NCBI GenBank assembly: GCA_026932145.1
Contig: JAIXKT010000021.1
Location: forward strand, 124,001 to 188,000
Direction: 5' to 3'
DNA from: Bacteroidia bacterium
GTDB taxonomy: Bacteria; Bacteroidota; Bacteroidia; J057; JAIXKT01
DNA: 64,000 nucleotides
Shown: piece after piece, positions 1-64,000 of the stretch
Position numbering within the stretch: position 1 is the first letter of the stretch
Layout: each line of letters opens with the position of its first letter
Made by a program: the position numbers and the translations under genes
Notes under the pieces: model-generated
What the model was told of the DNA's origin: nothing
The model's input: only the letters and a program-made list of their open reading frames with translations
The model's database searches: none

Positions 1-357
1 AAATGAACCGCCATTACGTTTTAAAAAAATATTCGTATCATAATTGCCTCGCGCACTTTGATACGTACCTACGGCATAGTATGTGTCCCCTGAACTCCCT
101 TTGTGTACAATAGCAAAGGAACGTACCGGGTTGTTGGCAAAAAAATCCCGTATTACAAACTGTGCCTGAGCCTTTGCATAATCTTGATCGGTTTTGCCTA
201 CCGTTATCTCAACGTTGTTGTTGAAATACGCCGATAAAGCTACTGCATCGCCCGTCCGGATACATTGTTCTATTTTATTAAAAACATCATCCTGAGCGTA
301 GCTTGTTGAAAACAAGCTAAGTAGTAGAACCAACCAAGAAAAAGATGCGGCTCTCAT
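1..357 (-). CDS. DUF4783-like secreted protein, 3' end cut by window edge
   Basis: The reading frame runs from an ATG at 357 leftward through position 1 without a stop, giving 119 codons of an incomplete gene. The N-terminus is a classic signal peptide ending in SYAQ, so the protein is exported. The visible mature part (DDVFNKIEQCIRTGD, then AYFNNNVEITV, FFANNPVRSFAIVHKG and a GTY segment) resembles my recollection of the Bacteroidota DUF4783 family, small NTF2-like periplasmic proteins of unknown function. It lies 104 bases downstream of gltX on the same strand. A weak box (AAACTTTG, 388-395) is the only promoter-like signal ahead of it, so it may be read through from gltX. The family call is from memory of the pattern; no search was run. 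Confidence 0.75.
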   Translation of the reverse strand, partial: MRAASFSWLVLLLSLFSTSYAQDDVFNKIEQCIRTGDAVALSAYFNNNVEITVGKTDQDYAKAQAQFVIRDFFANNPVRSFAIVHKGSSGDTYYAVGTYQSARGNYDTNIFLKRNGGSF

Positions 358-461
358 AGGTTTATAATTCACGTTCATAAATCGTGCCAAAGTTTTAAAA
401 TTTGTGAAAAATGTGTGTATGCGATTGTTTTCTGACTTTCTAAGGGTAAAGTATCGTAAAA

Positions 462-2012
462 TTACGTTTTTATTTGATTTGAAAAACCAACAGTTGGTAA
501 TGTGTTAAGTGTGTGTTGTAAATTTCTAAGGCAGGTATCTTTTCCCAATAATTCGGAAATCTCAAAGAGTGCAGGCCCCGAAGCACTCCCCGTAAGTGCT
601 AAACGAAATATTTGTAATACCTTTCCTATTTGAACGCCCTGTTTTTCAGCTACTTCTTGCGCTACTTTGTGTAGCGTCTCGCTATGCCAGTCTGAAACAT
701 CTTTCCAAGCAGTGATTATATTTTCGATAAATAATCGGGATTCCGGATTCCATTTTTTGGAGATAACCTGAGCATCATAATTTTGTATGGGTTTGAAAAA
801 ATAATCCCCTATGGTTGCAAATTCAGGGATTTTGGTAACCCTTTCTTTGAGCAAGTTTAGAATTTTGATTAAGGTAAAGTCATCCGGTAGAGAATAATTA
901 TGTTCCAATAAAATAGGTTTTACATTTTGCAATAGATTTTCATCAGATAAAGCTCTTAAATAAGTTTGGTTAAACCAAGCGGCTTTGTGCTGGTCAAATT
1001 TAGTTCCGGATTTTCCTACGCGCTCTAATGAAAAAAGTTCAATTAGTTTTTCTTTACTCATAACTTCATGGTCATTACCGGGGTTCCAACCTAATAAAGC
1101 TAAGAAGTTAATAAAGGCTTCGGGAAGGTATCCGGCTTCTTTATATCCTGAAGATATTTCTCCGGTTTCTGGATCTTTCCATGTAAGCGGGAATACGGGA
1201 AATCCTAATCTATCGCCATCTCGTTTGCTTAGTTTCCCATTGCCGTCCGGCTTTAATAAAAGTGGTAAATGCGCAAACTTAGGCATTGTTTCTTCCCAAC
1301 CAAAAGCGCGATACAGTAAAATGTGGAGTGGGGTAGAGGGCAACCATTCTTCCCCGCGTATTACGTGGGTGATGTGCATGAGGTGGTCATCTACCACATT
1401 GGCTAAGTGATAAGTAGGCATTCCGTCGCTTTTAAGTAGTACTTTATCGTCTATTTGTGAGCTATGAACAACTACCCAACCTCGAATTTCATCATGAAAA
1501 CGAATTTCTTCTTTTCTGGGAACTTTCAGTCTGATAACGTAAGGTTCTTGATTTTCGATTCGTTGTTTTACTTCACCGGCGGGTAAGGTGAGACTGTTTT
1601 TCATAGAACTACGCACAACAGCATTGTATTGTGGAGATTTAACTCCGGCAGCTTCTAATTTTTGGCGCATAATTTCTAAATCAGCTTCTGTATCAAAAGC
1701 ATAATAGGCAGTTCCATTGGTTACAAGTTGTTCTGCATATTGACGGTAAATAGCTTTCCGTTCACTTTGGCGGTAGGGAGCATCTGGGCCACCTAAATGC
1801 GGACCATAATCAAACTCAATACCGCACCAAGCCAAAGATTTAATAATATACTCTTCCGCACCGGGAACATAGCGGTTCTGGTCGGTGTCTTCTATCCGAA
1901 GTAAAAAATCCCCATGATGTTTTTTAGCAAATAAATAGTTAAATAAAGCAGTCCGAACACCGCCAATATGTAACGGCCCCGTAGGGCTGGGAGCAAAGCG
2001 TACTCTTACCAT
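462..2012 (-). CDS. gltX: Glutamyl-tRNA synthetase
   Basis: Class I aminoacyl-tRNA synthetase that charges tRNA-Glu in the cytoplasm. The 516-residue protein opens with VRVRFAPSPTGPLHIGG, which holds the HIGH-type signature (HIGG), and carries the KMSKS-type motif as KLSKR in the middle. The length is normal for bacterial GltX. The open frame extends to 2075. I chose the ATG at 2012 because a Bacteroidetes -7 box (2024-2031) lies inside that extension, 11 bases upstream, and because family members start right before this conserved block. No CxC zinc motif is evident between the two signatures, which is common in this phylum. The gene appears to be transcribed on its own, with DUF4783 possibly following. 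Confidence 0.97.
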   Translation of the reverse strand: MVRVRFAPSPTGPLHIGGVRTALFNYLFAKKHHGDFLLRIEDTDQNRYVPGAEEYIIKSLAWCGIEFDYGPHLGGPDAPYRQSERKAIYRQYAEQLVTNGTAYYAFDTEADLEIMRQKLEAAGVKSPQYNAVVRSSMKNSLTLPAGEVKQRIENQEPYVIRLKVPRKEEIRFHDEIRGWVVVHSSQIDDKVLLKSDGMPTYHLANVVDDHLMHITHVIRGEEWLPSTPLHILLYRAFGWEETMPKFAHLPLLLKPDGNGKLSKRDGDRLGFPVFPLTWKDPETGEISSGYKEAGYLPEAFINFLALLGWNPGNDHEVMSKEKLIELFSLERVGKSGTKFDQHKAAWFNQTYLRALSDENLLQNVKPILLEHNYSLPDDFTLIKILNLLKERVTKIPEFATIGDYFFKPIQNYDAQVISKKWNPESRLFIENIITAWKDVSDWHSETLHKVAQEVAEKQGVQIGKVLQIFRLALTGSASGPALFEISELLGKDTCLRNLQHTLNTLPTVGFSNQIKT

Positions 2013-2023
2013 AAAAATAGATG

Positions 2024-2031
2024 CAAAATTA
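2024..2031 (-). promoter_or_regulatory. -7 box of gltX
   Basis: TAATTTTG on the minus strand matches the Bacteroidetes sigma-A -7 consensus TAnnTTTG. It is 11 bases before the ATG at 2012, so the expected leader is only about 5 bases. Its position inside the longer open frame argues against a start at 2075. Confidence 0.6.
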
Positions 2032-2075
2032 AGCCTTTGTAGGTATCTAAAAAAAAAATAGTCGAGCTTCAGCAA

Positions 2076-2258
2076 AATACCACAGAGAGTTATCGCATAC
2101 TACTTAAATTATAGCAGTATTTAGGTAAATAGAAAAAAAATTGTAAGTTACTGATTTATAGTTTATTGTAAAAAAAATATAAATTTAATTAAAAAAAAAT
2201 AGCGGTAAATTAGTTTACTATAAAAAATCTGTATTTTTGCGGCCGTAAAACTTTTTTT
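2076..2258. other. Divergent intergenic region between gltX and acpP
   Basis: A very AT-rich gap containing the acpP promoter box at 2232-2239. I see no RNA gene, repeat or ORF of substance in the rest. Confidence 0.5.
2232..2239 (+). promoter_or_regulatory. -7 box of the acpP-fabF-rnc operon
   Basis: TATTTTTG matches TAnnTTTG exactly and is followed by GC-rich sequence (CGGCCG) where the transcript should start. The ATG of acpP is 19 bases downstream. No convincing -33 TTTG is seen at the expected distance. Confidence 0.7.
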
Positions 2259-2501
2259 ATGTCAGATATCGCAACACGCGTAAAGAACATTATCGTAGAT
2301 AAATTAGGTGTAGATATTAAGGAAGTAACTCCTGAAGCAAGTTTCGCCAATGATTTAGGAGCAGACTCTTTAGACACAGTCGAGCTAATTATGGAATTTG
2401 AGAAGGAGTTCAATATCAGTATTCAGGACGAAGATGCTGAGAAGATAGCTACGGTAGGAGATGCGATTCGCTACTTAGAGGAGCATACCTCGGTAGCGTA
2501 A
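2259..2501 (+). CDS. acpP: Acyl carrier protein
   Basis: Carrier of growing acyl chains in type II fatty acid synthesis. The 80-residue acidic protein has the invariant GADSLD motif, with Ser37 as the 4'-phosphopantetheine attachment site, followed by the helix [13 protein letters not shown] that docks partner enzymes. Length and composition are standard. It heads the operon acpP-fabF-rnc, an order common in Bacteroidota, with fabF starting 17 bases after its stop. The strong promoter box just upstream fits its expected high expression. Confidence 0.98.
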
Positions 2502-2518
2502 CTACAGAGAAATCAGCG

Positions 2519-3763
2519 ATGCGCAAACGTATCGTAGTTACTGGTTTAGGGGCGATTACGCCTCTTGGTAATGATGTACCAACATACTGGGACTCCCTAT
2601 TAAAAGGTGTCAGTGGGGCAGCCACTATCCAGCGTTTTGATGCCAGCAAATTCAAAACAACATTTGCTTGTGAAGTAAAAGACTTTGACCCAACACTGTA
2701 TATTGACAAAAAGGAAGCCCGAAGAATGGATCCCTTTTGTCAATATGCCCTTGCTGCGGCAGACCAAGCGGTAGTTGATTCCAAGATAAACTTTTCAGCT
2801 ACAGACTTAAATAGGGTTGCCGTAGTAATGGGATCCGGAATAGGAGGGCTACAAACATTTTATGAAGAAGTTAAATCGTTTGTAGAAGGAAACGGAGTAC
2901 CCCGTTTTAATCCGTTTTTCATCCCTAAGATGATTATAGACATTGTTCCGGGTCATATTTCCATTAAATACGGCTTAAAAGGCCCCAATTTTTCCAGCAT
3001 TGCGGCTTGTGCTACTTCTACCAATTGTATTATAGATGGTTATTTGTTGATTCAATCTGGTTTAGCAGATGTAGTTTTAGCAGGTGGCTCTGAAGCTGCC
3101 GTAACGCAGCCCGGAATTGGTGGATTTAATGCGATGAAAGCTCTTTCTGAAAGAAATGATGATCCTAAAACGGCCAGCCGTCCATTTGATTTAGATAGAG
3201 ATGGCTTTGTATTGGGCGAAGGCGGCGGTTGTCTTATTCTGGAAGATTTAGAATATGCTCTTTCACGTGGCGCAAATATCTATGCTGAATTAGTCGGAAT
3301 CGGTATGACGGCTGATGCTTACCACATCACAGCACCAGCACCGGATGGAAACGGAGCATCTCGGGTTATGCAAACTACCTTAGATTATGCCAAGCTACCT
3401 TATACCGCTATTGATTACATCAACGTACACGGAACGTCCACACCACTTGGAGATATTGCAGAAACAAACTCCATAAAAGCTGTTTTTAAAGAACACGCTG
3501 CCGTTTTGAATATAAGTTCCACTAAATCAATGACTGGCCACTTGTTAGGTGCAGCAGGAGCTATTGAAGCGATAGCTACTATCTTAGCTGTTAAAAACGA
3601 TATAGTGCCTCCCACAATCAATCATTTTACAGATGACCCTGAATGTGATTTGAATTATACATTTCATATTCCACAGCAAAGAACAGTGAACGCAGCTATC
3701 TCTAATACTTTCGGATTTGGAGGTCATAACGCTTCCTTATTATTCAAAAAGTTTATCGAATAG
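2519..3763 (+). CDS. fabF: 3-oxoacyl-ACP synthase II (beta-ketoacyl-ACP synthase)
   Basis: Condenses malonyl-ACP with acyl-ACP in fatty acid elongation. The 414-residue thiolase-fold protein shows the catalytic Cys-His-His triad: Cys164 in AACATSTNC, His304 in NVHGTSTPLGD and His341 in KSMTGHLLGAAG. The N-terminal VVTGLGAITPLG is typical of FabF. Length equals the family norm. The start ATG is unambiguous, 17 bases after acpP. The end abuts rnc, whose likely start codon lies 1 base after the fabF stop, so the two are probably translationally coupled. Confidence 0.98.
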   Translation: MRKRIVVTGLGAITPLGNDVPTYWDSLLKGVSGAATIQRFDASKFKTTFACEVKDFDPTLYIDKKEARRMDPFCQYALAAADQAVVDSKINFSATDLNRVAVVMGSGIGGLQTFYEEVKSFVEGNGVPRFNPFFIPKMIIDIVPGHISIKYGLKGPNFSSIAACATSTNCIIDGYLLIQSGLADVVLAGGSEAAVTQPGIGGFNAMKALSERNDDPKTASRPFDLDRDGFVLGEGGGCLILEDLEYALSRGANIYAELVGIGMTADAYHITAPAPDGNGASRVMQTTLDYAKLPYTAIDYINVHGTSTPLGDIAETNSIKAVFKEHAAVLNISSTKSMTGHLLGAAGAIEAIATILAVKNDIVPPTINHFTDDPECDLNYTFHIPQQRTVNAAISNTFGFGGHNASLLFKKFIE

Positions 3764-3764
3764 G

Positions 3765-4610
3765 TTGCTACATAAACGGTTACTAAACTTACTTCTTCCC
3801 AAAAGGAGGCGTATATCCATACAGATTTTTACTCTTTCTGGATATTGGCCAAATGATATTTTTTTGTACAAACTTTCGTTACGGCATCATTCGGCTGTTA
3901 CTAAAACTGAAATCTCGGCAGCTTCTTGTAATGAGCGTCTTGAATACTTGGGAGATGCTGTTTTAAATCAGATTGTTGCAGAACATCTTTTTAAGCGGTA
4001 TCCGTTAAAGGATGAAGGCTTTTTGACCGAAATGCGCTCAAAGATAGTAAACCGCGCTACGATGAACCAACTGGCAATATTAATTGGTCTTGACAAATTA
4101 GTAATTCACCAGCTATACAGAAAAAAAAATTTTGTAGGGAATCAAGTTATTTTTGGAAATGCCTTAGAAGCCTTTATTGGTGCGTTGTATTTAGATAGAG
4201 GTATGAAAGCTGCTACAAGATTTATACTAAACAGGTTGCTATCAAACTATTTAACGCTAAAAGAACTTGAAGCTATCTCAATCAACCCTAAAAACAAAAT
4301 TATTGAGTTTGCTACAAAACAAAAACTTGGCAAAATTTCATATCAAGTTGTTGAAAATAAGTATGATATAAGACACCGTTTTAGTGTAACGGTTTTGCTG
4401 AATGATAAACCGGTTGCAACGGGAAATCATATCCGAAAAAAAGATGCTGAGCAGTTGGCCTCTGAAATAGCTCTCCATACATTGCAGCAGCAATTAACTG
4501 AAAAAAATATTACCGAAAATAACTCGGATAAGCCTACTGAACCTGTTATTGGAGAAACTCAAGAAATATTAGATTCCGAAACTATCCCAAATATTGAAGA
4601 ATCTGAATAG
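3765..4610 (+). CDS. rnc: Ribonuclease III, probable TTG start
   Basis: Endoribonuclease that cuts double-stranded RNA in rRNA and mRNA processing. The catalytic signature ERLEYLGDAV (residues 57-66) and a second acidic motif, EAFIGALYLD, are intact. A double-stranded RNA-binding domain follows, with the C-terminal helix KKDAEQLASEIAL, and then an acidic tail of about 35 residues. There is no ATG in frame before the conserved core. I chose TTG at 3765, 1 base after the fabF stop, because MLHKRLLNLLLPKRR resembles the basic N-terminus of Bacteroidota homologues. A TTG at 3717, behind GGAGG and inside fabF, is the alternative. A perfect AAAGGAGG at about 3799-3806 precedes only ATA/ATC codons. 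Confidence 0.93.
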   Translation: MLHKRLLNLLLPKRRRISIQIFTLSGYWPNDIFLYKLSLRHHSAVTKTEISAASCNERLEYLGDAVLNQIVAEHLFKRYPLKDEGFLTEMRSKIVNRATMNQLAILIGLDKLVIHQLYRKKNFVGNQVIFGNALEAFIGALYLDRGMKAATRFILNRLLSNYLTLKELEAISINPKNKIIEFATKQKLGKISYQVVENKYDIRHRFSVTVLLNDKPVATGNHIRKKDAEQLASEIALHTLQQQLTEKNITENNSDKPTEPVIGETQEILDSETIPNIEESE

Positions 4611-4678
4611 ATAACAAATTAAAAAACAGCAAGTTATTGGGATTTGTTTATTTCTGTTTGCAGAAAACCGGAGTAATT

Positions 4679-4909
4679 TTATTTTTGTTCTACTTTTATG
4701 ATTCTGGCGGGGCAGCTATCCGCGATTTGCTGCGCTAATTCAAAGTCGTCTTCGTCGGTTTCTAAGTAAAAAAGTTCTCCTTTTTTTTCAATACCTCCTA
4801 TCAAAACACTTTTTCCGTCTTTTTGGGAAATTCTCCAGCGTTTTGAGTTAAGTTCTACGCAGGCATTACAACCAATACATTTTTTTTTGTAATGGAAGAT
4901 TTTAATCAT
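4679..4909 (-). CDS. Small single-cluster [4Fe-4S] ferredoxin
   Basis: Electron carrier of 76 residues. Cysteines 11, 14 and 17 form CIGCNAC, and Cys66 in SCPA completes one [4Fe-4S] site; there is no second cluster motif. The middle contains an insert rich in Lys, Glu and Asp. Its ATG overlaps the TGA of the upstream U32/TrhP-like gene (ATGA), so the pair is almost certainly co-translated. The family resembles the monocluster ferredoxins seen in thermophiles and Bacteroidota. Inference: it may supply electrons or a cluster to the TrhP-like protein. Confidence 0.9.
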   Translation of the reverse strand: MIKIFHYKKKCIGCNACVELNSKRWRISQKDGKSVLIGGIEKKGELFYLETDEDDFELAQQIADSCPARIIKVEQK

Positions 4910-6147
4910 ACCGGGGTGATTTTATACAACTTATCGGATTTACGAACTTTTTCAGGTAAGGGAAATGAAACTAAATCGCCTTTGATAGCTTCTGTTCGTT
5001 GGGTGTTATCAATTCTAAGTTCTTGAATAGTAGTTTGAATGATGCCGGTTGTGGGGCCTGTGATTAGGATTTCATCTCCGGTAGCGAGTGTGCCGGTTTC
5101 TATTTTAAATTCGCCCACGCTGATTTTGTCAAAAAAATTCAGGGCTTTTCCCACATACGTTTTTTGTTGGGTAGCCTTAGAGCCGTGTGTGTTGCTCCAT
5201 TCTCCCATTTTTTTTCCTAAATAATATCCGTCCCAAAAACCACGATTAAAAACGGTAGCTAACTGTTCTTTCCATTGGGTGATTTTTTCAAGAGAATAGG
5301 TTTTATCCAGAACGGCTTCAATTGCTTCGCGGTAGCATTTGGTTGTAGTGTAAACATATTCCGGAGAACGGGTTCTGCCCTCTATCTTTAAGACGGCAAC
5401 TCCGGAAGCAATGACTTTATCCAAAAAGTCTATGGTACACAAATCTTTAGCTGACATAATATACTCATTATCAACTTCTAATTCAATACCATCTTGTTTA
5501 TCTATGACTAAATAGTTTCTTCGGCAATTTTGAATGCAGGCACCACGATTTGCAGATGCAAAATGAGAATGTAGGCTTAGGTAGCATTTTCCGGAAATGG
5601 CCATACACAAAGCACCATGTGCAAATATTTCAACCTTAATCAGTTCCCCAGAAACTCCGGTGATTTTTTTTCGTTTGATATTTTTAATGATGAACTCTAC
5701 CTGTTTGAGGGTTAGTTCCCTGGCCAAAACAATTGTATCTGCATATTCAGCATAAAACTCAACGGTATCTATATTGGTAACGTTTGCCTGAGTAGAGATA
5801 TGAACAGGTAACTTGATTTTTTTACAATAATTTAGCAAAGCGAGGTCGCAGGCAATAACGGCATCAATCTGGGCATCTTTTGCATGGTTAGCTATTTTTT
5901 TCATCAAAGAAATATCATGGTCATACAAAATAGTGTTTAGGGTTAGATATGATTTAATATTGTGCTGCTTACAGGTTTCAGATATTTTTTCTAAATCATT
6001 TATAGTAAAGTTATTAATAGATTTTGCCCGCATATTTAGCTGCTCTATTCCAAAATAAACAGCGTCAGTTCCGGCTTGAATACCGGCTATTAATGACTCC
6101 CAAGAGCCAGCCGGAGAAAGTAGTAACGGTTTTGTAGATATTTCCAT
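4906..6147 (-). CDS. trhP: U32 family protein, TrhP (YegQ)-like tRNA hydroxylation factor
   Basis: U32 'peptidase' family protein of 413 residues. In E. coli, TrhP takes part in forming 5-hydroxyuridine at tRNA position 34, and its relative RlhA modifies 23S rRNA. The family signature is present: HGALCMAISGKCYLS followed by RGACIQNCRR, giving Cys181, Cys188, Cys204 and Cys208, which are thought to bind an iron-sulfur cluster. The N-terminal PAGSWESLIAGIQAGTDAVYFG is the TIM-barrel start. The length fits TrhP rather than the longer RlhA. The open frame also allows TTG at 6150, but I chose the ATG at 6147. The stop overlaps the ferredoxin start. The substrate assignment within U32 is an inference. 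Confidence 0.85.
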   Translation of the reverse strand: MEISTKPLLLSPAGSWESLIAGIQAGTDAVYFGIEQLNMRAKSINNFTINDLEKISETCKQHNIKSYLTLNTILYDHDISLMKKIANHAKDAQIDAVIACDLALLNYCKKIKLPVHISTQANVTNIDTVEFYAEYADTIVLARELTLKQVEFIIKNIKRKKITGVSGELIKVEIFAHGALCMAISGKCYLSLHSHFASANRGACIQNCRRNYLVIDKQDGIELEVDNEYIMSAKDLCTIDFLDKVIASGVAVLKIEGRTRSPEYVYTTTKCYREAIEAVLDKTYSLEKITQWKEQLATVFNRGFWDGYYLGKKMGEWSNTHGSKATQQKTYVGKALNFFDKISVGEFKIETGTLATGDEILITGPTTGIIQTTIQELRIDNTQRTEAIKGDLVSFPLPEKVRKSDKLYKITPV

Positions 6148-6419
6148 CAAATAAAATTTGAATTTAAAAAAGTAGTTGTAGTTTCCAATATAGGATAAAA
6201 AAGATAACGAAGTGGTAAATTTCTATTTTTTTATGTGCAAAATAAAAAGCAAAGACTATTGCAAGGGGTAAAGATAGCAAAAATAGGCTGAAGAAGTGCA
6301 GAACTACAACCACATTTTTGTCATGTATTAGAGATTATGAATAATAAGTTTATATAGAATTAACTATCTGATTTTCAATATTTTTTTTAAATTTTTCTGT
6401 TTATATTGAATATTTTTAT

Positions 6420-6427
6420 TAGGTTTG
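6420..6427 (+). promoter_or_regulatory. -7 box of the OmpA/LamG-like gene
   Basis: TAGGTTTG matches TAnnTTTG, 17 bases before the ATG at 6445. The 294-base gap 6148-6444 to its left is AT-rich and shows no other clear feature. Confidence 0.55.
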
Positions 6428-6444
6428 TATGTTAAATAAATTTC

Positions 6445-7479
6445 ATGAAAACCACCCAATACACTTTATTACTAACGTTTTTGGTGCTGTTCTTATTCCA
6501 TAAACTAAATGCACAAACTGACAATGATTTAAAGCCATACAGTAATTTTGATTTTATTGCAGGAGAGCAAATCTTATTTGAAGACGATTTTAAGGATAGC
6601 CCAAACGGAGAATTTCCTCCACGTTGGAATCTATTAGGTGGCCAGGCAACTGTAAACAGGCTTAAAGATGATGTATCAATGGTATGTATAGAAGGATCTT
6701 TAGGTACCATCTGTGAGGTTGAGCCGGCAATGAAGAAAAACACAAAAAATTATCTCAAAAATGCATTTACGGTTGAGTTTGATTTTTTTTACAAAGACAA
6801 TGATGGATATATAATGCTGTCTCTACGCGATAATACAGGAGACGTAAGGTCTATTTCATTTGAATCAACAGGAGAAATTAAAACGAATTATTTTGATAAT
6901 CCATTCGTAGGTATTTATAAAGGAGATGTAGATAATTACACCGGAAAATGGCATCATGTGTCGGTTGCATACAAAAATCAGCAGATTAAATTATATATTG
7001 ACCAATATCGGGTGTTGGTAATCCCAAAATGCGGATTTGACCCTGCATCTATTTCATTCGGCCTTGTTGAAAACACACGTATAAAAAATGTGAAAGTTGC
7101 CGAAGGTGGTGGAATGAATATGTTGGGAAAAATTCTGACAGATGGAAAATTTGTAACCCATGCTATTAAATTCGATGTTTCAAAAGCAACAATCAAAGGA
7201 GAAAGTATGGGTTTCCTAAATGAACTTGCCAAGTGGCTAAAAGAAAACACTACGATTAAACTCGAGATAGGCGGGCATACTGATAGCGACGGTGATGATA
7301 CTTCCAATTTAAAACTTTCCCAACAACGCGCCGAAGCCGTAAAAAAAGTGCTGGTTTCACTTGGCGTTGAAGACTCAAGATTATCTCCCAAAGGCTATGG
7401 CGAAACCAAACCATTAAGCAGCAATAATACACCGGAAGGCAAGGCAGATAATCGTAGGGTCGAGTTTTTGAAAATCTAA
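6445..7479 (+). CDS. OmpA family protein with N-terminal lectin-like domain
   Basis: Exported protein of 344 residues. A signal peptide ends at KLNAQ. Residues about 35-220 look like a concanavalin/LamG-type beta-sandwich (LFEDDFKDSPNGEFPPRW, then GKWHHVSVAYKNQQIKLYIDQ), a fold often used for carbohydrate binding. The C-terminal 110 residues are an OmpA peptidoglycan-binding domain with GGHTDSDGDD, LSQQRAEAVKKVLV and the closing NRRVEF. Such proteins usually sit in the outer membrane or periplasm and tether to the wall. It has its own promoter box and no obvious partner. The ligand of the lectin-like part is unknown. Confidence 0.88.
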   Translation: MKTTQYTLLLTFLVLFLFHKLNAQTDNDLKPYSNFDFIAGEQILFEDDFKDSPNGEFPPRWNLLGGQATVNRLKDDVSMVCIEGSLGTICEVEPAMKKNTKNYLKNAFTVEFDFFYKDNDGYIMLSLRDNTGDVRSISFESTGEIKTNYFDNPFVGIYKGDVDNYTGKWHHVSVAYKNQQIKLYIDQYRVLVIPKCGFDPASISFGLVENTRIKNVKVAEGGGMNMLGKILTDGKFVTHAIKFDVSKATIKGESMGFLNELAKWLKENTTIKLEIGGHTDSDGDDTSNLKLSQQRAEAVKKVLVSLGVEDSRLSPKGYGETKPLSSNNTPEGKADNRRVEFLKI

Positions 7480-7629
7480 AATAAAAATAAATACTTGCGC
7501 TTTAGAAAGCATAAAAGCAATGTTTCGTTGGTAAATCATTATTACAATCACGGGGCTTTCTGGTTTTTTTGAAAAGCAGGCGGTACACAAGTAATTCTAA
7601 TCCCTGTTCTTTTTTTACCCATTTTTAGA

Positions 7630-7637
7630 TATTTTTG
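7630..7637 (+). promoter_or_regulatory. Candidate -7 box for mscL with a long leader
   Basis: TATTTTTG followed by CG, about 95 bases before the mscL ATG. If used, the transcript has an untranslated leader of about 90 bases. The gap 7480-7732 holds no other recognisable feature. Confidence 0.45.
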
Positions 7638-7732
7638 CGTTTTGGAAAAGAGAGTAGATAACTTTCTCATTTATAGATTGTGAAATAATCGCTCTTTTTG
7701 GGATATATTTTTTTACTATAAATTAAAAGCAA

Positions 7733-8149
7733 ATGAGTTTTATTAAAGAATTTAAGGAATTTGCCATGAAGGGAAACCTGATAGATATGGCAATAGCTTT
7801 TGTGATGGGAGGCGCTTTCGGAAAGTTAGTCAGTAGTTTTATTGACGGAATGGTTATGCCAATAGTGGGTAAAATAACTGCCGGAGTGGATTTTAAATCT
7901 CTTAAATACGTTTTAAGCGAAGAACAAAAAGATGCTGCCGGTAAGGTTATAGCCGCTGAAGCAGCCATAAAATACGGAGAATTTATCACCGTAATGATTG
8001 ATTTTTTGTTGGTTGCTCTATTTATGTTTATGTTAATCAAGATGATGAACCGACTCAAGAAGAAAGAAGAGCCTAAACCTGAAGAAGCTCCAGAACTTAC
8101 GCCCGACCAAAAACTCCTAACCGAAATACGCGACTTACTGCAAAAATAA
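7733..8149 (+). CDS. mscL: Large-conductance mechanosensitive channel
   Basis: Inner-membrane homopentameric channel that opens under hypo-osmotic shock. The 138-residue protein starts with the amphipathic helix FIKEFKEFAMKGNLIDMAIAFVMG, followed by TM1 (GGAFGKLVSSFIDGMVMPIVG), a periplasmic loop, TM2 (FITVMIDFLLVALFMFMLI) and a charged cytoplasmic helix ending LLTEIRDLLQK. Order and length match the family. It is a single-gene unit lying before the gliding-associated gene. Confidence 0.97.
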   Translation: MSFIKEFKEFAMKGNLIDMAIAFVMGGAFGKLVSSFIDGMVMPIVGKITAGVDFKSLKYVLSEEQKDAAGKVIAAEAAIKYGEFITVMIDFLLVALFMFMLIKMMNRLKKKEEPKPEEAPELTPDQKLLTEIRDLLQK

Positions 8150-8230
8150 TACCCTACTATTGGGTTAAAGCCTACGCAACCTTACTATGGATACTTACGT
8201 AAAAAGTAGTGTATTTTCAGATTTTTAGGG

Positions 8231-8238
8231 TAAATTTG
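8231..8238 (+). promoter_or_regulatory. -7 box of the T9SS type B cargo gene
   Basis: TAAATTTG matches TAnnTTTG, followed by CACCCG. The ATG at 8286 is 47 bases downstream. Confidence 0.55.
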
Positions 8239-8285
8239 CACCCGAATTTAACATAAAAACCTGAATTAGGTTAGATAAACACTCA

Positions 8286-10889
8286 ATGGTTTTTAAGCAA
8301 ACTTTATTATCGTTAACACTTTTATTTCTAAGTGCTTATGCATTATTTGGAAAGCACCTAACCGGAGGTGAGATTACCTATAAATATTTAGGCACATCTT
8401 CCGGAAAGTGGCGATATGAGGTAAATATCGTTGTTTTTAGAGATTGTAATGAACAAGTTGCTTTTGATAAAGACATTACCTTGACGATATGGGAGAAGCA
8501 GGGAGCTTCACAATATAGTTTTTATGGCAGTTCCCTCATCAAATTAGGGCCAGTTGAAAACGTTCCAATTACCTCTTACAATCCCTGTGTTTCGCCTCCC
8601 GCTGGAATTTGTTATGAAAAAACTGTTTATACAAAAGAGATACAATTGCCGGTAAATCAGACAGGCTACGTTCTTTCTTGGGAGAGATGCTGCCGGAATA
8701 ACACTATTGTTAATTTAGCAACTCCGGAGATGTACGGAATTACTTATTGGGCAACGATTCCTCCGCAGCCTAATTCTTCTCCTGTTTTTGAAAGTTTTCC
8801 GCCTACTTTTTTATGTTTGAATGATACTTTTGGTTTTAGCCATCGTGCTATAGATTCGGACGGAGACGTTATTGTTTATAGCTTAGAACGTCCGGTAACC
8901 GGTGCTTCAGATTCAGATCCGAAGCCGGATACATCCGGTTTTCCGCCGTTTACCCTGATACCGTATTCGGCTAATTTTTCGCAAGCGAACCCATTAGGTG
9001 GCACAGTCCCTTTAACAATAGACCCAAACACCGGCTACTTACGCGCCCAACCGGGTAGAGTTGGGCAATTCGTTTTTGTGGTAGTAGCCCAAGAATACCG
9101 AAATGGAGAACTTTTAAACGAACTAAGACGAGATTGGCAGGTTAATGTGGCCGTATGCCCAGCCAACACAGCTCCTTTTGTCAATACTACCGAAATCTCA
9201 CCAGCACCCCAAAATGACACCCTATTGTTTCGAGAAGGCGTTCAAACTTGCTACACCATTCCGATAAGAGATAATGTCGGAGATTCTGTATTTGTGCAGG
9301 GAATAGGCGGAATTTTTGGAAATGACCAGCCCGTAGTGCTGCCCAATGCAACACTGCAAGGAGCCGGCGTGGCAAAGTATAATGCCACAATGTGTTGGAA
9401 ACCAACCTGCGACCAAATCGGAAAAGTATTCCCGTTCTACATCCAAATGCAGGATAACTATAAATGCCCTACGCCAAATACCAACCAACAATATTTTTGG
9501 GCAACTGTGGTAACAGGACTTCCTGACCCTCCTAACTTGCGATGTATCAGTTATTTAAACCAAAATTCATTAACATTGTCTTGGATAATTCCGCCAATAC
9601 CGGATGGTTTTGTGTCTTACAGAATTTACCGCAATGACGGTTCCGGCTGGGCACTTTATGATAGCATACCAAACGCCCAAATTACTACCTATACAGATAT
9701 TAAAGCTTTTGGCTGCAATACTAAGCAGTATTACTATGCTTTAACTACGGTTCGATATTGTAATGAATTTTATGAAAGCCCCAAAAGCCGTTCTGTTTCA
9801 AATATCATTTTGCGTACCGCTAATGAAGTTACTGCTATCACAGCATATTTGGAATGGTCAGCTTATACAGCTTGGGATAACCCCACTTATGAAGTCGTTC
9901 TAAGCAACAACAGCGTAGCTTCTCAGCCTCAAGACACAACAGAACTCCTTTCCCTTTGTGAATATACCGGAAATATTCGGATTAGAGTGCGAGACCCGCT
10001 TTCAAATTGTTTCGCTTGGTCTGCGCCCTCCCGTTCGCTAAACCTACATAACATACCCCCAACCGGAATTTCTATCTGCCATGTTTCGGTACTCCCTAAT
10101 AACAACGGAATTGAAATCCGATGGAATCCAATAACAGACCCTGATTTAAAAGAATTCCGAATATTGAGGCAAAAAGACCACTCTCAACCTTTTCAGGTTA
10201 TTGAACAACTACTCGATGTATCCCGAACGAACTTTATTGACCAACATACTTTTGTAGATAAATATAGTTATAGCTATAAAATTCAAGCAGTTGATTCTTG
10301 TGATGAGGTCGTTACGAGCAACGTAGTAGCACCGATTTTATTATCAGGTAGCTCAAAGCCGTATGTAGCTAATTTAGAGTGGGATCGCGGAAAATTACCT
10401 TGGAATCCTCTGGAATGGCAGATATTTACAAACGCTACCTCAGAATCCAATAGTTTTATTTCACTCAAAACGCTTCCTGCAAGTGATTTTTATTACACAG
10501 ATGATAACTTAGACCTTTCCAAAGGAAATTTCTTATACAGAATCATGACCTTAAATCCCAATACCGCTTGTGGAGATACTTCTTGGTCAAATACTGTTTC
10601 GGTATCATTTCCAACATTGGTTTATGTACCATCGGCATTTTCTCCCAATGGAGATGGAATTAATGATGTTTTTAAAATAGAGTCTTTATTTATTGAACGT
10701 TTTTCCATAAAGATTTTTAACCGGTTGGGAAATTTAGTTTTTGAATCAGAGATGCCGGACTTTTTATGGAATGGGCAAGCAAAAACGGGTGTTGATGCGC
10801 CAGAAAGTGTTTATGTGTATTATCTGGAATTAGTTGGTTTTGATAAAAAAGAAGTACGGCAAACCGGAACCATAACCTTAATTCGATAG
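8286..10889 (+). CDS. Secreted T9SS type B (gliding motility-associated) sorting-domain protein
   Basis: Cell-surface or secreted protein of 867 residues. It has an N-terminal signal peptide, then a module beginning LTGGEITYKYLG that recurs in Bacteroidota gliding/surface proteins. Cysteine-bearing beta-rich repeats follow, with fibronectin type III-like segments (for example TLSWIIPPIPDGFVSYRIYRNDG and WNPITDPDLKEFRILRQ). The last ~90 residues are the type B C-terminal sorting domain: YVPSAFSPNGDGINDVF, IKIFNRLGNLVF, then DAPESVYVYYLELVG and TGTITLIR. This domain directs export by the type IX secretion system. No T9SS machinery is in the window. The biological role (adhesion, gliding or other) cannot be told from sequence. 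Confidence 0.93.
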   Translation: MVFKQTLLSLTLLFLSAYALFGKHLTGGEITYKYLGTSSGKWRYEVNIVVFRDCNEQVAFDKDITLTIWEKQGASQYSFYGSSLIKLGPVENVPITSYNPCVSPPAGICYEKTVYTKEIQLPVNQTGYVLSWERCCRNNTIVNLATPEMYGITYWATIPPQPNSSPVFESFPPTFLCLNDTFGFSHRAIDSDGDVIVYSLERPVTGASDSDPKPDTSGFPPFTLIPYSANFSQANPLGGTVPLTIDPNTGYLRAQPGRVGQFVFVVVAQEYRNGELLNELRRDWQVNVAVCPANTAPFVNTTEISPAPQNDTLLFREGVQTCYTIPIRDNVGDSVFVQGIGGIFGNDQPVVLPNATLQGAGVAKYNATMCWKPTCDQIGKVFPFYIQMQDNYKCPTPNTNQQYFWATVVTGLPDPPNLRCISYLNQNSLTLSWIIPPIPDGFVSYRIYRNDGSGWALYDSIPNAQITTYTDIKAFGCNTKQYYYALTTVRYCNEFYESPKSRSVSNIILRTANEVTAITAYLEWSAYTAWDNPTYEVVLSNNSVASQPQDTTELLSLCEYTGNIRIRVRDPLSNCFAWSAPSRSLNLHNIPPTGISICHVSVLPNNNGIEIRWNPITDPDLKEFRILRQKDHSQPFQVIEQLLDVSRTNFIDQHTFVDKYSYSYKIQAVDSCDEVVTSNVVAPILLSGSSKPYVANLEWDRGKLPWNPLEWQIFTNATSESNSFISLKTLPASDFYYTDDNLDLSKGNFLYRIMTLNPNTACGDTSWSNTVSVSFPTLVYVPSAFSPNGDGINDVFKIESLFIERFSIKIFNRLGNLVFESEMPDFLWNGQAKTGVDAPESVYVYYLELVGFDKKEVRQTGTITLIR

Positions 10890-10952
10890 TACACTAATAT
10901 TGTGCAGTTTTTTTGCATTCTTGATTTAAGCGTGAATACACTCACAACCCGT

Positions 10953-12734
10953 TCATTTTTGTGAACCGCTATCCATACTTAGTTTTACGCAATCATCACC
11001 AACGGTCTGTGGGGCTAAGAGTACCTTAATTTGGTGGTACGGTATTTTATAGCTTCTAACTAATTCATTTTTAATCGTGATAGCTTGCTGAAAAGCTCTT
11101 GTTCTGGCTGAACCTCCTTTAGCTTCTTCAAAAGAAGTAACTAATATCATTTTGCTTAACTTGTTTTTTACCAATATTTTGTAACATTCCTGCAGGATTT
11201 TTCGGGTATTAACGTCTATTTGTAGGCGGTTTCTACGGATGCAAAGCAATGTATCTATGGCTTGTGATTTTGCCGTAATAGCAGTATCATGGTGTGTTTC
11301 TTTGAGAGTGGAATCTGTATTTGGATAACTATTTTTAGCAGCAGTTTGGGATATTAAAGGGAGGAAGTTTTTTTGATAAGCTTCCGTTGGGACGTTTCCG
11401 GCCATTACAAAATGATTTGCCAGTACCCAATTTGACCATACATCTTGTAGTGCTGATTCTGGCAGATGATACAAAATGTCCGTCCTTTGTTCAATCCATT
11501 CTGGCTGGTGTGTAGCCCACGCAATTCCGATTTCACGACCGTAATCAATATTTTTTTGCAATGAACGTATCCAATTTCGCTCTACTCGTTGCCTCGCTCG
11601 ATTTAACTCTCTTTCAGTAAAATAGTTTTCTGCAACTACTTCTTTAAGATAGTTTTTAAAGTTTTCCAGCACATCAGGTTTGGTCATTTCAGGAGATAAT
11701 GCTGCGTTAAAAAGTAGCTCTCCGGTATATTTTCGGGGGGTATATTTAAACTGACCGTATAACATACCCGGAACTTTTTCCGGAAGCGACTGCTGGAATT
11801 TAGATTGGCGAAAATTTAGCAATTCACAAAGAACAGATAGCGAAATAGTGGCAATCGGGTCGTTTTGAAAATCAGGTCCCTGCCAGCCAACAGTGAGATA
11901 AGAATATTCCCCTCCAGAAATTTCGCGCCAAGAAGCAGTATCTTGCTTTAAAGGTTTTGGATCAGGTATCGGAAAACGAGTATATTGATTCATCAACAAT
12001 GGCTTCCAACTCCCAAATAATGAATCTACTAAGCCATATAACGGGCCAAAATCCCCATCTCCGGAAATCACTAATGCACAATGATTGGGAAAATAATAGT
12101 GATTGTATTGATACCGTAATAATACCGGAGAGTAGCCTGCTAATAATTCTACATCCGTGATAACTTGCTTCCGATATAAATTTTCTTTCCAGAGTAAACG
12201 GTTTAATCTGGACTGCAATCCAAACAAAGGGTCGCTATCCCGCACCAGCAAAGAATCCCCTAAATGGGTGCATAACTGCTTCACTATAAGCGAATCAAAA
12301 GTAGGCTGGCGTACCGCTGTCGCTAACCAAGATAATCCAGTCGTTATCTGATTTGACAATAACTCCAATGAAAAACGAGTGTATTCAATATCAGTTTCAG
12401 AATCAAAAGAAATGGCGTTTTTGTTGAAAAAAGATTGATTTTCCGAAGGAGTAGGATACAATTGATTGGAACAAGAAATGGACTTCTCTATCAAATAGGC
12501 AATTCCTTGTTCCGAAAATGGTTGGTTGAAAGCGCCATTTTTAACAAAAAGATGAACCGATAATACCGGTAATGCGTGGTTTTCTACAAATATAAAATCA
12601 AGTCCGTTGTCTAATTTAGTTTGCAACACTCTGGAAATAGGCTGCCTTGAAAGCCGTTTACCTTGCGCAAACCCCAATAAAGGGCAGTAAATTGTAATAA
12701 TAAAAATCCAGATGAAAAAACCAAACGGTTTCAT
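10953..12734 (-). CDS. Inactive M16 (insulinase) family protein with degenerate OmpA-like tail
   Basis: Exported protein of 593 residues with a signal peptide ending LLGFAQ. Residues about 35-470 follow the M16 two-lobe pattern (LDNGLDFIFVENHALPVLSVHLFVKNGAFN, later YNHYYFPNHCALVISGDGD). The zinc motif HxxEH is replaced by Tyr80-Leu-Ile-Glu83-Lys84, and no compensating Glu is obvious downstream, so peptidase activity is unlikely. The last ~100 residues (KILVKNKLSKMILVTS, then RAFQQAITIKNELVRSYKI) have the spacing of an OmpA-like domain but lack NRRVE. Its ATG overlaps the TGA of the methyltransferase gene upstream. The M16 fold is confident; the OmpA likeness of the tail is an inference. Confidence 0.8.
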   Translation of the reverse strand: MKPFGFFIWIFIITIYCPLLGFAQGKRLSRQPISRVLQTKLDNGLDFIFVENHALPVLSVHLFVKNGAFNQPFSEQGIAYLIEKSISCSNQLYPTPSENQSFFNKNAISFDSETDIEYTRFSLELLSNQITTGLSWLATAVRQPTFDSLIVKQLCTHLGDSLLVRDSDPLFGLQSRLNRLLWKENLYRKQVITDVELLAGYSPVLLRYQYNHYYFPNHCALVISGDGDFGPLYGLVDSLFGSWKPLLMNQYTRFPIPDPKPLKQDTASWREISGGEYSYLTVGWQGPDFQNDPIATISLSVLCELLNFRQSKFQQSLPEKVPGMLYGQFKYTPRKYTGELLFNAALSPEMTKPDVLENFKNYLKEVVAENYFTERELNRARQRVERNWIRSLQKNIDYGREIGIAWATHQPEWIEQRTDILYHLPESALQDVWSNWVLANHFVMAGNVPTEAYQKNFLPLISQTAAKNSYPNTDSTLKETHHDTAITAKSQAIDTLLCIRRNRLQIDVNTRKILQECYKILVKNKLSKMILVTSFEEAKGGSARTRAFQQAITIKNELVRSYKIPYHQIKVLLAPQTVGDDCVKLSMDSGSQK

Positions 12735-13564
12735 AAAGTTGATTTCTTTTGGGCGATGAAGTTTAGCCCGAAAAAAAAGTATTCTCGTAAAAACTGATTA
12801 TTTCGCCAGATATTTTGCTCTCGGTTAGCTACAGATTGCCAAGACTCGCCCACATAGCTATTCGGCAAATAATAGCGAATATACTGAACAGATTCCGGCA
12901 AAATTTGTAAATTTTGTTTTAAAAGCTCTGACTTCCAAGTGCTTAGATTTCTAATATTTTCATTTCCCAATAAAATATGCTTTTGGAGTTTTTCGTCATA
13001 TATCTGGATAATTCTTTTATTGCCGCGCTGTAAAAATAATTTTGCACGTTGTATGATATTATTTCCGTTTTCTTCTACCGCGATTAACTTTCCGGTATCT
13101 GACAGAGAATTGTAAATTATTTTTAATGCTTCTGATAATGGTTCTAAGTGGTGCAAGGTATCTTGAACAATAATTGTTTGATAACTATTTGCTTCCGGAG
13201 GCATATTAAAGAGGTTTTCATAAGAAACAAAAAGCTGGAAAATATCACCGTATTGAGACCAAAATTCCTTACGCTTATGAATGTGCTGAAAATAAAATTC
13301 GAGGGTTAAACCTTTAACTGTGTATCCATTCAAAACCAAGAAGATAGCCGTTGTGGCATAACCGCATCCAATATCCAAAATAGGATTTTCAGGGCTCGTA
13401 TTTTGGATATTTTCCCAAATATAGTTTAGCCGCTGCATAAAATAAGCCTTGCGAAACGCTAATAACTTATGGTTCTCTCCAAACTTATAGTAACCCCCAA
13501 AATAGTCATGTGTTTGGAGTTCTTTTAAAAAAATTTCAAAAAAATGCTCAGCGGAAAATGGCAT
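12731..13564 (-). CDS. Class I SAM-dependent methyltransferase
   Basis: Soluble protein of 277 residues. The SAM-binding motif I is ILDIGCGYATTAIFL (about residue 65). Motif II/post-I lies near YTVKGLTLE, and VQDTLHHLEPLSEALKIIYNSL is the acidic motif typical of methyltransferase family 11/12. No signal peptide is present. The substrate is unknown; the C-terminus (YLPNSYVGESWQSVANREQNIWRNN) is not diagnostic to me. It is the first gene of a two-gene unit and overlaps the M16-like gene by 4 bases, so a functional link such as modification of an envelope component is possible but unproven. Confidence 0.85.
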   Translation of the reverse strand: MPFSAEHFFEIFLKELQTHDYFGGYYKFGENHKLLAFRKAYFMQRLNYIWENIQNTSPENPILDIGCGYATTAIFLVLNGYTVKGLTLEFYFQHIHKRKEFWSQYGDIFQLFVSYENLFNMPPEANSYQTIIVQDTLHHLEPLSEALKIIYNSLSDTGKLIAVEENGNNIIQRAKLFLQRGNKRIIQIYDEKLQKHILLGNENIRNLSTWKSELLKQNLQILPESVQYIRYYLPNSYVGESWQSVANREQNIWRNNQFLREYFFFGLNFIAQKKSTL

Positions 13565-13650
13565 AAATGTATTTCTAAATATCTAATATTAAAAATTTTT
13601 CTTGATTATCAGTAGTATCTTGGGGGGTAATATTTTGGCTAATTCAGCGA

Positions 13651-16600
13651 TTACATATTCCTCCGATATTGCCCGCCCACTTGGTAAAGAGCTTTGCTAA
13701 GTTCCCCTAAGGAGGCTACTTTTCCGGCTTCCATCATACATTCAAAGATATTTTTATTGTTGAGTGCGGCCTCTTGAAGGCGTTGAAGACTAATGGTGAT
13801 TTCTGCTTGGTTTCGTTTGCAAAGTGCTTGGATATTGTTAATCTGCAACTGTTTTTCCGCTGGGGTAGAGCGGATTACCTCTTCCGGAATTTGTGTAGGT
13901 GAGCCTTCGGCACTCAAAAAGGTGTTTACTCCGATAATTGGATATTCTCCGGTGTGTTTAAGTGTTTCATAATAAAGAGATTCTTCCTGAATTTTGTTTC
14001 GTTGATACATAGTTTCCATAGCTCCCAGCACCCCGCCTCGGTCGGAAATCCTGTTAAATTCTGTATAAATAGCTTCTTCAACTAAGTCCGTTAGCTCTTC
14101 TATGATAAAACTTCCTTGTAATGGATTTTCATTTTTTGCTAATCCAAGTTCTTTATTAATAATAAGTTGAATAGCAACGGCTCTTCTAACGGATTCTTCG
14201 GTAGGCGTTGTAATGGCTTCGTCATAAGCGTTAGTATGCAGCGAGTTACAGTTATCGTAGATAGCATACAAGGCTTGCAAGGTAGTGCGGATGTCGTTAA
14301 AATCAATTTCTTGTGCGTGCAAAGAACGTCCGGAAGTTTGGATGTGATATTTTAACATCTGAGAGCGTTCATTGCCGCCATATTTGAATCTGATAGCTTT
14401 TGCCCAAATCCTACGTGCAACTCTTCCGATTACACTGTATTCGGGGTCTATACCATTTGAAAAGAAGAAACTGAGATTGGGAGCAAAATCATTAATATCC
14501 ATACCGCGTGCCAGATAATATTCAACAAAAGTGAATCCATTAGCCAGTGTAAAAGCTACTTGGGAAATCGGGTTAGCTCCTGCCTCTGCAATGTGGTAGC
14601 CGGAAATAGATACAGAATAAAAATTGCGTACCTGATTTTGAATAAAATATTCTTGTATATCTCCCATTAATTTGAGGGCAAATTCGGTGGAAAAGATGCA
14701 GGTATTTTGGGCTTGGTCTTCTTTTAAAATATCAGCCTGAACAGTTCCTCGAACTGATTGCAGTGTTTTGGTCTTTATTTTTTGGTAAACTTCGGGGGAG
14801 AGCACTTGGTCTCCGGTAACGCCGAGTAGCATCAGCCCTAATCCGTTATTTCCCGGCGGGAGATCTCCGTGATATACCGGGCGTGGTTCACCTTTTTGTG
14901 TATAAATAGTTTCTATTGTTGCTTGAACTTCTGCTTCAAGGTGGTTTTCAAGGATATAGCGTTCGCATTGCTGGTCTATGGCAGCGTTTAAGAAAAATGC
15001 TAATACCATAGGTGCAGGCCCGTTTATGGTCATAGAAACGGACGTTTTGGGGTCGCAGAGGTCAAAGCCGGAATATAATTTTTTGGCATCATCTAAACAG
15101 GCGATGGATACGCCGGAATTGCCTATTTTTCCATAAATATCCGGTCTGTGGTCTGGGTTTTCGCCGTACAAGGTTACGGAGTCAAATGCGGTGCTGAGCC
15201 GGACTGCCGGCATCCCCATCGAAAGATAGTGAAACCGCTTGTTGGTTCGCTCTGGATTTCCTTCTCCGGCAAACATTCGGGTGGGGTCTTCATTAGTGCG
15301 TTTGAAAGGATAAACGCCTGCGGTGTATGGAAATTCACCAGGAACATTTTCTAACATCACCCAACGAACAATTTCTCCCCAATCCTGAAAGTTGGGTAAT
15401 GCAATTTTGGGGATCTGCAAATGTGATAATGTTTCGGTATAGTTTGAAACCCGAATTTCTTTTCCGCGCACGAAGTATGAAAAATAGGGCTGCCGAAAAT
15501 TATTTCGGGTAGCTTCCCAGTTTGTCATAATCTGCCGAGTTGCTGCGTCAAGAAGTTGCTCTTGCTTTTGATATAACTGTTGGATTACCTCTATGGTTGG
15601 GTCTGCGGGATTTTGTTTTGCTAAAAGTTCTTGAGTGCCATGCAGTTGAAATAAGGTTCTGGCGATAACTGCTTGTTTATGAGCCTGTTGGTTATATCGT
15701 TGCCCATCTTCAACGATTTCAGCTAAGTAGCGGGTTCTTTCTGGTGGGATAACGCGGCTTTTCACAGAAGTAGATTCAGGAGAAAATGTGATAGCTTCCG
15801 GCAATAAAGAAACTTTTGTTTTTTGGGTAATGGCAGCCATTACCTCAAAAAAGAGTCTGGTTGTTCCGGAGTCATTAAACTGATTAGCCATAGTACCGAA
15901 TACCGGCATATTATCTAAGGGTTCAGAAAAACGTTTTTGGTTTCGTTGTAGTTGTTTTTTTACGTCTCTTAAAGCATCATCGGCACCTTTTTTGTCGAAT
16001 TTATTGATGGCTACGAGGTCGGCAAAGTCGAGCATATCAATTTTTTCGAGTTGGGTAGCTGCGCCAAATTCAGGTGTCATTACATATAAAAACACATCGG
16101 CGAGTTCTGTTATTTGGCTATCAGATTGCCCGATACCGGCTGTTTCTATAATAATCAGGTCGTATTGAGCTGCTTTGAATAGTTGGATAACGTCATGAAC
16201 GGCCTTATTTACAGAAGTATGGGCTTGGCGGGTAGCCATAGAGCGCATAAATACGCTGGAACTGTTGATGGCATTCATTCGGATTCTATCTCCGAGTAAT
16301 GCGCCGCCGGTTTTTCGTTTACTGGGGTCAATAGACAGAATAGCTACGGTCTTATCGGTCGTAAAGTTTAAAAACCTTCGGACAAGCTCATCGGTTAAAG
16401 AAGATTTTCCGGCACCGCCGGTGCCGGTTATTCCCAATACCGGCACATCTTTAAGTGCTGTTTTAGGTTGAATTTCTGCCAAAATATCTTGACCGGATTC
16501 AGGATTGTTTTCCAATAGGGTTATCAAACGGGCAATATCCCGATCCTTTTTTGCTGTTAAGTTTTTAATTTCTCCATTGATATTTGCATTTATTTCATAA

Positions 16601-17031
16601 TCAGCTTTTTGCAACACATCGTTAATCATACCTTGCAGTCCCATATTCCTACCGTCATCGGGGGAGTAAATTCGGGTAATGCCATAGGCTTGGAGTTCTG
16701 CTATTTCATTTGGTAAGATAGTACCGCCGCCGCCTGCAAAGATTTTAATATGTTCCATTTGCGCCTGAACCAGCAAATCGTACATATATTTTAGGTATTC
16801 AATGTGGCCGCCTTGGTATGAAGTTATCGCAATTGCCTGAGCATCTTCTTGGATAGCACAAGTTACGATTTCCTGAACAGAGCGGTTATGGCCTAAATGG
16901 ATTACCTCTGCACCACTCGATTGCAATATCCGCCGCATAATATTAATACTGGCATCATGGCCGTCAAATAATGAGGCCGCAGTAACTATTCGAACTTTAT
17001 GGGCAGTTTGATACGGAGCTATTGTTTGCAT
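13651..17031 (-). CDS. icmF: Fused isobutyryl-CoA mutase (mutase + G-protein chaperone)
   Basis: Single-chain adenosylcobalamin-dependent acyl-CoA mutase of 1126 residues, interconverting isobutyryl-CoA and n-butyryl-CoA; IcmF enzymes can also rearrange isovaleryl-CoA. Domains in order are as follows. A B12-binding Rossmann domain comes first (residues 1-145), with DGHDAS holding the ligand His25. Next is a MeaB/MeaI-type GTPase with P-loop [12 protein letters not shown] (200-211), ETAGIGQSD and the base-recognition NKFDKK. After a linker comes the mutase TIM barrel ([19 protein letters not shown], then [21 protein letters not shown]). The GTPase between B12 and substrate domains is the hallmark of IcmF and separates it from MutB. 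It is a single-gene unit; a degenerate box TGATTTTG lies next to the ATG. Confidence 0.95.
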
Positions 17032-17078
17032 ACAAAATCAGAAAAATATGGAGTACACTTACTTTTTGATTATATCTC

Positions 17079-17091
17079 ATTGATTATCAAT
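17079..17091. repeat. 13-base palindrome upstream of icmF
   Basis: ATTGATTATCAAT is a perfect palindrome around a central T, about 50 bases upstream of the icmF start. Offset TATATC/GATATA arms at 17071-17076 and 17093-17098 add to the symmetry. It could be an operator, but short AT-rich palindromes are common by chance here. I saw no cobalamin riboswitch hallmark in 17032-17283. Confidence 0.3.
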
Positions 17092-17270
17092 TGATATAAA
17101 CAATTTCTTGTTATTTTAAGTGAGTGCGCAAGTTAATAAGTTTTTAGCCGCTAACGCAGTGCTAATCTGATAGATTTGATGTGCTACTAAAAGGGTTATA
17201 GAAACAAATACTGCTGTTTTCAAAAAGAAACTGAATAGAGGTTTTAGACGAAAGTATTTGAAAAAAATAG

Positions 17271-17278
17271 TATATTTG
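17271..17278 (+). promoter_or_regulatory. -7 box abutting a GTG start (possible leaderless mRNA)
   Basis: TATATTTG matches TAnnTTTG. The lipoprotein GTG start at 17284 follows after only 5 bases, where the transcript itself would begin. Confidence 0.6.
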
Positions 17279-17283
17279 CGTTC

Positions 17284-17970
17284 GTGAATTTCAAGGTTTC
17301 TCGCAAGGCTATCTTTATTGTTTGTTATGCACTTCTGGCTATGGCTTGTAATAGAAAGTTAGAAGAAGAAAACCTTGACCTAAACTTATACCCAATAATT
17401 GATTCCAAATATCGTATTTACGAAGTAGTAGATTCAATGTACCCAACCACAGGAGTTGTTGGTAGAAAATACTATAAAATGGAACTCACAAAGGGTCAAG
17501 AACAAGATTTACTGAACCGAACCGTAAGCCGCTTAGAAGTTTATACCAGCGACTCTTTGAGTGACTTTAAGTTTGCGGAACTTTGGACACAATACAAAGA
17601 CGGACAATTTGCAGAGCGAATTGAGGGAAATACAAAATATTTAGTGCTAAACTTCCCGTTAAACTATAAGAGAAAATGGGACGGAAATCAGTATAATTTA
17701 CGCGGGCAGGAGTTTTACAAATATGCTACATTAGATACTTTACTAACACTAAATGGAAACATTTTCCCAAAATCCGTAATGGTTTTACAGGCATTGGATA
17801 CAAACTCTATCATTACGCATAGGCGTGCGTGGGAAGTTTATGCTCCCGGAATAGGGAAAGTCATTAAGTATGACCAGTTTTTAAAACGAAATATCGTCGG
17901 AACTAATGTGGAAATTAGCAGCGAAAGCTATTTTCACCAAGAAACACTCATTAGTCATAATTACGATTAA
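17284..17970 (+). CDS. Lipoprotein of unknown function
   Basis: Protein of 228 residues starting with GTG. The N-terminus is a lipoprotein signal: basic start, hydrophobic AIFIVCYALLAMA, then Cys22 in LAMAC, with NRKLEEEN after it. The mature part contains KYYKMELTKGQEQDLL, VSRLEVYTSDSLSDFKFAELWTQYKDGQ and a repeated beta pattern. I do not recognise the family. No alternative start exists between the -7 box and the lipobox, so the GTG call is firm if the gene is real. The gene after it, a DUF4476 protein, is 139 bases away. Confidence 0.8.
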   Translation: MNFKVSRKAIFIVCYALLAMACNRKLEEENLDLNLYPIIDSKYRIYEVVDSMYPTTGVVGRKYYKMELTKGQEQDLLNRTVSRLEVYTSDSLSDFKFAELWTQYKDGQFAERIEGNTKYLVLNFPLNYKRKWDGNQYNLRGQEFYKYATLDTLLTLNGNIFPKSVMVLQALDTNSIITHRRAWEVYAPGIGKVIKYDQFLKRNIVGTNVEISSESYFHQETLISHNYD

Positions 17971-18088
17971 TTACCTGAAAATAAGTTTATTGTATAGTTA
18001 ATTGAGTGTTTTTACTGAGATTTAAGCCTCATTAAGTACAGTCTCCAGCGATTAGTAAGGATTTAGGAACGCTTTTTGCTTATTCTAC

Positions 18089-18104
18089 TAAGAAAGATTT
18101 CTTA
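18089..18104. repeat. 16-base palindrome just before the DUF4476 gene
   Basis: TAAGAAA-GA-TTTCTTA: 7-base arms around a 2-base centre, ending 5 bases before the ATG at 18110. The loop is too small for a good RNA hairpin with full arms, so a protein-binding site is the more plausible reading. Chance occurrence is possible. Confidence 0.3.
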
Positions 18105-18109
18105 GGGTT

Positions 18110-18550
18110 ATGAGAGCTATTTTTATATTTATATTTTTCTTACAATTAGTTTATAATCAGTGTTTTGCCGGAAAACTGATGGGGGTAGGAGAGGAGTTAT
18201 GTAAATCTCGGCAGGCCTCATGTGCCGGGTCAGAGATAATACCCAGAGAAGATTTTCGCGCTATTTATGGTATCATTTCTCAGCAAGGTACTGATGCAGA
18301 GCGTGTTCAGATGCTTCGTAGGCTTTTAATCGGTAACTGCTTTTCGGCTAACCAGATTACTCAACTGCTGGGATTGGTTGGCTATGAAAACCAACGCTTC
18401 TATTTAGCACAAGAATCGTTTCCATACATCATAAATCCTGATGATTATCAGGTAATTATAAAAACTTTTACCTTCGCTCAATACCAAAAAGAATTAGCTC
18501 TTTGGTGGGAAAACGAATTGGCAGCACAACATCCGTATCTTAGAAAGTAG
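18110..18550 (+). CDS. Exported DUF4476-like protein
   Basis: Protein of 146 residues with a signal peptide (IFIFIFFLQLVYNQCFAG). The mature part follows the DUF4476 pattern as I remember it: a helix FRAIYGIISQQGTDAERVQMLRRLL, then NCFSANQITQLLGLVGYENQRFYLAQESFPYI and a DDYQVIIKTFTFAQYQKEL repeat. The function of this Bacteroidota-enriched domain is unknown. It ends 10 bases before the convergent queA stop, with no terminator between them. Confidence 0.75.
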   Translation: MRAIFIFIFFLQLVYNQCFAGKLMGVGEELCKSRQASCAGSEIIPREDFRAIYGIISQQGTDAERVQMLRRLLIGNCFSANQITQLLGLVGYENQRFYLAQESFPYIINPDDYQVIIKTFTFAQYQKELALWWENELAAQHPYLRK

Positions 18551-18560
18551 TAGTTTAGGC

Positions 18561-19742
18561 TTATTCGGACTTCATTTTTTGGGAGAACAAGCAAGCATCT
18601 CCATAACTTAGAAAACGGTATCCTTGATTTAAGGCATATTTATAGGCAGGATTCCAAATTTTTCCGGCAAATGCCTCTACCAACGCTAATAAAGTGCTTT
18701 GTGGCTGATGAAAATTTGTGATTAAATAATCAGCAGTATGAACCTGCATTCCCGGAACCAACATTAACTTTGTTTGGATAGTAAAATCCTGTAATTTTTT
18801 TTGAATAAGATAAGCCAATAATGCTTCAAAAACAAGTTGGTAAGAAGGTGATTTTTTTTCATCATATTGATAATCAGAAAATTGTGGGATAACAGTAAGT
18901 GGTTCAGTAGCATTGAATACAAGGGGTAAAGCGGCTCTATAAAAACTTTCTAAGGTTCTGAGGGTAGTAGTTCCTACGGCTACAATGGGAGAGAATTGAG
19001 ATAGTTTTTTTAAGCAACGTATTGATATAGAGCAAAATTCGGTGTGCATTTCATGCTGGTTCAGCGTTTGTGTTTTTACCGGCAAAAATGTACCTGGGCC
19101 AACGTGTAGCGTAAGCCTCTCAAATTGGTATCCACAATCGCTCAAACGGGCTATTAAATCGGGTGTAAAATGGAGGCCGGCAGTAGGAGCCGCTGAAGAA
19201 CCTATCGAATGGGCATATACCGTCTGATAACGCGCAAAATCAATATCAGTAGTTTTTCTGTGTAAATACGGCGGTAGTGGGACTTCACCCACAGTTTGTA
19301 AAACCTGTTCTAATGTCCAACTAATTGGCTCCCAATATAATGCTACTTCAATTTCGGTGTTATGAATATTTTTTAATGTTACCTGAAAAAGACCTTCTGA
19401 AAAATGTTTAGTTATCGTTTCATTGATTTTCCAGCGTTTGCTATTTTTGGCAAGGGCAAGCCATCTATTTTCCGGCAAAGCCCGAACAAGTAAAATTTCT
19501 ATGACCCCGCCGGTATCTCTCTGTAAATGAATACGTGCGGGAAACACACGAGAATCATTTAACACAAACAGCGCATTTTTAGGTAAATAGGAAGCTATGT
19601 TTTTAAAGACATCGTCTTGTATTTTTTCACCCAAAACGACTAATAATTTACTGCTATCGCGCTCAGGGTTTGGGAACTTTGCAATAGAACTATCCGGAAG
19701 GTCGTAATCAAAGTCTTTTGTAAGAATAACTTCTTGAAGCAT
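18561..19742 (-). CDS. queA: tRNA preQ1(34) S-adenosylmethionine ribosyltransferase-isomerase
   Basis: Transfers and isomerises the ribosyl part of SAM onto preQ1 at tRNA position 34 to give epoxyqueuosine. The 393-residue protein has the family signatures SIGSSAAPTAGLHFTPDL, LTLHVGPGTFLPV and, near the C-terminus, ITNFHQPQSTLLALVEAFAG. The start is placed at the ATG at 19742; the frame could begin with TTG at 19745. It opens with VILTKDFDYDLPDSSIAKFP, as expected. No other queuosine gene is in the window. It sits in a run of minus-strand genes that otherwise lack related functions. Confidence 0.97.
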   Translation of the reverse strand: MLQEVILTKDFDYDLPDSSIAKFPNPERDSSKLLVVLGEKIQDDVFKNIASYLPKNALFVLNDSRVFPARIHLQRDTGGVIEILLVRALPENRWLALAKNSKRWKINETITKHFSEGLFQVTLKNIHNTEIEVALYWEPISWTLEQVLQTVGEVPLPPYLHRKTTDIDFARYQTVYAHSIGSSAAPTAGLHFTPDLIARLSDCGYQFERLTLHVGPGTFLPVKTQTLNQHEMHTEFCSISIRCLKKLSQFSPIVAVGTTTLRTLESFYRAALPLVFNATEPLTVIPQFSDYQYDEKKSPSYQLVFEALLAYLIQKKLQDFTIQTKLMLVPGMQVHTADYLITNFHQPQSTLLALVEAFAGKIWNPAYKYALNQGYRFLSYGDACLFSQKMKSE

Positions 19743-19779
19743 CAAAAGTTTTGGTAGTTCTCAAAAAGAAAACTTAGGA

Positions 19780-20175
19780 TTAGATTCTGTTTATTTGGTA
19801 TCCACAAATATCTATCGGGCGGATTCCTGAAAACTTTGCACCACTTTTTTCGGTATAGTAGGTAGAGAAGAGCAGCCCACGTAAGGCAAAGTTTAATTGT
19901 CTGTAAACTACCGCAATAGCACCATTTCCGGTACCAAAACTATTCATGATGTTTTTTACTAACCAGTTTAACAAGCCGTTGGGTAAAAACGAAATAGATA
20001 CCAATACTAAATTTAAGTCTTTTCGGTCTGCTTCTGGAACATATTCTAAGAGATCGTCAATATGTTCGTAGCCGCCAAAAGCAGAATAGGCCGGAAATTC
20101 TCCGTTTTGGGGTAGCATAACATCTCCCATTCGTATTAAACCGGTTAAAGCACGGTTACTCAAAAACTTTGACAT
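19780..20175 (-). CDS. Conserved protein of unknown function, 131 aa
   Basis: Soluble-looking protein opening with SKFLSNRALTGLIRMGDVMLPQNGEFPAYSAFGG, then EHIDDLLEYVPEADRKDLNLVLVSISFLP and a C-terminal part with YYTEKSGAKFSGIRPIDICGY. This pattern vaguely recalls gluconate 2-dehydrogenase subunit 3-like proteins (a conserved Asp-x-x-x-Pro region and a later helical part), but I cannot confirm it and no partner oxidoreductase is adjacent. The start is the ATG at 20175, 19 bases after a clear -7 box at 20195-20202. The queA stop-side neighbour lies 37 bases downstream. Confidence 0.7.
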   Translation of the reverse strand: MSKFLSNRALTGLIRMGDVMLPQNGEFPAYSAFGGYEHIDDLLEYVPEADRKDLNLVLVSISFLPNGLLNWLVKNIMNSFGTGNGAIAVVYRQLNFALRGLLFSTYYTEKSGAKFSGIRPIDICGYQINRI

Positions 20176-20194
20176 AACTAACAAACTCTTCCTG

Positions 20195-20202
20195 CAAAAC
20201 TA
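20195..20202 (-). promoter_or_regulatory. -7 box of the 131-aa protein gene
   Basis: TAGTTTTG on the minus strand matches TAnnTTTG, 19 bases before the ATG at 20175. Its placement excludes the TTG at 20184 only weakly, but ATG is preferred. Confidence 0.55.
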
Positions 20203-20239
20203 TAAAAAACATAAATGATAAATAGCAATACCGTAAATT

Positions 20240-21307
20240 TTATTTTGGAGAGCTAATCGGGCGCAATATTCGGGGGTCATTTATTTGAACTAACCACTTC
20301 CCCAGTAATTGTGCGGCTACGCTCCAAATAAAAAAAAATAATATTAAACCAACTATAATCGGGTAATCTCTACTATACAAACTGTTGATAAACAAAAATC
20401 CTATTCCCGGCAGGTTAAAAAGAATTTCTATCACCAATGTACCAACTATCCAACTGGAGATAACCTGAGCTGACCAAAATGCTTGTTGAAGGCGTAAATG
20501 CGGAATCAAGTGCCACAAAATCCTTCTTTTCTGCAACCCTTTGCTGATTAACACTTTCCACCATAATTCTTGCTGTATATTTAAGCATTGAGTTTGCGTT
20601 ATTTTACATACAAACCAAAATATGCCGAATCCTTCTGTCAATATGGGTAAACATAAATGTGTGGTATAGTTGTAGAAAATAGCCCAATAGTTATCTTCTT
20701 GCTTTAGTGTGATTCCATCTGTTGGGAAGATGGGAAATATCCCTCCTTTTGAAAACCACACAATGGCGAGTGTACCTATCCAAAAACTGGGAATAACCCA
20801 ATTTGTGATGATGATAGACTCAAAGATACTGCGAAACCGATGCCAGTAATGTTGTGAAATAAAAACTCCGGCCAAAACGCCGCAACAAGTGCCCCAAAAC
20901 CACGCCGGAATACTGATTAACAAAGTAGTAGGTAACGCCTCCCAAATACAAGTAAATACAGTTTTGCCTAACCGTTTGGATTCTCCCTTATTGTGAATAA
21001 AGCCTATCCAAAACCGATGAAAAAAATTATCAGCACCATTCCAACGAACTGGAAATAAATGCAGAATCAAGTTATTGGAATGATAATTTATACCAAGATA
21101 AAAAAACGGTAACGACCGGTTAATGTAGTCAGGATTACTTTCAGTGTGAATAACATTTAGGTCATCATTTTGTGATACAGAAGATACTGACCCCGGAAGC
21201 CAATAAACTACTCCAGCAAACAAAACTCCACCAACGATAGTAAGAAAAAAGATAGTCCCGAACAAAAAAAGGCTTCTAATAAGAAACCTTTGTAATGTAT
21301 TAACCAT
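20240..21307 (-). CDS. Orphan DppB/OppB-like ABC transporter permease
   Basis: Inner-membrane permease of 355 residues. TM1 is FLFGTIFFLTIVGGVLFAGVV, followed by a periplasmic segment of about 80 residues with an HLFPVRWNGADNFFHRF stretch. The BPD_transp_1 core then starts at WEALPTTLLISIPAWFWG. The C-terminal block EILFNLPGIGFLFINSLYSRDYPIIVGLILFF and closing NDPRI are characteristic of peptide/nickel permease DppB. No substrate-binding protein, second permease or ATPase gene is next to it, which is unusual for this class. Substrate unknown; peptides are the default guess. Confidence 0.85.
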   Translation of the reverse strand: MVNTLQRFLIRSLFLFGTIFFLTIVGGVLFAGVVYWLPGSVSSVSQNDDLNVIHTESNPDYINRSLPFFYLGINYHSNNLILHLFPVRWNGADNFFHRFWIGFIHNKGESKRLGKTVFTCIWEALPTTLLISIPAWFWGTCCGVLAGVFISQHYWHRFRSIFESIIITNWVIPSFWIGTLAIVWFSKGGIFPIFPTDGITLKQEDNYWAIFYNYTTHLCLPILTEGFGIFWFVCKITQTQCLNIQQELWWKVLISKGLQKRRILWHLIPHLRLQQAFWSAQVISSWIVGTLVIEILFNLPGIGFLFINSLYSRDYPIIVGLILFFFIWSVAAQLLGKWLVQINDPRILRPISSPK

Positions 21308-21348
21308 TAATTATTAGGCTGCCCTAAACGCAGTTGTTTGGCAACAGT

Positions 21349-21471
21349 CTAATGATTATCAGTCTTTTGGGCTTGACACTCATGTGAGTTAAAGCCACCA
21401 AGAGCTTTACAAGACTGAAATGCCAAAGCCGCAATCACTAAGCAGCAGATAAAGAAAATAGACTTTTTCAT
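21349..21471 (-). CDS. Very small lipoprotein, 40 aa
   Basis: A short gene: ATG at 21471, signal peptide KKSIFFICCLVIAALAFQ, lipobox ending at Cys in FQSC, then about 20 residues (KALGGFNSHECQAQKTDNH). It has its own well-formed promoter, with -33 TTTG at 21547-21550 and -7 TAACTTTG at 21517-21524, 22 bases apart. That promoter supports a real gene in spite of its length. The open frame could start further upstream, but the promoter lies inside that extension. Function unknown. Confidence 0.65.
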   Translation of the reverse strand: MKKSIFFICCLVIAALAFQSCKALGGFNSHECQAQKTDNH

Positions 21472-21516
21472 ACTCAGGGTTAGAATTGTTTTTTTAATCA
21501 AACGAAAATTATGCCC

Positions 21517-21550
21517 CAAAGTTACACAGTTTTGGATAATGATTGACAAA
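21517..21550 (-). promoter_or_regulatory. Complete Bacteroidetes promoter for the 40-aa lipoprotein
   Basis: TTTG (-33, 21547-21550) and TAACTTTG (-7, 21517-21524) separated by 22 bases. This is the best two-box match in the window. The transcript would start near 21510, giving a leader of about 40 bases. Confidence 0.65.
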
Positions 21551-21677
21551 AAATATAAAATTATTTTGCCATTAATTATGCGTTAAAGTACCGATAACAA
21601 CCGAAGTGTGTCTCAAAATCTCAAATAATCTTACTTGATTTTAGCTTGGGTTATTTTAAAAAATAAAATCCTGTTTT

Positions 21678-23786
21678 TCATTTAGTTACTAATTGTAGCC
21701 AGACTGTAGTTCCTTTTTTCATTGGTGAGCCGGCCTGTGGGTATTGGTTTGTTACTTTTCCGGTACCGTTTAGCCGCACTTTACAACCAAAGTTTTCCAA
21801 TAAACTTAGGGCATCTTTGGCACTCATACCGTGTACGTTAGGCAAAACTCTTGACGAGGGAGAATACGGACGAAAATGGACACTTTCTTTATCTCGTTTT
21901 GCCACAACAAACTCTGTTTTTGGGCGTTGGGGTGAGGATATATTCAGGGCATTGTAAACCCGTATTGCGTCATCTCGATGAACTACGCGGGTAACGGGTG
22001 TGTATAGCATCGCATTAGCGACTTCTCGTACCGGCTCTTGATTTAGCTCAAGATCTAATGCATATACTTTATCGCTAATTTCTTTAAAGACAGGCCCAGC
22101 TACCGAAGACCCGTAAATCAGTCCAGCATTGGGTTCATCCACAATCACAATACAAGAGTATTTAGGATTATCTGCCGGAAAATATCCTACAAAGGATGCC
22201 CGATAGACTTTTTGGTATTCTCCGTCAATTAGTTTTCGGGCAGTGCCTGTTTTTCCGGCTATTTTATAGTGAGATCCCTTAATGCCTGATGCCGTTCCAT
22301 TTTCTACAACTCCTTCTAAGAGGCTTTGAACTTCTTTTAATGTTTTGGAGCTAGCGATTTGCTTTCGGATTACTTCCGGCTCAAATTTGACGATAGATTC
22401 TGCGTTATTTCGGATTTCGGATACGATTATTGGGCGCATCATTTTTCCGCCATTAGCTATTGCGCTGAAGAAAGTTAGTAGTTGTAAGGGAGTTAGGCGG
22501 ATGTTGTATCCGGTTGCGAGCCAAGGGAGGGTTGTTCCGTTCCACGCGGGCGTATTTGGCCGGATAACGGCCGGTATTGGCTCGCCCCGCAACTGGCAGC
22601 CGCTAGCGGTGAGAACTCCCATACGATCTAAGCGCTCAAAAAATAGTTCAGGCTTTGATTTATAGTATCCATCAATCACTCTGGCTATTGCGATGTTGGA
22701 AGACTTTTCAATGGCCTGCCGAAAAGATAGCTTTTCATTAGCCTGAACATCGCGCATTGTGCGGTCAAAAAACTCATAGCTTCCACCATTGGTTTCTATC
22801 GTATCTGCTAAAGTTACGGCATTGTCTTCCAAAGCAGCTATGGTTGAGGCTATCTTAAAGGTACTTCCGGGTTCAACCTGCATTAAAACAGCGTTATTTA
22901 AGTTTTCCGGATAGTTTGCCATAGCGGTAATCTTGCCCGTAGCTACCTCCATCAAAATAGCTACTCCGGATTTAGCATCATTTGTTTTTATAGCTTTCTC
23001 TAAGGCTGTTTCTACAATATCTTGATGGTTAATATTTAAGGTTGTTACAATATCGTGCCCATCTTCTGTGGATAGCTCTCCGTATTCTTCAATGGGTACT
23101 TCTACGTTTCCAGATATACGCTGAACAAGGGTTAGGCCGTCTTTGCCACGTAGTTCTTTATCAAAAGAAAATTCTAACCCTTTGATACCCACTGTGTCTC
23201 CTTGGATTAGCCCAAGTGTGATTCTGGCCATATCTCCTAATGGATAAAAACGCTTATTATTGATTTTTTCTAAAATCAGCCCACCTCCGTTTTTTCCGCG
23301 ACAAAATATTGGAAATGTCTTTAAAAGAGATACTTCCGGATAGTTATAAAATCGTTTTACAGAAGTTAGGTAAAAGTGTTTATCGTGATTTTGGCGGGCT
23401 AACTGAAGTTTTTGGAGATAGTCTTGCATTGTATAAGTTCCTTCCTCCGGAAAATATTTTGCTAACTGCTTTGCTAAGGCTGTTAGGCTGTCTTTTAGGT
23501 TTGGAAAGTCTGATTCTCGTAAGACCGTTACATCAACGGCAACTCGATAGTAAGGCAATGTAATCGCCAAAATAGAGCCATCTGAGGCAAAAATGGTTCC
23601 CCTATCAGCTAAAAGTTTTTTCTCATAAACGCGGTCTGTCTGTTGTTTACGCTGCCAATAGTCTCCCTCGATATATTGAATCTTCCAAATTTCAAAAAAT
23701 ATCAGAGAACCAAATATCGCAAAAACAAAAAACAAGAAATAAACCCGAAATAATATCCGGCTTTTTAATTCTTTTTCTTGGCTCAT
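21678..23786 (-). CDS. ftsI: Penicillin-binding protein FtsI (septal transpeptidase) with PASTA domain
   Basis: Class B PBP of 702 residues that crosslinks septal peptidoglycan. A membrane anchor is at residues 11-32 and the N-terminal dimerisation domain begins at LLADRGTIFASDGSILA. The transpeptidase motifs are all intact: S308-T-F-K311, S362-S-N364 and K512-T-G514. One PASTA domain forms the C-terminus (about 640-702: VLPNVHGMSAKDALSLLENFG, ending KKGTTVWLQL). It lies 35 bases downstream of the FtsL-like gene, as in dcw clusters, but murE is not next to it; murE and mraY are about 40 kb away in this window. Confidence 0.95.
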   Translation of the reverse strand: MSQEKELKSRILFRVYFLFFVFAIFGSLIFFEIWKIQYIEGDYWQRKQQTDRVYEKKLLADRGTIFASDGSILAITLPYYRVAVDVTVLRESDFPNLKDSLTALAKQLAKYFPEEGTYTMQDYLQKLQLARQNHDKHFYLTSVKRFYNYPEVSLLKTFPIFCRGKNGGGLILEKINNKRFYPLGDMARITLGLIQGDTVGIKGLEFSFDKELRGKDGLTLVQRISGNVEVPIEEYGELSTEDGHDIVTTLNINHQDIVETALEKAIKTNDAKSGVAILMEVATGKITAMANYPENLNNAVLMQVEPGSTFKIASTIAALEDNAVTLADTIETNGGSYEFFDRTMRDVQANEKLSFRQAIEKSSNIAIARVIDGYYKSKPELFFERLDRMGVLTASGCQLRGEPIPAVIRPNTPAWNGTTLPWLATGYNIRLTPLQLLTFFSAIANGGKMMRPIIVSEIRNNAESIVKFEPEVIRKQIASSKTLKEVQSLLEGVVENGTASGIKGSHYKIAGKTGTARKLIDGEYQKVYRASFVGYFPADNPKYSCIVIVDEPNAGLIYGSSVAGPVFKEISDKVYALDLELNQEPVREVANAMLYTPVTRVVHRDDAIRVYNALNISSPQRPKTEFVVAKRDKESVHFRPYSPSSRVLPNVHGMSAKDALSLLENFGCKVRLNGTGKVTNQYPQAGSPMKKGTTVWLQLVTK

Positions 23787-23821
23787 AATTTTAAGTTTAA
23801 AAATTAATTACGGGTGAAAAA

Positions 23822-24169
23822 TCACTTATTGCTTGCGTTGGGTAATTTAAAGGGAGGGGTTTTTAGTTCTTCTAATCCCATAGGAGCTACACGTTTAGCT
23901 ATTTCGCTTTGCTGCCGTGCTTTACTCAATTGGGCGTTTAGGGTCATGTATTCTGATTTTAAATCACGGAGTTCACGCTGTAAGTATTCCGCTTTGCGAA
24001 CCTGCTTTTCCGCAAAATGGCTGTTCCAGATATAGAGTAAGCCAATCACAACCAAAAACATCACGTAAGTAATATTTGCTTGCAATAGACGGAAAAAACT
24101 GAGCTTTCGTTGTAACTCAGATAATTGCTCGTTTAGCCGTGATTTTGTCTGTTGAGGTTCTTGGGACAC
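23822..24169 (-). CDS. ftsL: FtsL-like cell division protein, GTG start
   Basis: Bitopic division protein of 115 residues. It has a charged cytoplasmic N-terminus (QQTKSRLNEQLSELQRKL), one TM segment (ITYVMFLVVIGLLYIWN) and a periplasmic coiled coil rich in Glu, Leu and Lys (RKAEYLQRELRDLKSEYMTLNAQLSKARQQSEIAKRV). It ends with a Pro-rich tail. Topology and position right before ftsI identify it as the Bacteroidota FtsL-like protein that works with FtsB/FtsQ and FtsW-FtsI. The start is GTG at 24169; there is no in-frame ATG before the TM. rsmH and mraZ, its usual upstream neighbours, are absent. Confidence 0.85.
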   Translation of the reverse strand: MSQEPQQTKSRLNEQLSELQRKLSFFRLLQANITYVMFLVVIGLLYIWNSHFAEKQVRKAEYLQRELRDLKSEYMTLNAQLSKARQQSEIAKRVAPMGLEELKTPPFKLPNASNK

Positions 24170-24173
24170 GGCA

Positions 24174-24181
24174 CAAAATTA
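24174..24181 (-). promoter_or_regulatory. -7 box abutting the ftsL GTG start
   Basis: TAATTTTG on the minus strand matches TAnnTTTG. The GTG start codon follows after just 4 bases (TGCC), so the mRNA would be leaderless. Confidence 0.6.
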
Positions 24182-24182
24182 C

Positions 24183-24209
24183 AAGTGTCCTGAATGATTT
24201 TTGACACTT
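24183..24209. repeat. Inverted repeat over the ftsL promoter (candidate operator)
   Basis: AAGTGTC at 24183-24189 and GACACTT at 24203-24209 are perfect 7-base inverted repeats. Their centres are 20 bases apart, two helical turns, which suits a dimeric regulator. The repeat covers the -10 to -35 region relative to the inferred ftsL start. No regulator gene is adjacent. Confidence 0.4.
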
Positions 24210-24252
24210 AGTTATCAAAGGTAAGAAAATGGGTGAAAAGAGCCTTTGTGGA

Positions 24253-24702
24253 TTACCCTTCATCGGTAATTTTAGAATCCGTAGATACTGAATCAGTTTT
24301 TGCAGAACCTAACTTTATTGCCTTTTTAGTAGCCTCAAATTCAGCTAATTCAGCTAATTTTTGACTCTTTTCCTGTTCAGTTAAGTTGCCAAAAGGGAAG
24401 TTTAAACTTTCCAAGTTTGTAGTCGGAAAGTCATAAACCGGTAGCATCGTCAAGCAATCCGTAGGGCAAACAACAGTACAGAGGCCGCAATAAAAGCATT
24501 TTGCTAAATCAATGTTAAATTTAGATAGGTAGAACTTTTTCTTGGCTCCGTCAGCAGTTGTGCCAAGATCAGAAACAGCCCGAATAGATTCTATATCAAT
24601 ACAATTAACAGGACAGATACGGGCACATTGATCGCAGGCGATACAATCTTCAACAGCCAAATGTAGCTGATAGCGACTAATCTCAGGAAGTTCACTCTCC
24701 AT
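24253..24702 (-). CDS. NuoI-like two-cluster ferredoxin
   Basis: Iron-sulfur protein of 149 residues with two [4Fe-4S] motifs, CIACDQCARICP and CFYCGLCTVVCP, spaced by about 45 residues as in NADH-quinone oxidoreductase subunit I. It starts at the ATG at 24702 (MESELPEISRYQLHLAVEDC), not at the TTG at 24717. The C-terminal ~45 residues are charged and low-complexity (KLAELAEFEATKKAIKLG). No other nuo gene is adjacent. A second, more classical nuoI is at 35818-36399, so the window has two. Whether either belongs to complex I or to another electron-transfer complex cannot be decided here. Confidence 0.8.
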   Translation of the reverse strand: MESELPEISRYQLHLAVEDCIACDQCARICPVNCIDIESIRAVSDLGTTADGAKKKFYLSKFNIDLAKCFYCGLCTVVCPTDCLTMLPVYDFPTTNLESLNFPFGNLTEQEKSQKLAELAEFEATKKAIKLGSAKTDSVSTDSKITDEG

Positions 24703-24811
24703 AAAATAGTTATACAATTTTAAACTAAGATAGTTCTTTTTATAACTTTTTAAAAAAAATAGTAAATATTAATTTAGATTCATAAATTCGTGCACTTTAT
24801 TAGAAATCATT

Positions 24812-25984
24812 ATGTTAGTTGAGCAACGTACATTTAAAGGCGATAAATGGAAAATTATGGGAAGGTGCGCCACCGTGAAAACCAATGCTAATTTAGTGTT
24901 TGCATTTGGGGGAAGAGATTTACTGGAAGACCCAAAAAGAGTAGCAGAAATTAAGAAATTTTATCCCAAAGCGCAGGTGATTTTAGGCTCTACTTCTGGA
25001 GAAATACTCAATACCTCAGTTTTGGATGATACAATAATTGCCACTGCAATTCAATTTGAAAAAACACCTATTTCGGTAGCTTCTGTTCAGATATTAGATT
25101 TAAATAAAGACAGCCGTAAAGCTGGCGAAGAGTTAGCCAAGCAGCTATCTCATAATGATTTGCGCCATGTATTTGTGGTTTCAGACGGGCTAATGGTAAA
25201 TGGTACGGACTTAATTGCCGGACTGAACGCTGTTTTACCAAAGGGTATTTCAGTTACGGGAGGGTTAGCCGGAGATGGAGCCAGATTCCAAAAAACATTA
25301 GTTGGTTTAAACAATTCACCTAAAGACGGTTTGATAGTCGCCGTAGGTTTTTATGGCCAAGATATTAAGATTGGCTACGGAACTATGGGTGGCTGGGAAA
25401 CTTTTGGGCCGGAGCGCGTTGTTACTAAGTCAGAAGCCAACGTTTTATATGAATTAGACGGTAAACCGGCATTAGCTTTATACAAAGAATATCTGGGAGA
25501 AAAAGCCTCAGAACTACCGGCATCAGCATTACTATTTCCGTTAAGCCTACGCGCCGGCCAAAATAACGAAGAACGCATAACCAGAACGGTTCTTTCGGTT
25601 GATGAAGCAACCCAATCCATGACTTTTGCCGGCGATATTCCGCAGGGAAGCCACGCTCAGCTAATGAAAGCAAACTTTGACCGCTTAATTCAAGGTGCTA
25701 ACCATGCTGCCCAACAAAGTATGTCTTTAGAGTCAGAACCGCAATTAGCCCTTTTGGTGAGCTGTGTAGGCAGAAAATTAGTATTAGGTCAAAAGATAGA
25801 AGATGAAGTAGAAGCAGTACGGGAAACTATCGGCGGCAAGGCAGCTATTACGGGATTTTATTCCTACGGAGAACTAGCGCCGGGCGTTCAAAGTGTAGAA
25901 ACAGGAAAAAAATCAGCAGCCCAAAAAGGTGAAGCCTGTTATCTGCATAACCAAACGATGACAATTTCCCTCTTTTCCGAATAA
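24812..25984 (+). CDS. FIST N- and C-domain sensory protein
   Basis: Soluble protein of 390 residues. The N-terminal FIST domain covers about residues 20-210, with VILGSTSGEI, HVFVVSDGLMVNGTDLIAGLN and VTGGLAGDGARFQKT. The FIST C domain follows, with ALALYKEYLG and FYSYGELAPG near the end. FIST domains are thought to sense small ligands, perhaps amino acids, and often feed histidine kinases or cyclic-di-GMP enzymes; here there is no output domain and no adjacent kinase. A weak promoter box (TAAATTCG, 24783-24790) lies 21 bases upstream. Ligand unknown. Confidence 0.88.
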   Translation: MLVEQRTFKGDKWKIMGRCATVKTNANLVFAFGGRDLLEDPKRVAEIKKFYPKAQVILGSTSGEILNTSVLDDTIIATAIQFEKTPISVASVQILDLNKDSRKAGEELAKQLSHNDLRHVFVVSDGLMVNGTDLIAGLNAVLPKGISVTGGLAGDGARFQKTLVGLNNSPKDGLIVAVGFYGQDIKIGYGTMGGWETFGPERVVTKSEANVLYELDGKPALALYKEYLGEKASELPASALLFPLSLRAGQNNEERITRTVLSVDEATQSMTFAGDIPQGSHAQLMKANFDRLIQGANHAAQQSMSLESEPQLALLVSCVGRKLVLGQKIEDEVEAVRETIGGKAAITGFYSYGELAPGVQSVETGKKSAAQKGEACYLHNQTMTISLFSE

Positions 25985-26064
25985 AATTTTGTGCCCCCGA
26001 ATAGCCGAGCAATCGTTTTTACAGCCGGCTTAAGTAAAAAGCTAAAATTTTAGCAAACAATATC

Positions 26065-26072
26065 TAATTTTG
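26065..26072 (+). promoter_or_regulatory. -7 box of proS
   Basis: TAATTTTG matches TAnnTTTG, with the proS ATG 24 bases downstream. Confidence 0.6.
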
Positions 26073-26096
26073 CCATACAAAACACACATAGTTTAA

Positions 26097-27575
26097 ATGG
26101 CAGAAAAAAAGTTACCTAAACGGGATGAAAACTATTCCGAATGGTACACCGAATTAGTAAAACGCGCCGGCTTAGCCGAAAATTCGGCTGTGCGCGGTTG
26201 TATGGTAATTAAACCCTACGGATATGCAATATGGGAAAAAATGCAACAACATCTGGATAGGATGTTTAAAGAAACAGGCCACGTTAATGCCTATTTTCCG
26301 CTATTTATCCCAAAATCATTTTTAAGCAAAGAAGCAGACCACATTGAAGGGTTTGCAAAAGAATGTGCCGTTGTTACCCACCACCGCCTTATACAGAACC
26401 CCAATGGCAGTGGAGTGGTAGTGGACCCAACCGCTAAGTTAGAAGAAGAACTTATCGTCCGCCCAACATCCGAGACAATTATTTGGAACTCTTACCGAGA
26501 TTGGATACAATCTTACCGCGATTTACCGATATTAATAAACCAATGGGCAAATGTTGTTCGTTGGGAAATGCGCACTCGTTTATTTCTGCGTACTGCTGAG
26601 TTCCTGTGGCAAGAAGGGCATACAGCACACGCAACAGCCGAAGAAGCAATCCACGAAACTACTCAAATGCTAAATGTATATGCCACATTTGCAGAACGTT
26701 ACTTAGCTATTCCGGTACTAAAAGGAGCTAAAACACCCCAAGAACGCTTTGCTGGTGCCTTAGATACTTACTGCATCGAAGCTCTGATGCAAGACGGAAA
26801 AGCATTACAAGCCGGAACGTCCCATTTCTTAGGCCAAAACTTCGCCAAAGCATTTGAAGTAACTTTTCTGAATAAAGAAAATAAGTTGGAATACGTATGG
26901 GCAACTTCATGGGGAGTATCTACCCGCTTGATGGGGGCTCTTATTATGTCCCATTCTGATGATAACGGTTTAATCATTCCTCCGGAACTTGCCCCTATTC
27001 AGGTAGTTATAATCCCAATATACAAAAATGACGCAGAAAGATTGCAAATTCAAGATACAATTACGCCGCTTTTAGCAGAATTTAAAGCTGCCGGAATCTC
27101 TGTTAAGTTTGATGATGACGATACCCAAAAACCTGGATGGAAATTCGCTGAATGGGAATTAAAAGGTGTTCCTATTCGGCTATCCATTGGACTAAGAGAT
27201 TTAGCCAATAGCCAAATAGAAGTATTTCGCAGAGACTTAAAAACCAAAACATCTGCTCCGCTTGCGGGTATTGTTACAACTTGTGAACAATTACTCAACG
27301 AGATTCAGCAAAATTTATTCAAAATTGCTTCTGAAAGAGTAAAATCTCAAACCTACTTTGTAGATGATTATCAGGAATTTAAACAGATTATGGCGCAAAA
27401 GGGAGGATTTGTATATGCTCACTGGGACGGAACATCTGAAACGGAACAGTTAATCAAGGAAGAAACCCATGCAACAATACGCTGTGTTCCTTTTGATAGA
27501 GACATGACACCGGGCGTTTGCATACGTACCGGAAAACCCTCTGCCGGTAGGGTATTGTTTGCCGTAGCATATTAA
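26097..27575 (+). CDS. proS: Prolyl-tRNA synthetase (short, archaeal/eukaryotic-like type)
   Basis: Class II aminoacyl-tRNA synthetase of 492 residues that charges tRNA-Pro. It starts with [29 protein letters not shown], the typical ProS type 3 opening. Motif 2 is [26 protein letters not shown], and motif 3 lies in [26 protein letters not shown]. An anticodon-binding domain ([11 protein letters not shown] to about residue 400) and a C-terminal zinc-like domain follow. The editing insertion of the long E. coli type is absent. The gene is a single unit ending at a strong hairpin shared with the convergent gcvP. Confidence 0.97.
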
Positions 27576-27600
27576 AAAGAGTTATTTAATCTCACAATAT

Positions 27601-27641
27601 CAAATTGGGTTCAAACTGCTATGAAGTTTGAACCCAATTTG
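27601..27641. terminator. Hairpin between convergent proS and gcvP
   Basis: A perfect 17-base stem (27601-27617 with 27625-27641) with a 7-base loop, 25 bases after the proS stop and 31 bases after the gcvP stop. The T-run is short on both strands, so it may act as a bidirectional terminator or transcript-stabilising hairpin. Confidence 0.75.
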
Positions 27642-27672
27642 TCTTAGCTATATTCAATCAATACTGTTAAAA

Positions 27673-30585
27673 TTACGCAGTTGGGTTTTCTGCGTAATCA
27701 GAAACCGGTGGGCAGGTACACATGATGTTTCTGTCTCCGTAGGTATTATTTATGCGTGAAACGGCTGGCCAAAACTTATTTTCTTGTAGCCAAGGTAGGG
27801 GAAAAGCTGCTTGTTCCCGTGAATAACCGTGTTTCCAGTCGTTAGCGGTTACGCGCATAGCGGTATGCGGGGCGTTTTTCAACGGATTATCGTGTTTATC
27901 AGATTTTCCGGCTAAAACGGCTTCAATTTCATGGTAAATAGCTTCCATTGCAGCAATAAAGCGGTCTAACTCAGGTTTAGCTTCACTTTCGGTTGGCTCA
28001 ATCATGAGTGTGCCGGGTACGGGAAAAGAAACAGTAGGAGCATGAAACCCAAAGTCCATAAGTCGCTTGGCTACGTCTTCTACTTCTATTTCGGCAGAGT
28101 GTTTATACTGGCGGAAGTCAAGTATCATTTCATGGGCAACACAATTTTGCTTTCCTTTATACAGAACCGGATAGTATTTTTCGAGTTTGGCGCGAAGGTA
28201 ATTCGCATTTAGAATAGCATATTTGGTAGCCATAGTAAGGCCGGTAGCTCCCATCATTCGGATATAGGCGTAGGAAATTGCTAATATTGAGGAACTTCCA
28301 AAAGGAGCGGCGGAAACGGCACTCATCCCTTTTTGGCCACCGGTTTTTACTAATGAATGGCTTGGGCGATACGGAGCCAGATGTTTAGCCATACAAATTG
28401 GCCCTACACCGGGACCTCCCCCTCCGTGTGGAATACAAAATGTCTTATGCAGGTTCAGGTGGCAAACGTCAGCACCAATTAAGGCAGGGTTCGTTAAACC
28501 GACCTGTGCATTCATGTTTGCTCCGTCCATATACACTTGCCCGCCATGTTGGTGGATAATTGTACAAATCTCCCGAATACCTTCTTCATAAACCCCGTGA
28601 GTAGAGGGATAAGTAACCATCAAACAAGCTAATTGGCTTTGGTATTGTGCTGCTTTTTGGGTTAGGTCGTTAATATCAATATTTCCTTGTGGGTCGCAGG
28701 CTACCACAACAACTTTCATTCCAGCCATAACAGCACTGGCTGGATTTGTTCCGTGTGCGGAAGCCGGAATCAAAGCAACATTTCTAAATTCTTGCTTTTT
28801 GGCTTTAAAGTATTCTCGGATAACCATTAAGCCGGCATATTCTCCTTGAGCGCCGGAATTAGGTTGTAGTGAAACTGCATCAAAGCCGGTGATTTCGGCT
28901 AAATATTGTTCTAATTCCTTGAATAACTGCTGATAACCACGAACTTGATTCTGCGGTGCAAAAGGGTGGATTCGCCCAAATTCCGGAAAAGTTACCGGCA
29001 ACATTTCTGCGGTAGCGTTTAGCTTCATGGTGCAAGAACCCAATGAAATCATGGAAGTGTTTAACGACAAATCTTTTTGTTCAAGCCGGTGGATATAGCG
29101 AAGCATATCGGTTTCAGCATGATAAGTGTTGAAAACAGGATGCGTCATATAGTCAGATTTTCTCGTAAGAGATTCGGGAATCTGCATTTTCCCATACCCC
29201 CAGAGTTCAAGAACGTCCGGTATAGTTCCATTATAGTCAATTACTTCTGCAAAAATTTTGACAATATCCTGAATGTCTTCAATTGTTGTGGTTTCATCTA
29301 AGGAGATACAAACGGTTTCTTCTTCTTCGTTTAGGCGAAAGTTAATTTTTGCTTTTGCCGTTAAGCGTCTGATTGCTGCAAGTTGCTGACCCGCGTTATC
29401 TACTAATGAGATACACAAAGTATCAAAGAAGAATTTATTATTTTGATAAAATCCAATTTTTTGCAATGCTTCTGAAAGAGTTGAGGCGAGGCGGTGGGTT
29501 CTTGTTGCAATATTTTTAAGACCTTTTGGCCCGTGATAAACGGCATACATTCCTGCCATAACGGCTAACAAAACTTGGGCTGTGCAGATATTACTGGTAG
29601 CTTTTTCCCGCCGAATATGTTGTTCACGGGTTTGTAAGGTCATTCTATAAGCGGTTTTTCCTTCAGCGTCAATAGACACACCGATTAAGCGACCGGGAAT
29701 CAGTCTTTTGTATTCATCTTTGCAGGCAAAATAAGCTGCGTGGGGGCCGCCGTATCCCATCGGAATCCCAAAACGCTGGGTTGAACCCACAACAACATCT
29801 GCTCCCCATTCTCCCGGAGGTGTTAATACCGTTAAACTTAATAGGTCGGCTGCAACGGCAACTAAAATATCTTGCTGATGCGCTGCTAAAACCAAGTCCC
29901 GGTAATCTACAACCAATCCATCGGTTGTAGGATATTGGAGTAAGATTCCAAAAATAGCGGAGGTGTCTTTAGGTAGGGTTCCTTCAAAGAGTTTTATTTC
30001 TATTCCAAGCGGTTGGGCGCGGGTTTTTAAAACCTCAATAGTTTGTGGAAGGCTATTAGCTGCTACCCAAAACTGGTTAGCTGTTGATTTTTTGGTACTT
30101 ACAATAGAGCGAATCATAACCATTGCTTCTGCTGCCGCCGTGCCTTCGTCCAACAAAGAAGCATTTGCTATAGCCATACCGGTTAAATCGCAAACCATCG
30201 TTTGAAAATTCAGCAGAGCTTCTAATCTTCCCTGAGAAATCTCTGCTTGATACGGAGTGTATGCGGTGTACCAAGCCGGGCTTTCTAAGATATTCCGTAA
30301 AATTACGTAAGGTGTAAAACAGTCGTGATACCCTAAGCCGATGTAAGACCGATAAATCTTATTTTTAGCGGCAATTTTTTGGATAGTATCTAAAAAAGCA
30401 TTTTCGGTTAAAGCGGGCGGAAGATTTAGCGGCTTGCGGGTGCGGATAGAACTCGGAACAGTCGCTTCTATTAGGTCTTCTAAGGTTGAAAAACCAATTG
30501 CTTGAAGCATCTCCCGAGTTTGCAACTCGTCCGGGCCAATATGCCGGTTAGAAAACGGATATTCTAATTTTGAATTATATAACAT
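27673..30585 (-). CDS. gcvP: Glycine dehydrogenase (decarboxylating), P-protein
   Basis: PLP enzyme of the glycine cleavage system. It decarboxylates glycine and passes the aminomethyl group to H-protein lipoate. At 970 residues it is the fused single-chain form, with two homologous halves. The N-half starts [22 protein letters not shown]. The PLP lysine lies in [21 protein letters not shown] in the C-half. The start is the ATG at 30585: a -7 box at 30608-30615 lies inside the longer frame that reaches 30618. No gcvT or gcvH is nearby. Confidence 0.97.
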
Positions 30586-30607
30586 AATAGGAAACCTGAA
30601 TTTGCTG

Positions 30608-30615
30608 CAAAAATA
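30608..30615 (-). promoter_or_regulatory. -7 box of gcvP
   Basis: TATTTTTG on the minus strand followed by CAGC, 22 bases before the ATG at 30585. No glycine riboswitch is visible; the leader is too short for one. Confidence 0.6.
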
Positions 30616-30681
30616 CAAACTCCGTTGTTCCTTTACGGTATATTTTTCAAAATAGAAAACTTAGTTCAGAAAACTTTATTG

Positions 30682-31227
30682 TTATGCAATCGTTTCTTGA
30701 ATTTGGGATAGTGGCATATTCAGCAAGGTAAAGTCCGGATAAAAAGAAGATAACAACCTGAATTTTTGGTGATAAACTTCTATTGAACGGTTGTTTTTTA
30801 GGACAAAATTGAGAATCTTGTTTAAGTATTCTTGTACTTTTGGGTGTGATTTCTGGATGATGAATGTGCGGATTCTATCTATTTCAAATTCTTTTTCAGC
30901 GCCAAAGTAGGTCATTAGGAGAGATTTCATTTTTGCTTTTTCGGTATCTTCAAAAGTAGATTCAGAGAAAGCTTTAAGAATTTCAAACAAACGTTGGCTG
31001 GGGACTTTATGAGCAAAGAAGCCCGTTAAATCAATCCAAAAAAGATACGGAATGTAGATTCCGCCGCAACCATTGAGGGCTAAGGTTCGAAATTCTTCTA
31101 AGGATTCAGGGTTGCGTAACTGTCCTATGTGTAATGCTTTAAGCTGTTCTAAGGCTGCTTCTCTGTCTTCGGTTTCTAAAAAAGCATTTTCAATTTCAAA
31201 AAAAGTATCTTCTAATGAGTTATTCAT
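30682..31227 (-). CDS. Protein of unknown function cotranscribed with recQ
   Basis: Acidic, helical, soluble protein of 181 residues (for example FLETEDREAALEQLKALHIGQLRNPESLEEFRTLAL and a C-terminal SIEVYHQKFRLLSSFYPDF). I do not recognise a family, motif or signal peptide. It starts 6 bases after the recQ stop, so it is very likely in the same operon. That hints at, but does not show, a role in DNA repair or replication. Confidence 0.75.
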   Translation of the reverse strand: MNNSLEDTFFEIENAFLETEDREAALEQLKALHIGQLRNPESLEEFRTLALNGCGGIYIPYLFWIDLTGFFAHKVPSQRLFEILKAFSESTFEDTEKAKMKSLLMTYFGAEKEFEIDRIRTFIIQKSHPKVQEYLNKILNFVLKNNRSIEVYHQKFRLLSSFYPDFTLLNMPLSQIQETIA

Positions 31228-31233
31228 AATATT

Positions 31234-33417
31234 TTAATTAGCCATTTCTGAGTAAAATTTGATACGCACCAATTGTAATTCTTCGGGGTCATATTCATCG
31301 TCAAATTCTTCTACTGCAATATCAATGGAGCCGTCTTCAGCGTGGCGAAAATAGTTATATACTTCTTCGATACGGTCTGGCTCAATAATTTGGCGGATAT
31401 AGTAGTCTATGTTTAGTCTTGTTCCGGAATAAATAATATTTTCAATTTCGGCAATTACTTCAGCTAAGGTCATGCCGCGTAGTGTTGCAATCTGGTCTAT
31501 CGGGGTTTTACGGTCAATGTGCTGAATGATAAATAATTTATTAGAGGAGTTATCTCCTTTAGTTTTAACGATAAAGTCATTTGGCCGAGATATATCGTTT
31601 TCTTCTACGTATTTTTGGATAAGTTCTAAAAAAGGTGTCGCAAATTTTCGTGCTTTTCCGGCTCCTACACCCACGATATTTTCAAATTCCTCCAACGTAA
31701 TGGGATATTTGATGGCCATATCCTCTAATGACGGATCTTGAAATACAATGTAAGGAGGAACTTTCTTATCATGAGCAATTTTCTTCCTTAGATTTTTTAG
31801 CATTTCAAAAAGAATCTCATCATAAGACTTAACGTCTTCTATATGAGTAATATCGCTACTATTTTGAATAACGGTATTTTCAAATTTTATCAGAGATATT
31901 GGTGTTGGGTGTTCTAAAAATTCTTTACCGTGCTTCCCTAATTTGATGCAGCCATAGTCTTCGATGTCTTTAACAAGGTAATCTAATACGATAAGTTGGG
32001 TAAATATAGATTTCCATTCAAGTTCATCTAAATGAGCACCTTTTCCATGTGATTTTAATTTATCGTGGTGGTGCATTTTTATTTGCTGGCCTTGTGAGCC
32101 TCTCAAAAGGCTGATTAGGTGGTTCATCTGAAATTTTCCGTTTGTTTCCTGCACACAACCGAGAGCGTGTTTCACCAAATCGCTTGCATCAAAACGTTGT
32201 TTAGGGCTTCGGCAGTTATCGCACATCTCTTCACAGTGTTTCTCATCATAGAATTCACCAAAGTAATGTAAGATTAATTTTCTGCGGCAGATTCCTGATT
32301 CGCAGAATCCCGCCATCTCATAAAGTAAATGTTTTTGTGATTCTCTTTCGGAAACCCCTTTATCCTTCATAAACTTTTCTAACTTCACAATATCGTTAAA
32401 GTCATAGAAAAGTAAGCAGTTTCCTTCGAGGCCGTCTCGGCCAGATCTACCGGTTTCTTGGTAATAGCTTTCGATGGATTTTGGTACATCATAATGAATC
32501 ACGAAGCGCACGTCCGGCTTATCTATCCCCATACCGAAGGCGATAGTAGCTACAACTACCTGAATCTCTTCGGATAAGAACATATCCTGATGCTGATTTC
32601 GTACAGAAGTCTCTAAACCAGCGTGATAAGGAGCGGCTTTGATTCCATTTACAGTTAAAATTTCAGAAAGCTCTTCTACTTTACGGCGGCTTAAACAGTA
32701 AATAATTCCGGATTTATTATGATTAGACTTGATGTATCGAATAATATCTGTAACGGGATCTCGTTTAGGGCGAATTTCGTAGTATAGGTTAGGGCGGTTA
32801 AAACTCGAAATAAAAGTCTCCGAATTTTCTAAAGAAAGGTTATTTACAATGTCTTGTTGAACTTTTGGGGTTGCAGTAGCCGTTAGGGCAATGATTGGGA
32901 CACGTTTTACGATATTAATAATCGAACGGATTCTTCGGTATTCTGGGCGGAAGTCATGCCCCCATTCAGAAATACAATGAGCTTCATCAACGGCTACAAA
33001 ACTGATGTCAGCTTGCCGTAAAAACTCAACAAATTCTTCTTTTACAAGGGATTCCGGAGCTACATAGAGGAGTTTTAACTGTCTGGATATGACTTTTTCT
33101 TTGACCAACTCATATTCGCTTTTGCTCATGGTTGAGTTTAGAAATCCGGCTTCTATACCAAGTGCCTGCATTTGGTCCACTTGGTTTTTCATGAGTGCGA
33201 TTAATGGCGATATTACTAAGGCTGTACCCGGCTTCATAACGGCTGGTAGCTGGTAGCATAACGACTTACCGGCTCCGGTAGGCATCACGACAAAGCAATC
33301 TCCGCCGTTTAATAAATGGCGAATAACAGATTCTTGTTTTCCGCGAAAAAAGTCGTACCCAAAAAATTGCTTGAGGGTCTTATGTATGTCTATATCCTGA
33401 ACTGCTTGGCTTATCAT
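31234..33417 (-). CDS. recQ: ATP-dependent DNA helicase RecQ
   Basis: 3'-5' superfamily 2 helicase of 727 residues acting in recombination and fork repair. It has the Walker A motif MPTGAGKSLCYQLPA, DEAH box VDEAHCISEWGHDFRPEY and motif VI YYQETGRSGRDG. Four zinc cysteines follow in GICRRKLILHYFGEFYDEKHCEEMCDNC, then a winged helix and an HRDC domain (DPSLEDMAIKYPITLEEFENIVG). A C-terminal ~120-residue extension contains a helix-turn-helix-like segment (RKTPIDQIATLRGMTLAEVIAEI) and an acidic tail. The ATG at 33417 is chosen; a GTG at 33429 is possible because the -7 box at 33453-33460 lies before both. Confidence 0.95.
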   Translation of the reverse strand: MISQAVQDIDIHKTLKQFFGYDFFRGKQESVIRHLLNGGDCFVVMPTGAGKSLCYQLPAVMKPGTALVISPLIALMKNQVDQMQALGIEAGFLNSTMSKSEYELVKEKVISRQLKLLYVAPESLVKEEFVEFLRQADISFVAVDEAHCISEWGHDFRPEYRRIRSIINIVKRVPIIALTATATPKVQQDIVNNLSLENSETFISSFNRPNLYYEIRPKRDPVTDIIRYIKSNHNKSGIIYCLSRRKVEELSEILTVNGIKAAPYHAGLETSVRNQHQDMFLSEEIQVVVATIAFGMGIDKPDVRFVIHYDVPKSIESYYQETGRSGRDGLEGNCLLFYDFNDIVKLEKFMKDKGVSERESQKHLLYEMAGFCESGICRRKLILHYFGEFYDEKHCEEMCDNCRSPKQRFDASDLVKHALGCVQETNGKFQMNHLISLLRGSQGQQIKMHHHDKLKSHGKGAHLDELEWKSIFTQLIVLDYLVKDIEDYGCIKLGKHGKEFLEHPTPISLIKFENTVIQNSSDITHIEDVKSYDEILFEMLKNLRKKIAHDKKVPPYIVFQDPSLEDMAIKYPITLEEFENIVGVGAGKARKFATPFLELIQKYVEENDISRPNDFIVKTKGDNSSNKLFIIQHIDRKTPIDQIATLRGMTLAEVIAEIENIIYSGTRLNIDYYIRQIIEPDRIEEVYNYFRHAEDGSIDIAVEEFDDEYDPEELQLVRIKFYSEMAN

Positions 33418-33452
33418 AGGAAGTATCACGAACAGATTCTCTGTCAGGTGAA

Positions 33453-33460
33453 CAAAGTTA
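33453..33460 (-). promoter_or_regulatory. -7 box of recQ
   Basis: TAACTTTG on the minus strand matches TAnnTTTG, 35 bases before the ATG at 33417. Confidence 0.55.
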
Positions 33461-33510
33461 TTGTTTTTTTCGAGCTAAAAAACAAGTTTTTTAAAAAATT
33501 TTGGCAGAAA

Positions 33511-33544
33511 AAAATAGCTGGACATGATATTATCCAGCTATTTT
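33511..33544 (-). terminator. Intrinsic terminator of the OmpA/TPR lipoprotein gene
   Basis: Perfect 12-base stem (33511-33522 with 33533-33544) with a 10-base loop and a run of T on the minus strand directly after. It lies 19 bases past the lipoprotein stop at 33564. Confidence 0.85.
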
Positions 33545-33563
33545 AAAGGTTAAAAGAATGGAA

Positions 33564-35294
33564 TTAGTTTCCTACTGCGGCTTTAAATTCTGCACTTTCC
33601 CATTGTTTACGGAATTCTAAGTCATTACGAGCTTTGGTTCCGAATTTTGAGTCTAAGGTAGCAGCTTTCTTTAAATTAACAGCCATTATGTCGCTGGCAC
33701 CTGTACGCACACCTACGATAGCGAGTACATAATAGTATAATGCTTGAGTTTGGTCTTCGCGAATAGCTGTTTCTAAATCTGTTTTTGCGCCGGCAAAATC
33801 ACCCATTAGGAGTTTACATAATCCTGAATTGTATAACGCACCTCCCAAAGAACGAGAGTTTCCAAAACGCTCAGTAGCAGCAGAATACATAGCTTTCTTT
33901 TCTAAGATTACGCCATAGTTAAATTGTGCCTCAGGTGTTGATGTACCGGATAATGAATTTTCGTATAGTTTTTTGGCTTCAGCGATATTTTTCTTGTTTT
34001 TATAGGCAACGCCTAAATTGTTTTGAACAATATAGTTGTTTGCGCTCAGTCGGTTCGCTTCGCTTAGTGCGTTAAAGCCTTCTTCGGTATTTCTTTCTTT
34101 TAGGTAAAGAACTCCTAAGTCGTTAAAGGCGCGATACTCTTCTTTGTAGGCTTGGGTAAATTCTTTGAGCATATCGCGGCGAGCCGTGTTATTGGTAATG
34201 CGGGAGGCAGCATAAAGCCATTCTTCTTTTTGGAAGATTTCGCGAAGTGTACCTTTGTTTCCGCCGTTAGCAAAGATAGCAGAAATGGAATCTATTTGTG
34301 CATCAGTGCGTCTGGGTTCGTAGCCTTCTAAGCGAATGGTGGCGCGGCGTAACGGAGCTAAAATTTCCTCTACATTTTTGTAGCCACCAACTAAAGCCAT
34401 GATTTTCTTCTCTTTAAGGTCTTCATCATAGCCGGCTGAGGCAATTTCGATAATCTGGCTTTTTACATCTTCGGAGAAAGGCATTGAGCGTAAATTTGCC
34501 TTAAACCCGTCCCAATCCTCTGAAGTAGTGGATATTTTAAAGAAAGTTGAATCTAAATAAGCGGAATATCCATAATTTTTTAGCTGGTCGGTTAGCCATT
34601 TTACGACCTCTTTAGAGCGATTTACGGAAAGCATTTGATTTCTTTTAAAAGGCCCTTCGGGGGAAGCAAAACCTACAACGGTAATGCTGGTAGCCGGAAA
34701 GCGTTTGGAAATAAAATCTCCGATATTACGGATTTCAGACTTGTCAAACTCTGTGGGCTGTATAGCAAAGACATCACGAGGAAATTGAAATACGGCTGTT
34801 AAGGTAAGCGGAACTTCTTTAACATAGCTATGCTTAGTCATTAAAAATTGGTCATTTTCATATACTAAGCGAGAAGTAGTGATACAGCAAGGTGCTAAGG
34901 TGAGATCCGGTAAATCAACGTTTTTCTTTTTGCGGCTATATTTATTTACAGCAATTAAGTTTCCGCCGTCCATTTTGTCGTTAAAGGCGGTTTCTCCGCT
35001 GGTAGAGAGGCTGGCTCCCTCTTTTTTGATATTGGGATATTTTTCGTAGGGAACATTAATTTTATTGAGTGTGAATGTGTTAGCTCCGTTTTTAATGACG
35101 AGTTCTCCGGTATAAATACCGCCTTTTTTGATACCGGATTTTGCCGGAATATTGGCTTTTACGGAAAATTTAACGGAATCAGCGTGAACTTCTAAAGGGT
35201 TAGGCGTTACGGTAACTGTTGCCCCTTTAAAACTTTTACAACTATGCGACCCGATAGCAAGCACTATGGCGAGTGCTAAATATGTACGTTTCAT
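33564..35294 (-). CDS. Outer-membrane-type lipoprotein with OmpA-like and TPR domains
   Basis: Protein of 576 residues. The lipoprotein signal ends AIGSHSC (Cys19). An N-terminal beta-rich region (VTPNPLEVHADSVKFSVKANIP) is followed by an OmpA-like segment in the middle (about residues 185-260: TVVGFASPEGPFKRNQMLSVNRSKEVVKWL). The C-terminal half holds TPR repeats (AFNDLGVLYLKERNTEEGFNALSEANRL, VQNNLGVAYKNKKNIAEAKKLYENSL and others). The layout partly recalls PorE of the type IX system, but no WD40 propeller is present, so I do not call it PorE. It is likely a cell-wall-linked scaffold. Confidence 0.82.
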   Translation of the reverse strand: MKRTYLALAIVLAIGSHSCKSFKGATVTVTPNPLEVHADSVKFSVKANIPAKSGIKKGGIYTGELVIKNGANTFTLNKINVPYEKYPNIKKEGASLSTSGETAFNDKMDGGNLIAVNKYSRKKKNVDLPDLTLAPCCITTSRLVYENDQFLMTKHSYVKEVPLTLTAVFQFPRDVFAIQPTEFDKSEIRNIGDFISKRFPATSITVVGFASPEGPFKRNQMLSVNRSKEVVKWLTDQLKNYGYSAYLDSTFFKISTTSEDWDGFKANLRSMPFSEDVKSQIIEIASAGYDEDLKEKKIMALVGGYKNVEEILAPLRRATIRLEGYEPRRTDAQIDSISAIFANGGNKGTLREIFQKEEWLYAASRITNNTARRDMLKEFTQAYKEEYRAFNDLGVLYLKERNTEEGFNALSEANRLSANNYIVQNNLGVAYKNKKNIAEAKKLYENSLSGTSTPEAQFNYGVILEKKAMYSAATERFGNSRSLGGALYNSGLCKLLMGDFAGAKTDLETAIREDQTQALYYYVLAIVGVRTGASDIMAVNLKKAATLDSKFGTKARNDLEFRKQWESAEFKAAVGN

Positions 35295-35352
35295 GAATAT
35301 TGTGTGTGTTTGTGTGTGATAACTTTATGGATTTATGCGTGTAATCTTGTAG

Positions 35353-35360
35353 CAAAAGTA
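35353..35360 (-). promoter_or_regulatory. -7 box of the OmpA/TPR lipoprotein gene
   Basis: TACTTTTG on the minus strand, followed by CTAC; the ATG at 35294 is 58 bases downstream. The leader contains a run of alternating CA (35300-35320). Confidence 0.55.
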
Positions 35361-35378
35361 ATAATAATCAATAAAAAA

Positions 35379-35714
35379 TTAATCCGTTACGGTAATAATT
35401 TCTGTTTTTTCGCTAATATTATCTTTTTCACCGATAACAAGGCGAACCTTGTATTTTCCTGCTTCCAAATATTTGTGGGTAACGGTCAAGGTTCCAACAG
35501 AATTTTGCACTTTTCCATCTCCAAAATACCAAGTACAATCATCAAAGCCTTTATCATAATCAGAACAATTGGTAAAACTAACCTCTTGGCGTACTTTTAT
35601 ATTTGTTGCTGATGGAATAAAGCATGAGCGATAGTCCGGCTTCTGGCAAGCCCAAAAGCCTAAGCCAATAACTGTAAAACAAGTGAATTTGGATACTCTT
35701 AGCAAAGATTTCAT
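35379..35714 (-). CDS. Small lipoprotein with a PKD domain
   Basis: Protein of 111 residues. The signal ends with Cys23 in GFWAC. A single PKD fold follows, recognised by CTWYFGDGKVQNSVGTLTVTHKYLEAGKYKVRLVI, where WxFGDG and the HxYxxxGxYxVxL pattern are diagnostic. PKD domains mediate protein or polysaccharide contacts on the surface. It has its own promoter box and lies 84 bases before the TPR lipoprotein. The partner is unknown. Confidence 0.85.
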   Translation of the reverse strand: MKSLLRVSKFTCFTVIGLGFWACQKPDYRSCFIPSATNIKVRQEVSFTNCSDYDKGFDDCTWYFGDGKVQNSVGTLTVTHKYLEAGKYKVRLVIGEKDNISEKTEIITVTD

Positions 35715-35763
35715 AATCTTAGGTTCTCTGTAAAGATAGTTATCTAACGAACAAAACGAGATG

Positions 35764-35771
35764 CAAATGTA
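35764..35771 (-). promoter_or_regulatory. -7 box of the PKD lipoprotein gene
   Basis: TACATTTG on the minus strand matches TAnnTTTG, with a 49-base gap to the ATG at 35714. Confidence 0.5.
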
Positions 35772-35817
35772 ACTTAAGTTTCTGAATTACGAATTGCTCA
35801 GTAGTTTAATTTTTAGA

Positions 35818-36399
35818 TTAAAGGGACGCTCGGTTTCTAATACTATGGCGGTTGTTGTTTACTAAAAAGTTAAACACAACTCCAAAGTCAGGGTTTCTTT
35901 TTTGAGCTAACCATTGAAGACGGTTAGTCAATTGAGATTTTTCGGTGAGTAATTTGGCTTTATCAAAGATAGCCTCGGATCTCTCCGCAAAGTTTATGTC
36001 ATAGTTGTTAGACATAACGATGGCTTCTTCTGGGCAAACTTCTTCACAAAAGCCACAATAGATACAGCGTAACATATTGATTTCAAATGTTATGGGGTAT
36101 CTTTCTTTAGGGTCATCTGTTTCGGCAGCTTGCATAGATATTGCTAAGGGGGGGCAAACTCGGGCACAAAGTCCACAGGCAACACACCGTTCTTTATTGT
36201 TTTCGGCCACTAATACCGGCCTACCGCGAAATTCTGCTCCCAAAACGGGCTTCTCTTCCGGATACTCTAATGTGTATGTAGGCTTAAACATGTGTTTAAA
36301 GGTGTACCACATTCCTTTGAATATCTCCGGAAAGTATAAACGTTCAGCAAAATTTAGGGTACGCTCATCTGGCCTACCTGTCAGAATACGCTTGTTCAT
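35818..36399 (-). CDS. nuoI: NADH-quinone oxidoreductase subunit I
   Basis: Subunit of respiratory complex I that carries clusters N6a and N6b, sitting at the peripheral-arm/membrane junction. The 193-residue protein has the amphipathic N-terminus ([19 protein letters not shown]) and two cluster motifs, [12 protein letters not shown] and [12 protein letters not shown]. It is close to the classical NuoI in length and order (with [15 protein letters not shown] before the first motif). It starts at the ATG at 36399. The other nuo genes, normally adjacent, are not in the window, so the subunit genes are dispersed in this genome. Confidence 0.92.
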
Positions 36400-36469
36400 T
36401 ATGCAAATCAAGGAAAAAAAAACATAGAAAAAACAATAATTTAATTAGTTCTGATTTTTTCAAGATAAA

Positions 36470-37297
36470 TCATAATCCTGTCCAGATAGGGGATCTTTTT
36501 TGCAGAAAAGCCTGTATTCCCTCTTTGGCATCTTGGGTTTGCAGTAGTTGGGATAGCTGATTTTTGAGCCAAATTTGTTGCTCTTCATAAGATACACCAC
36601 GCATTGCCTGCATGGCTTGCATTCCGTGCCGTATAGCTGTGGGAGAGTTCTGTAACAATGAGTTTAATAAGGTATCAGTATGGTTATCAATGTTTTCTAT
36701 GGAAACAATGCTATCTATGATATTTAAACTGTAAGCCTCTGTTGCCGAAATTGCTCTTCCCCATAGGCATAGTTCAAGGGCACGTTTGGGCGGCATTAAA
36801 TTTAACAAAACCCCGAGTACCTGAAAGGGAAATATACCTCGTTTTACTTCAGGTAATGTAAATGTAGTTTTTTCAGTAGCAATAACATAGGTACTTGAAC
36901 CCACTAATAAGAAGCCTCCGGCATACACATTTCCCTGTACTTTGGTAATAACCGGTTTATGTAAGTTTTGAAACAAAGAGGCGATTACTACTGTTTCGTC
37001 CACTAAAGGTATGGTAGATTCATCAGAATGAGTTGTTTTGCCGATGCTTCTTAAATCCATACCGGAGCAAAAAGTATCTCCATTTGCGCTTAAAACAACT
37101 GCCCAAACTTCCGGAGTGTAGTGGGCATACGCCATAGAATAAGCTAACTCGGACATCATTACGGAATTAATAGCGTTTTTAACTTCCGGCCGGTTTAGGG
37201 TAATGTACAAAACATTCTTCTTATGTATAACTTCAAGAGCTGCAAAACGTTGATTCTGAAAGGCAGCAATTTGTTCTGAATTAAACGGATAGTTCAT
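36470..37297 (-). CDS. Enoyl-CoA hydratase/isomerase family protein (one catalytic Glu missing)
   Basis: Crotonase-fold protein of 275 residues. The oxyanion-hole motifs are DTFCSGMDL and QGNVYAGGFLL. By alignment with rat enoyl-CoA hydratase, the Glu144 position is Leu130 while the Glu164 position is Glu150 (TLPEVKRGIFP). A single acid is the arrangement of Delta3-Delta2 isomerases and other crotonases rather than of hydratases, so the reaction is uncertain. The ATG at 37297 is chosen; a terminator hairpin and a -7 box lie in the longer frame upstream. No other beta-oxidation gene is nearby. Confidence 0.85.
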   Translation of the reverse strand: MNYPFNSEQIAAFQNQRFAALEVIHKKNVLYITLNRPEVKNAINSVMMSELAYSMAYAHYTPEVWAVVLSANGDTFCSGMDLRSIGKTTHSDESTIPLVDETVVIASLFQNLHKPVITKVQGNVYAGGFLLVGSSTYVIATEKTTFTLPEVKRGIFPFQVLGVLLNLMPPKRALELCLWGRAISATEAYSLNIIDSIVSIENIDNHTDTLLNSLLQNSPTAIRHGMQAMQAMRGVSYEEQQIWLKNQLSQLLQTQDAKEGIQAFLQKRSPIWTGL

Positions 37298-37305
37298 ATT
37301 AAAGG

Positions 37306-37313
37306 CAAAACTA
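37306..37313 (-). promoter_or_regulatory. -7 box very close to the crotonase start
   Basis: TAGTTTTG on the minus strand with 8 bases to the ATG at 37297, so the leader is at most a few bases. Confidence 0.55.
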
Positions 37314-37323
37314 CGGATAATTA

Positions 37324-37363
37324 AAAAAACTCTGCCTAAAAAGTACATTAGGCAGAGTTTTTT
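37324..37363 (-). terminator. Intrinsic terminator of the OmpA porin gene
   Basis: Perfect 16-base stem (37324-37339 with 37348-37363) and an 8-base loop. The stem ends in A/T tracts that give a T-run on either strand. It sits 23 bases after the porin stop at 37386. Confidence 0.85.
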
Positions 37364-37385
37364 AGAATCAAAATGTCAGGATAAA

Positions 37386-38978
37386 TTACTCTTTGTCCAA
37401 AGAAATACGAATTTCTACCCGACGGTTAGTTGCTTGTACGGCTTTCATTTTATTGACTGACAATGGTTTGGATTTTCCAAATGATTGTGTTTTAATTTTA
37501 TTGGCTGGAATACCATAAACATCAGTTAAGATTTTAGCTACTGCGTCTGCTCTGATTTGAGATAATTTTTGGTTTGTAGCTTCTGAGCCTACAATATCAG
37601 TATGGCCGGATAAATTTACTCTAAGCTCCGGAGTTGTTTTCAATAGGTTTGCTACTTCGGCAATCTGTGGGTAAAAATCACCTTTAACAGTATAGTCATT
37701 AAAGTCAAAATAAACTACATTTAAGAAAAGATTACTACCGGAATATTTGTTGATAACGGTTGTATTGTTGTTACCTGCATTATTTGCTGTTGGGGTTGTG
37801 CCGGTTACGCTTTGTCCTTTGAAATTAACAATTGCATTGGGGGGTGAATTAGGCTCTTGGTCTCTATGGTCTGGCACTCCGTCTCCGTCAGAATCTTTGG
37901 TAGAGACTCCATATTTATCTACCGGGTCGCCTTTTGGGGTAGTTAAATCCATATCATAAGCATCATTTACGCCGTCTCCGTCAACATCAACTGGAACACC
38001 GCGTGGCCCAACAATAGTACCGGGAGGGGTGTTGTTGTCTTGGTCTAAATAATCTGGAACGCCATCTTTGTCTTTATCTTTACGCATATTTGCGATGGTT
38101 GCCTCCATACTATTAACCTTGTCGTTATTATCTGCAAACGGATGAACTCTATCAATATTTTGGTCACCTCTACCAAAATAGTAGGTATAATTTAAATTAA
38201 GATATGAATAACTATCATTACCAGATCCTTTTGCTTCGTAGCCGTCTATTTTGTCTGTAATTGCAGGGCGATACGAAAACTCTAACCCTATATCAGATTT
38301 CATGCTTACCGGATATTTGATTCCTAAGCCGATAGGAAGAATTGGGCGAATATAGCTCCCATAACTGAGCAGTAAAGAGTCATTAGAAACTTTCCGATAC
38401 TTCCCTGAAAAACCAATAGTACCAACACCTAATGTTGCGTAAATCAATGCTTTTCTGTTTTTGTACTCTTTGTTGGGATTAAAATGGATGTTACTTAAAT
38501 AAATAACCCCATTTAGAGAGGCATCCCAAAAATTAGCTAAGAAATAGTGGCGTGTTTTTGGGGTTTTAGATACTGTAATAGTTCCCGATAGCCTACCGTA
38601 AGTTCCGGATAATCTTACGCCAAACATAGAAGAAATATTTTTTTGAACCATTGCTCCCGCTCCCCATTGAAACTCAGATTTCGACTTAGTATCTTCTTTA
38701 CTGAAGAAAGGTGGAATTTGCCCAAAGTCATAGTTCCGAATATCTCCCCAAAAGTTCGTAACTCCTCCATGAATCCCGATTAACCAAGTATTGTAAGTAA
38801 CAGGGGGGCTATTTACGGCAGGGCTGGCAGCCTTAGAATCTTTTTGGTTAGCAGTAGTAGTGGGTGTTTTTTTGTCTTTTTCCGCATTATTAGCTGGTGA
38901 TTGCGCAATAAGATTGCCCCCGAAAACCAAAAAAACCGCTAACAAAAATTTATAGATAAGCGTATTAGGTGATAACAT
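37386..38978 (-). CDS. OmpA family outer-membrane protein with calcium-binding thrombospondin type 3 repeats
   Basis: Protein of 530 residues. The signal peptide ends GGNLIAQ, followed by a Thr/Ala/Lys/Pro-rich linker. The N-terminal half is a beta-barrel of the PorT/opacity type (TWLIGIHGGVTNFWGDIRNYDFG, WGAGAMVQKN, LGFEFSYRP-like strands). Calcium-binding TSP3-type repeats come next (DKDGVPDYLDQD, DVDGDGVNDAYDMD, DSDGDGVPDHRDQ), and then an OmpA domain with SGHTDIVGSEATNQKLSQIRADAV and the closing NRRVEIRI. This is an abundant envelope-anchor architecture in Bacteroidota. It has its own promoter and terminator. Confidence 0.93.
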   Translation of the reverse strand: MLSPNTLIYKFLLAVFLVFGGNLIAQSPANNAEKDKKTPTTTANQKDSKAASPAVNSPPVTYNTWLIGIHGGVTNFWGDIRNYDFGQIPPFFSKEDTKSKSEFQWGAGAMVQKNISSMFGVRLSGTYGRLSGTITVSKTPKTRHYFLANFWDASLNGVIYLSNIHFNPNKEYKNRKALIYATLGVGTIGFSGKYRKVSNDSLLLSYGSYIRPILPIGLGIKYPVSMKSDIGLEFSYRPAITDKIDGYEAKGSGNDSYSYLNLNYTYYFGRGDQNIDRVHPFADNNDKVNSMEATIANMRKDKDKDGVPDYLDQDNNTPPGTIVGPRGVPVDVDGDGVNDAYDMDLTTPKGDPVDKYGVSTKDSDGDGVPDHRDQEPNSPPNAIVNFKGQSVTGTTPTANNAGNNNTTVINKYSGSNLFLNVVYFDFNDYTVKGDFYPQIAEVANLLKTTPELRVNLSGHTDIVGSEATNQKLSQIRADAVAKILTDVYGIPANKIKTQSFGKSKPLSVNKMKAVQATNRRVEIRISLDKE

Positions 38979-39025
38979 ATTTTAAGTTTAATGGATTACG
39001 TATTCTTAGGTTTCTCAATTGCCCG

Positions 39026-39033
39026 CAAAATTA
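39026..39033 (-). promoter_or_regulatory. -7 box of the OmpA porin gene
   Basis: TAATTTTG on the minus strand followed by CGGGC, 47 bases before the ATG at 38978. The 336-base gap 38979-39314 between divergent genes holds this box and the one at 39265-39272; the rest is AT-rich with nothing else recognisable. Confidence 0.55.
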
Positions 39034-39264
39034 GTAATAATGTGCATACTTCATCACTGAATATTTTAGTCTTGAGTGCCAAATTATTTTTTTTTTGATT
39101 TTTATAGATAATGATTTGTTTTTTTAACCCAAAAACTAATTAAAAATCAAATAATGAAGATAACAATTAAACCTTATTATAGTTTTTGATTTTTAAATAA
39201 TCTAATTAACAACGGATTAGAATAAGTTTTCAATTACTTTATATGTTTTTTCAACAGAAAAAAC

Positions 39265-39272
39265 TAATTTTG
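39265..39272 (+). promoter_or_regulatory. -7 box of the Ig-like lipoprotein gene
   Basis: TAATTTTG, 42 bases before the ATG at 39315. It lies inside the longer frame from 39243, supporting the later start. Confidence 0.55.
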
Positions 39273-39314
39273 GCATTAATATTGATAATTGAGAAATACT
39301 TTTTTTTAAACTAT

Positions 39315-40823
39315 ATGCAAAAAGGAATAACTTTTCATCGGTTATGGCACTTTTTAGTGCTGGCTTCGTTTGTATTCGGAGCAACGTTAGTGGGCTGTAA
39401 AAAAGACAATGACAACCCAAATGGTGGTTCTTCACAAGGGAAAGGAAAATATCTTTTACAGATTGAGAATGGTGCTAAAACTATCCTTCCTGACCAGTCA
39501 TTTACCTACACTGCTCGCGTAATTAACGAAAGCGGCGTATCTTCGGCAGCAACAAGTGTTACGTGGAGTTCAAGCACTACCAGTGTGGCTGATATTTCAG
39601 CTTCGGGGGTAGTAACGGCAAAAGGTATTGGCCAAACAACTATCACAGCAAAGGTAAATTTAGAGGGGCGTGAATATACTGCTTCTGTACCACTACAAAT
39701 TGCCGGAACACCGCTATTTACCGTTGGACCCGCAGCTATTTTGTGCGATCCCGGTTTTGAACTGCAATTTGAATCTTTCTTATACACCGGAACCGGCCCC
39801 TTAGCATCCAATAAATTCACCTACTCTATAGATAAATCATCAGTAGCTACGGTTTCTGCTTCAGGAGCATTCAAGGCGGTAGCTCCCGGAACAGCTACAA
39901 TTACTGTTAAAGCTCAATATGACGGAGACCCAGTAGTATTAGTACCAGTGCTTGTGGTAGGCGTTCCAGAAGTAACTCTTCCAGTAGTGAGGGTTCAAGT
40001 AACTCCCGGAAGCGCATCTGCCTTTAAAGGAGATACAAAACAATTTACAGCAAAAGCATTTAATGGTAACAATCAACAAGTTACAGAAACATTTACATGG
40101 AAAACGACCAATAGCTCTGTAGCTACCATAGATCCAAACGGCCTTGTTACTTGTGTGGGAATGGGAGAAGTTACCATTCAGGCTATTGCCAAAGGGGTGA
40201 TAGGAGAAGCTTATTTAGAAGTATATCCAGATACAATGGTTGTTATAGAGCCATTTTATGCCTCAGTAGCTCCCGGAAAAACCAAACAATTCACAGCTAA
40301 AGTTTATAACGCCAAAACAAATACAGTTCTTTCCGGAGTACCCCTAACATGGGAATTACCTACTTTCCCTGCCGGCTTTGACATACTTAATATCGGAACG
40401 GTTTCTTCTACCGGCTTAGTTACTGTAAAAACAGATGCTATACAAGGAAACGCTTCTACCGTAGTTTGCTACGTAACAGGCAAAGAATACACTGCGGGAG
40501 GTGCAATGGTTATGGTTGGCGTTCAGGCTGGTGATGATTGCGGTAGCGGCAATCCGGCTGTTGCCTCAATAACAGTAGCCGAAGGAAACACAATCAACCT
40601 AAGTGTAACTTCTAACCCCTCAAAACAATTGACTGTTGCAGCCTTAGACGCACTTGGCAACCCAGTAACGAATCCAGAACTGCGCTATAGCTCTGATAAC
40701 GCAGTTACTTGTACTGTAGATAGCAACGGATTTATAGCCGCTGCTGCACCCGGAACAGCTATCATCACAATATGCTCCGGTAATTACGCCCAAAAACAAA
40801 TTACAGTAAATGTAAGTTTCTAA
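39315..40823 (+). CDS. Lipoprotein with multiple bacterial Ig-like (BIG2) domains
   Basis: Surface-type protein of 502 residues. The lipoprotein signal ends at Cys in LVGCKK (about residue 28). At least four BIG2 repeats follow, each with a pattern like VTWSSSTTSVADISASGVVTAKGIGQTTITA, SSVATVSASGAFKAVAPGTATITV, FTWKTTNSSVATIDPNGLVTCVGMGEVTI and AVTCTVDSNGFIAAAAPGTAIITI. Such repeats build extended adhesin or S-layer-like stalks. No enzymatic domain is evident. It is a single-gene unit, closed by a strong terminator. Confidence 0.9.
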   Translation: MQKGITFHRLWHFLVLASFVFGATLVGCKKDNDNPNGGSSQGKGKYLLQIENGAKTILPDQSFTYTARVINESGVSSAATSVTWSSSTTSVADISASGVVTAKGIGQTTITAKVNLEGREYTASVPLQIAGTPLFTVGPAAILCDPGFELQFESFLYTGTGPLASNKFTYSIDKSSVATVSASGAFKAVAPGTATITVKAQYDGDPVVLVPVLVVGVPEVTLPVVRVQVTPGSASAFKGDTKQFTAKAFNGNNQQVTETFTWKTTNSSVATIDPNGLVTCVGMGEVTIQAIAKGVIGEAYLEVYPDTMVVIEPFYASVAPGKTKQFTAKVYNAKTNTVLSGVPLTWELPTFPAGFDILNIGTVSSTGLVTVKTDAIQGNASTVVCYVTGKEYTAGGAMVMVGVQAGDDCGSGNPAVASITVAEGNTINLSVTSNPSKQLTVAALDALGNPVTNPELRYSSDNAVTCTVDSNGFIAAAAPGTAIITICSGNYAQKQITVNVSF

Positions 40824-40841
40824 AAAACACAGTAACCCTAT

Positions 40842-40883
40842 ACTTAAAAAGGCCATCCCGTTTTCTGGATGGCCTTTTTAAGT
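40842..40883 (+). terminator. Intrinsic terminator of the Ig-like lipoprotein gene
   Basis: Perfect 17-base stem (40842-40858 with 40867-40883), 8-base loop, GC-rich core GGCCATCC and a T-run in the 3' arm. It lies 18 bases past the stop. Confidence 0.9.
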
Positions 40884-41023
40884 AATTCAATTTGATAATA
40901 AAACTACTGATTTGAATAATTTGAAGGCTTGATATTGCGAAATACACAATCATATAGGTATAAACAACCAGATTTATTCCGAAAATTTTTAGTGCAAAAA
41001 CATTAAAGTTAATTAAAACCGCT

Positions 41024-41031
41024 TAATTTTG
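41024..41031 (+). promoter_or_regulatory. -7 box abutting the maeB start
   Basis: TAATTTTG matches TAnnTTTG, with 6 bases to the ATG at 41038. The transcript would be leaderless or have a leader of 1-2 bases. Confidence 0.6.
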
Positions 41032-41037
41032 TCAGTT

Positions 41038-43308
41038 ATGAATATTCGCAAAGAGGATGCATTGGCATACCACCAAGGAGATAAAAACGGAAAAATAGAA
41101 ATTATTCCTTCAAAACCAGTTTCTTCGATTCGGGATTTATCATTAGCATATTCACCCGGGGTAGCTTATCCTTGCTTAGAAATTGCCGAAGACGTTTCTA
41201 AGGTTTATGACTACACGGCAAAAGGAAATATTGTTGCTGTTATCAGTAACGGAACTGCCGTTTTAGGTTTAGGAAACATTGGTCCGGAAGCCGCCAAACC
41301 GGTTATGGAAGGAAAAGCCGTCCTCCTAAAAAAATATGCAGATATTGACGGTTTAGATATAGAGATAAACGCCACTGACCCCGAAGAACTTATCCGCATA
41401 ATAGCCAGCTTAGAGCCTTCTTTTGGAGCCATTAACCTTGAGGACATTAAATCTCCTGAGTGTTTTATCATCGAGAAAAAACTGAAAGAGATACTACGCA
41501 TACCGGTTATGCACGATGATCAACACGGTACAGCGATTATTTCCGGTGCAGCATTGATAAATGCGTTAGAAATAGCCCAAAAAGACATCAGCCAGATTCA
41601 AATGGTTGTTAGCGGAGCAGGAGCCGCAGCTATTGCGTGTGCTAACTTTTATGTCTCATTAGGGGTCTCAAAGCAAAATATTGTGATGGTAGATAAAACC
41701 GGCGTAATCCATAAAAGCCGCCCAAACCTTGACTCCGTAAAATCTCTGTATGCTACTGACCGTACCGAAATAACCACATTAGCAGAAGCTATGAAAAATG
41801 CCGATGTCTTTGTGGGGCTATCTTCTGCTAATTTAGTTACACCGGAAATGCTACTATCCATGAGCAAAAACCCAATTGTTTTTGCCTTAGCTAACCCAGA
41901 TCCCGAAATTGCCTATCCTGTAGCTATGGAAACCCGTAACGACATCATCATGGCTACCGGACGCTCAGATTATCCAAATCAGGTAAACAATGTATTGGGT
42001 TTTCCCTACATATTTCGAGGTGCATTAGACGTTAGGGCTACTGCCATTAACGAAGAAATGAAAATGGCTGCCGCACGAGCCATCGCTGCATTAGCCCATG
42101 AACCCGTCCCTGAATCCATATCCAGCATTTACAATAAACATAGCTTAGTTTTTGGCTCGGAATATCTTATTCCCAAACCAATGGATACCCGTTTACTCTG
42201 GGCAGTATCTTCGGCTGTGGCTAAAGCTGCTATAAAAACAAATGTTGCCTCAAAACCCATCGAAAATTGGGAAAACTATAAAGAACAATTAGAAGGCAGG
42301 CTCGGGCTGAACAAAGGCTTTATCCGCTCAATTGTACTGAAAGCACAGCAAACCCCCAAAAGAATCATTCTGCCGGAAGCAGATTCTTACAAAATACTAA
42401 AAGCAGCTCAAATAGCTATTGATGAAGGAGTTGCACAGCCTATTTTGATTGGAAATAAGGCTAAAATCCGCGCAAAAATACAAGAATTTGAAATTGACCT
42501 CGCTGACGTAGAAATTATTGACCCAGAGCCAGCCCATGAGCAAAGGGAATATTTTGCAAATCTATATTTTGAAAAAAGACAGCGAAGAGGAATTCGGCTT
42601 ATTGAAGCCCGAAACCTGATGCAAAATCCAGATTATTTTGGCCTCATGATGGTCGAAACCGGAATGGCCGATGCATTAATAACCGGCCTGAACAACAGCT
42701 ATCCGGTAGCAATACGCCCGGCATTAGAAGTCATTGGAAAAGAACCTCTTGTAAAAACATTGGCTGGCTTGTATGTTCTCAATACCAAACGAGGTCTTTT
42801 CTTCTTTGCCGACACCACCTTTAATAAGCAACCAACTGCAGACCAATTAGTTGAAATCACGGAGCTTACTGTAAGAGCAGTTCGTTTCTTCAACGCCCAG
42901 CCCCGTGTAGCACTGCTTTCTTATTCTAATTTTGGCAGCAATAGAGATTCTACGTCCGAAAAAATCCAGCAGGCAACCCAAATCTTAAAACAAAGACACC
43001 CTAAGCTAATCTTAGACGGTGAAATCCAAGCTAACTTCGCCTTACGGACAGATTTATTGCAGGAATTTTTTCCGTTTTCAGAACTGGCAGCTACCGGAGC
43101 CAATACGTTTATATTCCCAGATTTAACTTCTGCAAATATTGCCTATAAACTAATTCAAGAAATTGGAGGCATTGAAGCAATAGGGCCGGTTCTATTGGGG
43201 CTAAACAAGCCAGTACATATTTTACAAATGGGAAGTTCTATCCGTGAAATTGTCAATATGATTTCAATAGCTGTGGTGGATGCCCAATCTAAAAATGAAT
43301 TCTTTTGA
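41038..43308 (+). CDS. maeB: NADP-dependent malic enzyme with phosphotransacetylase-like domain
   Basis: Converts malate to pyruvate and CO2 with reduction of NADP. The 756-residue protein has the MaeB two-part build. The malic enzyme domain covers residues 1-430, with SLAYSPGVAYPCLEI, KGNIVAVISNGTAVLGLGNIG, the metal-binding HDDQHGTAII, and the nucleotide fold VVSGAGAAAIACANFY. The C-terminal domain resembles phosphate acetyltransferase (RIILPEADSYKILKAAQIAIDEG) and is usually regulatory, binding acetyl-CoA. The ATG at 41038 is chosen over TTG at 41029, which lies inside the -7 box. Single-gene unit. Confidence 0.96.
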   Translation: MNIRKEDALAYHQGDKNGKIEIIPSKPVSSIRDLSLAYSPGVAYPCLEIAEDVSKVYDYTAKGNIVAVISNGTAVLGLGNIGPEAAKPVMEGKAVLLKKYADIDGLDIEINATDPEELIRIIASLEPSFGAINLEDIKSPECFIIEKKLKEILRIPVMHDDQHGTAIISGAALINALEIAQKDISQIQMVVSGAGAAAIACANFYVSLGVSKQNIVMVDKTGVIHKSRPNLDSVKSLYATDRTEITTLAEAMKNADVFVGLSSANLVTPEMLLSMSKNPIVFALANPDPEIAYPVAMETRNDIIMATGRSDYPNQVNNVLGFPYIFRGALDVRATAINEEMKMAAARAIAALAHEPVPESISSIYNKHSLVFGSEYLIPKPMDTRLLWAVSSAVAKAAIKTNVASKPIENWENYKEQLEGRLGLNKGFIRSIVLKAQQTPKRIILPEADSYKILKAAQIAIDEGVAQPILIGNKAKIRAKIQEFEIDLADVEIIDPEPAHEQREYFANLYFEKRQRRGIRLIEARNLMQNPDYFGLMMVETGMADALITGLNNSYPVAIRPALEVIGKEPLVKTLAGLYVLNTKRGLFFFADTTFNKQPTADQLVEITELTVRAVRFFNAQPRVALLSYSNFGSNRDSTSEKIQQATQILKQRHPKLILDGEIQANFALRTDLLQEFFPFSELAATGANTFIFPDLTSANIAYKLIQEIGGIEAIGPVLLGLNKPVHILQMGSSIREIVNMISIAVVDAQSKNEFF

Positions 43309-43333
43309 TAGAAGCAAAATCCTACGAATAGCT

Positions 43334-43365
43334 AAACGGTGAATTTTGATTAAAATTCACCGTTT
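43334..43365. terminator. Hairpin between convergent maeB and the AsnB-misnamed gene
   Basis: Perfect 14-base stem (43334-43347 with 43352-43365) and a 4-base loop, 25 bases after the maeB stop and 35 bases beyond the opposite stop. T-rich flanks allow use in both directions. Confidence 0.8.
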
Positions 43366-43400
43366 GTATTTTATGGTTTTCAGTAAATATCAAAATGGAT

Positions 43401-44660
43401 TTAGGTTTTTTGTTTTTTCTTTTTCGCAGCCGGAAAAAGGACGTTATTTAGGATAAGCCGGTATCCCGGAGAATTTTTATGGAGTGAAAGGTCGGTATGC
43501 TCATCCCCTACAAAATGCTGATAATCTTCGGGGTCATGCCCGCCATAAAACGTCCACATACCGCGTCCATAATTTCCGTGCATATATCTGGCTTCGCTAA
43601 ATGCCTTAAACTCACCCATTACCAAAACATCCGGCTTAATAAACTTTTTGTTAAATGCTGTGGTTTGCCCCATAAATCCTTTAACGGTGAGGTTATGGTT
43701 TTGGCAAAGCATCGTAGGAACCGGATCCCATTTAGCTGAAAATTCAAATAATGAGAAATAATCTATATCCTGAGGAACCATTCGGTAAGGAGAGGTATCT
43801 ATATTTGAATATTCATAGATGACTGGATTTTTTTCTAAGGTAAAGTTTTGGAAGGCAAACCCACGGGTAAAATCTAATTTGGATTGTGCATTGGGGTCTT
43901 GCGGGTCTCCGTCATACATTACATCGCAGATGTCTAAACCCTCTGCGCAGAGAGCAATATCATAAGAATCTGTTGCAGAGCACATTGCAAATAAAAAGCC
44001 ACCTTTTTCTACATAATCCCGAATTCTTTTTGCTACCGCTAATTTTAATTGAGATACTTTGGTATAGCCATATTTTTTAGCGATAGCTTCATTTTCCATC
44101 ACGTCATTTTGATACCATGCTTGTGTGTGAAAAGATGCCCAGAACTTTCCGTATTGTCCGGTAAAATCCTCATGATGAAGGTGTAACCAATCGTATTCGG
44201 CTAATTTTCCATCCATTACTTCTGCGTCATATACGATGTCATAAGGTATTTCGGCATAGGTAAGCACTAAGGTTACGGCATCATCCCAAGGTAGTTTGGA
44301 CTTTGGGGAATATACAGCTATCTTTGGGGTCTTCTCTAACTTCACGGCATCCATATTGTTATTCTCGGAAGCTATTAAAGAGAGAATTTGAGTGGATTTG
44401 GCATCTGGAATTCGATCATAGCTAATCCCTCGTATTGTTAGTTCATTTTCAAATACTTGGCTATATTTAAACATAAAACTTCCGCCGCGATAATTTAGTA
44501 GCCAATCTACTTCTATACCATGAGCGATAATCCAATAGGCAGCACCGTATGCTTTTAGGTGGTCTGTTTGCGTATTATCCATCGGAATAAGGATATAGTC
44601 AGCCCGCAAAATACCTGCATATAAGCCTACTATGAACGAACAAAAACGTAATAGCTTCAT
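43401..44660 (-). CDS. Conserved Bacteroidota exported protein (often misnamed asparagine synthetase B)
   Basis: Protein of 419 residues with a signal peptide (LLRFCSFIVGLYAGILRA). The mature part starts DYILIPMDNTQTDHLKAYGAAYW and contains KIAVYSPKSKLPWDDAVTLVLTYAEIPYDIVYD. From memory this matches a Bacteroidota family carried in databases as 'asparagine synthetase B'. The sequence has neither the N-terminal nucleophile Cys2 nor the SGGxDS ATP-pyrophosphatase motif of AsnB, and it is exported, so that name is wrong. Segments such as YVEKGGFLFAMCSATDSYDIALC and GRGMWTFYGGHDPEDYQHFVGD recall glutamine-amidotransferase-like (ThuA-type) folds. It starts on the stop of the DUF3108 gene (TGATG). 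Confidence 0.8.
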   Translation of the reverse strand: MKLLRFCSFIVGLYAGILRADYILIPMDNTQTDHLKAYGAAYWIIAHGIEVDWLLNYRGGSFMFKYSQVFENELTIRGISYDRIPDAKSTQILSLIASENNNMDAVKLEKTPKIAVYSPKSKLPWDDAVTLVLTYAEIPYDIVYDAEVMDGKLAEYDWLHLHHEDFTGQYGKFWASFHTQAWYQNDVMENEAIAKKYGYTKVSQLKLAVAKRIRDYVEKGGFLFAMCSATDSYDIALCAEGLDICDVMYDGDPQDPNAQSKLDFTRGFAFQNFTLEKNPVIYEYSNIDTSPYRMVPQDIDYFSLFEFSAKWDPVPTMLCQNHNLTVKGFMGQTTAFNKKFIKPDVLVMGEFKAFSEARYMHGNYGRGMWTFYGGHDPEDYQHFVGDEHTDLSLHKNSPGYRLILNNVLFPAAKKKKQKT

Positions 44661-45484
44661 CACTTAACTTTTGAGGTGAACGGGTTGCGTAAGTTAGAAT
44701 AGTTTTTTAGGTCTGCTTCTACTGAACCCACGATTACAGGGGATTTTACTTTTAGGGGGATTTTATTTTCATCATCGGAAACCCATATTTCCATAGTATT
44801 AGATTCTTTAAAAACGCGGCCTTCAACCAAGAGCGGTTGTAGTTTAATGGTGTTAAATACGGCATTTCCCAATTTAAGTTTTTCTTTTCCGATAACTTTT
44901 ACGCCTAAATCATAAATTTCGTCATCTAAGAATATAGGGATTTTGAAAACATCACCAGATAAAGCGTTTTCAAAATCTAAGCAACGTGCATAGTATAAGG
45001 CACTTAATACATCCTGAATATTTATGGGAATAGCGGTTGTTTTTCGGGTACTTTTGACTGTTTTGGTACTGAAATCGAAAGATACGGTATCACTAAATTT
45101 ATAGCCGCCTTCTTCTACTTTTCGGATATAGTAAAGCGGGAGGAGTGTTTGCTTATCTACATAAGTTGTATAGTAATCACGAACACGGAAGAACCAGTCA
45201 AAAGAAGAGGCAGACCGGCCACTTCCTAATAATTGGTAACATTCGCGTCCGTTATGCAGAATACTTTTTTTGTGTACTTCAAAACTTGCTTCTCCGGCAT
45301 TAAGCCAGCCATAATGAACTCGATAAGTAAGACGTTCTCCTTCTACAAAAGCATCCTGCCTGACTTTGCGGGAGGCGGAGTCAGGGCGGGTTTTTTCGGA
45401 TGGTTTGGCCAAAAGATTTAAGGTTGAAAATATAAACCCTGCCAAAAACAAGAGCTTAGTTATCTGCAACTTATGATTATTCAT
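44660..45484 (-). CDS. DUF3108 exported protein
   Basis: Protein of 274 residues with a signal peptide (KLLFLAGFIFSTLNLLAK). The DUF3108 hallmark is FVEGERLTYRVHYGWLNAGEASFEV, followed by beta strands such as YTTYVDKQTLLPLYYIRKVEEGGY and, near the end, NTMEIWVSDDENKIPLKVKS. The family is periplasmic with a fold related to lipoprotein-localisation beta-sheets; its function is unknown. The ATG at 45484 is chosen. Its TGA overlaps the ATG of the next gene by one base, so the two are coupled and probably act together. Confidence 0.85.
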   Translation of the reverse strand: MNNHKLQITKLLFLAGFIFSTLNLLAKPSEKTRPDSASRKVRQDAFVEGERLTYRVHYGWLNAGEASFEVHKKSILHNGRECYQLLGSGRSASSFDWFFRVRDYYTTYVDKQTLLPLYYIRKVEEGGYKFSDTVSFDFSTKTVKSTRKTTAIPINIQDVLSALYYARCLDFENALSGDVFKIPIFLDDEIYDLGVKVIGKEKLKLGNAVFNTIKLQPLLVEGRVFKESNTMEIWVSDDENKIPLKVKSPVIVGSVEADLKNYSNLRNPFTSKVK

Positions 45485-45535
45485 TTTGGGTTTAGTTGTG
45501 TAGATGTAGTGCAAATTTTATTCCAAGTTTAGGGG

Positions 45536-46519
45536 TTAAAGTTTAGCTGTTATGAGTGCATTTAGGATTTCGGAGCTTTCTCGGGAAATAGATTCTTTTT
45601 TGGCCAATTTTAGGGATTCTTTAATAGCTTCTGCGGCATCTTCGTAGCGTTGGTTTTGAAACAGCAAGAAGGCTTTGGTGTCATATTTTTCAGGGTCTGG
45701 TTCCATTCGGATGGCTTGGTTAATCCAGCGCATTGTTATTGGGGAAATCTGGTCGCTATTCATGTAAAAAAGCACAGACCAATGTAATTGGTCTGCGCTT
45801 AGTTTTTCACTTTCAAAAAGCGGGTTAATGATTTCCGTTAACTTCTCATATTGTCGCGAATTTCCGTAATAAGTTGCTTCTAATATCCATAGTTGGTTTG
45901 GAGGCAGCTGTTTTTGGCTTTCTGCCATCAGGGCATCAAAATCTACTTCATTCCAAAACTTACCATACTCGGCGGCTTTTAGCTTGGCAGACTTAGTTGC
46001 CGGATTCATCCCGATTTTGTCTTCAATAACGGGTGCTACTTTTTCTTTTAGTCGCTGATAATCTTCTAATCGTGAAGAAGATTTTCCTTTGGGTTTCATA
46101 TTTGGGAGATATTTTTCCAAAACCTGTAAAAAACCAGTTTTATCCAGCATACCAATTTCGCGCCCAATTTCGTTCCCTTCTGAGTCAAAGAAAACTACGG
46201 TTGGGTATGCTCTCACTCTGTATTTATTCTGAAGTCCGGGGCCTTCACCTTTCTCAGCATCTAACTTATAGGCTAACATATTCTTACTCACAAAGTTGCC
46301 TACATCTTCATCTTTGAAAGTGGTAGATGACATCATTTTGCAAGGGCCGCACCAAACCGCAAAAAAATCTACAAAAAAGCCTTTTTTGGCCTTTTTGGCT
46401 TCCGCAAGTAATTCGCTCCAAGAGCCTTGAAAAAAATGTATGCCCGGCTCTTTACTTTTCTGGGCAAAAACACTTACGGACATTAATAATGCTACGTAAA
46501 AAAGAATGATTCTTTTCAT
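45536..46519 (-). CDS. Periplasmic thioredoxin-fold protein with helical C-terminal domain
   Basis: Protein of 327 residues. The signal peptide ends SVSVFAQ. The thioredoxin domain (residues 25-145) has the active site WCGPC (Cys57, Cys60) and a cis-Pro in RAYPTVVFF. The C-terminal 150 residues are helical and TPR-like (NQLWILEATYYGNSRQYEKLTEII, then AFLLFQNQRYEDAAEAIKESLKLA). It likely reduces disulfides of exported proteins. The start at ATG 46519 is supported by a -7 box (46541-46548) inside the longer frame. Confidence 0.88.
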   Translation of the reverse strand: MKRIILFYVALLMSVSVFAQKSKEPGIHFFQGSWSELLAEAKKAKKGFFVDFFAVWCGPCKMMSSTTFKDEDVGNFVSKNMLAYKLDAEKGEGPGLQNKYRVRAYPTVVFFDSEGNEIGREIGMLDKTGFLQVLEKYLPNMKPKGKSSSRLEDYQRLKEKVAPVIEDKIGMNPATKSAKLKAAEYGKFWNEVDFDALMAESQKQLPPNQLWILEATYYGNSRQYEKLTEIINPLFESEKLSADQLHWSVLFYMNSDQISPITMRWINQAIRMEPDPEKYDTKAFLLFQNQRYEDAAEAIKESLKLAKKESISRESSEILNALITAKL

Positions 46520-46540
46520 AAATTCTAATAAAAAACAACC

Positions 46541-46548
46541 CAAAGATA
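46541..46548 (-). promoter_or_regulatory. -7 box of the thioredoxin-fold gene
   Basis: TATCTTTG on the minus strand followed by GGTT; 21 bases to the ATG at 46519. Confidence 0.55.
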
Positions 46549-46577
46549 GCAAATTTTAAGCCAAATATAAACAATAG

Positions 46578-47276
46578 TTATGCAAATCTGTATATTCTTT
46601 GCAATAACGGAGTTACCTGTGCTTTGGGAATAGTTCTGATATAACTTTCTTCTTGTGCTAAACGATTGAATATAATCTCTAAAATCTTGTTAGTAACATA
46701 GTTATCTAACTGTGTTTGAATAGTTGGTGTGTTGGGGACTTTAAGATAAGTTTCTACTAATTCGTTCCAACGCAATGTAGCTAAGCTGGATTGTAGTTCC
46801 TGTGCCACAATTCCATGAAAGTTTTGATAAACCATTTCATAGGAAGCCATTTTAAAAAACCGTGTTGCGTCCGTTGGGTTTCCGTATAAAATTTTTTGTG
46901 GATCTGTAATATCCCAATTATCAGTAGCTTGCTTTATTATCGGGAATAATGCTTTTACAGAACGTTCTGCAGAACGGTTCATTAAGTATTCTAATTCCTG
47001 CATTTTAGCTACTCCGGCCTCTGTTTGGTTCATAATAGAAACCAATGCGCTATCTTGCTGTGGAAAAGGTATTTGTGTGAGACTTCCGGCTGCAAATCCC
47101 TGATAGTGCCCTAAACGGCTGATGACAGAATCTGACCCAATGACAATAGTTTCGCGTAAGCCAGCTTTTATTTCGGATGCCGATAAACCCACCGGAACAT
47201 CCGGATCTTTTTTGCAATTACAGCTAAACAATAATAAACCTAATAAACTGCTAAGCAGTATGGAGCGAAAAACCAT
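46578..47276 (-). CDS. DUF4197 lipoprotein
   Basis: Protein of 232 residues. The lipoprotein signal ends LLFSC with a Cys doublet (CNCKK). The mature part fits DUF4197: LSASEIKAGLRETIVIGSDSVISRLG, YLMNRSAERSVKALFPIIKQA, DATRFFKMASYEMVYQNFHGIV and a C-terminal LDNYVTNKILEIIFNRLAQEE. Function unknown. The start is the ATG at 47276; the only alternative (TTG 47282) overlaps the promoter box. Confidence 0.85.
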   Translation of the reverse strand: MVFRSILLSSLLGLLLFSCNCKKDPDVPVGLSASEIKAGLRETIVIGSDSVISRLGHYQGFAAGSLTQIPFPQQDSALVSIMNQTEAGVAKMQELEYLMNRSAERSVKALFPIIKQATDNWDITDPQKILYGNPTDATRFFKMASYEMVYQNFHGIVAQELQSSLATLRWNELVETYLKVPNTPTIQTQLDNYVTNKILEIIFNRLAQEESYIRTIPKAQVTPLLQRIYRFA

Positions 47277-47279
47277 ATA

Positions 47280-47287
47280 CAAAGTTA
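47280..47287 (-). promoter_or_regulatory. -7 box abutting the DUF4197 start
   Basis: TAACTTTG on the minus strand with only 3 bases before the ATG at 47276. A leaderless mRNA is expected unless translation begins elsewhere, and no later Met precedes the lipobox. Confidence 0.6.
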
Positions 47288-47325
47288 TGTAATTTTAGAA
47301 CTTATGTGTGCAAGTAAAATAAGTT

Positions 47326-48036
47326 TTATTGCACAAAATCCCCAATAGCTAAGTGGTGCTGGCTTCCGGAATATACCGTAGAGTTAGGGGATAATGACCA
47401 AGAATACCCTACGACCACTCCATTCATGTCGGTGTATAGCCGAGCGGTTCCTGCCCCAAGACCGGAACAAGTATCGCATCGAGTATCGTTAGAATGTGGC
47501 AAAAGGCTGGAATCTACTACTCGAATACTCCACTGGCGGGTATTTCCAACAATCGGTGCAATTGGGGTTATTTCTTCCGGCACAAGCGTTACTATCATGA
47601 TGTGGTTAAAAGTTGCAACAGAATCAGCATTGTGAATCGCGATAACGGTGTTTGGGTGTATATCTTTAATATAAGAGAATCGCTTAAAGCGATCTTTATG
47701 TTCAATTGCCTGAAAATAGTCTGTACCGCTTGGTAGAGCTGAACCAAGCCATGTTTGAAGATCAAAGCTGTTATAGTTATAAGTAACTTTTAACAAAGCA
47801 GTTAGTAGTCCGCTATGGTCTGCATTGCAGGTATATTCTCCGGCTCCGGCAAGATCCTTCCATGCTACAACGGACGTGTTGGCTGTATAAATATTTTGCG
47901 CAGGAGGGGTATTTTGAACCAACTCAGTAGCCCATTGAACCATTGTTTTAGGCGTAACAGATACAAGGTCTTTTTCTGTACAACCGGTTGAAAAAAGTAG
48001 TAGTATGGTTGCTACGAAAAAAAAATATAAGCGCAT
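47326..48036 (-). CDS. Lipoprotein related to NlpC/P60-type proteins but lacking the cysteine
   Basis: Protein of 236 residues with lipobox Cys19 (STGCTEKD). The middle contains NADHSGLLTALL and NHIMIVT, spaced like DCSGxxxxLL and GHxMIV in a family of NlpC/P60-like proteins I remember, which also share W.V.VVDSS, DTR and the closing GxGAGTARLYTD...VVGYSWS. At the catalytic position Cys is His74, while the partner His145 is kept; Cys70 lies four residues before His74. It is therefore either inactive or uses a different chemistry. The family assignment is from memory. The -7 box is at 48069-48076. Confidence 0.7.
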   Translation of the reverse strand: MRLYFFFVATILLLFSTGCTEKDLVSVTPKTMVQWATELVQNTPPAQNIYTANTSVVAWKDLAGAGEYTCNADHSGLLTALLKVTYNYNSFDLQTWLGSALPSGTDYFQAIEHKDRFKRFSYIKDIHPNTVIAIHNADSVATFNHIMIVTLVPEEITPIAPIVGNTRQWSIRVVDSSLLPHSNDTRCDTCSGLGAGTARLYTDMNGVVVGYSWSLSPNSTVYSGSQHHLAIGDFVQ

Positions 48037-48068
48037 TTATAGTAAAAGTAAAATTAAAAAACCAACCG

Positions 48069-48076
48069 CAAAGATA
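48069..48076 (-). promoter_or_regulatory. -7 box of the NlpC/P60-like gene
   Basis: TATCTTTG on the minus strand followed by CGG, 32 bases before the ATG at 48036. Confidence 0.5.
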
Positions 48077-48211
48077 GAAAACTGTTAAATAAAGGGATAA
48101 ATAAGTTTCAAAATAAAGATTATAGCTTAAACAAAAAGCAAGTTCGGTGGGTTTTGGGGCTGAAGGCAATAAAAATTTACAGATATATTAGAATTGTATC
48201 AGTAGCTTTTA

Positions 48212-48219
48212 TAGTTTTG
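48212..48219 (+). promoter_or_regulatory. -7 box of the Wzz-like gene
   Basis: TAGTTTTG followed by CGGC, 17 bases before the ATG at 48237. Confidence 0.55.
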
Positions 48220-48236
48220 CGGCTGTTTCATTTTGG

Positions 48237-49190
48237 ATGTCTAATAATCCTCCGCTAACACTACAAGAGGCATGGCTGCGCGTTTGGTTTCGTAGGAAAT
48301 ACGTAATAGTTACCGTGCTTATTAGCGCATTATTAGCGGTTATATTTTCGCTCCCTTGGTTTGTTACCCCCAAATACAAAGCATCAGCAGAATTTATCCC
48401 GCCTAACTTTGCCAGTATCAAACAGTTGAACTTCAAGGAAAGCCAACAGGTAGGCTTTGGAATTGGCGGAAATGACGACGCTGATAGATGTGTTGCTATT
48501 TTAACAGCAGCTTCTGCCCGAAAGGCGGTATCCGAAAAATTTCAATGGATACAACAATTTGGGCTTTCTCATTATCCGTTAGATAAGCAAGACAAAATAA
48601 TAGAAGGCGTTTTTGACGGAGATATAGACGTTCGCACAACTCCAGCCTCTTCAATTGTCGTATCCGTCTTTAATATTGACTCTACCCAAGCCGCTGCAAC
48701 AGCTAATTTTTTGGTAACATATTTAGATAGTTTGTTAGAAACTTTTGCCGGCCGCAAAACGAGCATTTTGGCAATACAGCCCACATTAGCCGAATTAAAA
48801 GAGCAAAAACAAGCCATTTTAGACACATTGGCAGGTATCAGAAAGCGGTATAAGATTTATCATACAGAACTTGGCAGTGAAGATTATATGAAAAAAACAC
48901 TCCCTGGTATGGTAGATTCTCCCGAAGCCCATCAGATTTATGATAATTTAGTGAGCTTAGAACGCCGCCTGTATATCGTTGACGGAGAAATAGCTTTATT
49001 AGAGCGCGAAAAAGAACGAATAGAAATTCACTTAAAAGCATTTCCTACAATACTAAACATATACCAGCAGGCAAGTGTTCCTCACTACATATCTCGCCCA
49101 CAACGGCTCTTGATTGTTATGGGTACGTGTATATCTGTCTTGCTCGTTTTAGTGCTGGCCATCGTCTTTTTGGATAAAAATCCACATTGA
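48237..49190 (+). CDS. Wzz-like chain-length determinant family protein
   Basis: Inner-membrane protein of 317 residues with the polysaccharide co-polymerase layout. TM1 is near residues 21-43 (YVIVTVLISALLAVIFSLPWF), followed by a large periplasmic part with coiled-coil segments (ELKEQKQAILDTLAGIRKRY, SLERRLYIVDGEIALLEREKERI). A Pro-containing run (SVPHYISRPQR) then leads into TM2 (LLIVMGTCISVLLVLVLAIVFL). It has no C-terminal tyrosine kinase. No glycosyltransferase or wzx/wzy gene is nearby, so it is separated from any polysaccharide cluster. It ends 2 bases before the convergent xseB stop. Confidence 0.82.
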   Translation: MSNNPPLTLQEAWLRVWFRRKYVIVTVLISALLAVIFSLPWFVTPKYKASAEFIPPNFASIKQLNFKESQQVGFGIGGNDDADRCVAILTAASARKAVSEKFQWIQQFGLSHYPLDKQDKIIEGVFDGDIDVRTTPASSIVVSVFNIDSTQAAATANFLVTYLDSLLETFAGRKTSILAIQPTLAELKEQKQAILDTLAGIRKRYKIYHTELGSEDYMKKTLPGMVDSPEAHQIYDNLVSLERRLYIVDGEIALLEREKERIEIHLKAFPTILNIYQQASVPHYISRPQRLLIVMGTCISVLLVLVLAIVFLDKNPH

Positions 49191-49192
49191 TT

Positions 49193-49414
49193 TTACGCTT
49201 CCTTTGTTTCGTCAGCTATTTCTTTCAAGATATTATTCACATCTTCTTCGGTAGTACGCAGTTTTTGCTTGCAAATGCGAATTAGTAAAGCAGCTCGCTT
49301 TGTCTTTTGAGAGAGTTCATCTATCGAAATTTCCCCTTGTTCAATCTCTGCTACAATTGTTTGCAGCTCATTAAAAGCTTCTGTGTAGGTTATATTTTTA
49401 TCTAAATTATTCAT
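49193..49414 (-). CDS. xseB: Exodeoxyribonuclease VII small subunit
   Basis: Small subunit (73 residues) of the single-strand exonuclease ExoVII. The helical sequence TYTEAFNELQTIVAEIEQGEISIDELSQKTKRAALLIRICKQKL is typical of the family. The ATG at 49414 overlaps the xseA stop by 8 bases, so the subunits are co-translated. Confidence 0.93.
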   Translation of the reverse strand: MNNLDKNITYTEAFNELQTIVAEIEQGEISIDELSQKTKRAALLIRICKQKLRTTEEDVNNILKEIADETKEA

Positions 49415-50942
49415 TTTCAAGTTGTTGAATTTCTCTGACAACACTTATTAAGGTTCCGTCTGCTAACACTGTCTGAATCTCGTCATTTGGGTTAAGTTGG
49501 GAAATACTGGACACAATGCGGCCATTTTTAAGGGTCAAAGAAAATCCCTTTTTTAAAATTTGAACCGGATCTGACCAAATAACCAACTTTTCTACTTCTG
49601 AAATAGAACGTTCTTTTTCCTTAAATAAAGTTCGTACAGCAGAATTTAAGCGCAAAAAAAGCTCATTTTGCTGTTTCCTCTGCGCACGAATAGTAGTATT
49701 AAAAACAAAATTAAAGTGTTTTGTAATAACAACTAATTCATTACCATGCTTTTGTAACCCTTGCTGAATTTCTTTTTCGGTATTATTTTGCAGATTTTGC
49801 AGATTTTGCCTCAATAAGTTGAACAAGGCATTTTTAAAAAAAAGAATTTTGGGGGGAACGTTTTTTAGATGATTATTAGACTTATCTAAGACAAATAAGC
49901 AAGTTTTATGCAGTTGTTTGCGGATGTGCGATATTTCGGTATTTGCCTGAAACAGCTTATTTTGGGTTAAATTTTGGAAGTTTTGTGTGTGTAGATAAAA
50001 TACAGAATAAGTTTCCTGTATTTTCCGTTTTGAAATCAGGGCTAATTTTTCAGTTATTTTTTGGAGTGGGATAGCAGCATTGTGAAACTGCTGAATCAGA
50101 AATTCAGCCAATTTGGTTGGCGTAATGGCATTATGAAAGGCAACCATTTCAGCAACAGTTTCATTCGTAGAGTGCCCGATGCCGGTAAAAATTGGTATTG
50201 GGCATAGCGCAATTACTTGGGCTAAATTAAAATGATTAAAAATAGAAAGCCCAATATCGCTTCCGCCCCCGCGCACAATAGCTATTATATCAAAATTTTC
50301 TTTCAGTTTTTGAATCCGCAAAATCTGGCTTGTAATATCTGCTATGGCACGTTCACCTTGTAAAACCGCCGGAAATAGAGTCATAGAAAAAGCGTATCCC
50401 CACGAATTATGCTCTAAAACATTCAAAAAATCTGCGTATCCTTTGCTTGTTTCTACCGAAATAACCGCTATCCGTTGAGGTAATATAGGGATCTGCAAAC
50501 GCTTGTTCTGGGAAAAAATACCAATAGATTGTAGTTTTTGGATAGCGCGCATTTTTTCTGCCTCCAAATCCCCCAAAGTGTAAGTCGGGTCAATATCTAA
50601 AATCCGCAACGAAAGCCCATAAACAGAATCATAAGTGATTTTTGCTAAAAATAAAATCTTAATTCCCTCTTTAAGAGGTTCTTGCAAAATATCCAAAAAC
50701 TGATTGTTTATCCGAAGATAATCTTCTTTCCAAAGAATTGCACGTAATTGCGCAATAACCTTACCTGCTTGTTTTTCAACTAATTCCGGGTAGCAATGCC
50801 CTGTATAACGGTAAAAGTTTAGCTTATTCATTTCTGCTTTTACCCAAAAAGAACTGCTATAACGGTCAGTGAGAGTTCGCTGAATACTTTGTGTTACTTC
50901 ATATAACGTAAAGATTTTTTTTTCATGGATAAACTCCGGCAT
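49407..50942 (-). CDS. xseA: Exodeoxyribonuclease VII large subunit
   Basis: Catalytic subunit (511 residues) of ExoVII, which degrades single-stranded DNA from both ends in repair. The N-terminal OB fold starts TLYEVTQSIQRTL. The catalytic domain has RIAVISVETSKGYADFLNVL, IVRGGGSDIGLSIFNHF and GIGHSTNETVAEMVAFHNAITPTKLAEFLI. A long coiled-coil region follows. The ATG at 50942 is chosen because a -7 box lies at 50971-50978 inside the longer open frame. Operon with xseB. Confidence 0.95.
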   Translation of the reverse strand: MPEFIHEKKIFTLYEVTQSIQRTLTDRYSSSFWVKAEMNKLNFYRYTGHCYPELVEKQAGKVIAQLRAILWKEDYLRINNQFLDILQEPLKEGIKILFLAKITYDSVYGLSLRILDIDPTYTLGDLEAEKMRAIQKLQSIGIFSQNKRLQIPILPQRIAVISVETSKGYADFLNVLEHNSWGYAFSMTLFPAVLQGERAIADITSQILRIQKLKENFDIIAIVRGGGSDIGLSIFNHFNLAQVIALCPIPIFTGIGHSTNETVAEMVAFHNAITPTKLAEFLIQQFHNAAIPLQKITEKLALISKRKIQETYSVFYLHTQNFQNLTQNKLFQANTEISHIRKQLHKTCLFVLDKSNNHLKNVPPKILFFKNALFNLLRQNLQNLQNNTEKEIQQGLQKHGNELVVITKHFNFVFNTTIRAQRKQQNELFLRLNSAVRTLFKEKERSISEVEKLVIWSDPVQILKKGFSLTLKNGRIVSSISQLNPNDEIQTVLADGTLISVVREIQQLENE

Positions 50943-50970
50943 GATAAACTTCAAACCTCCAATTTGAAAG

Positions 50971-50978
50971 CAAAAGTA
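50971..50978 (-). promoter_or_regulatory. -7 box of xseA-xseB
   Basis: TACTTTTG on the minus strand, 28 bases before the ATG at 50942. A TTGGAGG run follows in the leader. Confidence 0.55.
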
Positions 50979-51026
50979 ACTATTTAGGCATTGGCAGAAT
51001 TTAAAAATAAATAGCAACTACCTAAA

Positions 51027-51062
51027 ATAAAATACTTAAATATCTTATTTTAAGTATTTTAT
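51027..51062. repeat. 14-base perfect inverted repeat in a divergent promoter region
   Basis: Arms at 51027-51040 and 51049-51062 are perfect complements around an 8-base spacer. The site is upstream of both xseA and the deoxyhypusine-synthase-like gene, so it cannot be a normal terminator for either. An operator is possible. It is entirely AT-rich apart from one C/G pair. Confidence 0.45.
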
Positions 51063-51154
51063 GATTTCTTTATTCGGTTAAATATATTTTTGGCAGGGTA
51101 TTGATTGATTTTCTTTCTTAGCTACCATAAAGGCATACGTATAGATATTTTTTG

Positions 51155-51162
51155 TAACTTCG
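51155..51162 (+). promoter_or_regulatory. -7-like box of the deoxyhypusine-synthase-like gene
   Basis: TAACTTCG differs from TAnnTTTG at one position and is followed by CGCC. The ATG at 51182 is 19 bases downstream. Confidence 0.45.
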
Positions 51163-51181
51163 CGCCCTGATAGCTTGCACC

Positions 51182-52228
51182 ATGAATAAAGCAGATTTAT
51201 TACAACACAAAGTTAAACACATTGATATAAAGGAATATAGCCAAATTGTACCATTGGTAGATTCCTTTGGAGATATGGCATTCCAAGCAAGAAATCTAAG
51301 CCGTGCTGCCCAAATTTTTGATAAAATGCAGGCAGATTCTCCTTGTGCCGTTTATTTGACTTTGGCTGGTTCACTTATCAGTGCTGGATTAAAACAAGTA
51401 ATTTTAGATCTCGTCAATAATAATATGGTTGATGGAATCGTATCTACGGGAGCAAACATTGTAGATCAAGATTTCTTTGAAGCACTTGGTTTTTTTCATT
51501 ATAAAGGAAGTCAATTTGTTGATGATAAAGAACTTCGGGAACTTTGGATTGACCGTATTTATGACACTTATATTGATGAAGAAGAGCTACGTATTTGTGA
51601 TGAAACGATAGGGAAGATATGCGAGTCTTTGGAGAGACGCCCATATTCCTCCCGTGAATTTATAGAAGAAATGGGACGTTATTTAGACACCCACGAAGAA
51701 TATAGAGACTCACGAGAAAATTCAATCGTATATCGCTGCTACCAAAAAGGAGTGCCGATTTTTGTCCCCGCTTTTTCAGATTGTTCTGCCGGTTTCGGCT
51801 TAATCCATCATCAATATCATACAAAAGGCCCCAAAGTAACCATAGATTCTGCGGCAGACTTTTTAGAACTTACTCAGACTAAGCTACATGCACGTGAATC
51901 AGGTATTTTGATGATTGGTGGCGGAGTTCCTAAAAACTTTGTTCAGGATGTAGTAGTTGCAACCGAAATCTTAGAACAAGATTGCCCAATGCACAAATAT
52001 GCTATTCAAATTACCGTTGCAGACGAGCGGGACGGCGCGCTCTCCGGCTCAACACTCAAAGAGGCTTGCTCTTGGGGAAAAGTAGATGTAGTGCATGAAC
52101 AAATGGTGTATGCTGAAGCCACCTTAGCTTTCCCAATCCTTGCCGGATATGCTTACCACAAAGGAAATTGGAAAAGCAGAACTGAAAAACGTTTTAATGA
52201 GCTCTTTCGTAAAGAACCGGCCGTATAA
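51182..52228 (+). CDS. Deoxyhypusine synthase-like protein
   Basis: Soluble NAD-dependent enzyme of 348 residues. The family signatures are PCAVYLTLAGSLISAGLKQVIL, VDGIVSTGANI, a SDCSAGFGLIHHQ block and, near the C-terminus, KEACSWGKVDVVHEQMVYAEATLAFPIL. In that last block Lys300 corresponds to the essential lysine (human Lys329) that carries the aminobutyl intermediate. Bacteria lack eIF5A, the eukaryotic substrate. Some bacterial members of this family make homospermidine, so polyamine synthesis is the best inference. It begins a plus-strand run with uppS, bamA and the BatA-like gene. Confidence 0.88.
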   Translation: MNKADLLQHKVKHIDIKEYSQIVPLVDSFGDMAFQARNLSRAAQIFDKMQADSPCAVYLTLAGSLISAGLKQVILDLVNNNMVDGIVSTGANIVDQDFFEALGFFHYKGSQFVDDKELRELWIDRIYDTYIDEEELRICDETIGKICESLERRPYSSREFIEEMGRYLDTHEEYRDSRENSIVYRCYQKGVPIFVPAFSDCSAGFGLIHHQYHTKGPKVTIDSAADFLELTQTKLHARESGILMIGGGVPKNFVQDVVVATEILEQDCPMHKYAIQITVADERDGALSGSTLKEACSWGKVDVVHEQMVYAEATLAFPILAGYAYHKGNWKSRTEKRFNELFRKEPAV

Positions 52229-52273
52229 AATTTAAACTATAACCAGTAGATTCAGCCTGATCTATTATTGCCC

Positions 52274-53020
52274 ATGAGTCATCTGCCGTTGGGAATCCGC
52301 GCTGACAAAGTGCCCAGACATATTGCTATTATCATGGATGGGAACGGTCGCTGGGCAAAAAAATTAGGAAATATCCGTGCTTTTGGGCATAACGCAGCCT
52401 TAACGGCTGTACGTGATGTTATAGAAGGTGCTATCGAAGCAGGAGTTCCATACCTTACGTTGTTTGCTTTTTCTACCGAAAATTGGAGCCGCCCCAAATA
52501 TGAAGTGAATGCACTAATGGAACTCTTAGTATCAAGCCTCCGCAAAGAGCATAAAACCTTCCACGAAAACCAAGTGCGCCTGCGAAGCATCGGGAATATC
52601 GCAGATTTACCCCCAAAATGCCAGCAAGAACTTACAGAAGTTATGGAGCAAACAGCATCCTATAACAAATTAACACTAACGCTTGCGCTGAGCTATGGCG
52701 CACGGCAAGATATTACAACTTCCCTAAAGCGAATTGCCCAAGAAGTAGCTAACGGAAGATATACTCCCGAAAATATTACCACAGAATTGATTTCCAGCCA
52801 GTTATCAACACATTTTCTTCCAGATCCGGAACTTTTAATCCGAACCAGTGGCGAATATAGAATCAGTAATTTCTTACTTTGGGAAATAGCTTATGCTGAA
52901 ATATACATTACTCCAAAACTCTGGCCAGATTTTCGCCGAAAAGACCTATTTGAAGCTATTTTGGACTTTCAGCAAAGAGAACGCCGTTTCGGAAAAACCA
53001 GTGAACAACTTAAACCCTGA
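52274..53020 (+). CDS. uppS: Isoprenyl transferase (undecaprenyl diphosphate synthase)
   Basis: Cis-prenyltransferase of 248 residues that makes the C55 carrier lipid for cell-wall precursors. It shows the catalytic IIMDGNGRWAKK (Asp22), TLFAFSTENWSRP and the C-terminal LIRTSGEYRISNFLLWEIAYAEIY. The ATG at 52274 is preferred over TTG at 52268. It lies 45 bases after the deoxyhypusine-synthase-like gene and 12 bases before bamA; this uppS-bamA order is common in Bacteroidota. Confidence 0.96.
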   Translation: MSHLPLGIRADKVPRHIAIIMDGNGRWAKKLGNIRAFGHNAALTAVRDVIEGAIEAGVPYLTLFAFSTENWSRPKYEVNALMELLVSSLRKEHKTFHENQVRLRSIGNIADLPPKCQQELTEVMEQTASYNKLTLTLALSYGARQDITTSLKRIAQEVANGRYTPENITTELISSQLSTHFLPDPELLIRTSGEYRISNFLLWEIAYAEIYITPKLWPDFRRKDLFEAILDFQQRERRFGKTSEQLKP

Positions 53021-53032
53021 AATTGCTAACCG

Positions 53033-55528
53033 ATGATACCCTCAACAACAATTATCCGGGCGAATTTATCTCCTCTCAAAAAAATGAACACCATTTTTAA
53101 CTATTTTGTATTAATATTTTTAGCCTGGGCTTTGGCAAATACCCAATTGCTTGCCCAAAATACAGAAAAAACATATACTTTAACCGATATATCTATTGAA
53201 GGCAATCAATACAATGATAATCAAGCTATTATACAAATTTCAGGGCTAACTATCGGTTCTAAAATTACCATTCCCGGCCAGGAAGTAGCTCAAGCTATTG
53301 AAAAACTCTGGAAGCAGCAAATCTTTTCAGATATACAAATTAATATTGGAAAAATAGAGGGTGATGATTTATCTTTGATTATTAAGTTATCAGAACGGCC
53401 ACGTATTTCTCGGTTTAGTTTTTCCGGTATCACGCGCAGCCAAGCAGATGATCTTCGGGAAAAAATTAAATTTATACGCGGAACGATTCTCACAGAACCC
53501 AAAAAAAGAACCGCCACCAGAACTATCAAAAACTTTTTCCAAGAAAAAGGGTACTACAATGTAGCTGTTAAAATAACTGAAAAGCCAGAAGCAGGCTCTA
53601 CTAATGCTGCTAATATTGAAATCGCTATTAATAAAGGCCCAAGAGTTAAAGTAGGGCATATAGAAATTGACGGAAATACCGATATAGATGATGGAAAGTT
53701 AAAAAAACGGTTTAAAAATACCAAAGAAAAACGCTTTTATCGCATCTGGGCACGTTCAAAATTTATCAAAGGAAATTTTAATGAAGATAAAGCTAAAATA
53801 GTAGCGTTCTATAATTCAAGAGGTTACAGAGATGCACAACTCATTTCAGATACCGTAATTCAACGAAATGAAAAAATAGTAGATATAAAAATCAACGTCT
53901 TAGAAGGAAAACAATATTATTTCCGAAACATAACTTTTATCGGAAATAATAAGTATAATTCAGATTATTTGCTGTCTCTACTGAATATTAGGCGGGGAGA
54001 TATTTACAATCAAGCGCAGCTTGATAAAAAATTATCTATGGACCCGAATGGTACAGACATTAGTTCGTTGTATTTAGATGACGGATATTTGTTTTTCCGT
54101 GCAGACCCTACCGAGATACTGGTAGAAGGTGATTCCATTGATATTGAAATTAAGGTTTACGAAGGCCCACAGGCTACAATTAACAAAGTTTATGTAGAGG
54201 GTAATACCAAAACGGCTGATTATGTGATAATCAGGGAGTTAAGAACATTACCGGGGGATAAATTCAGCCGTTCAGACCTTATTCGTAGCCAGCGAGAATT
54301 GTTAGCATTAGGTTATTTTAACCAAGAAAAAATGAACGTTATTCCAATTCCCGACCCAACCAAGGGACTTGTTGATTTGAAATACGTTGTGGAAGAGCGT
54401 CCTTCAGACCAATTGCAATTTCAAGGTGGCTGGACGGGGAGAATCAGGGATACCTTAGGAAATGTTTTAGCAGGAGGTTTTATTGGGACTATCGGGCTTA
54501 CGTTCAATAATTTTTCTACGAAAAAGATGTTTCAGCGTGGCCAATGGCGGCCATTGCCCTCCGGGCACGGCCAACGGCTTAGTTTGAGTATTCAGCTAAA
54601 CGGCGTGAATTTCCAGAATTATGGCATTTCATTTATGGAGCCTTGGTTCGGCGGTAAGAAGCCAAACTCTTTTGGGGTATCCTTTAACTATTCTATGCAG
54701 CGATCGCCAACATTAGCCGGTTATAGAATGGCTATATTTGGAACCAGCGTTGATTTAGGAAGACGGCTGAAATTTCCAGATGATTATTTTCGCTCCTATA
54801 CTTCAATTAACTACCAGAATTTTAGTTTACGAAATGCCGGTGCCTTTATTGGAGCTGGAGACGGACAGTACAATTTACTCTCTTTACGCCAAACTTTTGA
54901 CCGTACAAGCATAGATGCACCCATTTATCCCAGAAGTGGTTCACAAATTTCCTTATCAATAGAAGCTACACCTCCCTGGGGGCTGATATTACAAGGTAAA
55001 GAAAAAGCTTTAGGGCTAACCGAATTTCATAAGTGGAAGTTTGACGCTTCTTGGTTCTTAAAACTGTATAAAAATATGGTCATTAATGCTAAGTTTCGGA
55101 CGGGCTTTATTGGCTTATATGACAAGAGCAAGGGTGTTTCTCCTTTTGGTCAGTTTATTATGGGGGGTGCAGGTTGGCAGGGTTTTGGCGGTCTTTTTGG
55201 GCGTGAACTCGTTGGGTTGCGTGGCTATAATACCTTTTATGACCCAACTTCTGCTAATATATTCAACAAATTTACCCTTGAAATTCGCCAGCCATTGACA
55301 TTAGAGCAATCTGCCACAGTATGGTTATTAGCTTTTGCAGAAGCCGGAAACGCATGGAATGGTTTTAAAAACTACAATCCAACGAGTTTACGTAGATCGG
55401 CAGGTTTCGGAATTCGTGTATTCCTACCCATATTTGGCTTACTCGGTGTAGATTACGGCTTCGCTTTTGATGAATCTTATGGTGCTCCGAAACAACCCTT
55501 CCAGTTCATTATCGGCCAACAGTTCTAA
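53033..55528 (+). CDS. bamA: Outer membrane protein assembly factor BamA
   Basis: Outer-membrane insertase of 831 residues. A signal peptide (LSPLKKMNTIFNYFVLIFLAW...LLAQ) is followed by five POTRA repeats (about residues 45-430; for example GPRVKVGHIEIDGNTDIDDGKLKKRF and YEGPQATINKVYVEGN) and a C-terminal 16-strand barrel. The barrel includes RQTFDRTSIDAPIYPRSGSQI and FGGLFGRELVGLRGY. It ends in a terminal Phe (IGQQF), as the beta-signal needs. I kept the ATG at 53033 because the KK before the hydrophobic core would be lost with the ATG at 53084. Confidence 0.95.
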   Translation: MIPSTTIIRANLSPLKKMNTIFNYFVLIFLAWALANTQLLAQNTEKTYTLTDISIEGNQYNDNQAIIQISGLTIGSKITIPGQEVAQAIEKLWKQQIFSDIQINIGKIEGDDLSLIIKLSERPRISRFSFSGITRSQADDLREKIKFIRGTILTEPKKRTATRTIKNFFQEKGYYNVAVKITEKPEAGSTNAANIEIAINKGPRVKVGHIEIDGNTDIDDGKLKKRFKNTKEKRFYRIWARSKFIKGNFNEDKAKIVAFYNSRGYRDAQLISDTVIQRNEKIVDIKINVLEGKQYYFRNITFIGNNKYNSDYLLSLLNIRRGDIYNQAQLDKKLSMDPNGTDISSLYLDDGYLFFRADPTEILVEGDSIDIEIKVYEGPQATINKVYVEGNTKTADYVIIRELRTLPGDKFSRSDLIRSQRELLALGYFNQEKMNVIPIPDPTKGLVDLKYVVEERPSDQLQFQGGWTGRIRDTLGNVLAGGFIGTIGLTFNNFSTKKMFQRGQWRPLPSGHGQRLSLSIQLNGVNFQNYGISFMEPWFGGKKPNSFGVSFNYSMQRSPTLAGYRMAIFGTSVDLGRRLKFPDDYFRSYTSINYQNFSLRNAGAFIGAGDGQYNLLSLRQTFDRTSIDAPIYPRSGSQISLSIEATPPWGLILQGKEKALGLTEFHKWKFDASWFLKLYKNMVINAKFRTGFIGLYDKSKGVSPFGQFIMGGAGWQGFGGLFGRELVGLRGYNTFYDPTSANIFNKFTLEIRQPLTLEQSATVWLLAFAEAGNAWNGFKNYNPTSLRRSAGFGIRVFLPIFGLLGVDYGFAFDESYGAPKQPFQFIIGQQF

Positions 55529-55545
55529 TGGTTTTTGTGTAAACT

Positions 55546-57657
55546 ATGTTGTTTTTTAACTCCGTAGCTTTTTGGGGACTATTAGCCTTAGCAATTCCAA
55601 TAATTGTCCACTTTTTTAATTTTTGGAAGCCTAAGTCTGTTCTATTTAGTAATGTAGCACTTGTTCGGGAGGTTCAGACCAGAATCATCCGCAGAACAAC
55701 ATTGCAGCGTTATCTTCTATTGCTTTTTCGCTTATTAGCTATTGCGGCAGTTGTGGTCGCATTTGCCAACCCCGTTATTGTTAATCAACAAGATACTGCT
55801 GCCTTAAATCAAAGTCGGTCTATTGTGGTTATTGTGGATGATTCCTATAGCATGACGGCTTCCGATGCAGGCGGAAATTTACTGCAACAAGCTAAATATT
55901 TAGCTACAGAGTTGGTTAAGTCATACCCTGCCGGAGATGAATTTCAGGTTCAGGTACTATCTCATTTGCGTTTTCAAAATACTTTTACTACTCAGAATGA
56001 GGCAATTAAGCAAATTCAGGATATTAACAACCAAGAATCCGGCATCAGTCATCTAAGTATTTTAACTCGTTTAGCGGATCTCTTTGCTGCATCACGGAAT
56101 CCGGTTCGGCAAGTGTATTTTTTTTCTGACTTTCAGCGCTCTACCATTCTGGGTGATACAACCAAAACAGCACTAATAATTCCAAACGATATTTCCGTTA
56201 GCTATGTTACATTAGGCAAAACGAAGAACCCAAATGTTTATATTTCTGATATTCAACTAAATAAAAGAATTTTAGAAGTAGGGAAGCCGATAGATTTGGA
56301 TATTACCTTAAATAATGACTCTGACCAAGAAATTCAGAACTTAACGTTACACTTAGAGGTGGCAGGAAAGGCGGCTGCGGTTTCGTCTGAGTCTATTCAG
56401 GCAAATGAGCAGAAAAAAGCCGTTTTGTCATTTACACCGGCACAAGCCGGCTGGATTTCGGCAAAATTAACCTTAGACGATAGCCCGATAGAGTTTGACA
56501 ATACCCGTTATGCCTCTTTTTGGGTGCCGGAACGGGGTAATATTTTGTTTGTTGCCGGTGGCGACGAAAATGCCCGCTACCTGCGCTATGTGTATGAACA
56601 TTTACTGCCACAATTTTCAATTAAATTTATTTCAGAAAAAGAACTGCCTACAAAGAGTTTGGAGCAAGTGCAGGGAATCGTTTTAGCCGGTGTAACCGAA
56701 CTTTCTGCCGGTGTGCAGGAACGCTTAGTTTCTTTTACGGAAAACGGTGGCGGATTGCTGATTTTCCCACCGATGAAGCAAGAACCCACCGGAATAAACC
56801 AACTGTTAGCGACTGTTCATGGCGGAAAATTTATCACCAATGTCCACTACGGATCACCTCAAGCTATCAAAACTCCTGATTTACAACATCCTGTGTTTGA
56901 GGGAATCTTTCAAAAAACAACTGCTAAATCTGTTTTTGATAGCCCCACAATTTCACATCTTTGGCAATATGAACCCGGCAAAGAAGGCATACAAGGCACT
57001 ATCTTGCAAACCAACCTATCAGCGATTGTGCTACAAGAAATCAAATATCAGAATGGTCAGGTTTTTGTCTTTACTACTTTTCCGGACTTGATTTACAATG
57101 ACTTTCCGCTTAAAAGCGTTTTTGCACCCATAATTCATCGGCTTTCGATGCTAATGACCCAGACGGCACACCCACAACTGAGCTATGTGTTGGGGGAAGC
57201 TGCACCTCATAAACTACAACTCAAAAGAGAAGATATTGTTAAAATTAAAAATGAGGCCGGTTCTGAATGGATTCCACAACAATTTTTCCAAAATCAGACA
57301 CTTAACTTACGCTTTGATGAATTACAACTTGTTCCGGGAAATTACCAATTGTGGTTAAAAGACAGTTTGTTAGAAAAAATATCATTTAACAGCAGCGACC
57401 GTGAATCAAAGTTAGCCAACGTAACTTCTAATGAATTAACTACTTTTTTACGGGATGTCGGTATTTCTGGGGTTCGAGTTATGGGTGGTTCACCTGACCA
57501 AATCCGTGAATACGTAAGCCAGCAACAAGAAGGAACACCCCTCTGGAAATATTTTATATGGATAGCCGCAGGATGCTTGCTCTTAGAAACCATTACAGCC
57601 CGCTGGCAAACCATTCAAGCATGGACACTTTCTATAAGGCCAAAATTAAAGACGTAG
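55546..57657 (+). CDS. BatA-type aerotolerance membrane protein with vWA-like domain
   Basis: Membrane protein of 703 residues. The N-terminal BatA domain has two TM segments (VAFWGLLALAIPIIVHFFNFW, with the family's downstream RTTLQRYLLLLFRLLAIAAVVVAF). A vWA-like domain with a MIDAS-type DxSxS (Asp98, Ser100, Ser102) follows, then beta-sandwich parts and a final TM (YFIWIAAGCLLLETI). In Bacteroides, bat genes protect against oxygen, but this is the long stand-alone type common in Bacteroidota, and its exact role is unclear. It ends 13 bases from the convergent rodA stop. Confidence 0.85.
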   Translation: MLFFNSVAFWGLLALAIPIIVHFFNFWKPKSVLFSNVALVREVQTRIIRRTTLQRYLLLLFRLLAIAAVVVAFANPVIVNQQDTAALNQSRSIVVIVDDSYSMTASDAGGNLLQQAKYLATELVKSYPAGDEFQVQVLSHLRFQNTFTTQNEAIKQIQDINNQESGISHLSILTRLADLFAASRNPVRQVYFFSDFQRSTILGDTTKTALIIPNDISVSYVTLGKTKNPNVYISDIQLNKRILEVGKPIDLDITLNNDSDQEIQNLTLHLEVAGKAAAVSSESIQANEQKKAVLSFTPAQAGWISAKLTLDDSPIEFDNTRYASFWVPERGNILFVAGGDENARYLRYVYEHLLPQFSIKFISEKELPTKSLEQVQGIVLAGVTELSAGVQERLVSFTENGGGLLIFPPMKQEPTGINQLLATVHGGKFITNVHYGSPQAIKTPDLQHPVFEGIFQKTTAKSVFDSPTISHLWQYEPGKEGIQGTILQTNLSAIVLQEIKYQNGQVFVFTTFPDLIYNDFPLKSVFAPIIHRLSMLMTQTAHPQLSYVLGEAAPHKLQLKREDIVKIKNEAGSEWIPQQFFQNQTLNLRFDELQLVPGNYQLWLKDSLLEKISFNSSDRESKLANVTSNELTTFLRDVGISGVRVMGGSPDQIREYVSQQQEGTPLWKYFIWIAAGCLLLETITARWQTIQAWTLSIRPKLKT

Positions 57658-57670
57658 TGCAAAAATCATT

Positions 57671-58948
57671 TTAGTAGCTGAATGACTCTAAGATATTGAC
57701 GCGATTCGCATAATGATTCAGCAAGATAGCCAGCATTATAGAAAAAGAAATCATGGAAGACCCACCATAACTAAAAAAAGGTAACGGAATCCCGATCACC
57801 GGAGCCAAGCCAATGGTCATACCAATGTTAATTGCATAATGATACAGAAAAATAGACGCTACACCATAGCCGTAGATACGAGCATATTTCGTTTTGGCTG
57901 TTTCTGCAATATTTACAATTTGGTATAAAAACACAAAAAACAATAATATCAAAATCGTAGTACCGACCCAGCCATATTCTTCACCGATGGTGCAAAAAAT
58001 AAAGTCAGTATGTTGTTCTGGCACAAAGTCAAATTTTGTTTGGGTGCCATTCAAAAAGCCTTTTCCTAAGCTTCCGCCAGATCCAATGGCTATTTTAGAT
58101 TGTGTAACGTTCCAGCCAACACCAAGAGGGTCACTATTGGGGTTAATTAATGCCTGAATCCGGCTTTGCTGATGTGATTCAAGCACATTCCCAACAACCC
58201 AATCTATCCCGATAACCCAAACTCCGTAAAAAATAAATCCGGCAATGTGCAACCATAAATTTTTACGTTGATTTAAAAAGAAATAACTGCCCAATACCAT
58301 AAACAGCAATACACCTAAAACCCAAATTTTAGTTACCAATAAAGAAAGAACAGCAAAAAATATCGCCCAAAAACCAAATATTAAATATCCAATCGAAAGC
58401 CCTTCCCGATAAAAAATAAAAATTAAGCTGGTAAAAACCAATGCGCTGCCGGTATCATGCTGCAAAACAGTTAATAACATCGGTAGCAAAATAATCCCAA
58501 TAGCAATTATTCGTTGTAAGGGTTTATCCAAAGAAAAACTATAATGAGACATATATTGGCTTAAAGCCATAATAGTGGTGATTTTGGCAAACTCTGACGG
58601 CTGAACGCCAAAACCGCCAACCATAAACCACGACTTGGCACCATGTACGGTTTCACCGGTAAAAGTTACTAATAGTAACAATAAAATCGTGATGCCATAT
58701 AGCCAGTAGCTGAGGGTGTTTAAAAGCGATGTTTTAATAGCCAAAATAATCAACGAAACAAATGCTGATACTGCAATAAAAAGCAGCTGCCTTCCGTAAT
58801 AAGTTTCAAGACTAAACCAGCTAACCCCTTCAACGGGCTTAGATACCGAATAGATATTTAGCCAGCCAAAAATCACAAATATTGAATATAAACAGACTAA
58901 AATCCAATCTATTTCAACTTCCTTTCGTTTAAACTGTACTGTGCGCAT
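57671..58948 (-). CDS. rodA: Rod shape-determining protein RodA (SEDS glycosyltransferase)
   Basis: Polytopic SEDS-family peptidoglycan polymerase of 425 residues with about ten TM segments. It contains GAKSWFMVGGFGVQPSEFAKI, QSKIAIGSGGSLGKGFLNGTQTKFDFVPEQHTDFIF, and the C-terminal APVIGIPLPFFSYGGSSMI. The FVPEQHTDFIF block is typical of RodA; FtsW has a related sequence. It acts with a class B PBP in wall elongation. The start is 8 bases downstream of the pth stop. No mreBCD or mrdA (PBP2) is adjacent. Confidence 0.92.
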   Translation of the reverse strand: MRTVQFKRKEVEIDWILVCLYSIFVIFGWLNIYSVSKPVEGVSWFSLETYYGRQLLFIAVSAFVSLIILAIKTSLLNTLSYWLYGITILLLLLVTFTGETVHGAKSWFMVGGFGVQPSEFAKITTIMALSQYMSHYSFSLDKPLQRIIAIGIILLPMLLTVLQHDTGSALVFTSLIFIFYREGLSIGYLIFGFWAIFFAVLSLLVTKIWVLGVLLFMVLGSYFFLNQRKNLWLHIAGFIFYGVWVIGIDWVVGNVLESHQQSRIQALINPNSDPLGVGWNVTQSKIAIGSGGSLGKGFLNGTQTKFDFVPEQHTDFIFCTIGEEYGWVGTTILILLFFVFLYQIVNIAETAKTKYARIYGYGVASIFLYHYAINIGMTIGLAPVIGIPLPFFSYGGSSMISFSIMLAILLNHYANRVNILESFSY

Positions 58949-58956
58949 CAGTAGTT

Positions 58957-59538
58957 TTATTTAGTAAGCAGGTTTTTATTGGCTCTGGTCATCGTTTCCT
59001 GAATTCCCCGAAAAATAAAATCTTCGATAGCTACACAACAAGCAGGTAAAATGGTTGTTTGTAAATCACTTTGTTCCGAATTGGAAAATTCACCTAACAC
59101 AAAATCAGTTTGTTTTCCTTTAGAAAAACTATCTCCAATGCCGATTCTAAGTCTTGGGAAGTTTTCTGTTTGTAATACTTCTTGAATATTTCGGAAGCCA
59201 TTATGGCCGGCGTGGCTTCCTTTGGAGCGAACCCTTATCGAACCAAAGGGGAGAGCTAAGTCATCTGCAATAATTAAACATTGCTCTGTTGGGATTCGGT
59301 GAAGTGTTAGGTGAGTTTGCACGGCTTTTCCACTTAAATTCATATAAGTAACCGGTTTAATCACGACTACACTTTTTCCTCGATAGGTAAATTGAGCGGA
59401 GTATGCGGCTTTATCTTGTGTCCAAGCCTCTTGGCGTTGGTGCACCCACATATCCACAGCCATAAAACCTACATTGTGGCGGGTTTTTGCATACTCTGCA
59501 CCAATATTTCCTAAACCTACTATTAAAAATCGGGACAT
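58957..59538 (-). CDS. pth: Peptidyl-tRNA hydrolase
   Basis: Releases tRNA from stalled peptidyl-tRNA. The 193-residue protein has LIVGLGNIGAEYAKTRHNVGF (Asn11, His21), TYMNLSGKAV (Asn67), IIADDLALPFGSIRVRSKGSHAGHNGFRNI (Asp92/93) and GIGDSF, which is the full bacterial Pth set. It starts at the ATG at 59538 behind its own promoter box and lies between folC and rodA. Confidence 0.96.
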   Translation of the reverse strand: MSRFLIVGLGNIGAEYAKTRHNVGFMAVDMWVHQRQEAWTQDKAAYSAQFTYRGKSVVVIKPVTYMNLSGKAVQTHLTLHRIPTEQCLIIADDLALPFGSIRVRSKGSHAGHNGFRNIQEVLQTENFPRLRIGIGDSFSKGKQTDFVLGEFSNSEQSDLQTTILPACCVAIEDFIFRGIQETMTRANKNLLTK

Positions 59539-59545
59539 TACGGCG

Positions 59546-59553
59546 CAAAATTA
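59546..59553 (-). promoter_or_regulatory. -7 box abutting the pth start
   Basis: TAATTTTG on the minus strand with 7 bases (CGCCGTA) to the ATG at 59538, so a leader of 0-3 bases. Confidence 0.6.
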
Positions 59554-59617
59554 ATCACAGAAACCCACTTTTTACTTGCCTACTTATTATTGAAGCTGTT
59601 TTTTGCTGAATAACGAA

Positions 59618-60922
59618 CTATTTTTGGGCTTCAATAAAGGTTAATGCTTCTGAAACAACAAAGGTGCTTCCGGTTACTAAGACAACATCATTAGGAAGTG
59701 ATTGCTGCATAGCAACTTGCAATGCTTCTGCAACGGATTGAAACCCTTTACCACTTAGATTTAACCGGCCTGTTATCTCTACCAATTTACTGACCGGAAG
59801 GCTCCTGTGAGATTGTGCTGCACACCAGTAATAAGCGGCGTTTTTAGGTAATTGTTCTAATACAGGCAGCACTTCTTTGTCTCCCACCATTCCCCAAACG
59901 ATATGCCAGTTTTTAACGGCAGTCAAATGGTTCATTTGTGCGATAATTTCTAAGATACCGGCTTTATTGTGGCCAACATCTATGATTACTGTTGGGTTAG
60001 TGTAAATTTGATCCCATCTGCCGCGTAATCCCGTCAGTGTATTAACATTGGCCATTCCATCCCAGATTGCAAAATTCGGTATAGTGAAGCCAATATTTTG
60101 CAGCGTTTTTACGGCAGCTAACACCGTACGAAAATTATAACGCTGATAATAACCTTTTAAGGAAGCAGAAAATCTAACTTCTGCTTGGTTTATCGGCTTC
60201 CAAATCCAATCTGGATCGCAATAAATTACTTCCCCAATACTTTGTGCGTCAACTAATGGGGCCATTACTTCGTATGCAACTTTCTCAAAAACCGGCATTG
60301 ATTCCGGTTGGTTTTCTCCGATAACACAAGGAACATGAGGTTTTATAATTCCGGCTTTCTCAAATGCAATTTGAGCTAAGGTATTACCCAGTAAATCTTG
60401 ATGATCCCAAGAAATATTGGTGATGATAGAAAGCAATGGAGTAATGATATTGGTGGAATCTAACCGCCCGCCTAATCCAACTTCGATAACTGCAATAGCT
60501 ACTTTTTGGTCAGCAAACCAGCTAAAAGCTAAGGCAACGGTAACTTCAAAAAAACTGGGGTTGATTTTTTCAATTAAGCTGTAATTATTTGATAAAAAAT
60601 TAATTACATAATTTTCTGGTATTTCACAGCCGTTAATTTTGATGCGCTCAGTGAACCGAAGTAGGTGAGGAGAGGTGTAAAGCCCAACTTTAAAGCAGTT
60701 TGTACTTTGGAGTATAGCTGCAAGCAGGTGTGATGTAGATCCTTTTCCGTTTGTTCCGGCGATGTGAATGGTTTTAAATTTTGTATGAGGATTTCCCAAT
60801 GCGCTACACAGTGCGGTGATATTACCGATGTCTGTTTTATAGGCGGCTTTACCGTCCCGAGAAAAGTAGGGTAACTTGTTGTATAAATAATTTGTTACTT
60901 CGGAGATATTTTGGAATTGCAT
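59618..60922 (-). CDS. folC: Folylpolyglutamate synthase / dihydrofolate synthase
   Basis: Mur-ligase-fold enzyme of 434 residues that adds glutamate to dihydropteroate and folates. The ATP loop is AGTNGKGSTSHLL (about residues 55-67), with VGLYTSPHLLRFTERIKING, EVGLGGRLDSTNII and TNISWDHQDLLGNTLAQIAFEKAGIIK following as in FolC. Being in a cluster with murE and mraY suggests it replaces murD positionally, but the motifs are FolC, not MurD. It starts 21 bases after the mraY stop. Confidence 0.95.
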   Translation of the reverse strand: MQFQNISEVTNYLYNKLPYFSRDGKAAYKTDIGNITALCSALGNPHTKFKTIHIAGTNGKGSTSHLLAAILQSTNCFKVGLYTSPHLLRFTERIKINGCEIPENYVINFLSNNYSLIEKINPSFFEVTVALAFSWFADQKVAIAVIEVGLGGRLDSTNIITPLLSIITNISWDHQDLLGNTLAQIAFEKAGIIKPHVPCVIGENQPESMPVFEKVAYEVMAPLVDAQSIGEVIYCDPDWIWKPINQAEVRFSASLKGYYQRYNFRTVLAAVKTLQNIGFTIPNFAIWDGMANVNTLTGLRGRWDQIYTNPTVIIDVGHNKAGILEIIAQMNHLTAVKNWHIVWGMVGDKEVLPVLEQLPKNAAYYWCAAQSHRSLPVSKLVEITGRLNLSGKGFQSVAEALQVAMQQSLPNDVVLVTGSTFVVSEALTFIEAQK

Positions 60923-60943
60923 TATAGTAAATGCTTTATGAAA

Positions 60944-62365
60944 CTATCGTAGCTTGAGGGTAGCAAAAGTTAATATTCCGAGAATGATTGTGATAATCCA
61001 AAATCGGGTTACGATTTTAGATTCATGCATTCCTTCTAACTCAAAGTGGTGATGCAGGGGGGACATTTTGAGGATTCGTTTTCCTACGCCGTATTTCTTT
61101 TTTGTATATTTAAAATAAGCAACTTGAAGCATAACGGATAGATTTTCAACAAAATAGACTCCGCAGATTAGGGGCAATAGGAGTTCTTTTTTTACCATCA
61201 GAGCGAGTACAGCAACGGCAGATCCTAATGCTAAACTGCCGGTATCTCCCATAAAAATCTGTGCCGGATAAGCGTTATACCATAAAAAGCCGACACAAGC
61301 GCCTATCATGGCAGCTGTAAATACTAAAAGTTCACCACTTTGGGGAATAAAAGCAATATTCAAATAGCTGGCTATCACGGCATTACCGGAACAATAGGCA
61401 AATATTCCCAGTATTACAGTAACGATGGCTGTAACGCCTGCGGCTAAACCATCTAAACCGTCAGTGATATTAGCACCGTTAGAAACTGCCGTAATAATAA
61501 AAATAGCTACTAAAATGTAAATTATTTTTGTTCCCCAACCGGGTTCATTTTCCCAAAAAGCAAAATAAGTATAGTTAAAAGAAAAGTTTTTAAAAAAAGG
61601 AACACTTGTTTCGGTCATAAAAGTCTCGTCTTTACTTCCAAACAGTTCGGCAGCAGTTCGGGCACGCTCTTCAGTCGGTACTGAAATTGTTTTTAAAATA
61701 GGGATACTTTGACCGTTATTTCGTTCCAAAGTATATTCCCAAAAAATAAAATTTTGTTTTGATTGGATATATTTTTCAGCATGAAAATCTTCGCCGTCCA
61801 CTTTAATCAGTTTATCATTTTTCTGAAATCCGATTTTTTTGAGGTATAAGTTTGGTTTTATGGTGTTGTCAGAACGTATTCTGATTTTAGAGGATCGGAA
61901 ATCAGGGTGCGTTACCATCACTACTCCCACGATTAGCCCTAAAAGTATCTGACCCATTAGCTTAAATTTGGCTTTAAGGCCATCTTTATTTTTCAAAAAA
62001 ACCTTGATATAATCATCGGTAAAACCCACAATCCCCATCCACAGAGTAGCGGTTAGGATAACAACGATGTAGGCATTTTGAATATCCGCCCACAGTAATG
62101 TGGGAATAACGATGGCAATTATGAGGATGATTCCCCCCATAGTGGGCGTTCCGGCCTTTGGTTTATGGCTTTGAGGGCCTTCGGAGCGAATTTGCTCCCC
62201 AATTAGCTTTTTCTTTAAAAAAAGAATGATTTTTTTCCCAACTAATAAGGAAAGAAGCAGTGAAAATATGGCAGCTAAGACAGACCTAAATGTTAGGTAT
62301 TGAAATACGCCGAAGCCCACCGGGTCATAAGTTTCTCGCAGCCAGTCTAAGAGATAATACAGCAT
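60944..62365 (-). CDS. mraY: Phospho-MurNAc-pentapeptide transferase with a PDZ-like insertion
   Basis: Integral-membrane enzyme that makes lipid I from UDP-MurNAc-pentapeptide and undecaprenyl phosphate. Core motifs are present: QSHKPKAGTPTMGG, FTDDYIKV (catalytic Asp pair), NGANITDGLDGLAAG, MGDTGSLALG and the C-terminal MSPLHHHFEL. The 473-residue length is far above the usual ~360. An insertion of about 125 residues (about 152-278, bases 61532-61912) follows VGVVMVTHPDFRSSKIRIR. Its central part (about 168-228) reads like a PDZ domain: LKKIGFQKNDKLIKVDGEDF, then YTLERNNGQSIPI. Shares one base with the murE stop. Confidence 0.95.
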   Translation of the reverse strand: MLYYLLDWLRETYDPVGFGVFQYLTFRSVLAAIFSLLLSLLVGKKIILFLKKKLIGEQIRSEGPQSHKPKAGTPTMGGIILIIAIVIPTLLWADIQNAYIVVILTATLWMGIVGFTDDYIKVFLKNKDGLKAKFKLMGQILLGLIVGVVMVTHPDFRSSKIRIRSDNTIKPNLYLKKIGFQKNDKLIKVDGEDFHAEKYIQSKQNFIFWEYTLERNNGQSIPILKTISVPTEERARTAAELFGSKDETFMTETSVPFFKNFSFNYTYFAFWENEPGWGTKIIYILVAIFIITAVSNGANITDGLDGLAAGVTAIVTVILGIFAYCSGNAVIASYLNIAFIPQSGELLVFTAAMIGACVGFLWYNAYPAQIFMGDTGSLALGSAVAVLALMVKKELLLPLICGVYFVENLSVMLQVAYFKYTKKKYGVGKRILKMSPLHHHFELEGMHESKIVTRFWIITIILGILTFATLKLR

Positions 62366-63816
62366 TATTTGAGTATTTCTTGGATAATTTTAAAGTCATC
62401 AAATGGATATTTTGTTCCTTGAATTTCTTGGTAGGTTTCATGGCCTTTTCCGGCTACTAAGATGATGTCGTTTGGTTCTGCGAGAGTTACGGCTGTTTCG
62501 ATAGCTGATTTTCTGTTTTCGATAAGCTGAACTTTGCTTTTTTGTGCATACGGAACACCGGTTAGCATCATTTGGAGGATTTTGTCGGCGGGTTCGCTAC
62601 GGGGGTTATCTGAGGTAAATATCGCTAAATCAGCAAAATAAGAGGCTATTTTACCCATCTTAGGGCGTTTTTCGTTGTCTCTATCGCCACCGCAGCCCAC
62701 AACTACGATAATTTTACCGCTATGATGATTCAGTTCTTTGATGGTTTCCAAAACATTTTGTAATGCGTCTGGCGTGTGCGCATAATCTACAATTCCGATG
62801 CGGTTGTTTGGCGAGATATGTATCTGAAATCTACCGGGTGCTCCCGTTACTTTACTTAATCCCAATAATATTTCATCTTTATTAAATCCTAATTCACAAG
62901 CAGTTGCATAAGCACACAGTAAATTGTAAGCGTTAAAAGTTCCGGTTAGTTTAAACCAAGAGTCTTTGCCATCTAAATACAGATGCAATCCATGCAATAG
63001 TTTTTCAATGATTTTGGCGGTGTAATCAGCTGGACGGTGCAAGGCATATTTTAAAACTCTGGCACCGGTATTCTGAACCATTATCAGCCCGTTTTTATCA
63101 TCAATATTTGTGATAGCAAAAGAGCCTTTGCTTAACCCATTAAATAAAAGCTGTTTAGCTCCAATGTATTGTTGAAAAGTTTGGTGGTAATCTAAGTGGT
63201 CATGCGTGATGTTTGTGAATAATGCTCCGGTAAACGGTATTCCGGCAGTCCGTTGTTGCACTAAGGCATGAGAGCTTACTTCCATAAAACAATAACTACA
63301 GCCGGCAATTAGCATTTCATTGAAATAGTAATGCAACTGCAAGGCATCCGGTGTTGTGTGGGAAGCCGGCAATTTCTGCTCATTGATTTTGATACAAACA
63401 GTTGAGATAAGCCCTGCTCCAACACCGAGTTCAAGCATCAATTGGTGGAGTATTGTGGCAACGGTTGTTTTGCCGTTGGTTCCGGTAACGCCGATGATTT
63501 TTAGTTTTTGGGCTGGATTTTCATAAAAGTTGGCAGCTAAAACAGCTAAGCTTCGGGCGGAGTCAGATACACGTACGTAGGTAATCTCTGGAAGAATATC
63601 AGCCGGAATATGTTCACAAACGATAACAGATGCTCCGGCGTTTAATGCAGCGCTAATATGTTGATGCCCGTCAGTATGTTCTCCCTTAACAGCTACAAAT
63701 ACGTCTTTTGGGTGCACTAATCGAGAATCTTGGCAAATCTGGGAAACCTGCTGGTTGGTAGAACCAAACACTTCAATAATAGGAACCCGATAAAGCAAAT
63801 CCTGCAACGATTTCAT
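62365..63816 (-). CDS. murE: UDP-MurNAc-L-Ala-D-Glu:meso-diaminopimelate ligase
   Basis: Cytoplasmic Mur ligase of 483 residues that adds the third residue of the stem peptide. The ATP loop is IIGVTGTNGKTTVATIL, followed by TTPDALQLHYYFNEML, MEVSSHAL and NITHDHLDYH. The substrate motif is DNPR (FTSDNPRSEPAD), which is associated with meso-diaminopimelate rather than lysine. Near the end is LVAGKGHETYQEI. Its stop shares one base with the mraY ATG. A degenerate box (TAATTTCG, 63836-63843) lies 19 bases upstream of its ATG. Confidence 0.96.
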   Translation of the reverse strand: MKSLQDLLYRVPIIEVFGSTNQQVSQICQDSRLVHPKDVFVAVKGEHTDGHQHISAALNAGASVIVCEHIPADILPEITYVRVSDSARSLAVLAANFYENPAQKLKIIGVTGTNGKTTVATILHQLMLELGVGAGLISTVCIKINEQKLPASHTTPDALQLHYYFNEMLIAGCSYCFMEVSSHALVQQRTAGIPFTGALFTNITHDHLDYHQTFQQYIGAKQLLFNGLSKGSFAITNIDDKNGLIMVQNTGARVLKYALHRPADYTAKIIEKLLHGLHLYLDGKDSWFKLTGTFNAYNLLCAYATACELGFNKDEILLGLSKVTGAPGRFQIHISPNNRIGIVDYAHTPDALQNVLETIKELNHHSGKIIVVVGCGGDRDNEKRPKMGKIASYFADLAIFTSDNPRSEPADKILQMMLTGVPYAQKSKVQLIENRKSAIETAVTLAEPNDIILVAGKGHETYQEIQGTKYPFDDFKIIQEILK

Positions 63817-64000
63817 TGCATTTCTAATATGCCTGCGAAATTACTGCTTTGTTGTATCTTGTATCGTATTCTTTACGTTAATATTTCCAGAGGCACTTAT
63901 TCTGTTTAAATAAGATATTGTGAATTATTTGTGCCTTGATAATCACAGTTTAATATTTTGGGGAAGTTATTCTGGTGGATTTTGTTTGTAGTTTGCCCAT
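63817..64000. other. Region upstream of murE at the window edge
   Basis: AT-rich sequence with the weak box at 63836-63843. An in-frame minus-strand stop at 63952-63954 could close a gene that begins outside the window (16 codons are visible, ending ITSPKY), but this cannot be judged. No PBP or PASTA sequence, the usual murE neighbour, is seen. Confidence 0.35.

Follow-up and report, generated by a model that had tools for sequence, protein, structure and literature searches.

The gene at 10953-12734 of the window, the name used here for the whole 64,000-nucleotide stretch of DNA analysed, raises the question of why a bacterium keeps an M16-type peptidase whose zinc site is gone. Pseudo-peptidases are usually accounted for by an active partner, and the role of the bc1 core proteins has long been unclear. 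In the preliminary description of this DNA, the gene was taken for a pseudo-M16 peptidase with a worn OmpA domain at its C-terminus, neighboured by a methyltransferase and reused at the cell wall. In the following, alpha denotes the window-type M16 gene, and beta the second M16 gene that accompanies alpha in relatives.

An M16 Core with a Lost Zinc Site

Translation of the open reading frame confirmed that it is intact from ATG to stop and encodes 593 amino acids on the minus strand (Table 1). Both M16 domains of Pfam match above their curated cut-offs, PF00675 with 43.2 bits (cut-off 22.3) and PF05193 with 52.5 bits (cut-off 23). The AlphaFold2 model of the core has the M16 fold, with 3ami_A as the top Foldseek match (E 7.7e-28, TM-score by target 0.87), and the best 50 matches listed for the whole alpha model are M16 structures. 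In the alignment of 26 alphas, the residues YLIEK of the window alpha align with the HL(Y/F)EH motif found in 18 of the 26, and the third-ligand Glu is likewise substituted, so that the elements expected of an active M16 zinc peptidase (HxxEH plus the third-ligand Glu) are missing from this protein. These comparisons support the initial reading of the core as a predicted pseudo-peptidase of the M16 fold.

Table 1. Features of the alpha gene, of its neighbour in the window, and of the beta gene of the same genome
Feature	Position	Strand	Basis
Alpha, 593 aa: M16B-type protein, catalytically dead by its motifs, with a tail of OmpA descent	10953..12734	(-)	ORF, Pfam, alignment, AlphaFold2 model
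Probable signal peptide, residues 1-24	12663..12734	(-)	By-eye reading of translation
PF00675 match, residues 54-152	12279..12575	(-)	E 4.9e-11
Former zinc motif HxxEH, now Y80-L-I-E-K84	12483..12497	(-)	Alignment of 26 alphas
PF05193 match, residues 206-383	11586..12119	(-)	E 7.1e-14
Disordered linker between core and tail, residues 464-494	11253..11345	(-)	pLDDT under 50
OmpA-like tail, residues 494-588, both peptidoglycan-contact columns altered (Asp to Glu, Arg to Gln)	10971..11255	(-)	Pfam, tail HMM, model, alignment
SAM methyltransferase, upstream of alpha, 4-base overlap; probably an incidental neighbour	12731..13564	(-)	ORF list, Pfam
Beta of the window's genome	G000:C11:17400-18722 (contig other than the window's)		Homologue of relatives' beta

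Beta, the Partner Gene of Alpha

Full-length matches to the window alpha, with 16-23% identity, were recovered in a first survey of 60 relatives. Directly after alpha in G004, G006, G010, G037, and G046 lies a second M16-like open reading frame of ~450 aa, with an overlap or gap of at most about 100 bases. The preliminary description, which placed alpha alone beside a methyltransferase, had no view of this partner: the usual neighbour of alpha in relatives is an M16 gene, and the window's genome encodes its beta on another contig. This beta is weak as an M16 protein by Pfam, reaching 22.1 bits in a protein scan (cut-off 23) and 24.4 bits in the genome search. The top Foldseek match of the beta model is 5hxk_A (TM-score 0.88). 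Together, 3ami_A and 5hxk_A represent the two subunit kinds of bacterial M16B heterodimers, which are the best fold and sequence matches of alpha and beta.

The two genes occur together. Profile searches of a class sample (n = 395) detected alpha in 26 genomes, beta in 26, both in 25, and neither in 368, with alpha alone in G320, a weak match, and beta alone in G350, a genome that is 78% complete. In a phylum-wide sample (n = 395), alpha and beta were found in an identical set of 16 genomes, six of these positives being common to the class sample. Within the window's order, a full-length alpha is present in 7 of 22 genomes, representing five families, and beta is present in the same seven. The Fisher values of these analyses are uncorrected for kinship. 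Adding G004 to the 25 genomes that share both genes in the class sample gave a set of 26, in which alpha and beta are adjacent in 21 and apart in G000, G002, G005, G008, and G261. G320 (E 8.6e-46, family motifs absent) was left out of the motif table and trees, and G350 and a second G037 locus were left out of the beta set because the open reading frame there differed from the match.

Two genomes, G497 and G526 (loci L155-L160 and L174-L178), carry multiple copies, each having alpha twice or three times and beta twice. A plasmid collection yielded 28 records, all with less than 60% identity and none covering 80% of the query, that correspond to ordinary M16 proteins. A scan of further genome contigs with the window protein found no relative, and the locus detected with G006 and G010 besides G010's own contig proved to be an unrelated OmpA protein.

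Loss of Both Halves of the Composite Active Site

In published M16B heterodimers, HxxEH belongs to one chain and the R/Y pair to its partner chain (PMC12731061, PMC8960859), and mutation of these residues in PttP1/PttP2 was reported to reduce activity (PMC8960859). Similar to alpha and beta, the pairs SPH2681/SPH2682, TTHA1264/TTHA1265, and PttP1/PttP2 consist of two homologous chains of ~450 aa, usually encoded by neighbouring genes, and their division into an HxxEH chain and an R/Y chain is that of the active alpha/beta pairs.

Among the 26 alphas, HL(Y/F)EH and the third Glu are present in 18 and absent in 8. The R-x5-(S/T)-Y motif is present in 17 of the 26 betas and absent in 9, being degraded in that of the window's genome. 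Counted by pair (n = 26), both motifs are found in 17, neither in 8 (the window's included), the zinc site only in one (G046), and the R/Y motif only in none. Ten further genomes have HxYEH in 13/13 alpha copies and the R/Y motif in 12/12 beta copies. By these motifs, ordinary members of the family are zinc peptidases in which alpha would supply HxxEH and the third Glu, and beta the completing R/Y pair. The pair of the window's genome has lost both halves of the composite site, since its alpha lacks HxxEH and its beta the R/Y motif. An active M16 subunit encoded beside homologues of this gene had been considered the finding that would overturn the preliminary view; instead, the partner gene is without HxxEH in 26/26 genomes.

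The combination of one active and one inactive chain is the common form of bacterial M16B pairs, and the account of prokaryotic M16 proteins in a review includes no bacterial pair dead in both chains (PMC12731061). The alpha chain of MPP, an M16B chain without HxxEH that reads HxxDR (PMC11266112), resembles the window alpha in the loss of the motif, but it serves an active beta, whereas the partner of the window alpha is dead too. In contrast to the heterodimeric bacterial M16B peptidases, the dead pairs lack both motifs, and alpha bears an OmpA-type tail; such pairs are presumably devoid of proteolytic activity. Searches of open-licence papers turned up neither an account of an M16-OmpA protein nor one of a bacterial M16 pair in which both subunits are dead.

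Number of Losses and Selection on the Dead Pairs

In the beta tree, G037 groups with G080, G116, G147, and G177 (support 100/97), which are the remaining sampled members of its order and all active, and G046 lies beside the seven dead members of the window's order (80/95). A single clade of all eight dead members was rejected for beta by a topology test (p 0.0105). The alpha tree argues against two losses, as all eight dead members fall on one side (82/92), on very long branches. AU tests on alpha did not reject a grouping of G037 with the rest of its order (p 0.30), or one of the window's order with G046 (p 0.10). From these trees, two separate losses, one in the window's order and one in G037, appear likely rather than proven.

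All eight dead alphas are open frames. A comparison of the dead pairs of G002 and G008, two genomes of one genus, gave a dN/dS of 0.106 (alpha) and 0.091 (beta), at dS values close to saturation (2.1 and 1.5); purifying selection thus acts on the dead pair, as measured in this one genus.

Conservation was compared between seven dead and eight active alphas, at a distance that makes the alignments uncertain. The active set comprised 8 of the 18 HxxEH alphas, and G008 was left out of the dead set for its closeness to G002. The strand that follows the zinc helix, presumably the substrate-binding one (as labelled in MPP), and the third-ligand region are among the top conserved stretches of active alphas and among the worst of dead ones, in which 97% and 96% of alignment windows, respectively, are at least as conserved. 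The zinc-helix stretch of dead alphas is slightly better conserved than average, with 17% of alignment windows equally good, and the positions retained are Pro, Gly, and Trp of the fold. The R/Y loop of beta goes from best conserved in active members to average in dead ones; the helix of dead betas that matches the zinc helix and their C-terminal W-x-Y-x-G stretch remain well conserved. The loss of conservation in the putative substrate strand, the third-ligand region, and the R/Y loop points to retention of the fold rather than of a peptide-binding site.

The OmpA-Derived Tail

The tail of the window alpha, considered by itself, is suggestive of OmpA, since its score against PF00691 when scanned alone (E 0.013, 16.3 bits) is below the cut-off of 27.2 and PF00691 is absent from the Pfam report when the entire protein is scanned. 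A phmmer search with the tail alone against PDB retrieved no OmpA chain. Against an HMM built from the tails of six relatives, the cut-out tail reached 17.4 bits, compared with 12.1 for the top of 2000 shuffles, and the identical stretch within the whole protein just 12.2 bits. The AlphaFold2 model of the tail has the order strand-helix-strand-helix-strand-strand, with block-mean pLDDT of 72-93, which is the order expected of OmpA and the same as that of its C-terminal domain (PF00691; 3td3). PF00691 matches 6 of the 24 alphas scanned, with scores above the cut-off in G002, G005, G006, G010, and G046, and the M16-OmpA architecture that the preliminary description proposed to look for elsewhere is found in these genomes. 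A clear OmpA tail is present in five of the seven other dead alphas as well as in G046. A tail profile that included the window tail matched the A. baumannii OmpA structure 3td3 with E 1.4e-20. The clear OmpA tails of relatives, the score above shuffles, and the confident model establish the OmpA ancestry of the tail, and they support its reading as a genuine but worn OmpA-descended domain, much as was first suggested.

The columns of 3td3 hold an Asp and an Arg spaced 15 residues apart, where the window tail has Glu and Gln. From this spacing, the two would be Asp271 and Arg286, reported to bind diaminopimelate in A. baumannii OmpA (PMC7901484). Both are kept in the tails of G002, G006, G008, G010, and G046, and neither in those of G005 and the window alpha. 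The window tail thus differs from the OmpA C-terminal domain in these two residues and in its fusion to an M16 core. Since the contact residues are Glu and Gln, peptidoglycan binding by the window alpha itself is doubtful; the idea of a reuse at the cell wall therefore fits the clear OmpA tails of its relatives better than the protein for which it was formulated. A lipobox-like start was recognized by eye in the betas of G005, G006, G010, and G046, and none in the beta of the window's genome. Judging from the sequences, several relatives could plausibly link the outer membrane to the wall; such a link has less in its favour in the window's pair, whose tail is without the contact residues and whose beta is without a lipobox.

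Other alphas show further variation at the C-terminus. Three alphas of family f57 (L093, L096, L098) combine an active HLYEH with an N-terminus that by eye resembles a lipobox and a C-terminus extended by a stretch that is only weakly OmpA-like; the OmpA-tail HMM gives the tails of the f57 alphas of G147, G080, and G177 scores of 9.4, 2.2, and 2.0 bits. In the alpha of G005 (L084), the M16 core and the OmpA tail are separated by an additional helical stretch that weakly matches MgtE_N (24.2 bits, cut-off 25.9).

Proposed Role of the Dead Pair and Alternative Explanations

Alpha would form one half of an alpha/beta clamshell of the M16B type, a two-gene system of Bacteroidota in which some alphas carry an OmpA-type tail. 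Both halves of the composite site would have disappeared in the window's order and, it seems, again in G037, with both subunits retained. The product would be a non-proteolytic periplasmic alpha/beta heterodimer, acting as a structural scaffold akin to the bc1 core proteins, and the OmpA tail would position it at the peptidoglycan in most members, through a contact that may be weakened or changed in that of the window. We consider such a non-proteolytic M16B scaffold heterodimer with an originally wall-binding tail to be the probable explanation. Within it, we infer the physical association of alpha and beta and their periplasmic location, and the scaffold role is our guess.

Core proteins I and II of the bc1 complex are described as a peptidase-derived M16B pair that is usually non-proteolytic and forms structural subunits, with the motif altered to YFVEH in bovine core I (PMC12731061). 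They share with dead alpha/beta the loss of both site halves and retention by selection (for alpha/beta, selection as seen in G002 and G008 only), a likeness of kind and not of descent. In contrast, they are mitochondrial, belong to a respiratory complex, and have no OmpA tail, whereas the dead alpha/beta pairs are bacterial and would have lost the site independently. A tentative extension, which we hold as possible without leaning towards it, is that the pair is what bacteria have in place of the bc1 core proteins, a peptidase heterodimer whose two subunits lost catalysis on at least two occasions in Bacteroidota and which turned into an envelope scaffold, tied to peptidoglycan at first by the fused OmpA domain, with G046 (zinc site without R/Y) as an intermediate. 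A dead pair with a cell-wall-type domain suggests that an enzyme was turned into a structural piece of the envelope. Since both partners are dead together and the lineage series holds active, intermediate, and dead members, this turn becomes directly testable in bacteria. If true, it would provide a bacterial parallel to the bc1 core proteins, and the envelope proteins known from Bacteroidota would gain an M16-OmpA architecture.

Alternatively, the closed chamber of the dead pair could capture peptides or unfolded proteins and leave them uncut, as a holdase, decoy, or peptide sensor. The clamshell fold is retained in the models of both subunits, and inactive insulin-degrading enzyme reportedly holds amyloid peptide (PMC3623905), but the conservation pattern of the putative substrate strand, among the least conserved stretches of dead alphas, and of the merely average R/Y loop makes this use unlikely. 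Alpha could also be the non-catalytic partner of one of the active M16 proteins encoded elsewhere in its genome, such as the HLFEH protein at G000:C21:61238; active M16 genes are present there, and active/inactive pairs are the common form of bacterial M16B (PMC12731061). Alpha descends from the catalytic subunit kind and not from the R/Y kind, its presence tracks that of beta in both 395-genome samples, and the window's genome also encodes one R/Y protein without HxxEH, already on hand for the active M16 proteins; we regard this partnership as quite improbable. Since the other M16 proteins of this genome keep intact motifs (HLFEH, HFLEH, HYLEH), beta is by exclusion the natural partner of alpha.

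The very long branches of dead members in both trees, the worn tail, and the loss of alpha/beta linkage in 4/8 dead genomes could be taken as signs of a functionless gene on its way to being lost. Decay of this kind is very improbable given the open frames of 8/8 dead alphas, the confident model of the window protein, the dN/dS near 0.1 in the sole pair measured, and the joint retention of both genes in seven genomes from five families of the window's order, which support the assignment of alpha to a retained family rather than to decaying orphans. A functional unit of methyltransferase and alpha, serving as a wall sensor, would draw on their 4-base overlap on the same strand, for which the coordinates first given are correct. 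However, no methyltransferase homologue (blastp, E up to 1e-4) was detected near the alphas of eight relatives (G002, G004, G005, G006, G008, G010, G037, and G046). The neighbour therefore looks incidental, the pairing to be sought in other genomes did not recur in these, and the methyltransferase was rejected as a functional partner, leaving the wall sensor with next to no probability. The scaffold heterodimer of alpha and beta is thus retained as the preferred reading.

Genomic Neighbourhood

The genes around alpha differ among relatives, with LptF/G and a glycosyltransferase in G005 and an M61 peptidase in G006. Apart from beta, no widely common neighbour was found in the relatives' neighbourhoods examined, and a functional pathway could not be read from any single shared one. 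Nor did the neighbourhoods examined show any trace of a bc1 complex. Just upstream of the methyltransferase and alpha, positions 13651-17031 (-) of the window encode a fused acyl-CoA mutase with B12-binding, MeaB-like GTPase, and MM_CoA_mutase matches. On the opposite strand, ~3.5 kb from alpha, a 344 aa protein (6445-7479, +) has a clear OmpA domain (80.7 bits), and an 867 aa protein (8286-10889, +) has a CHU_C type IX secretion signal domain (69.8 bits). A 576 aa TPR protein (33564-35294, -) shows an OmpA match below threshold (23.7 bits, cut-off 27.2).
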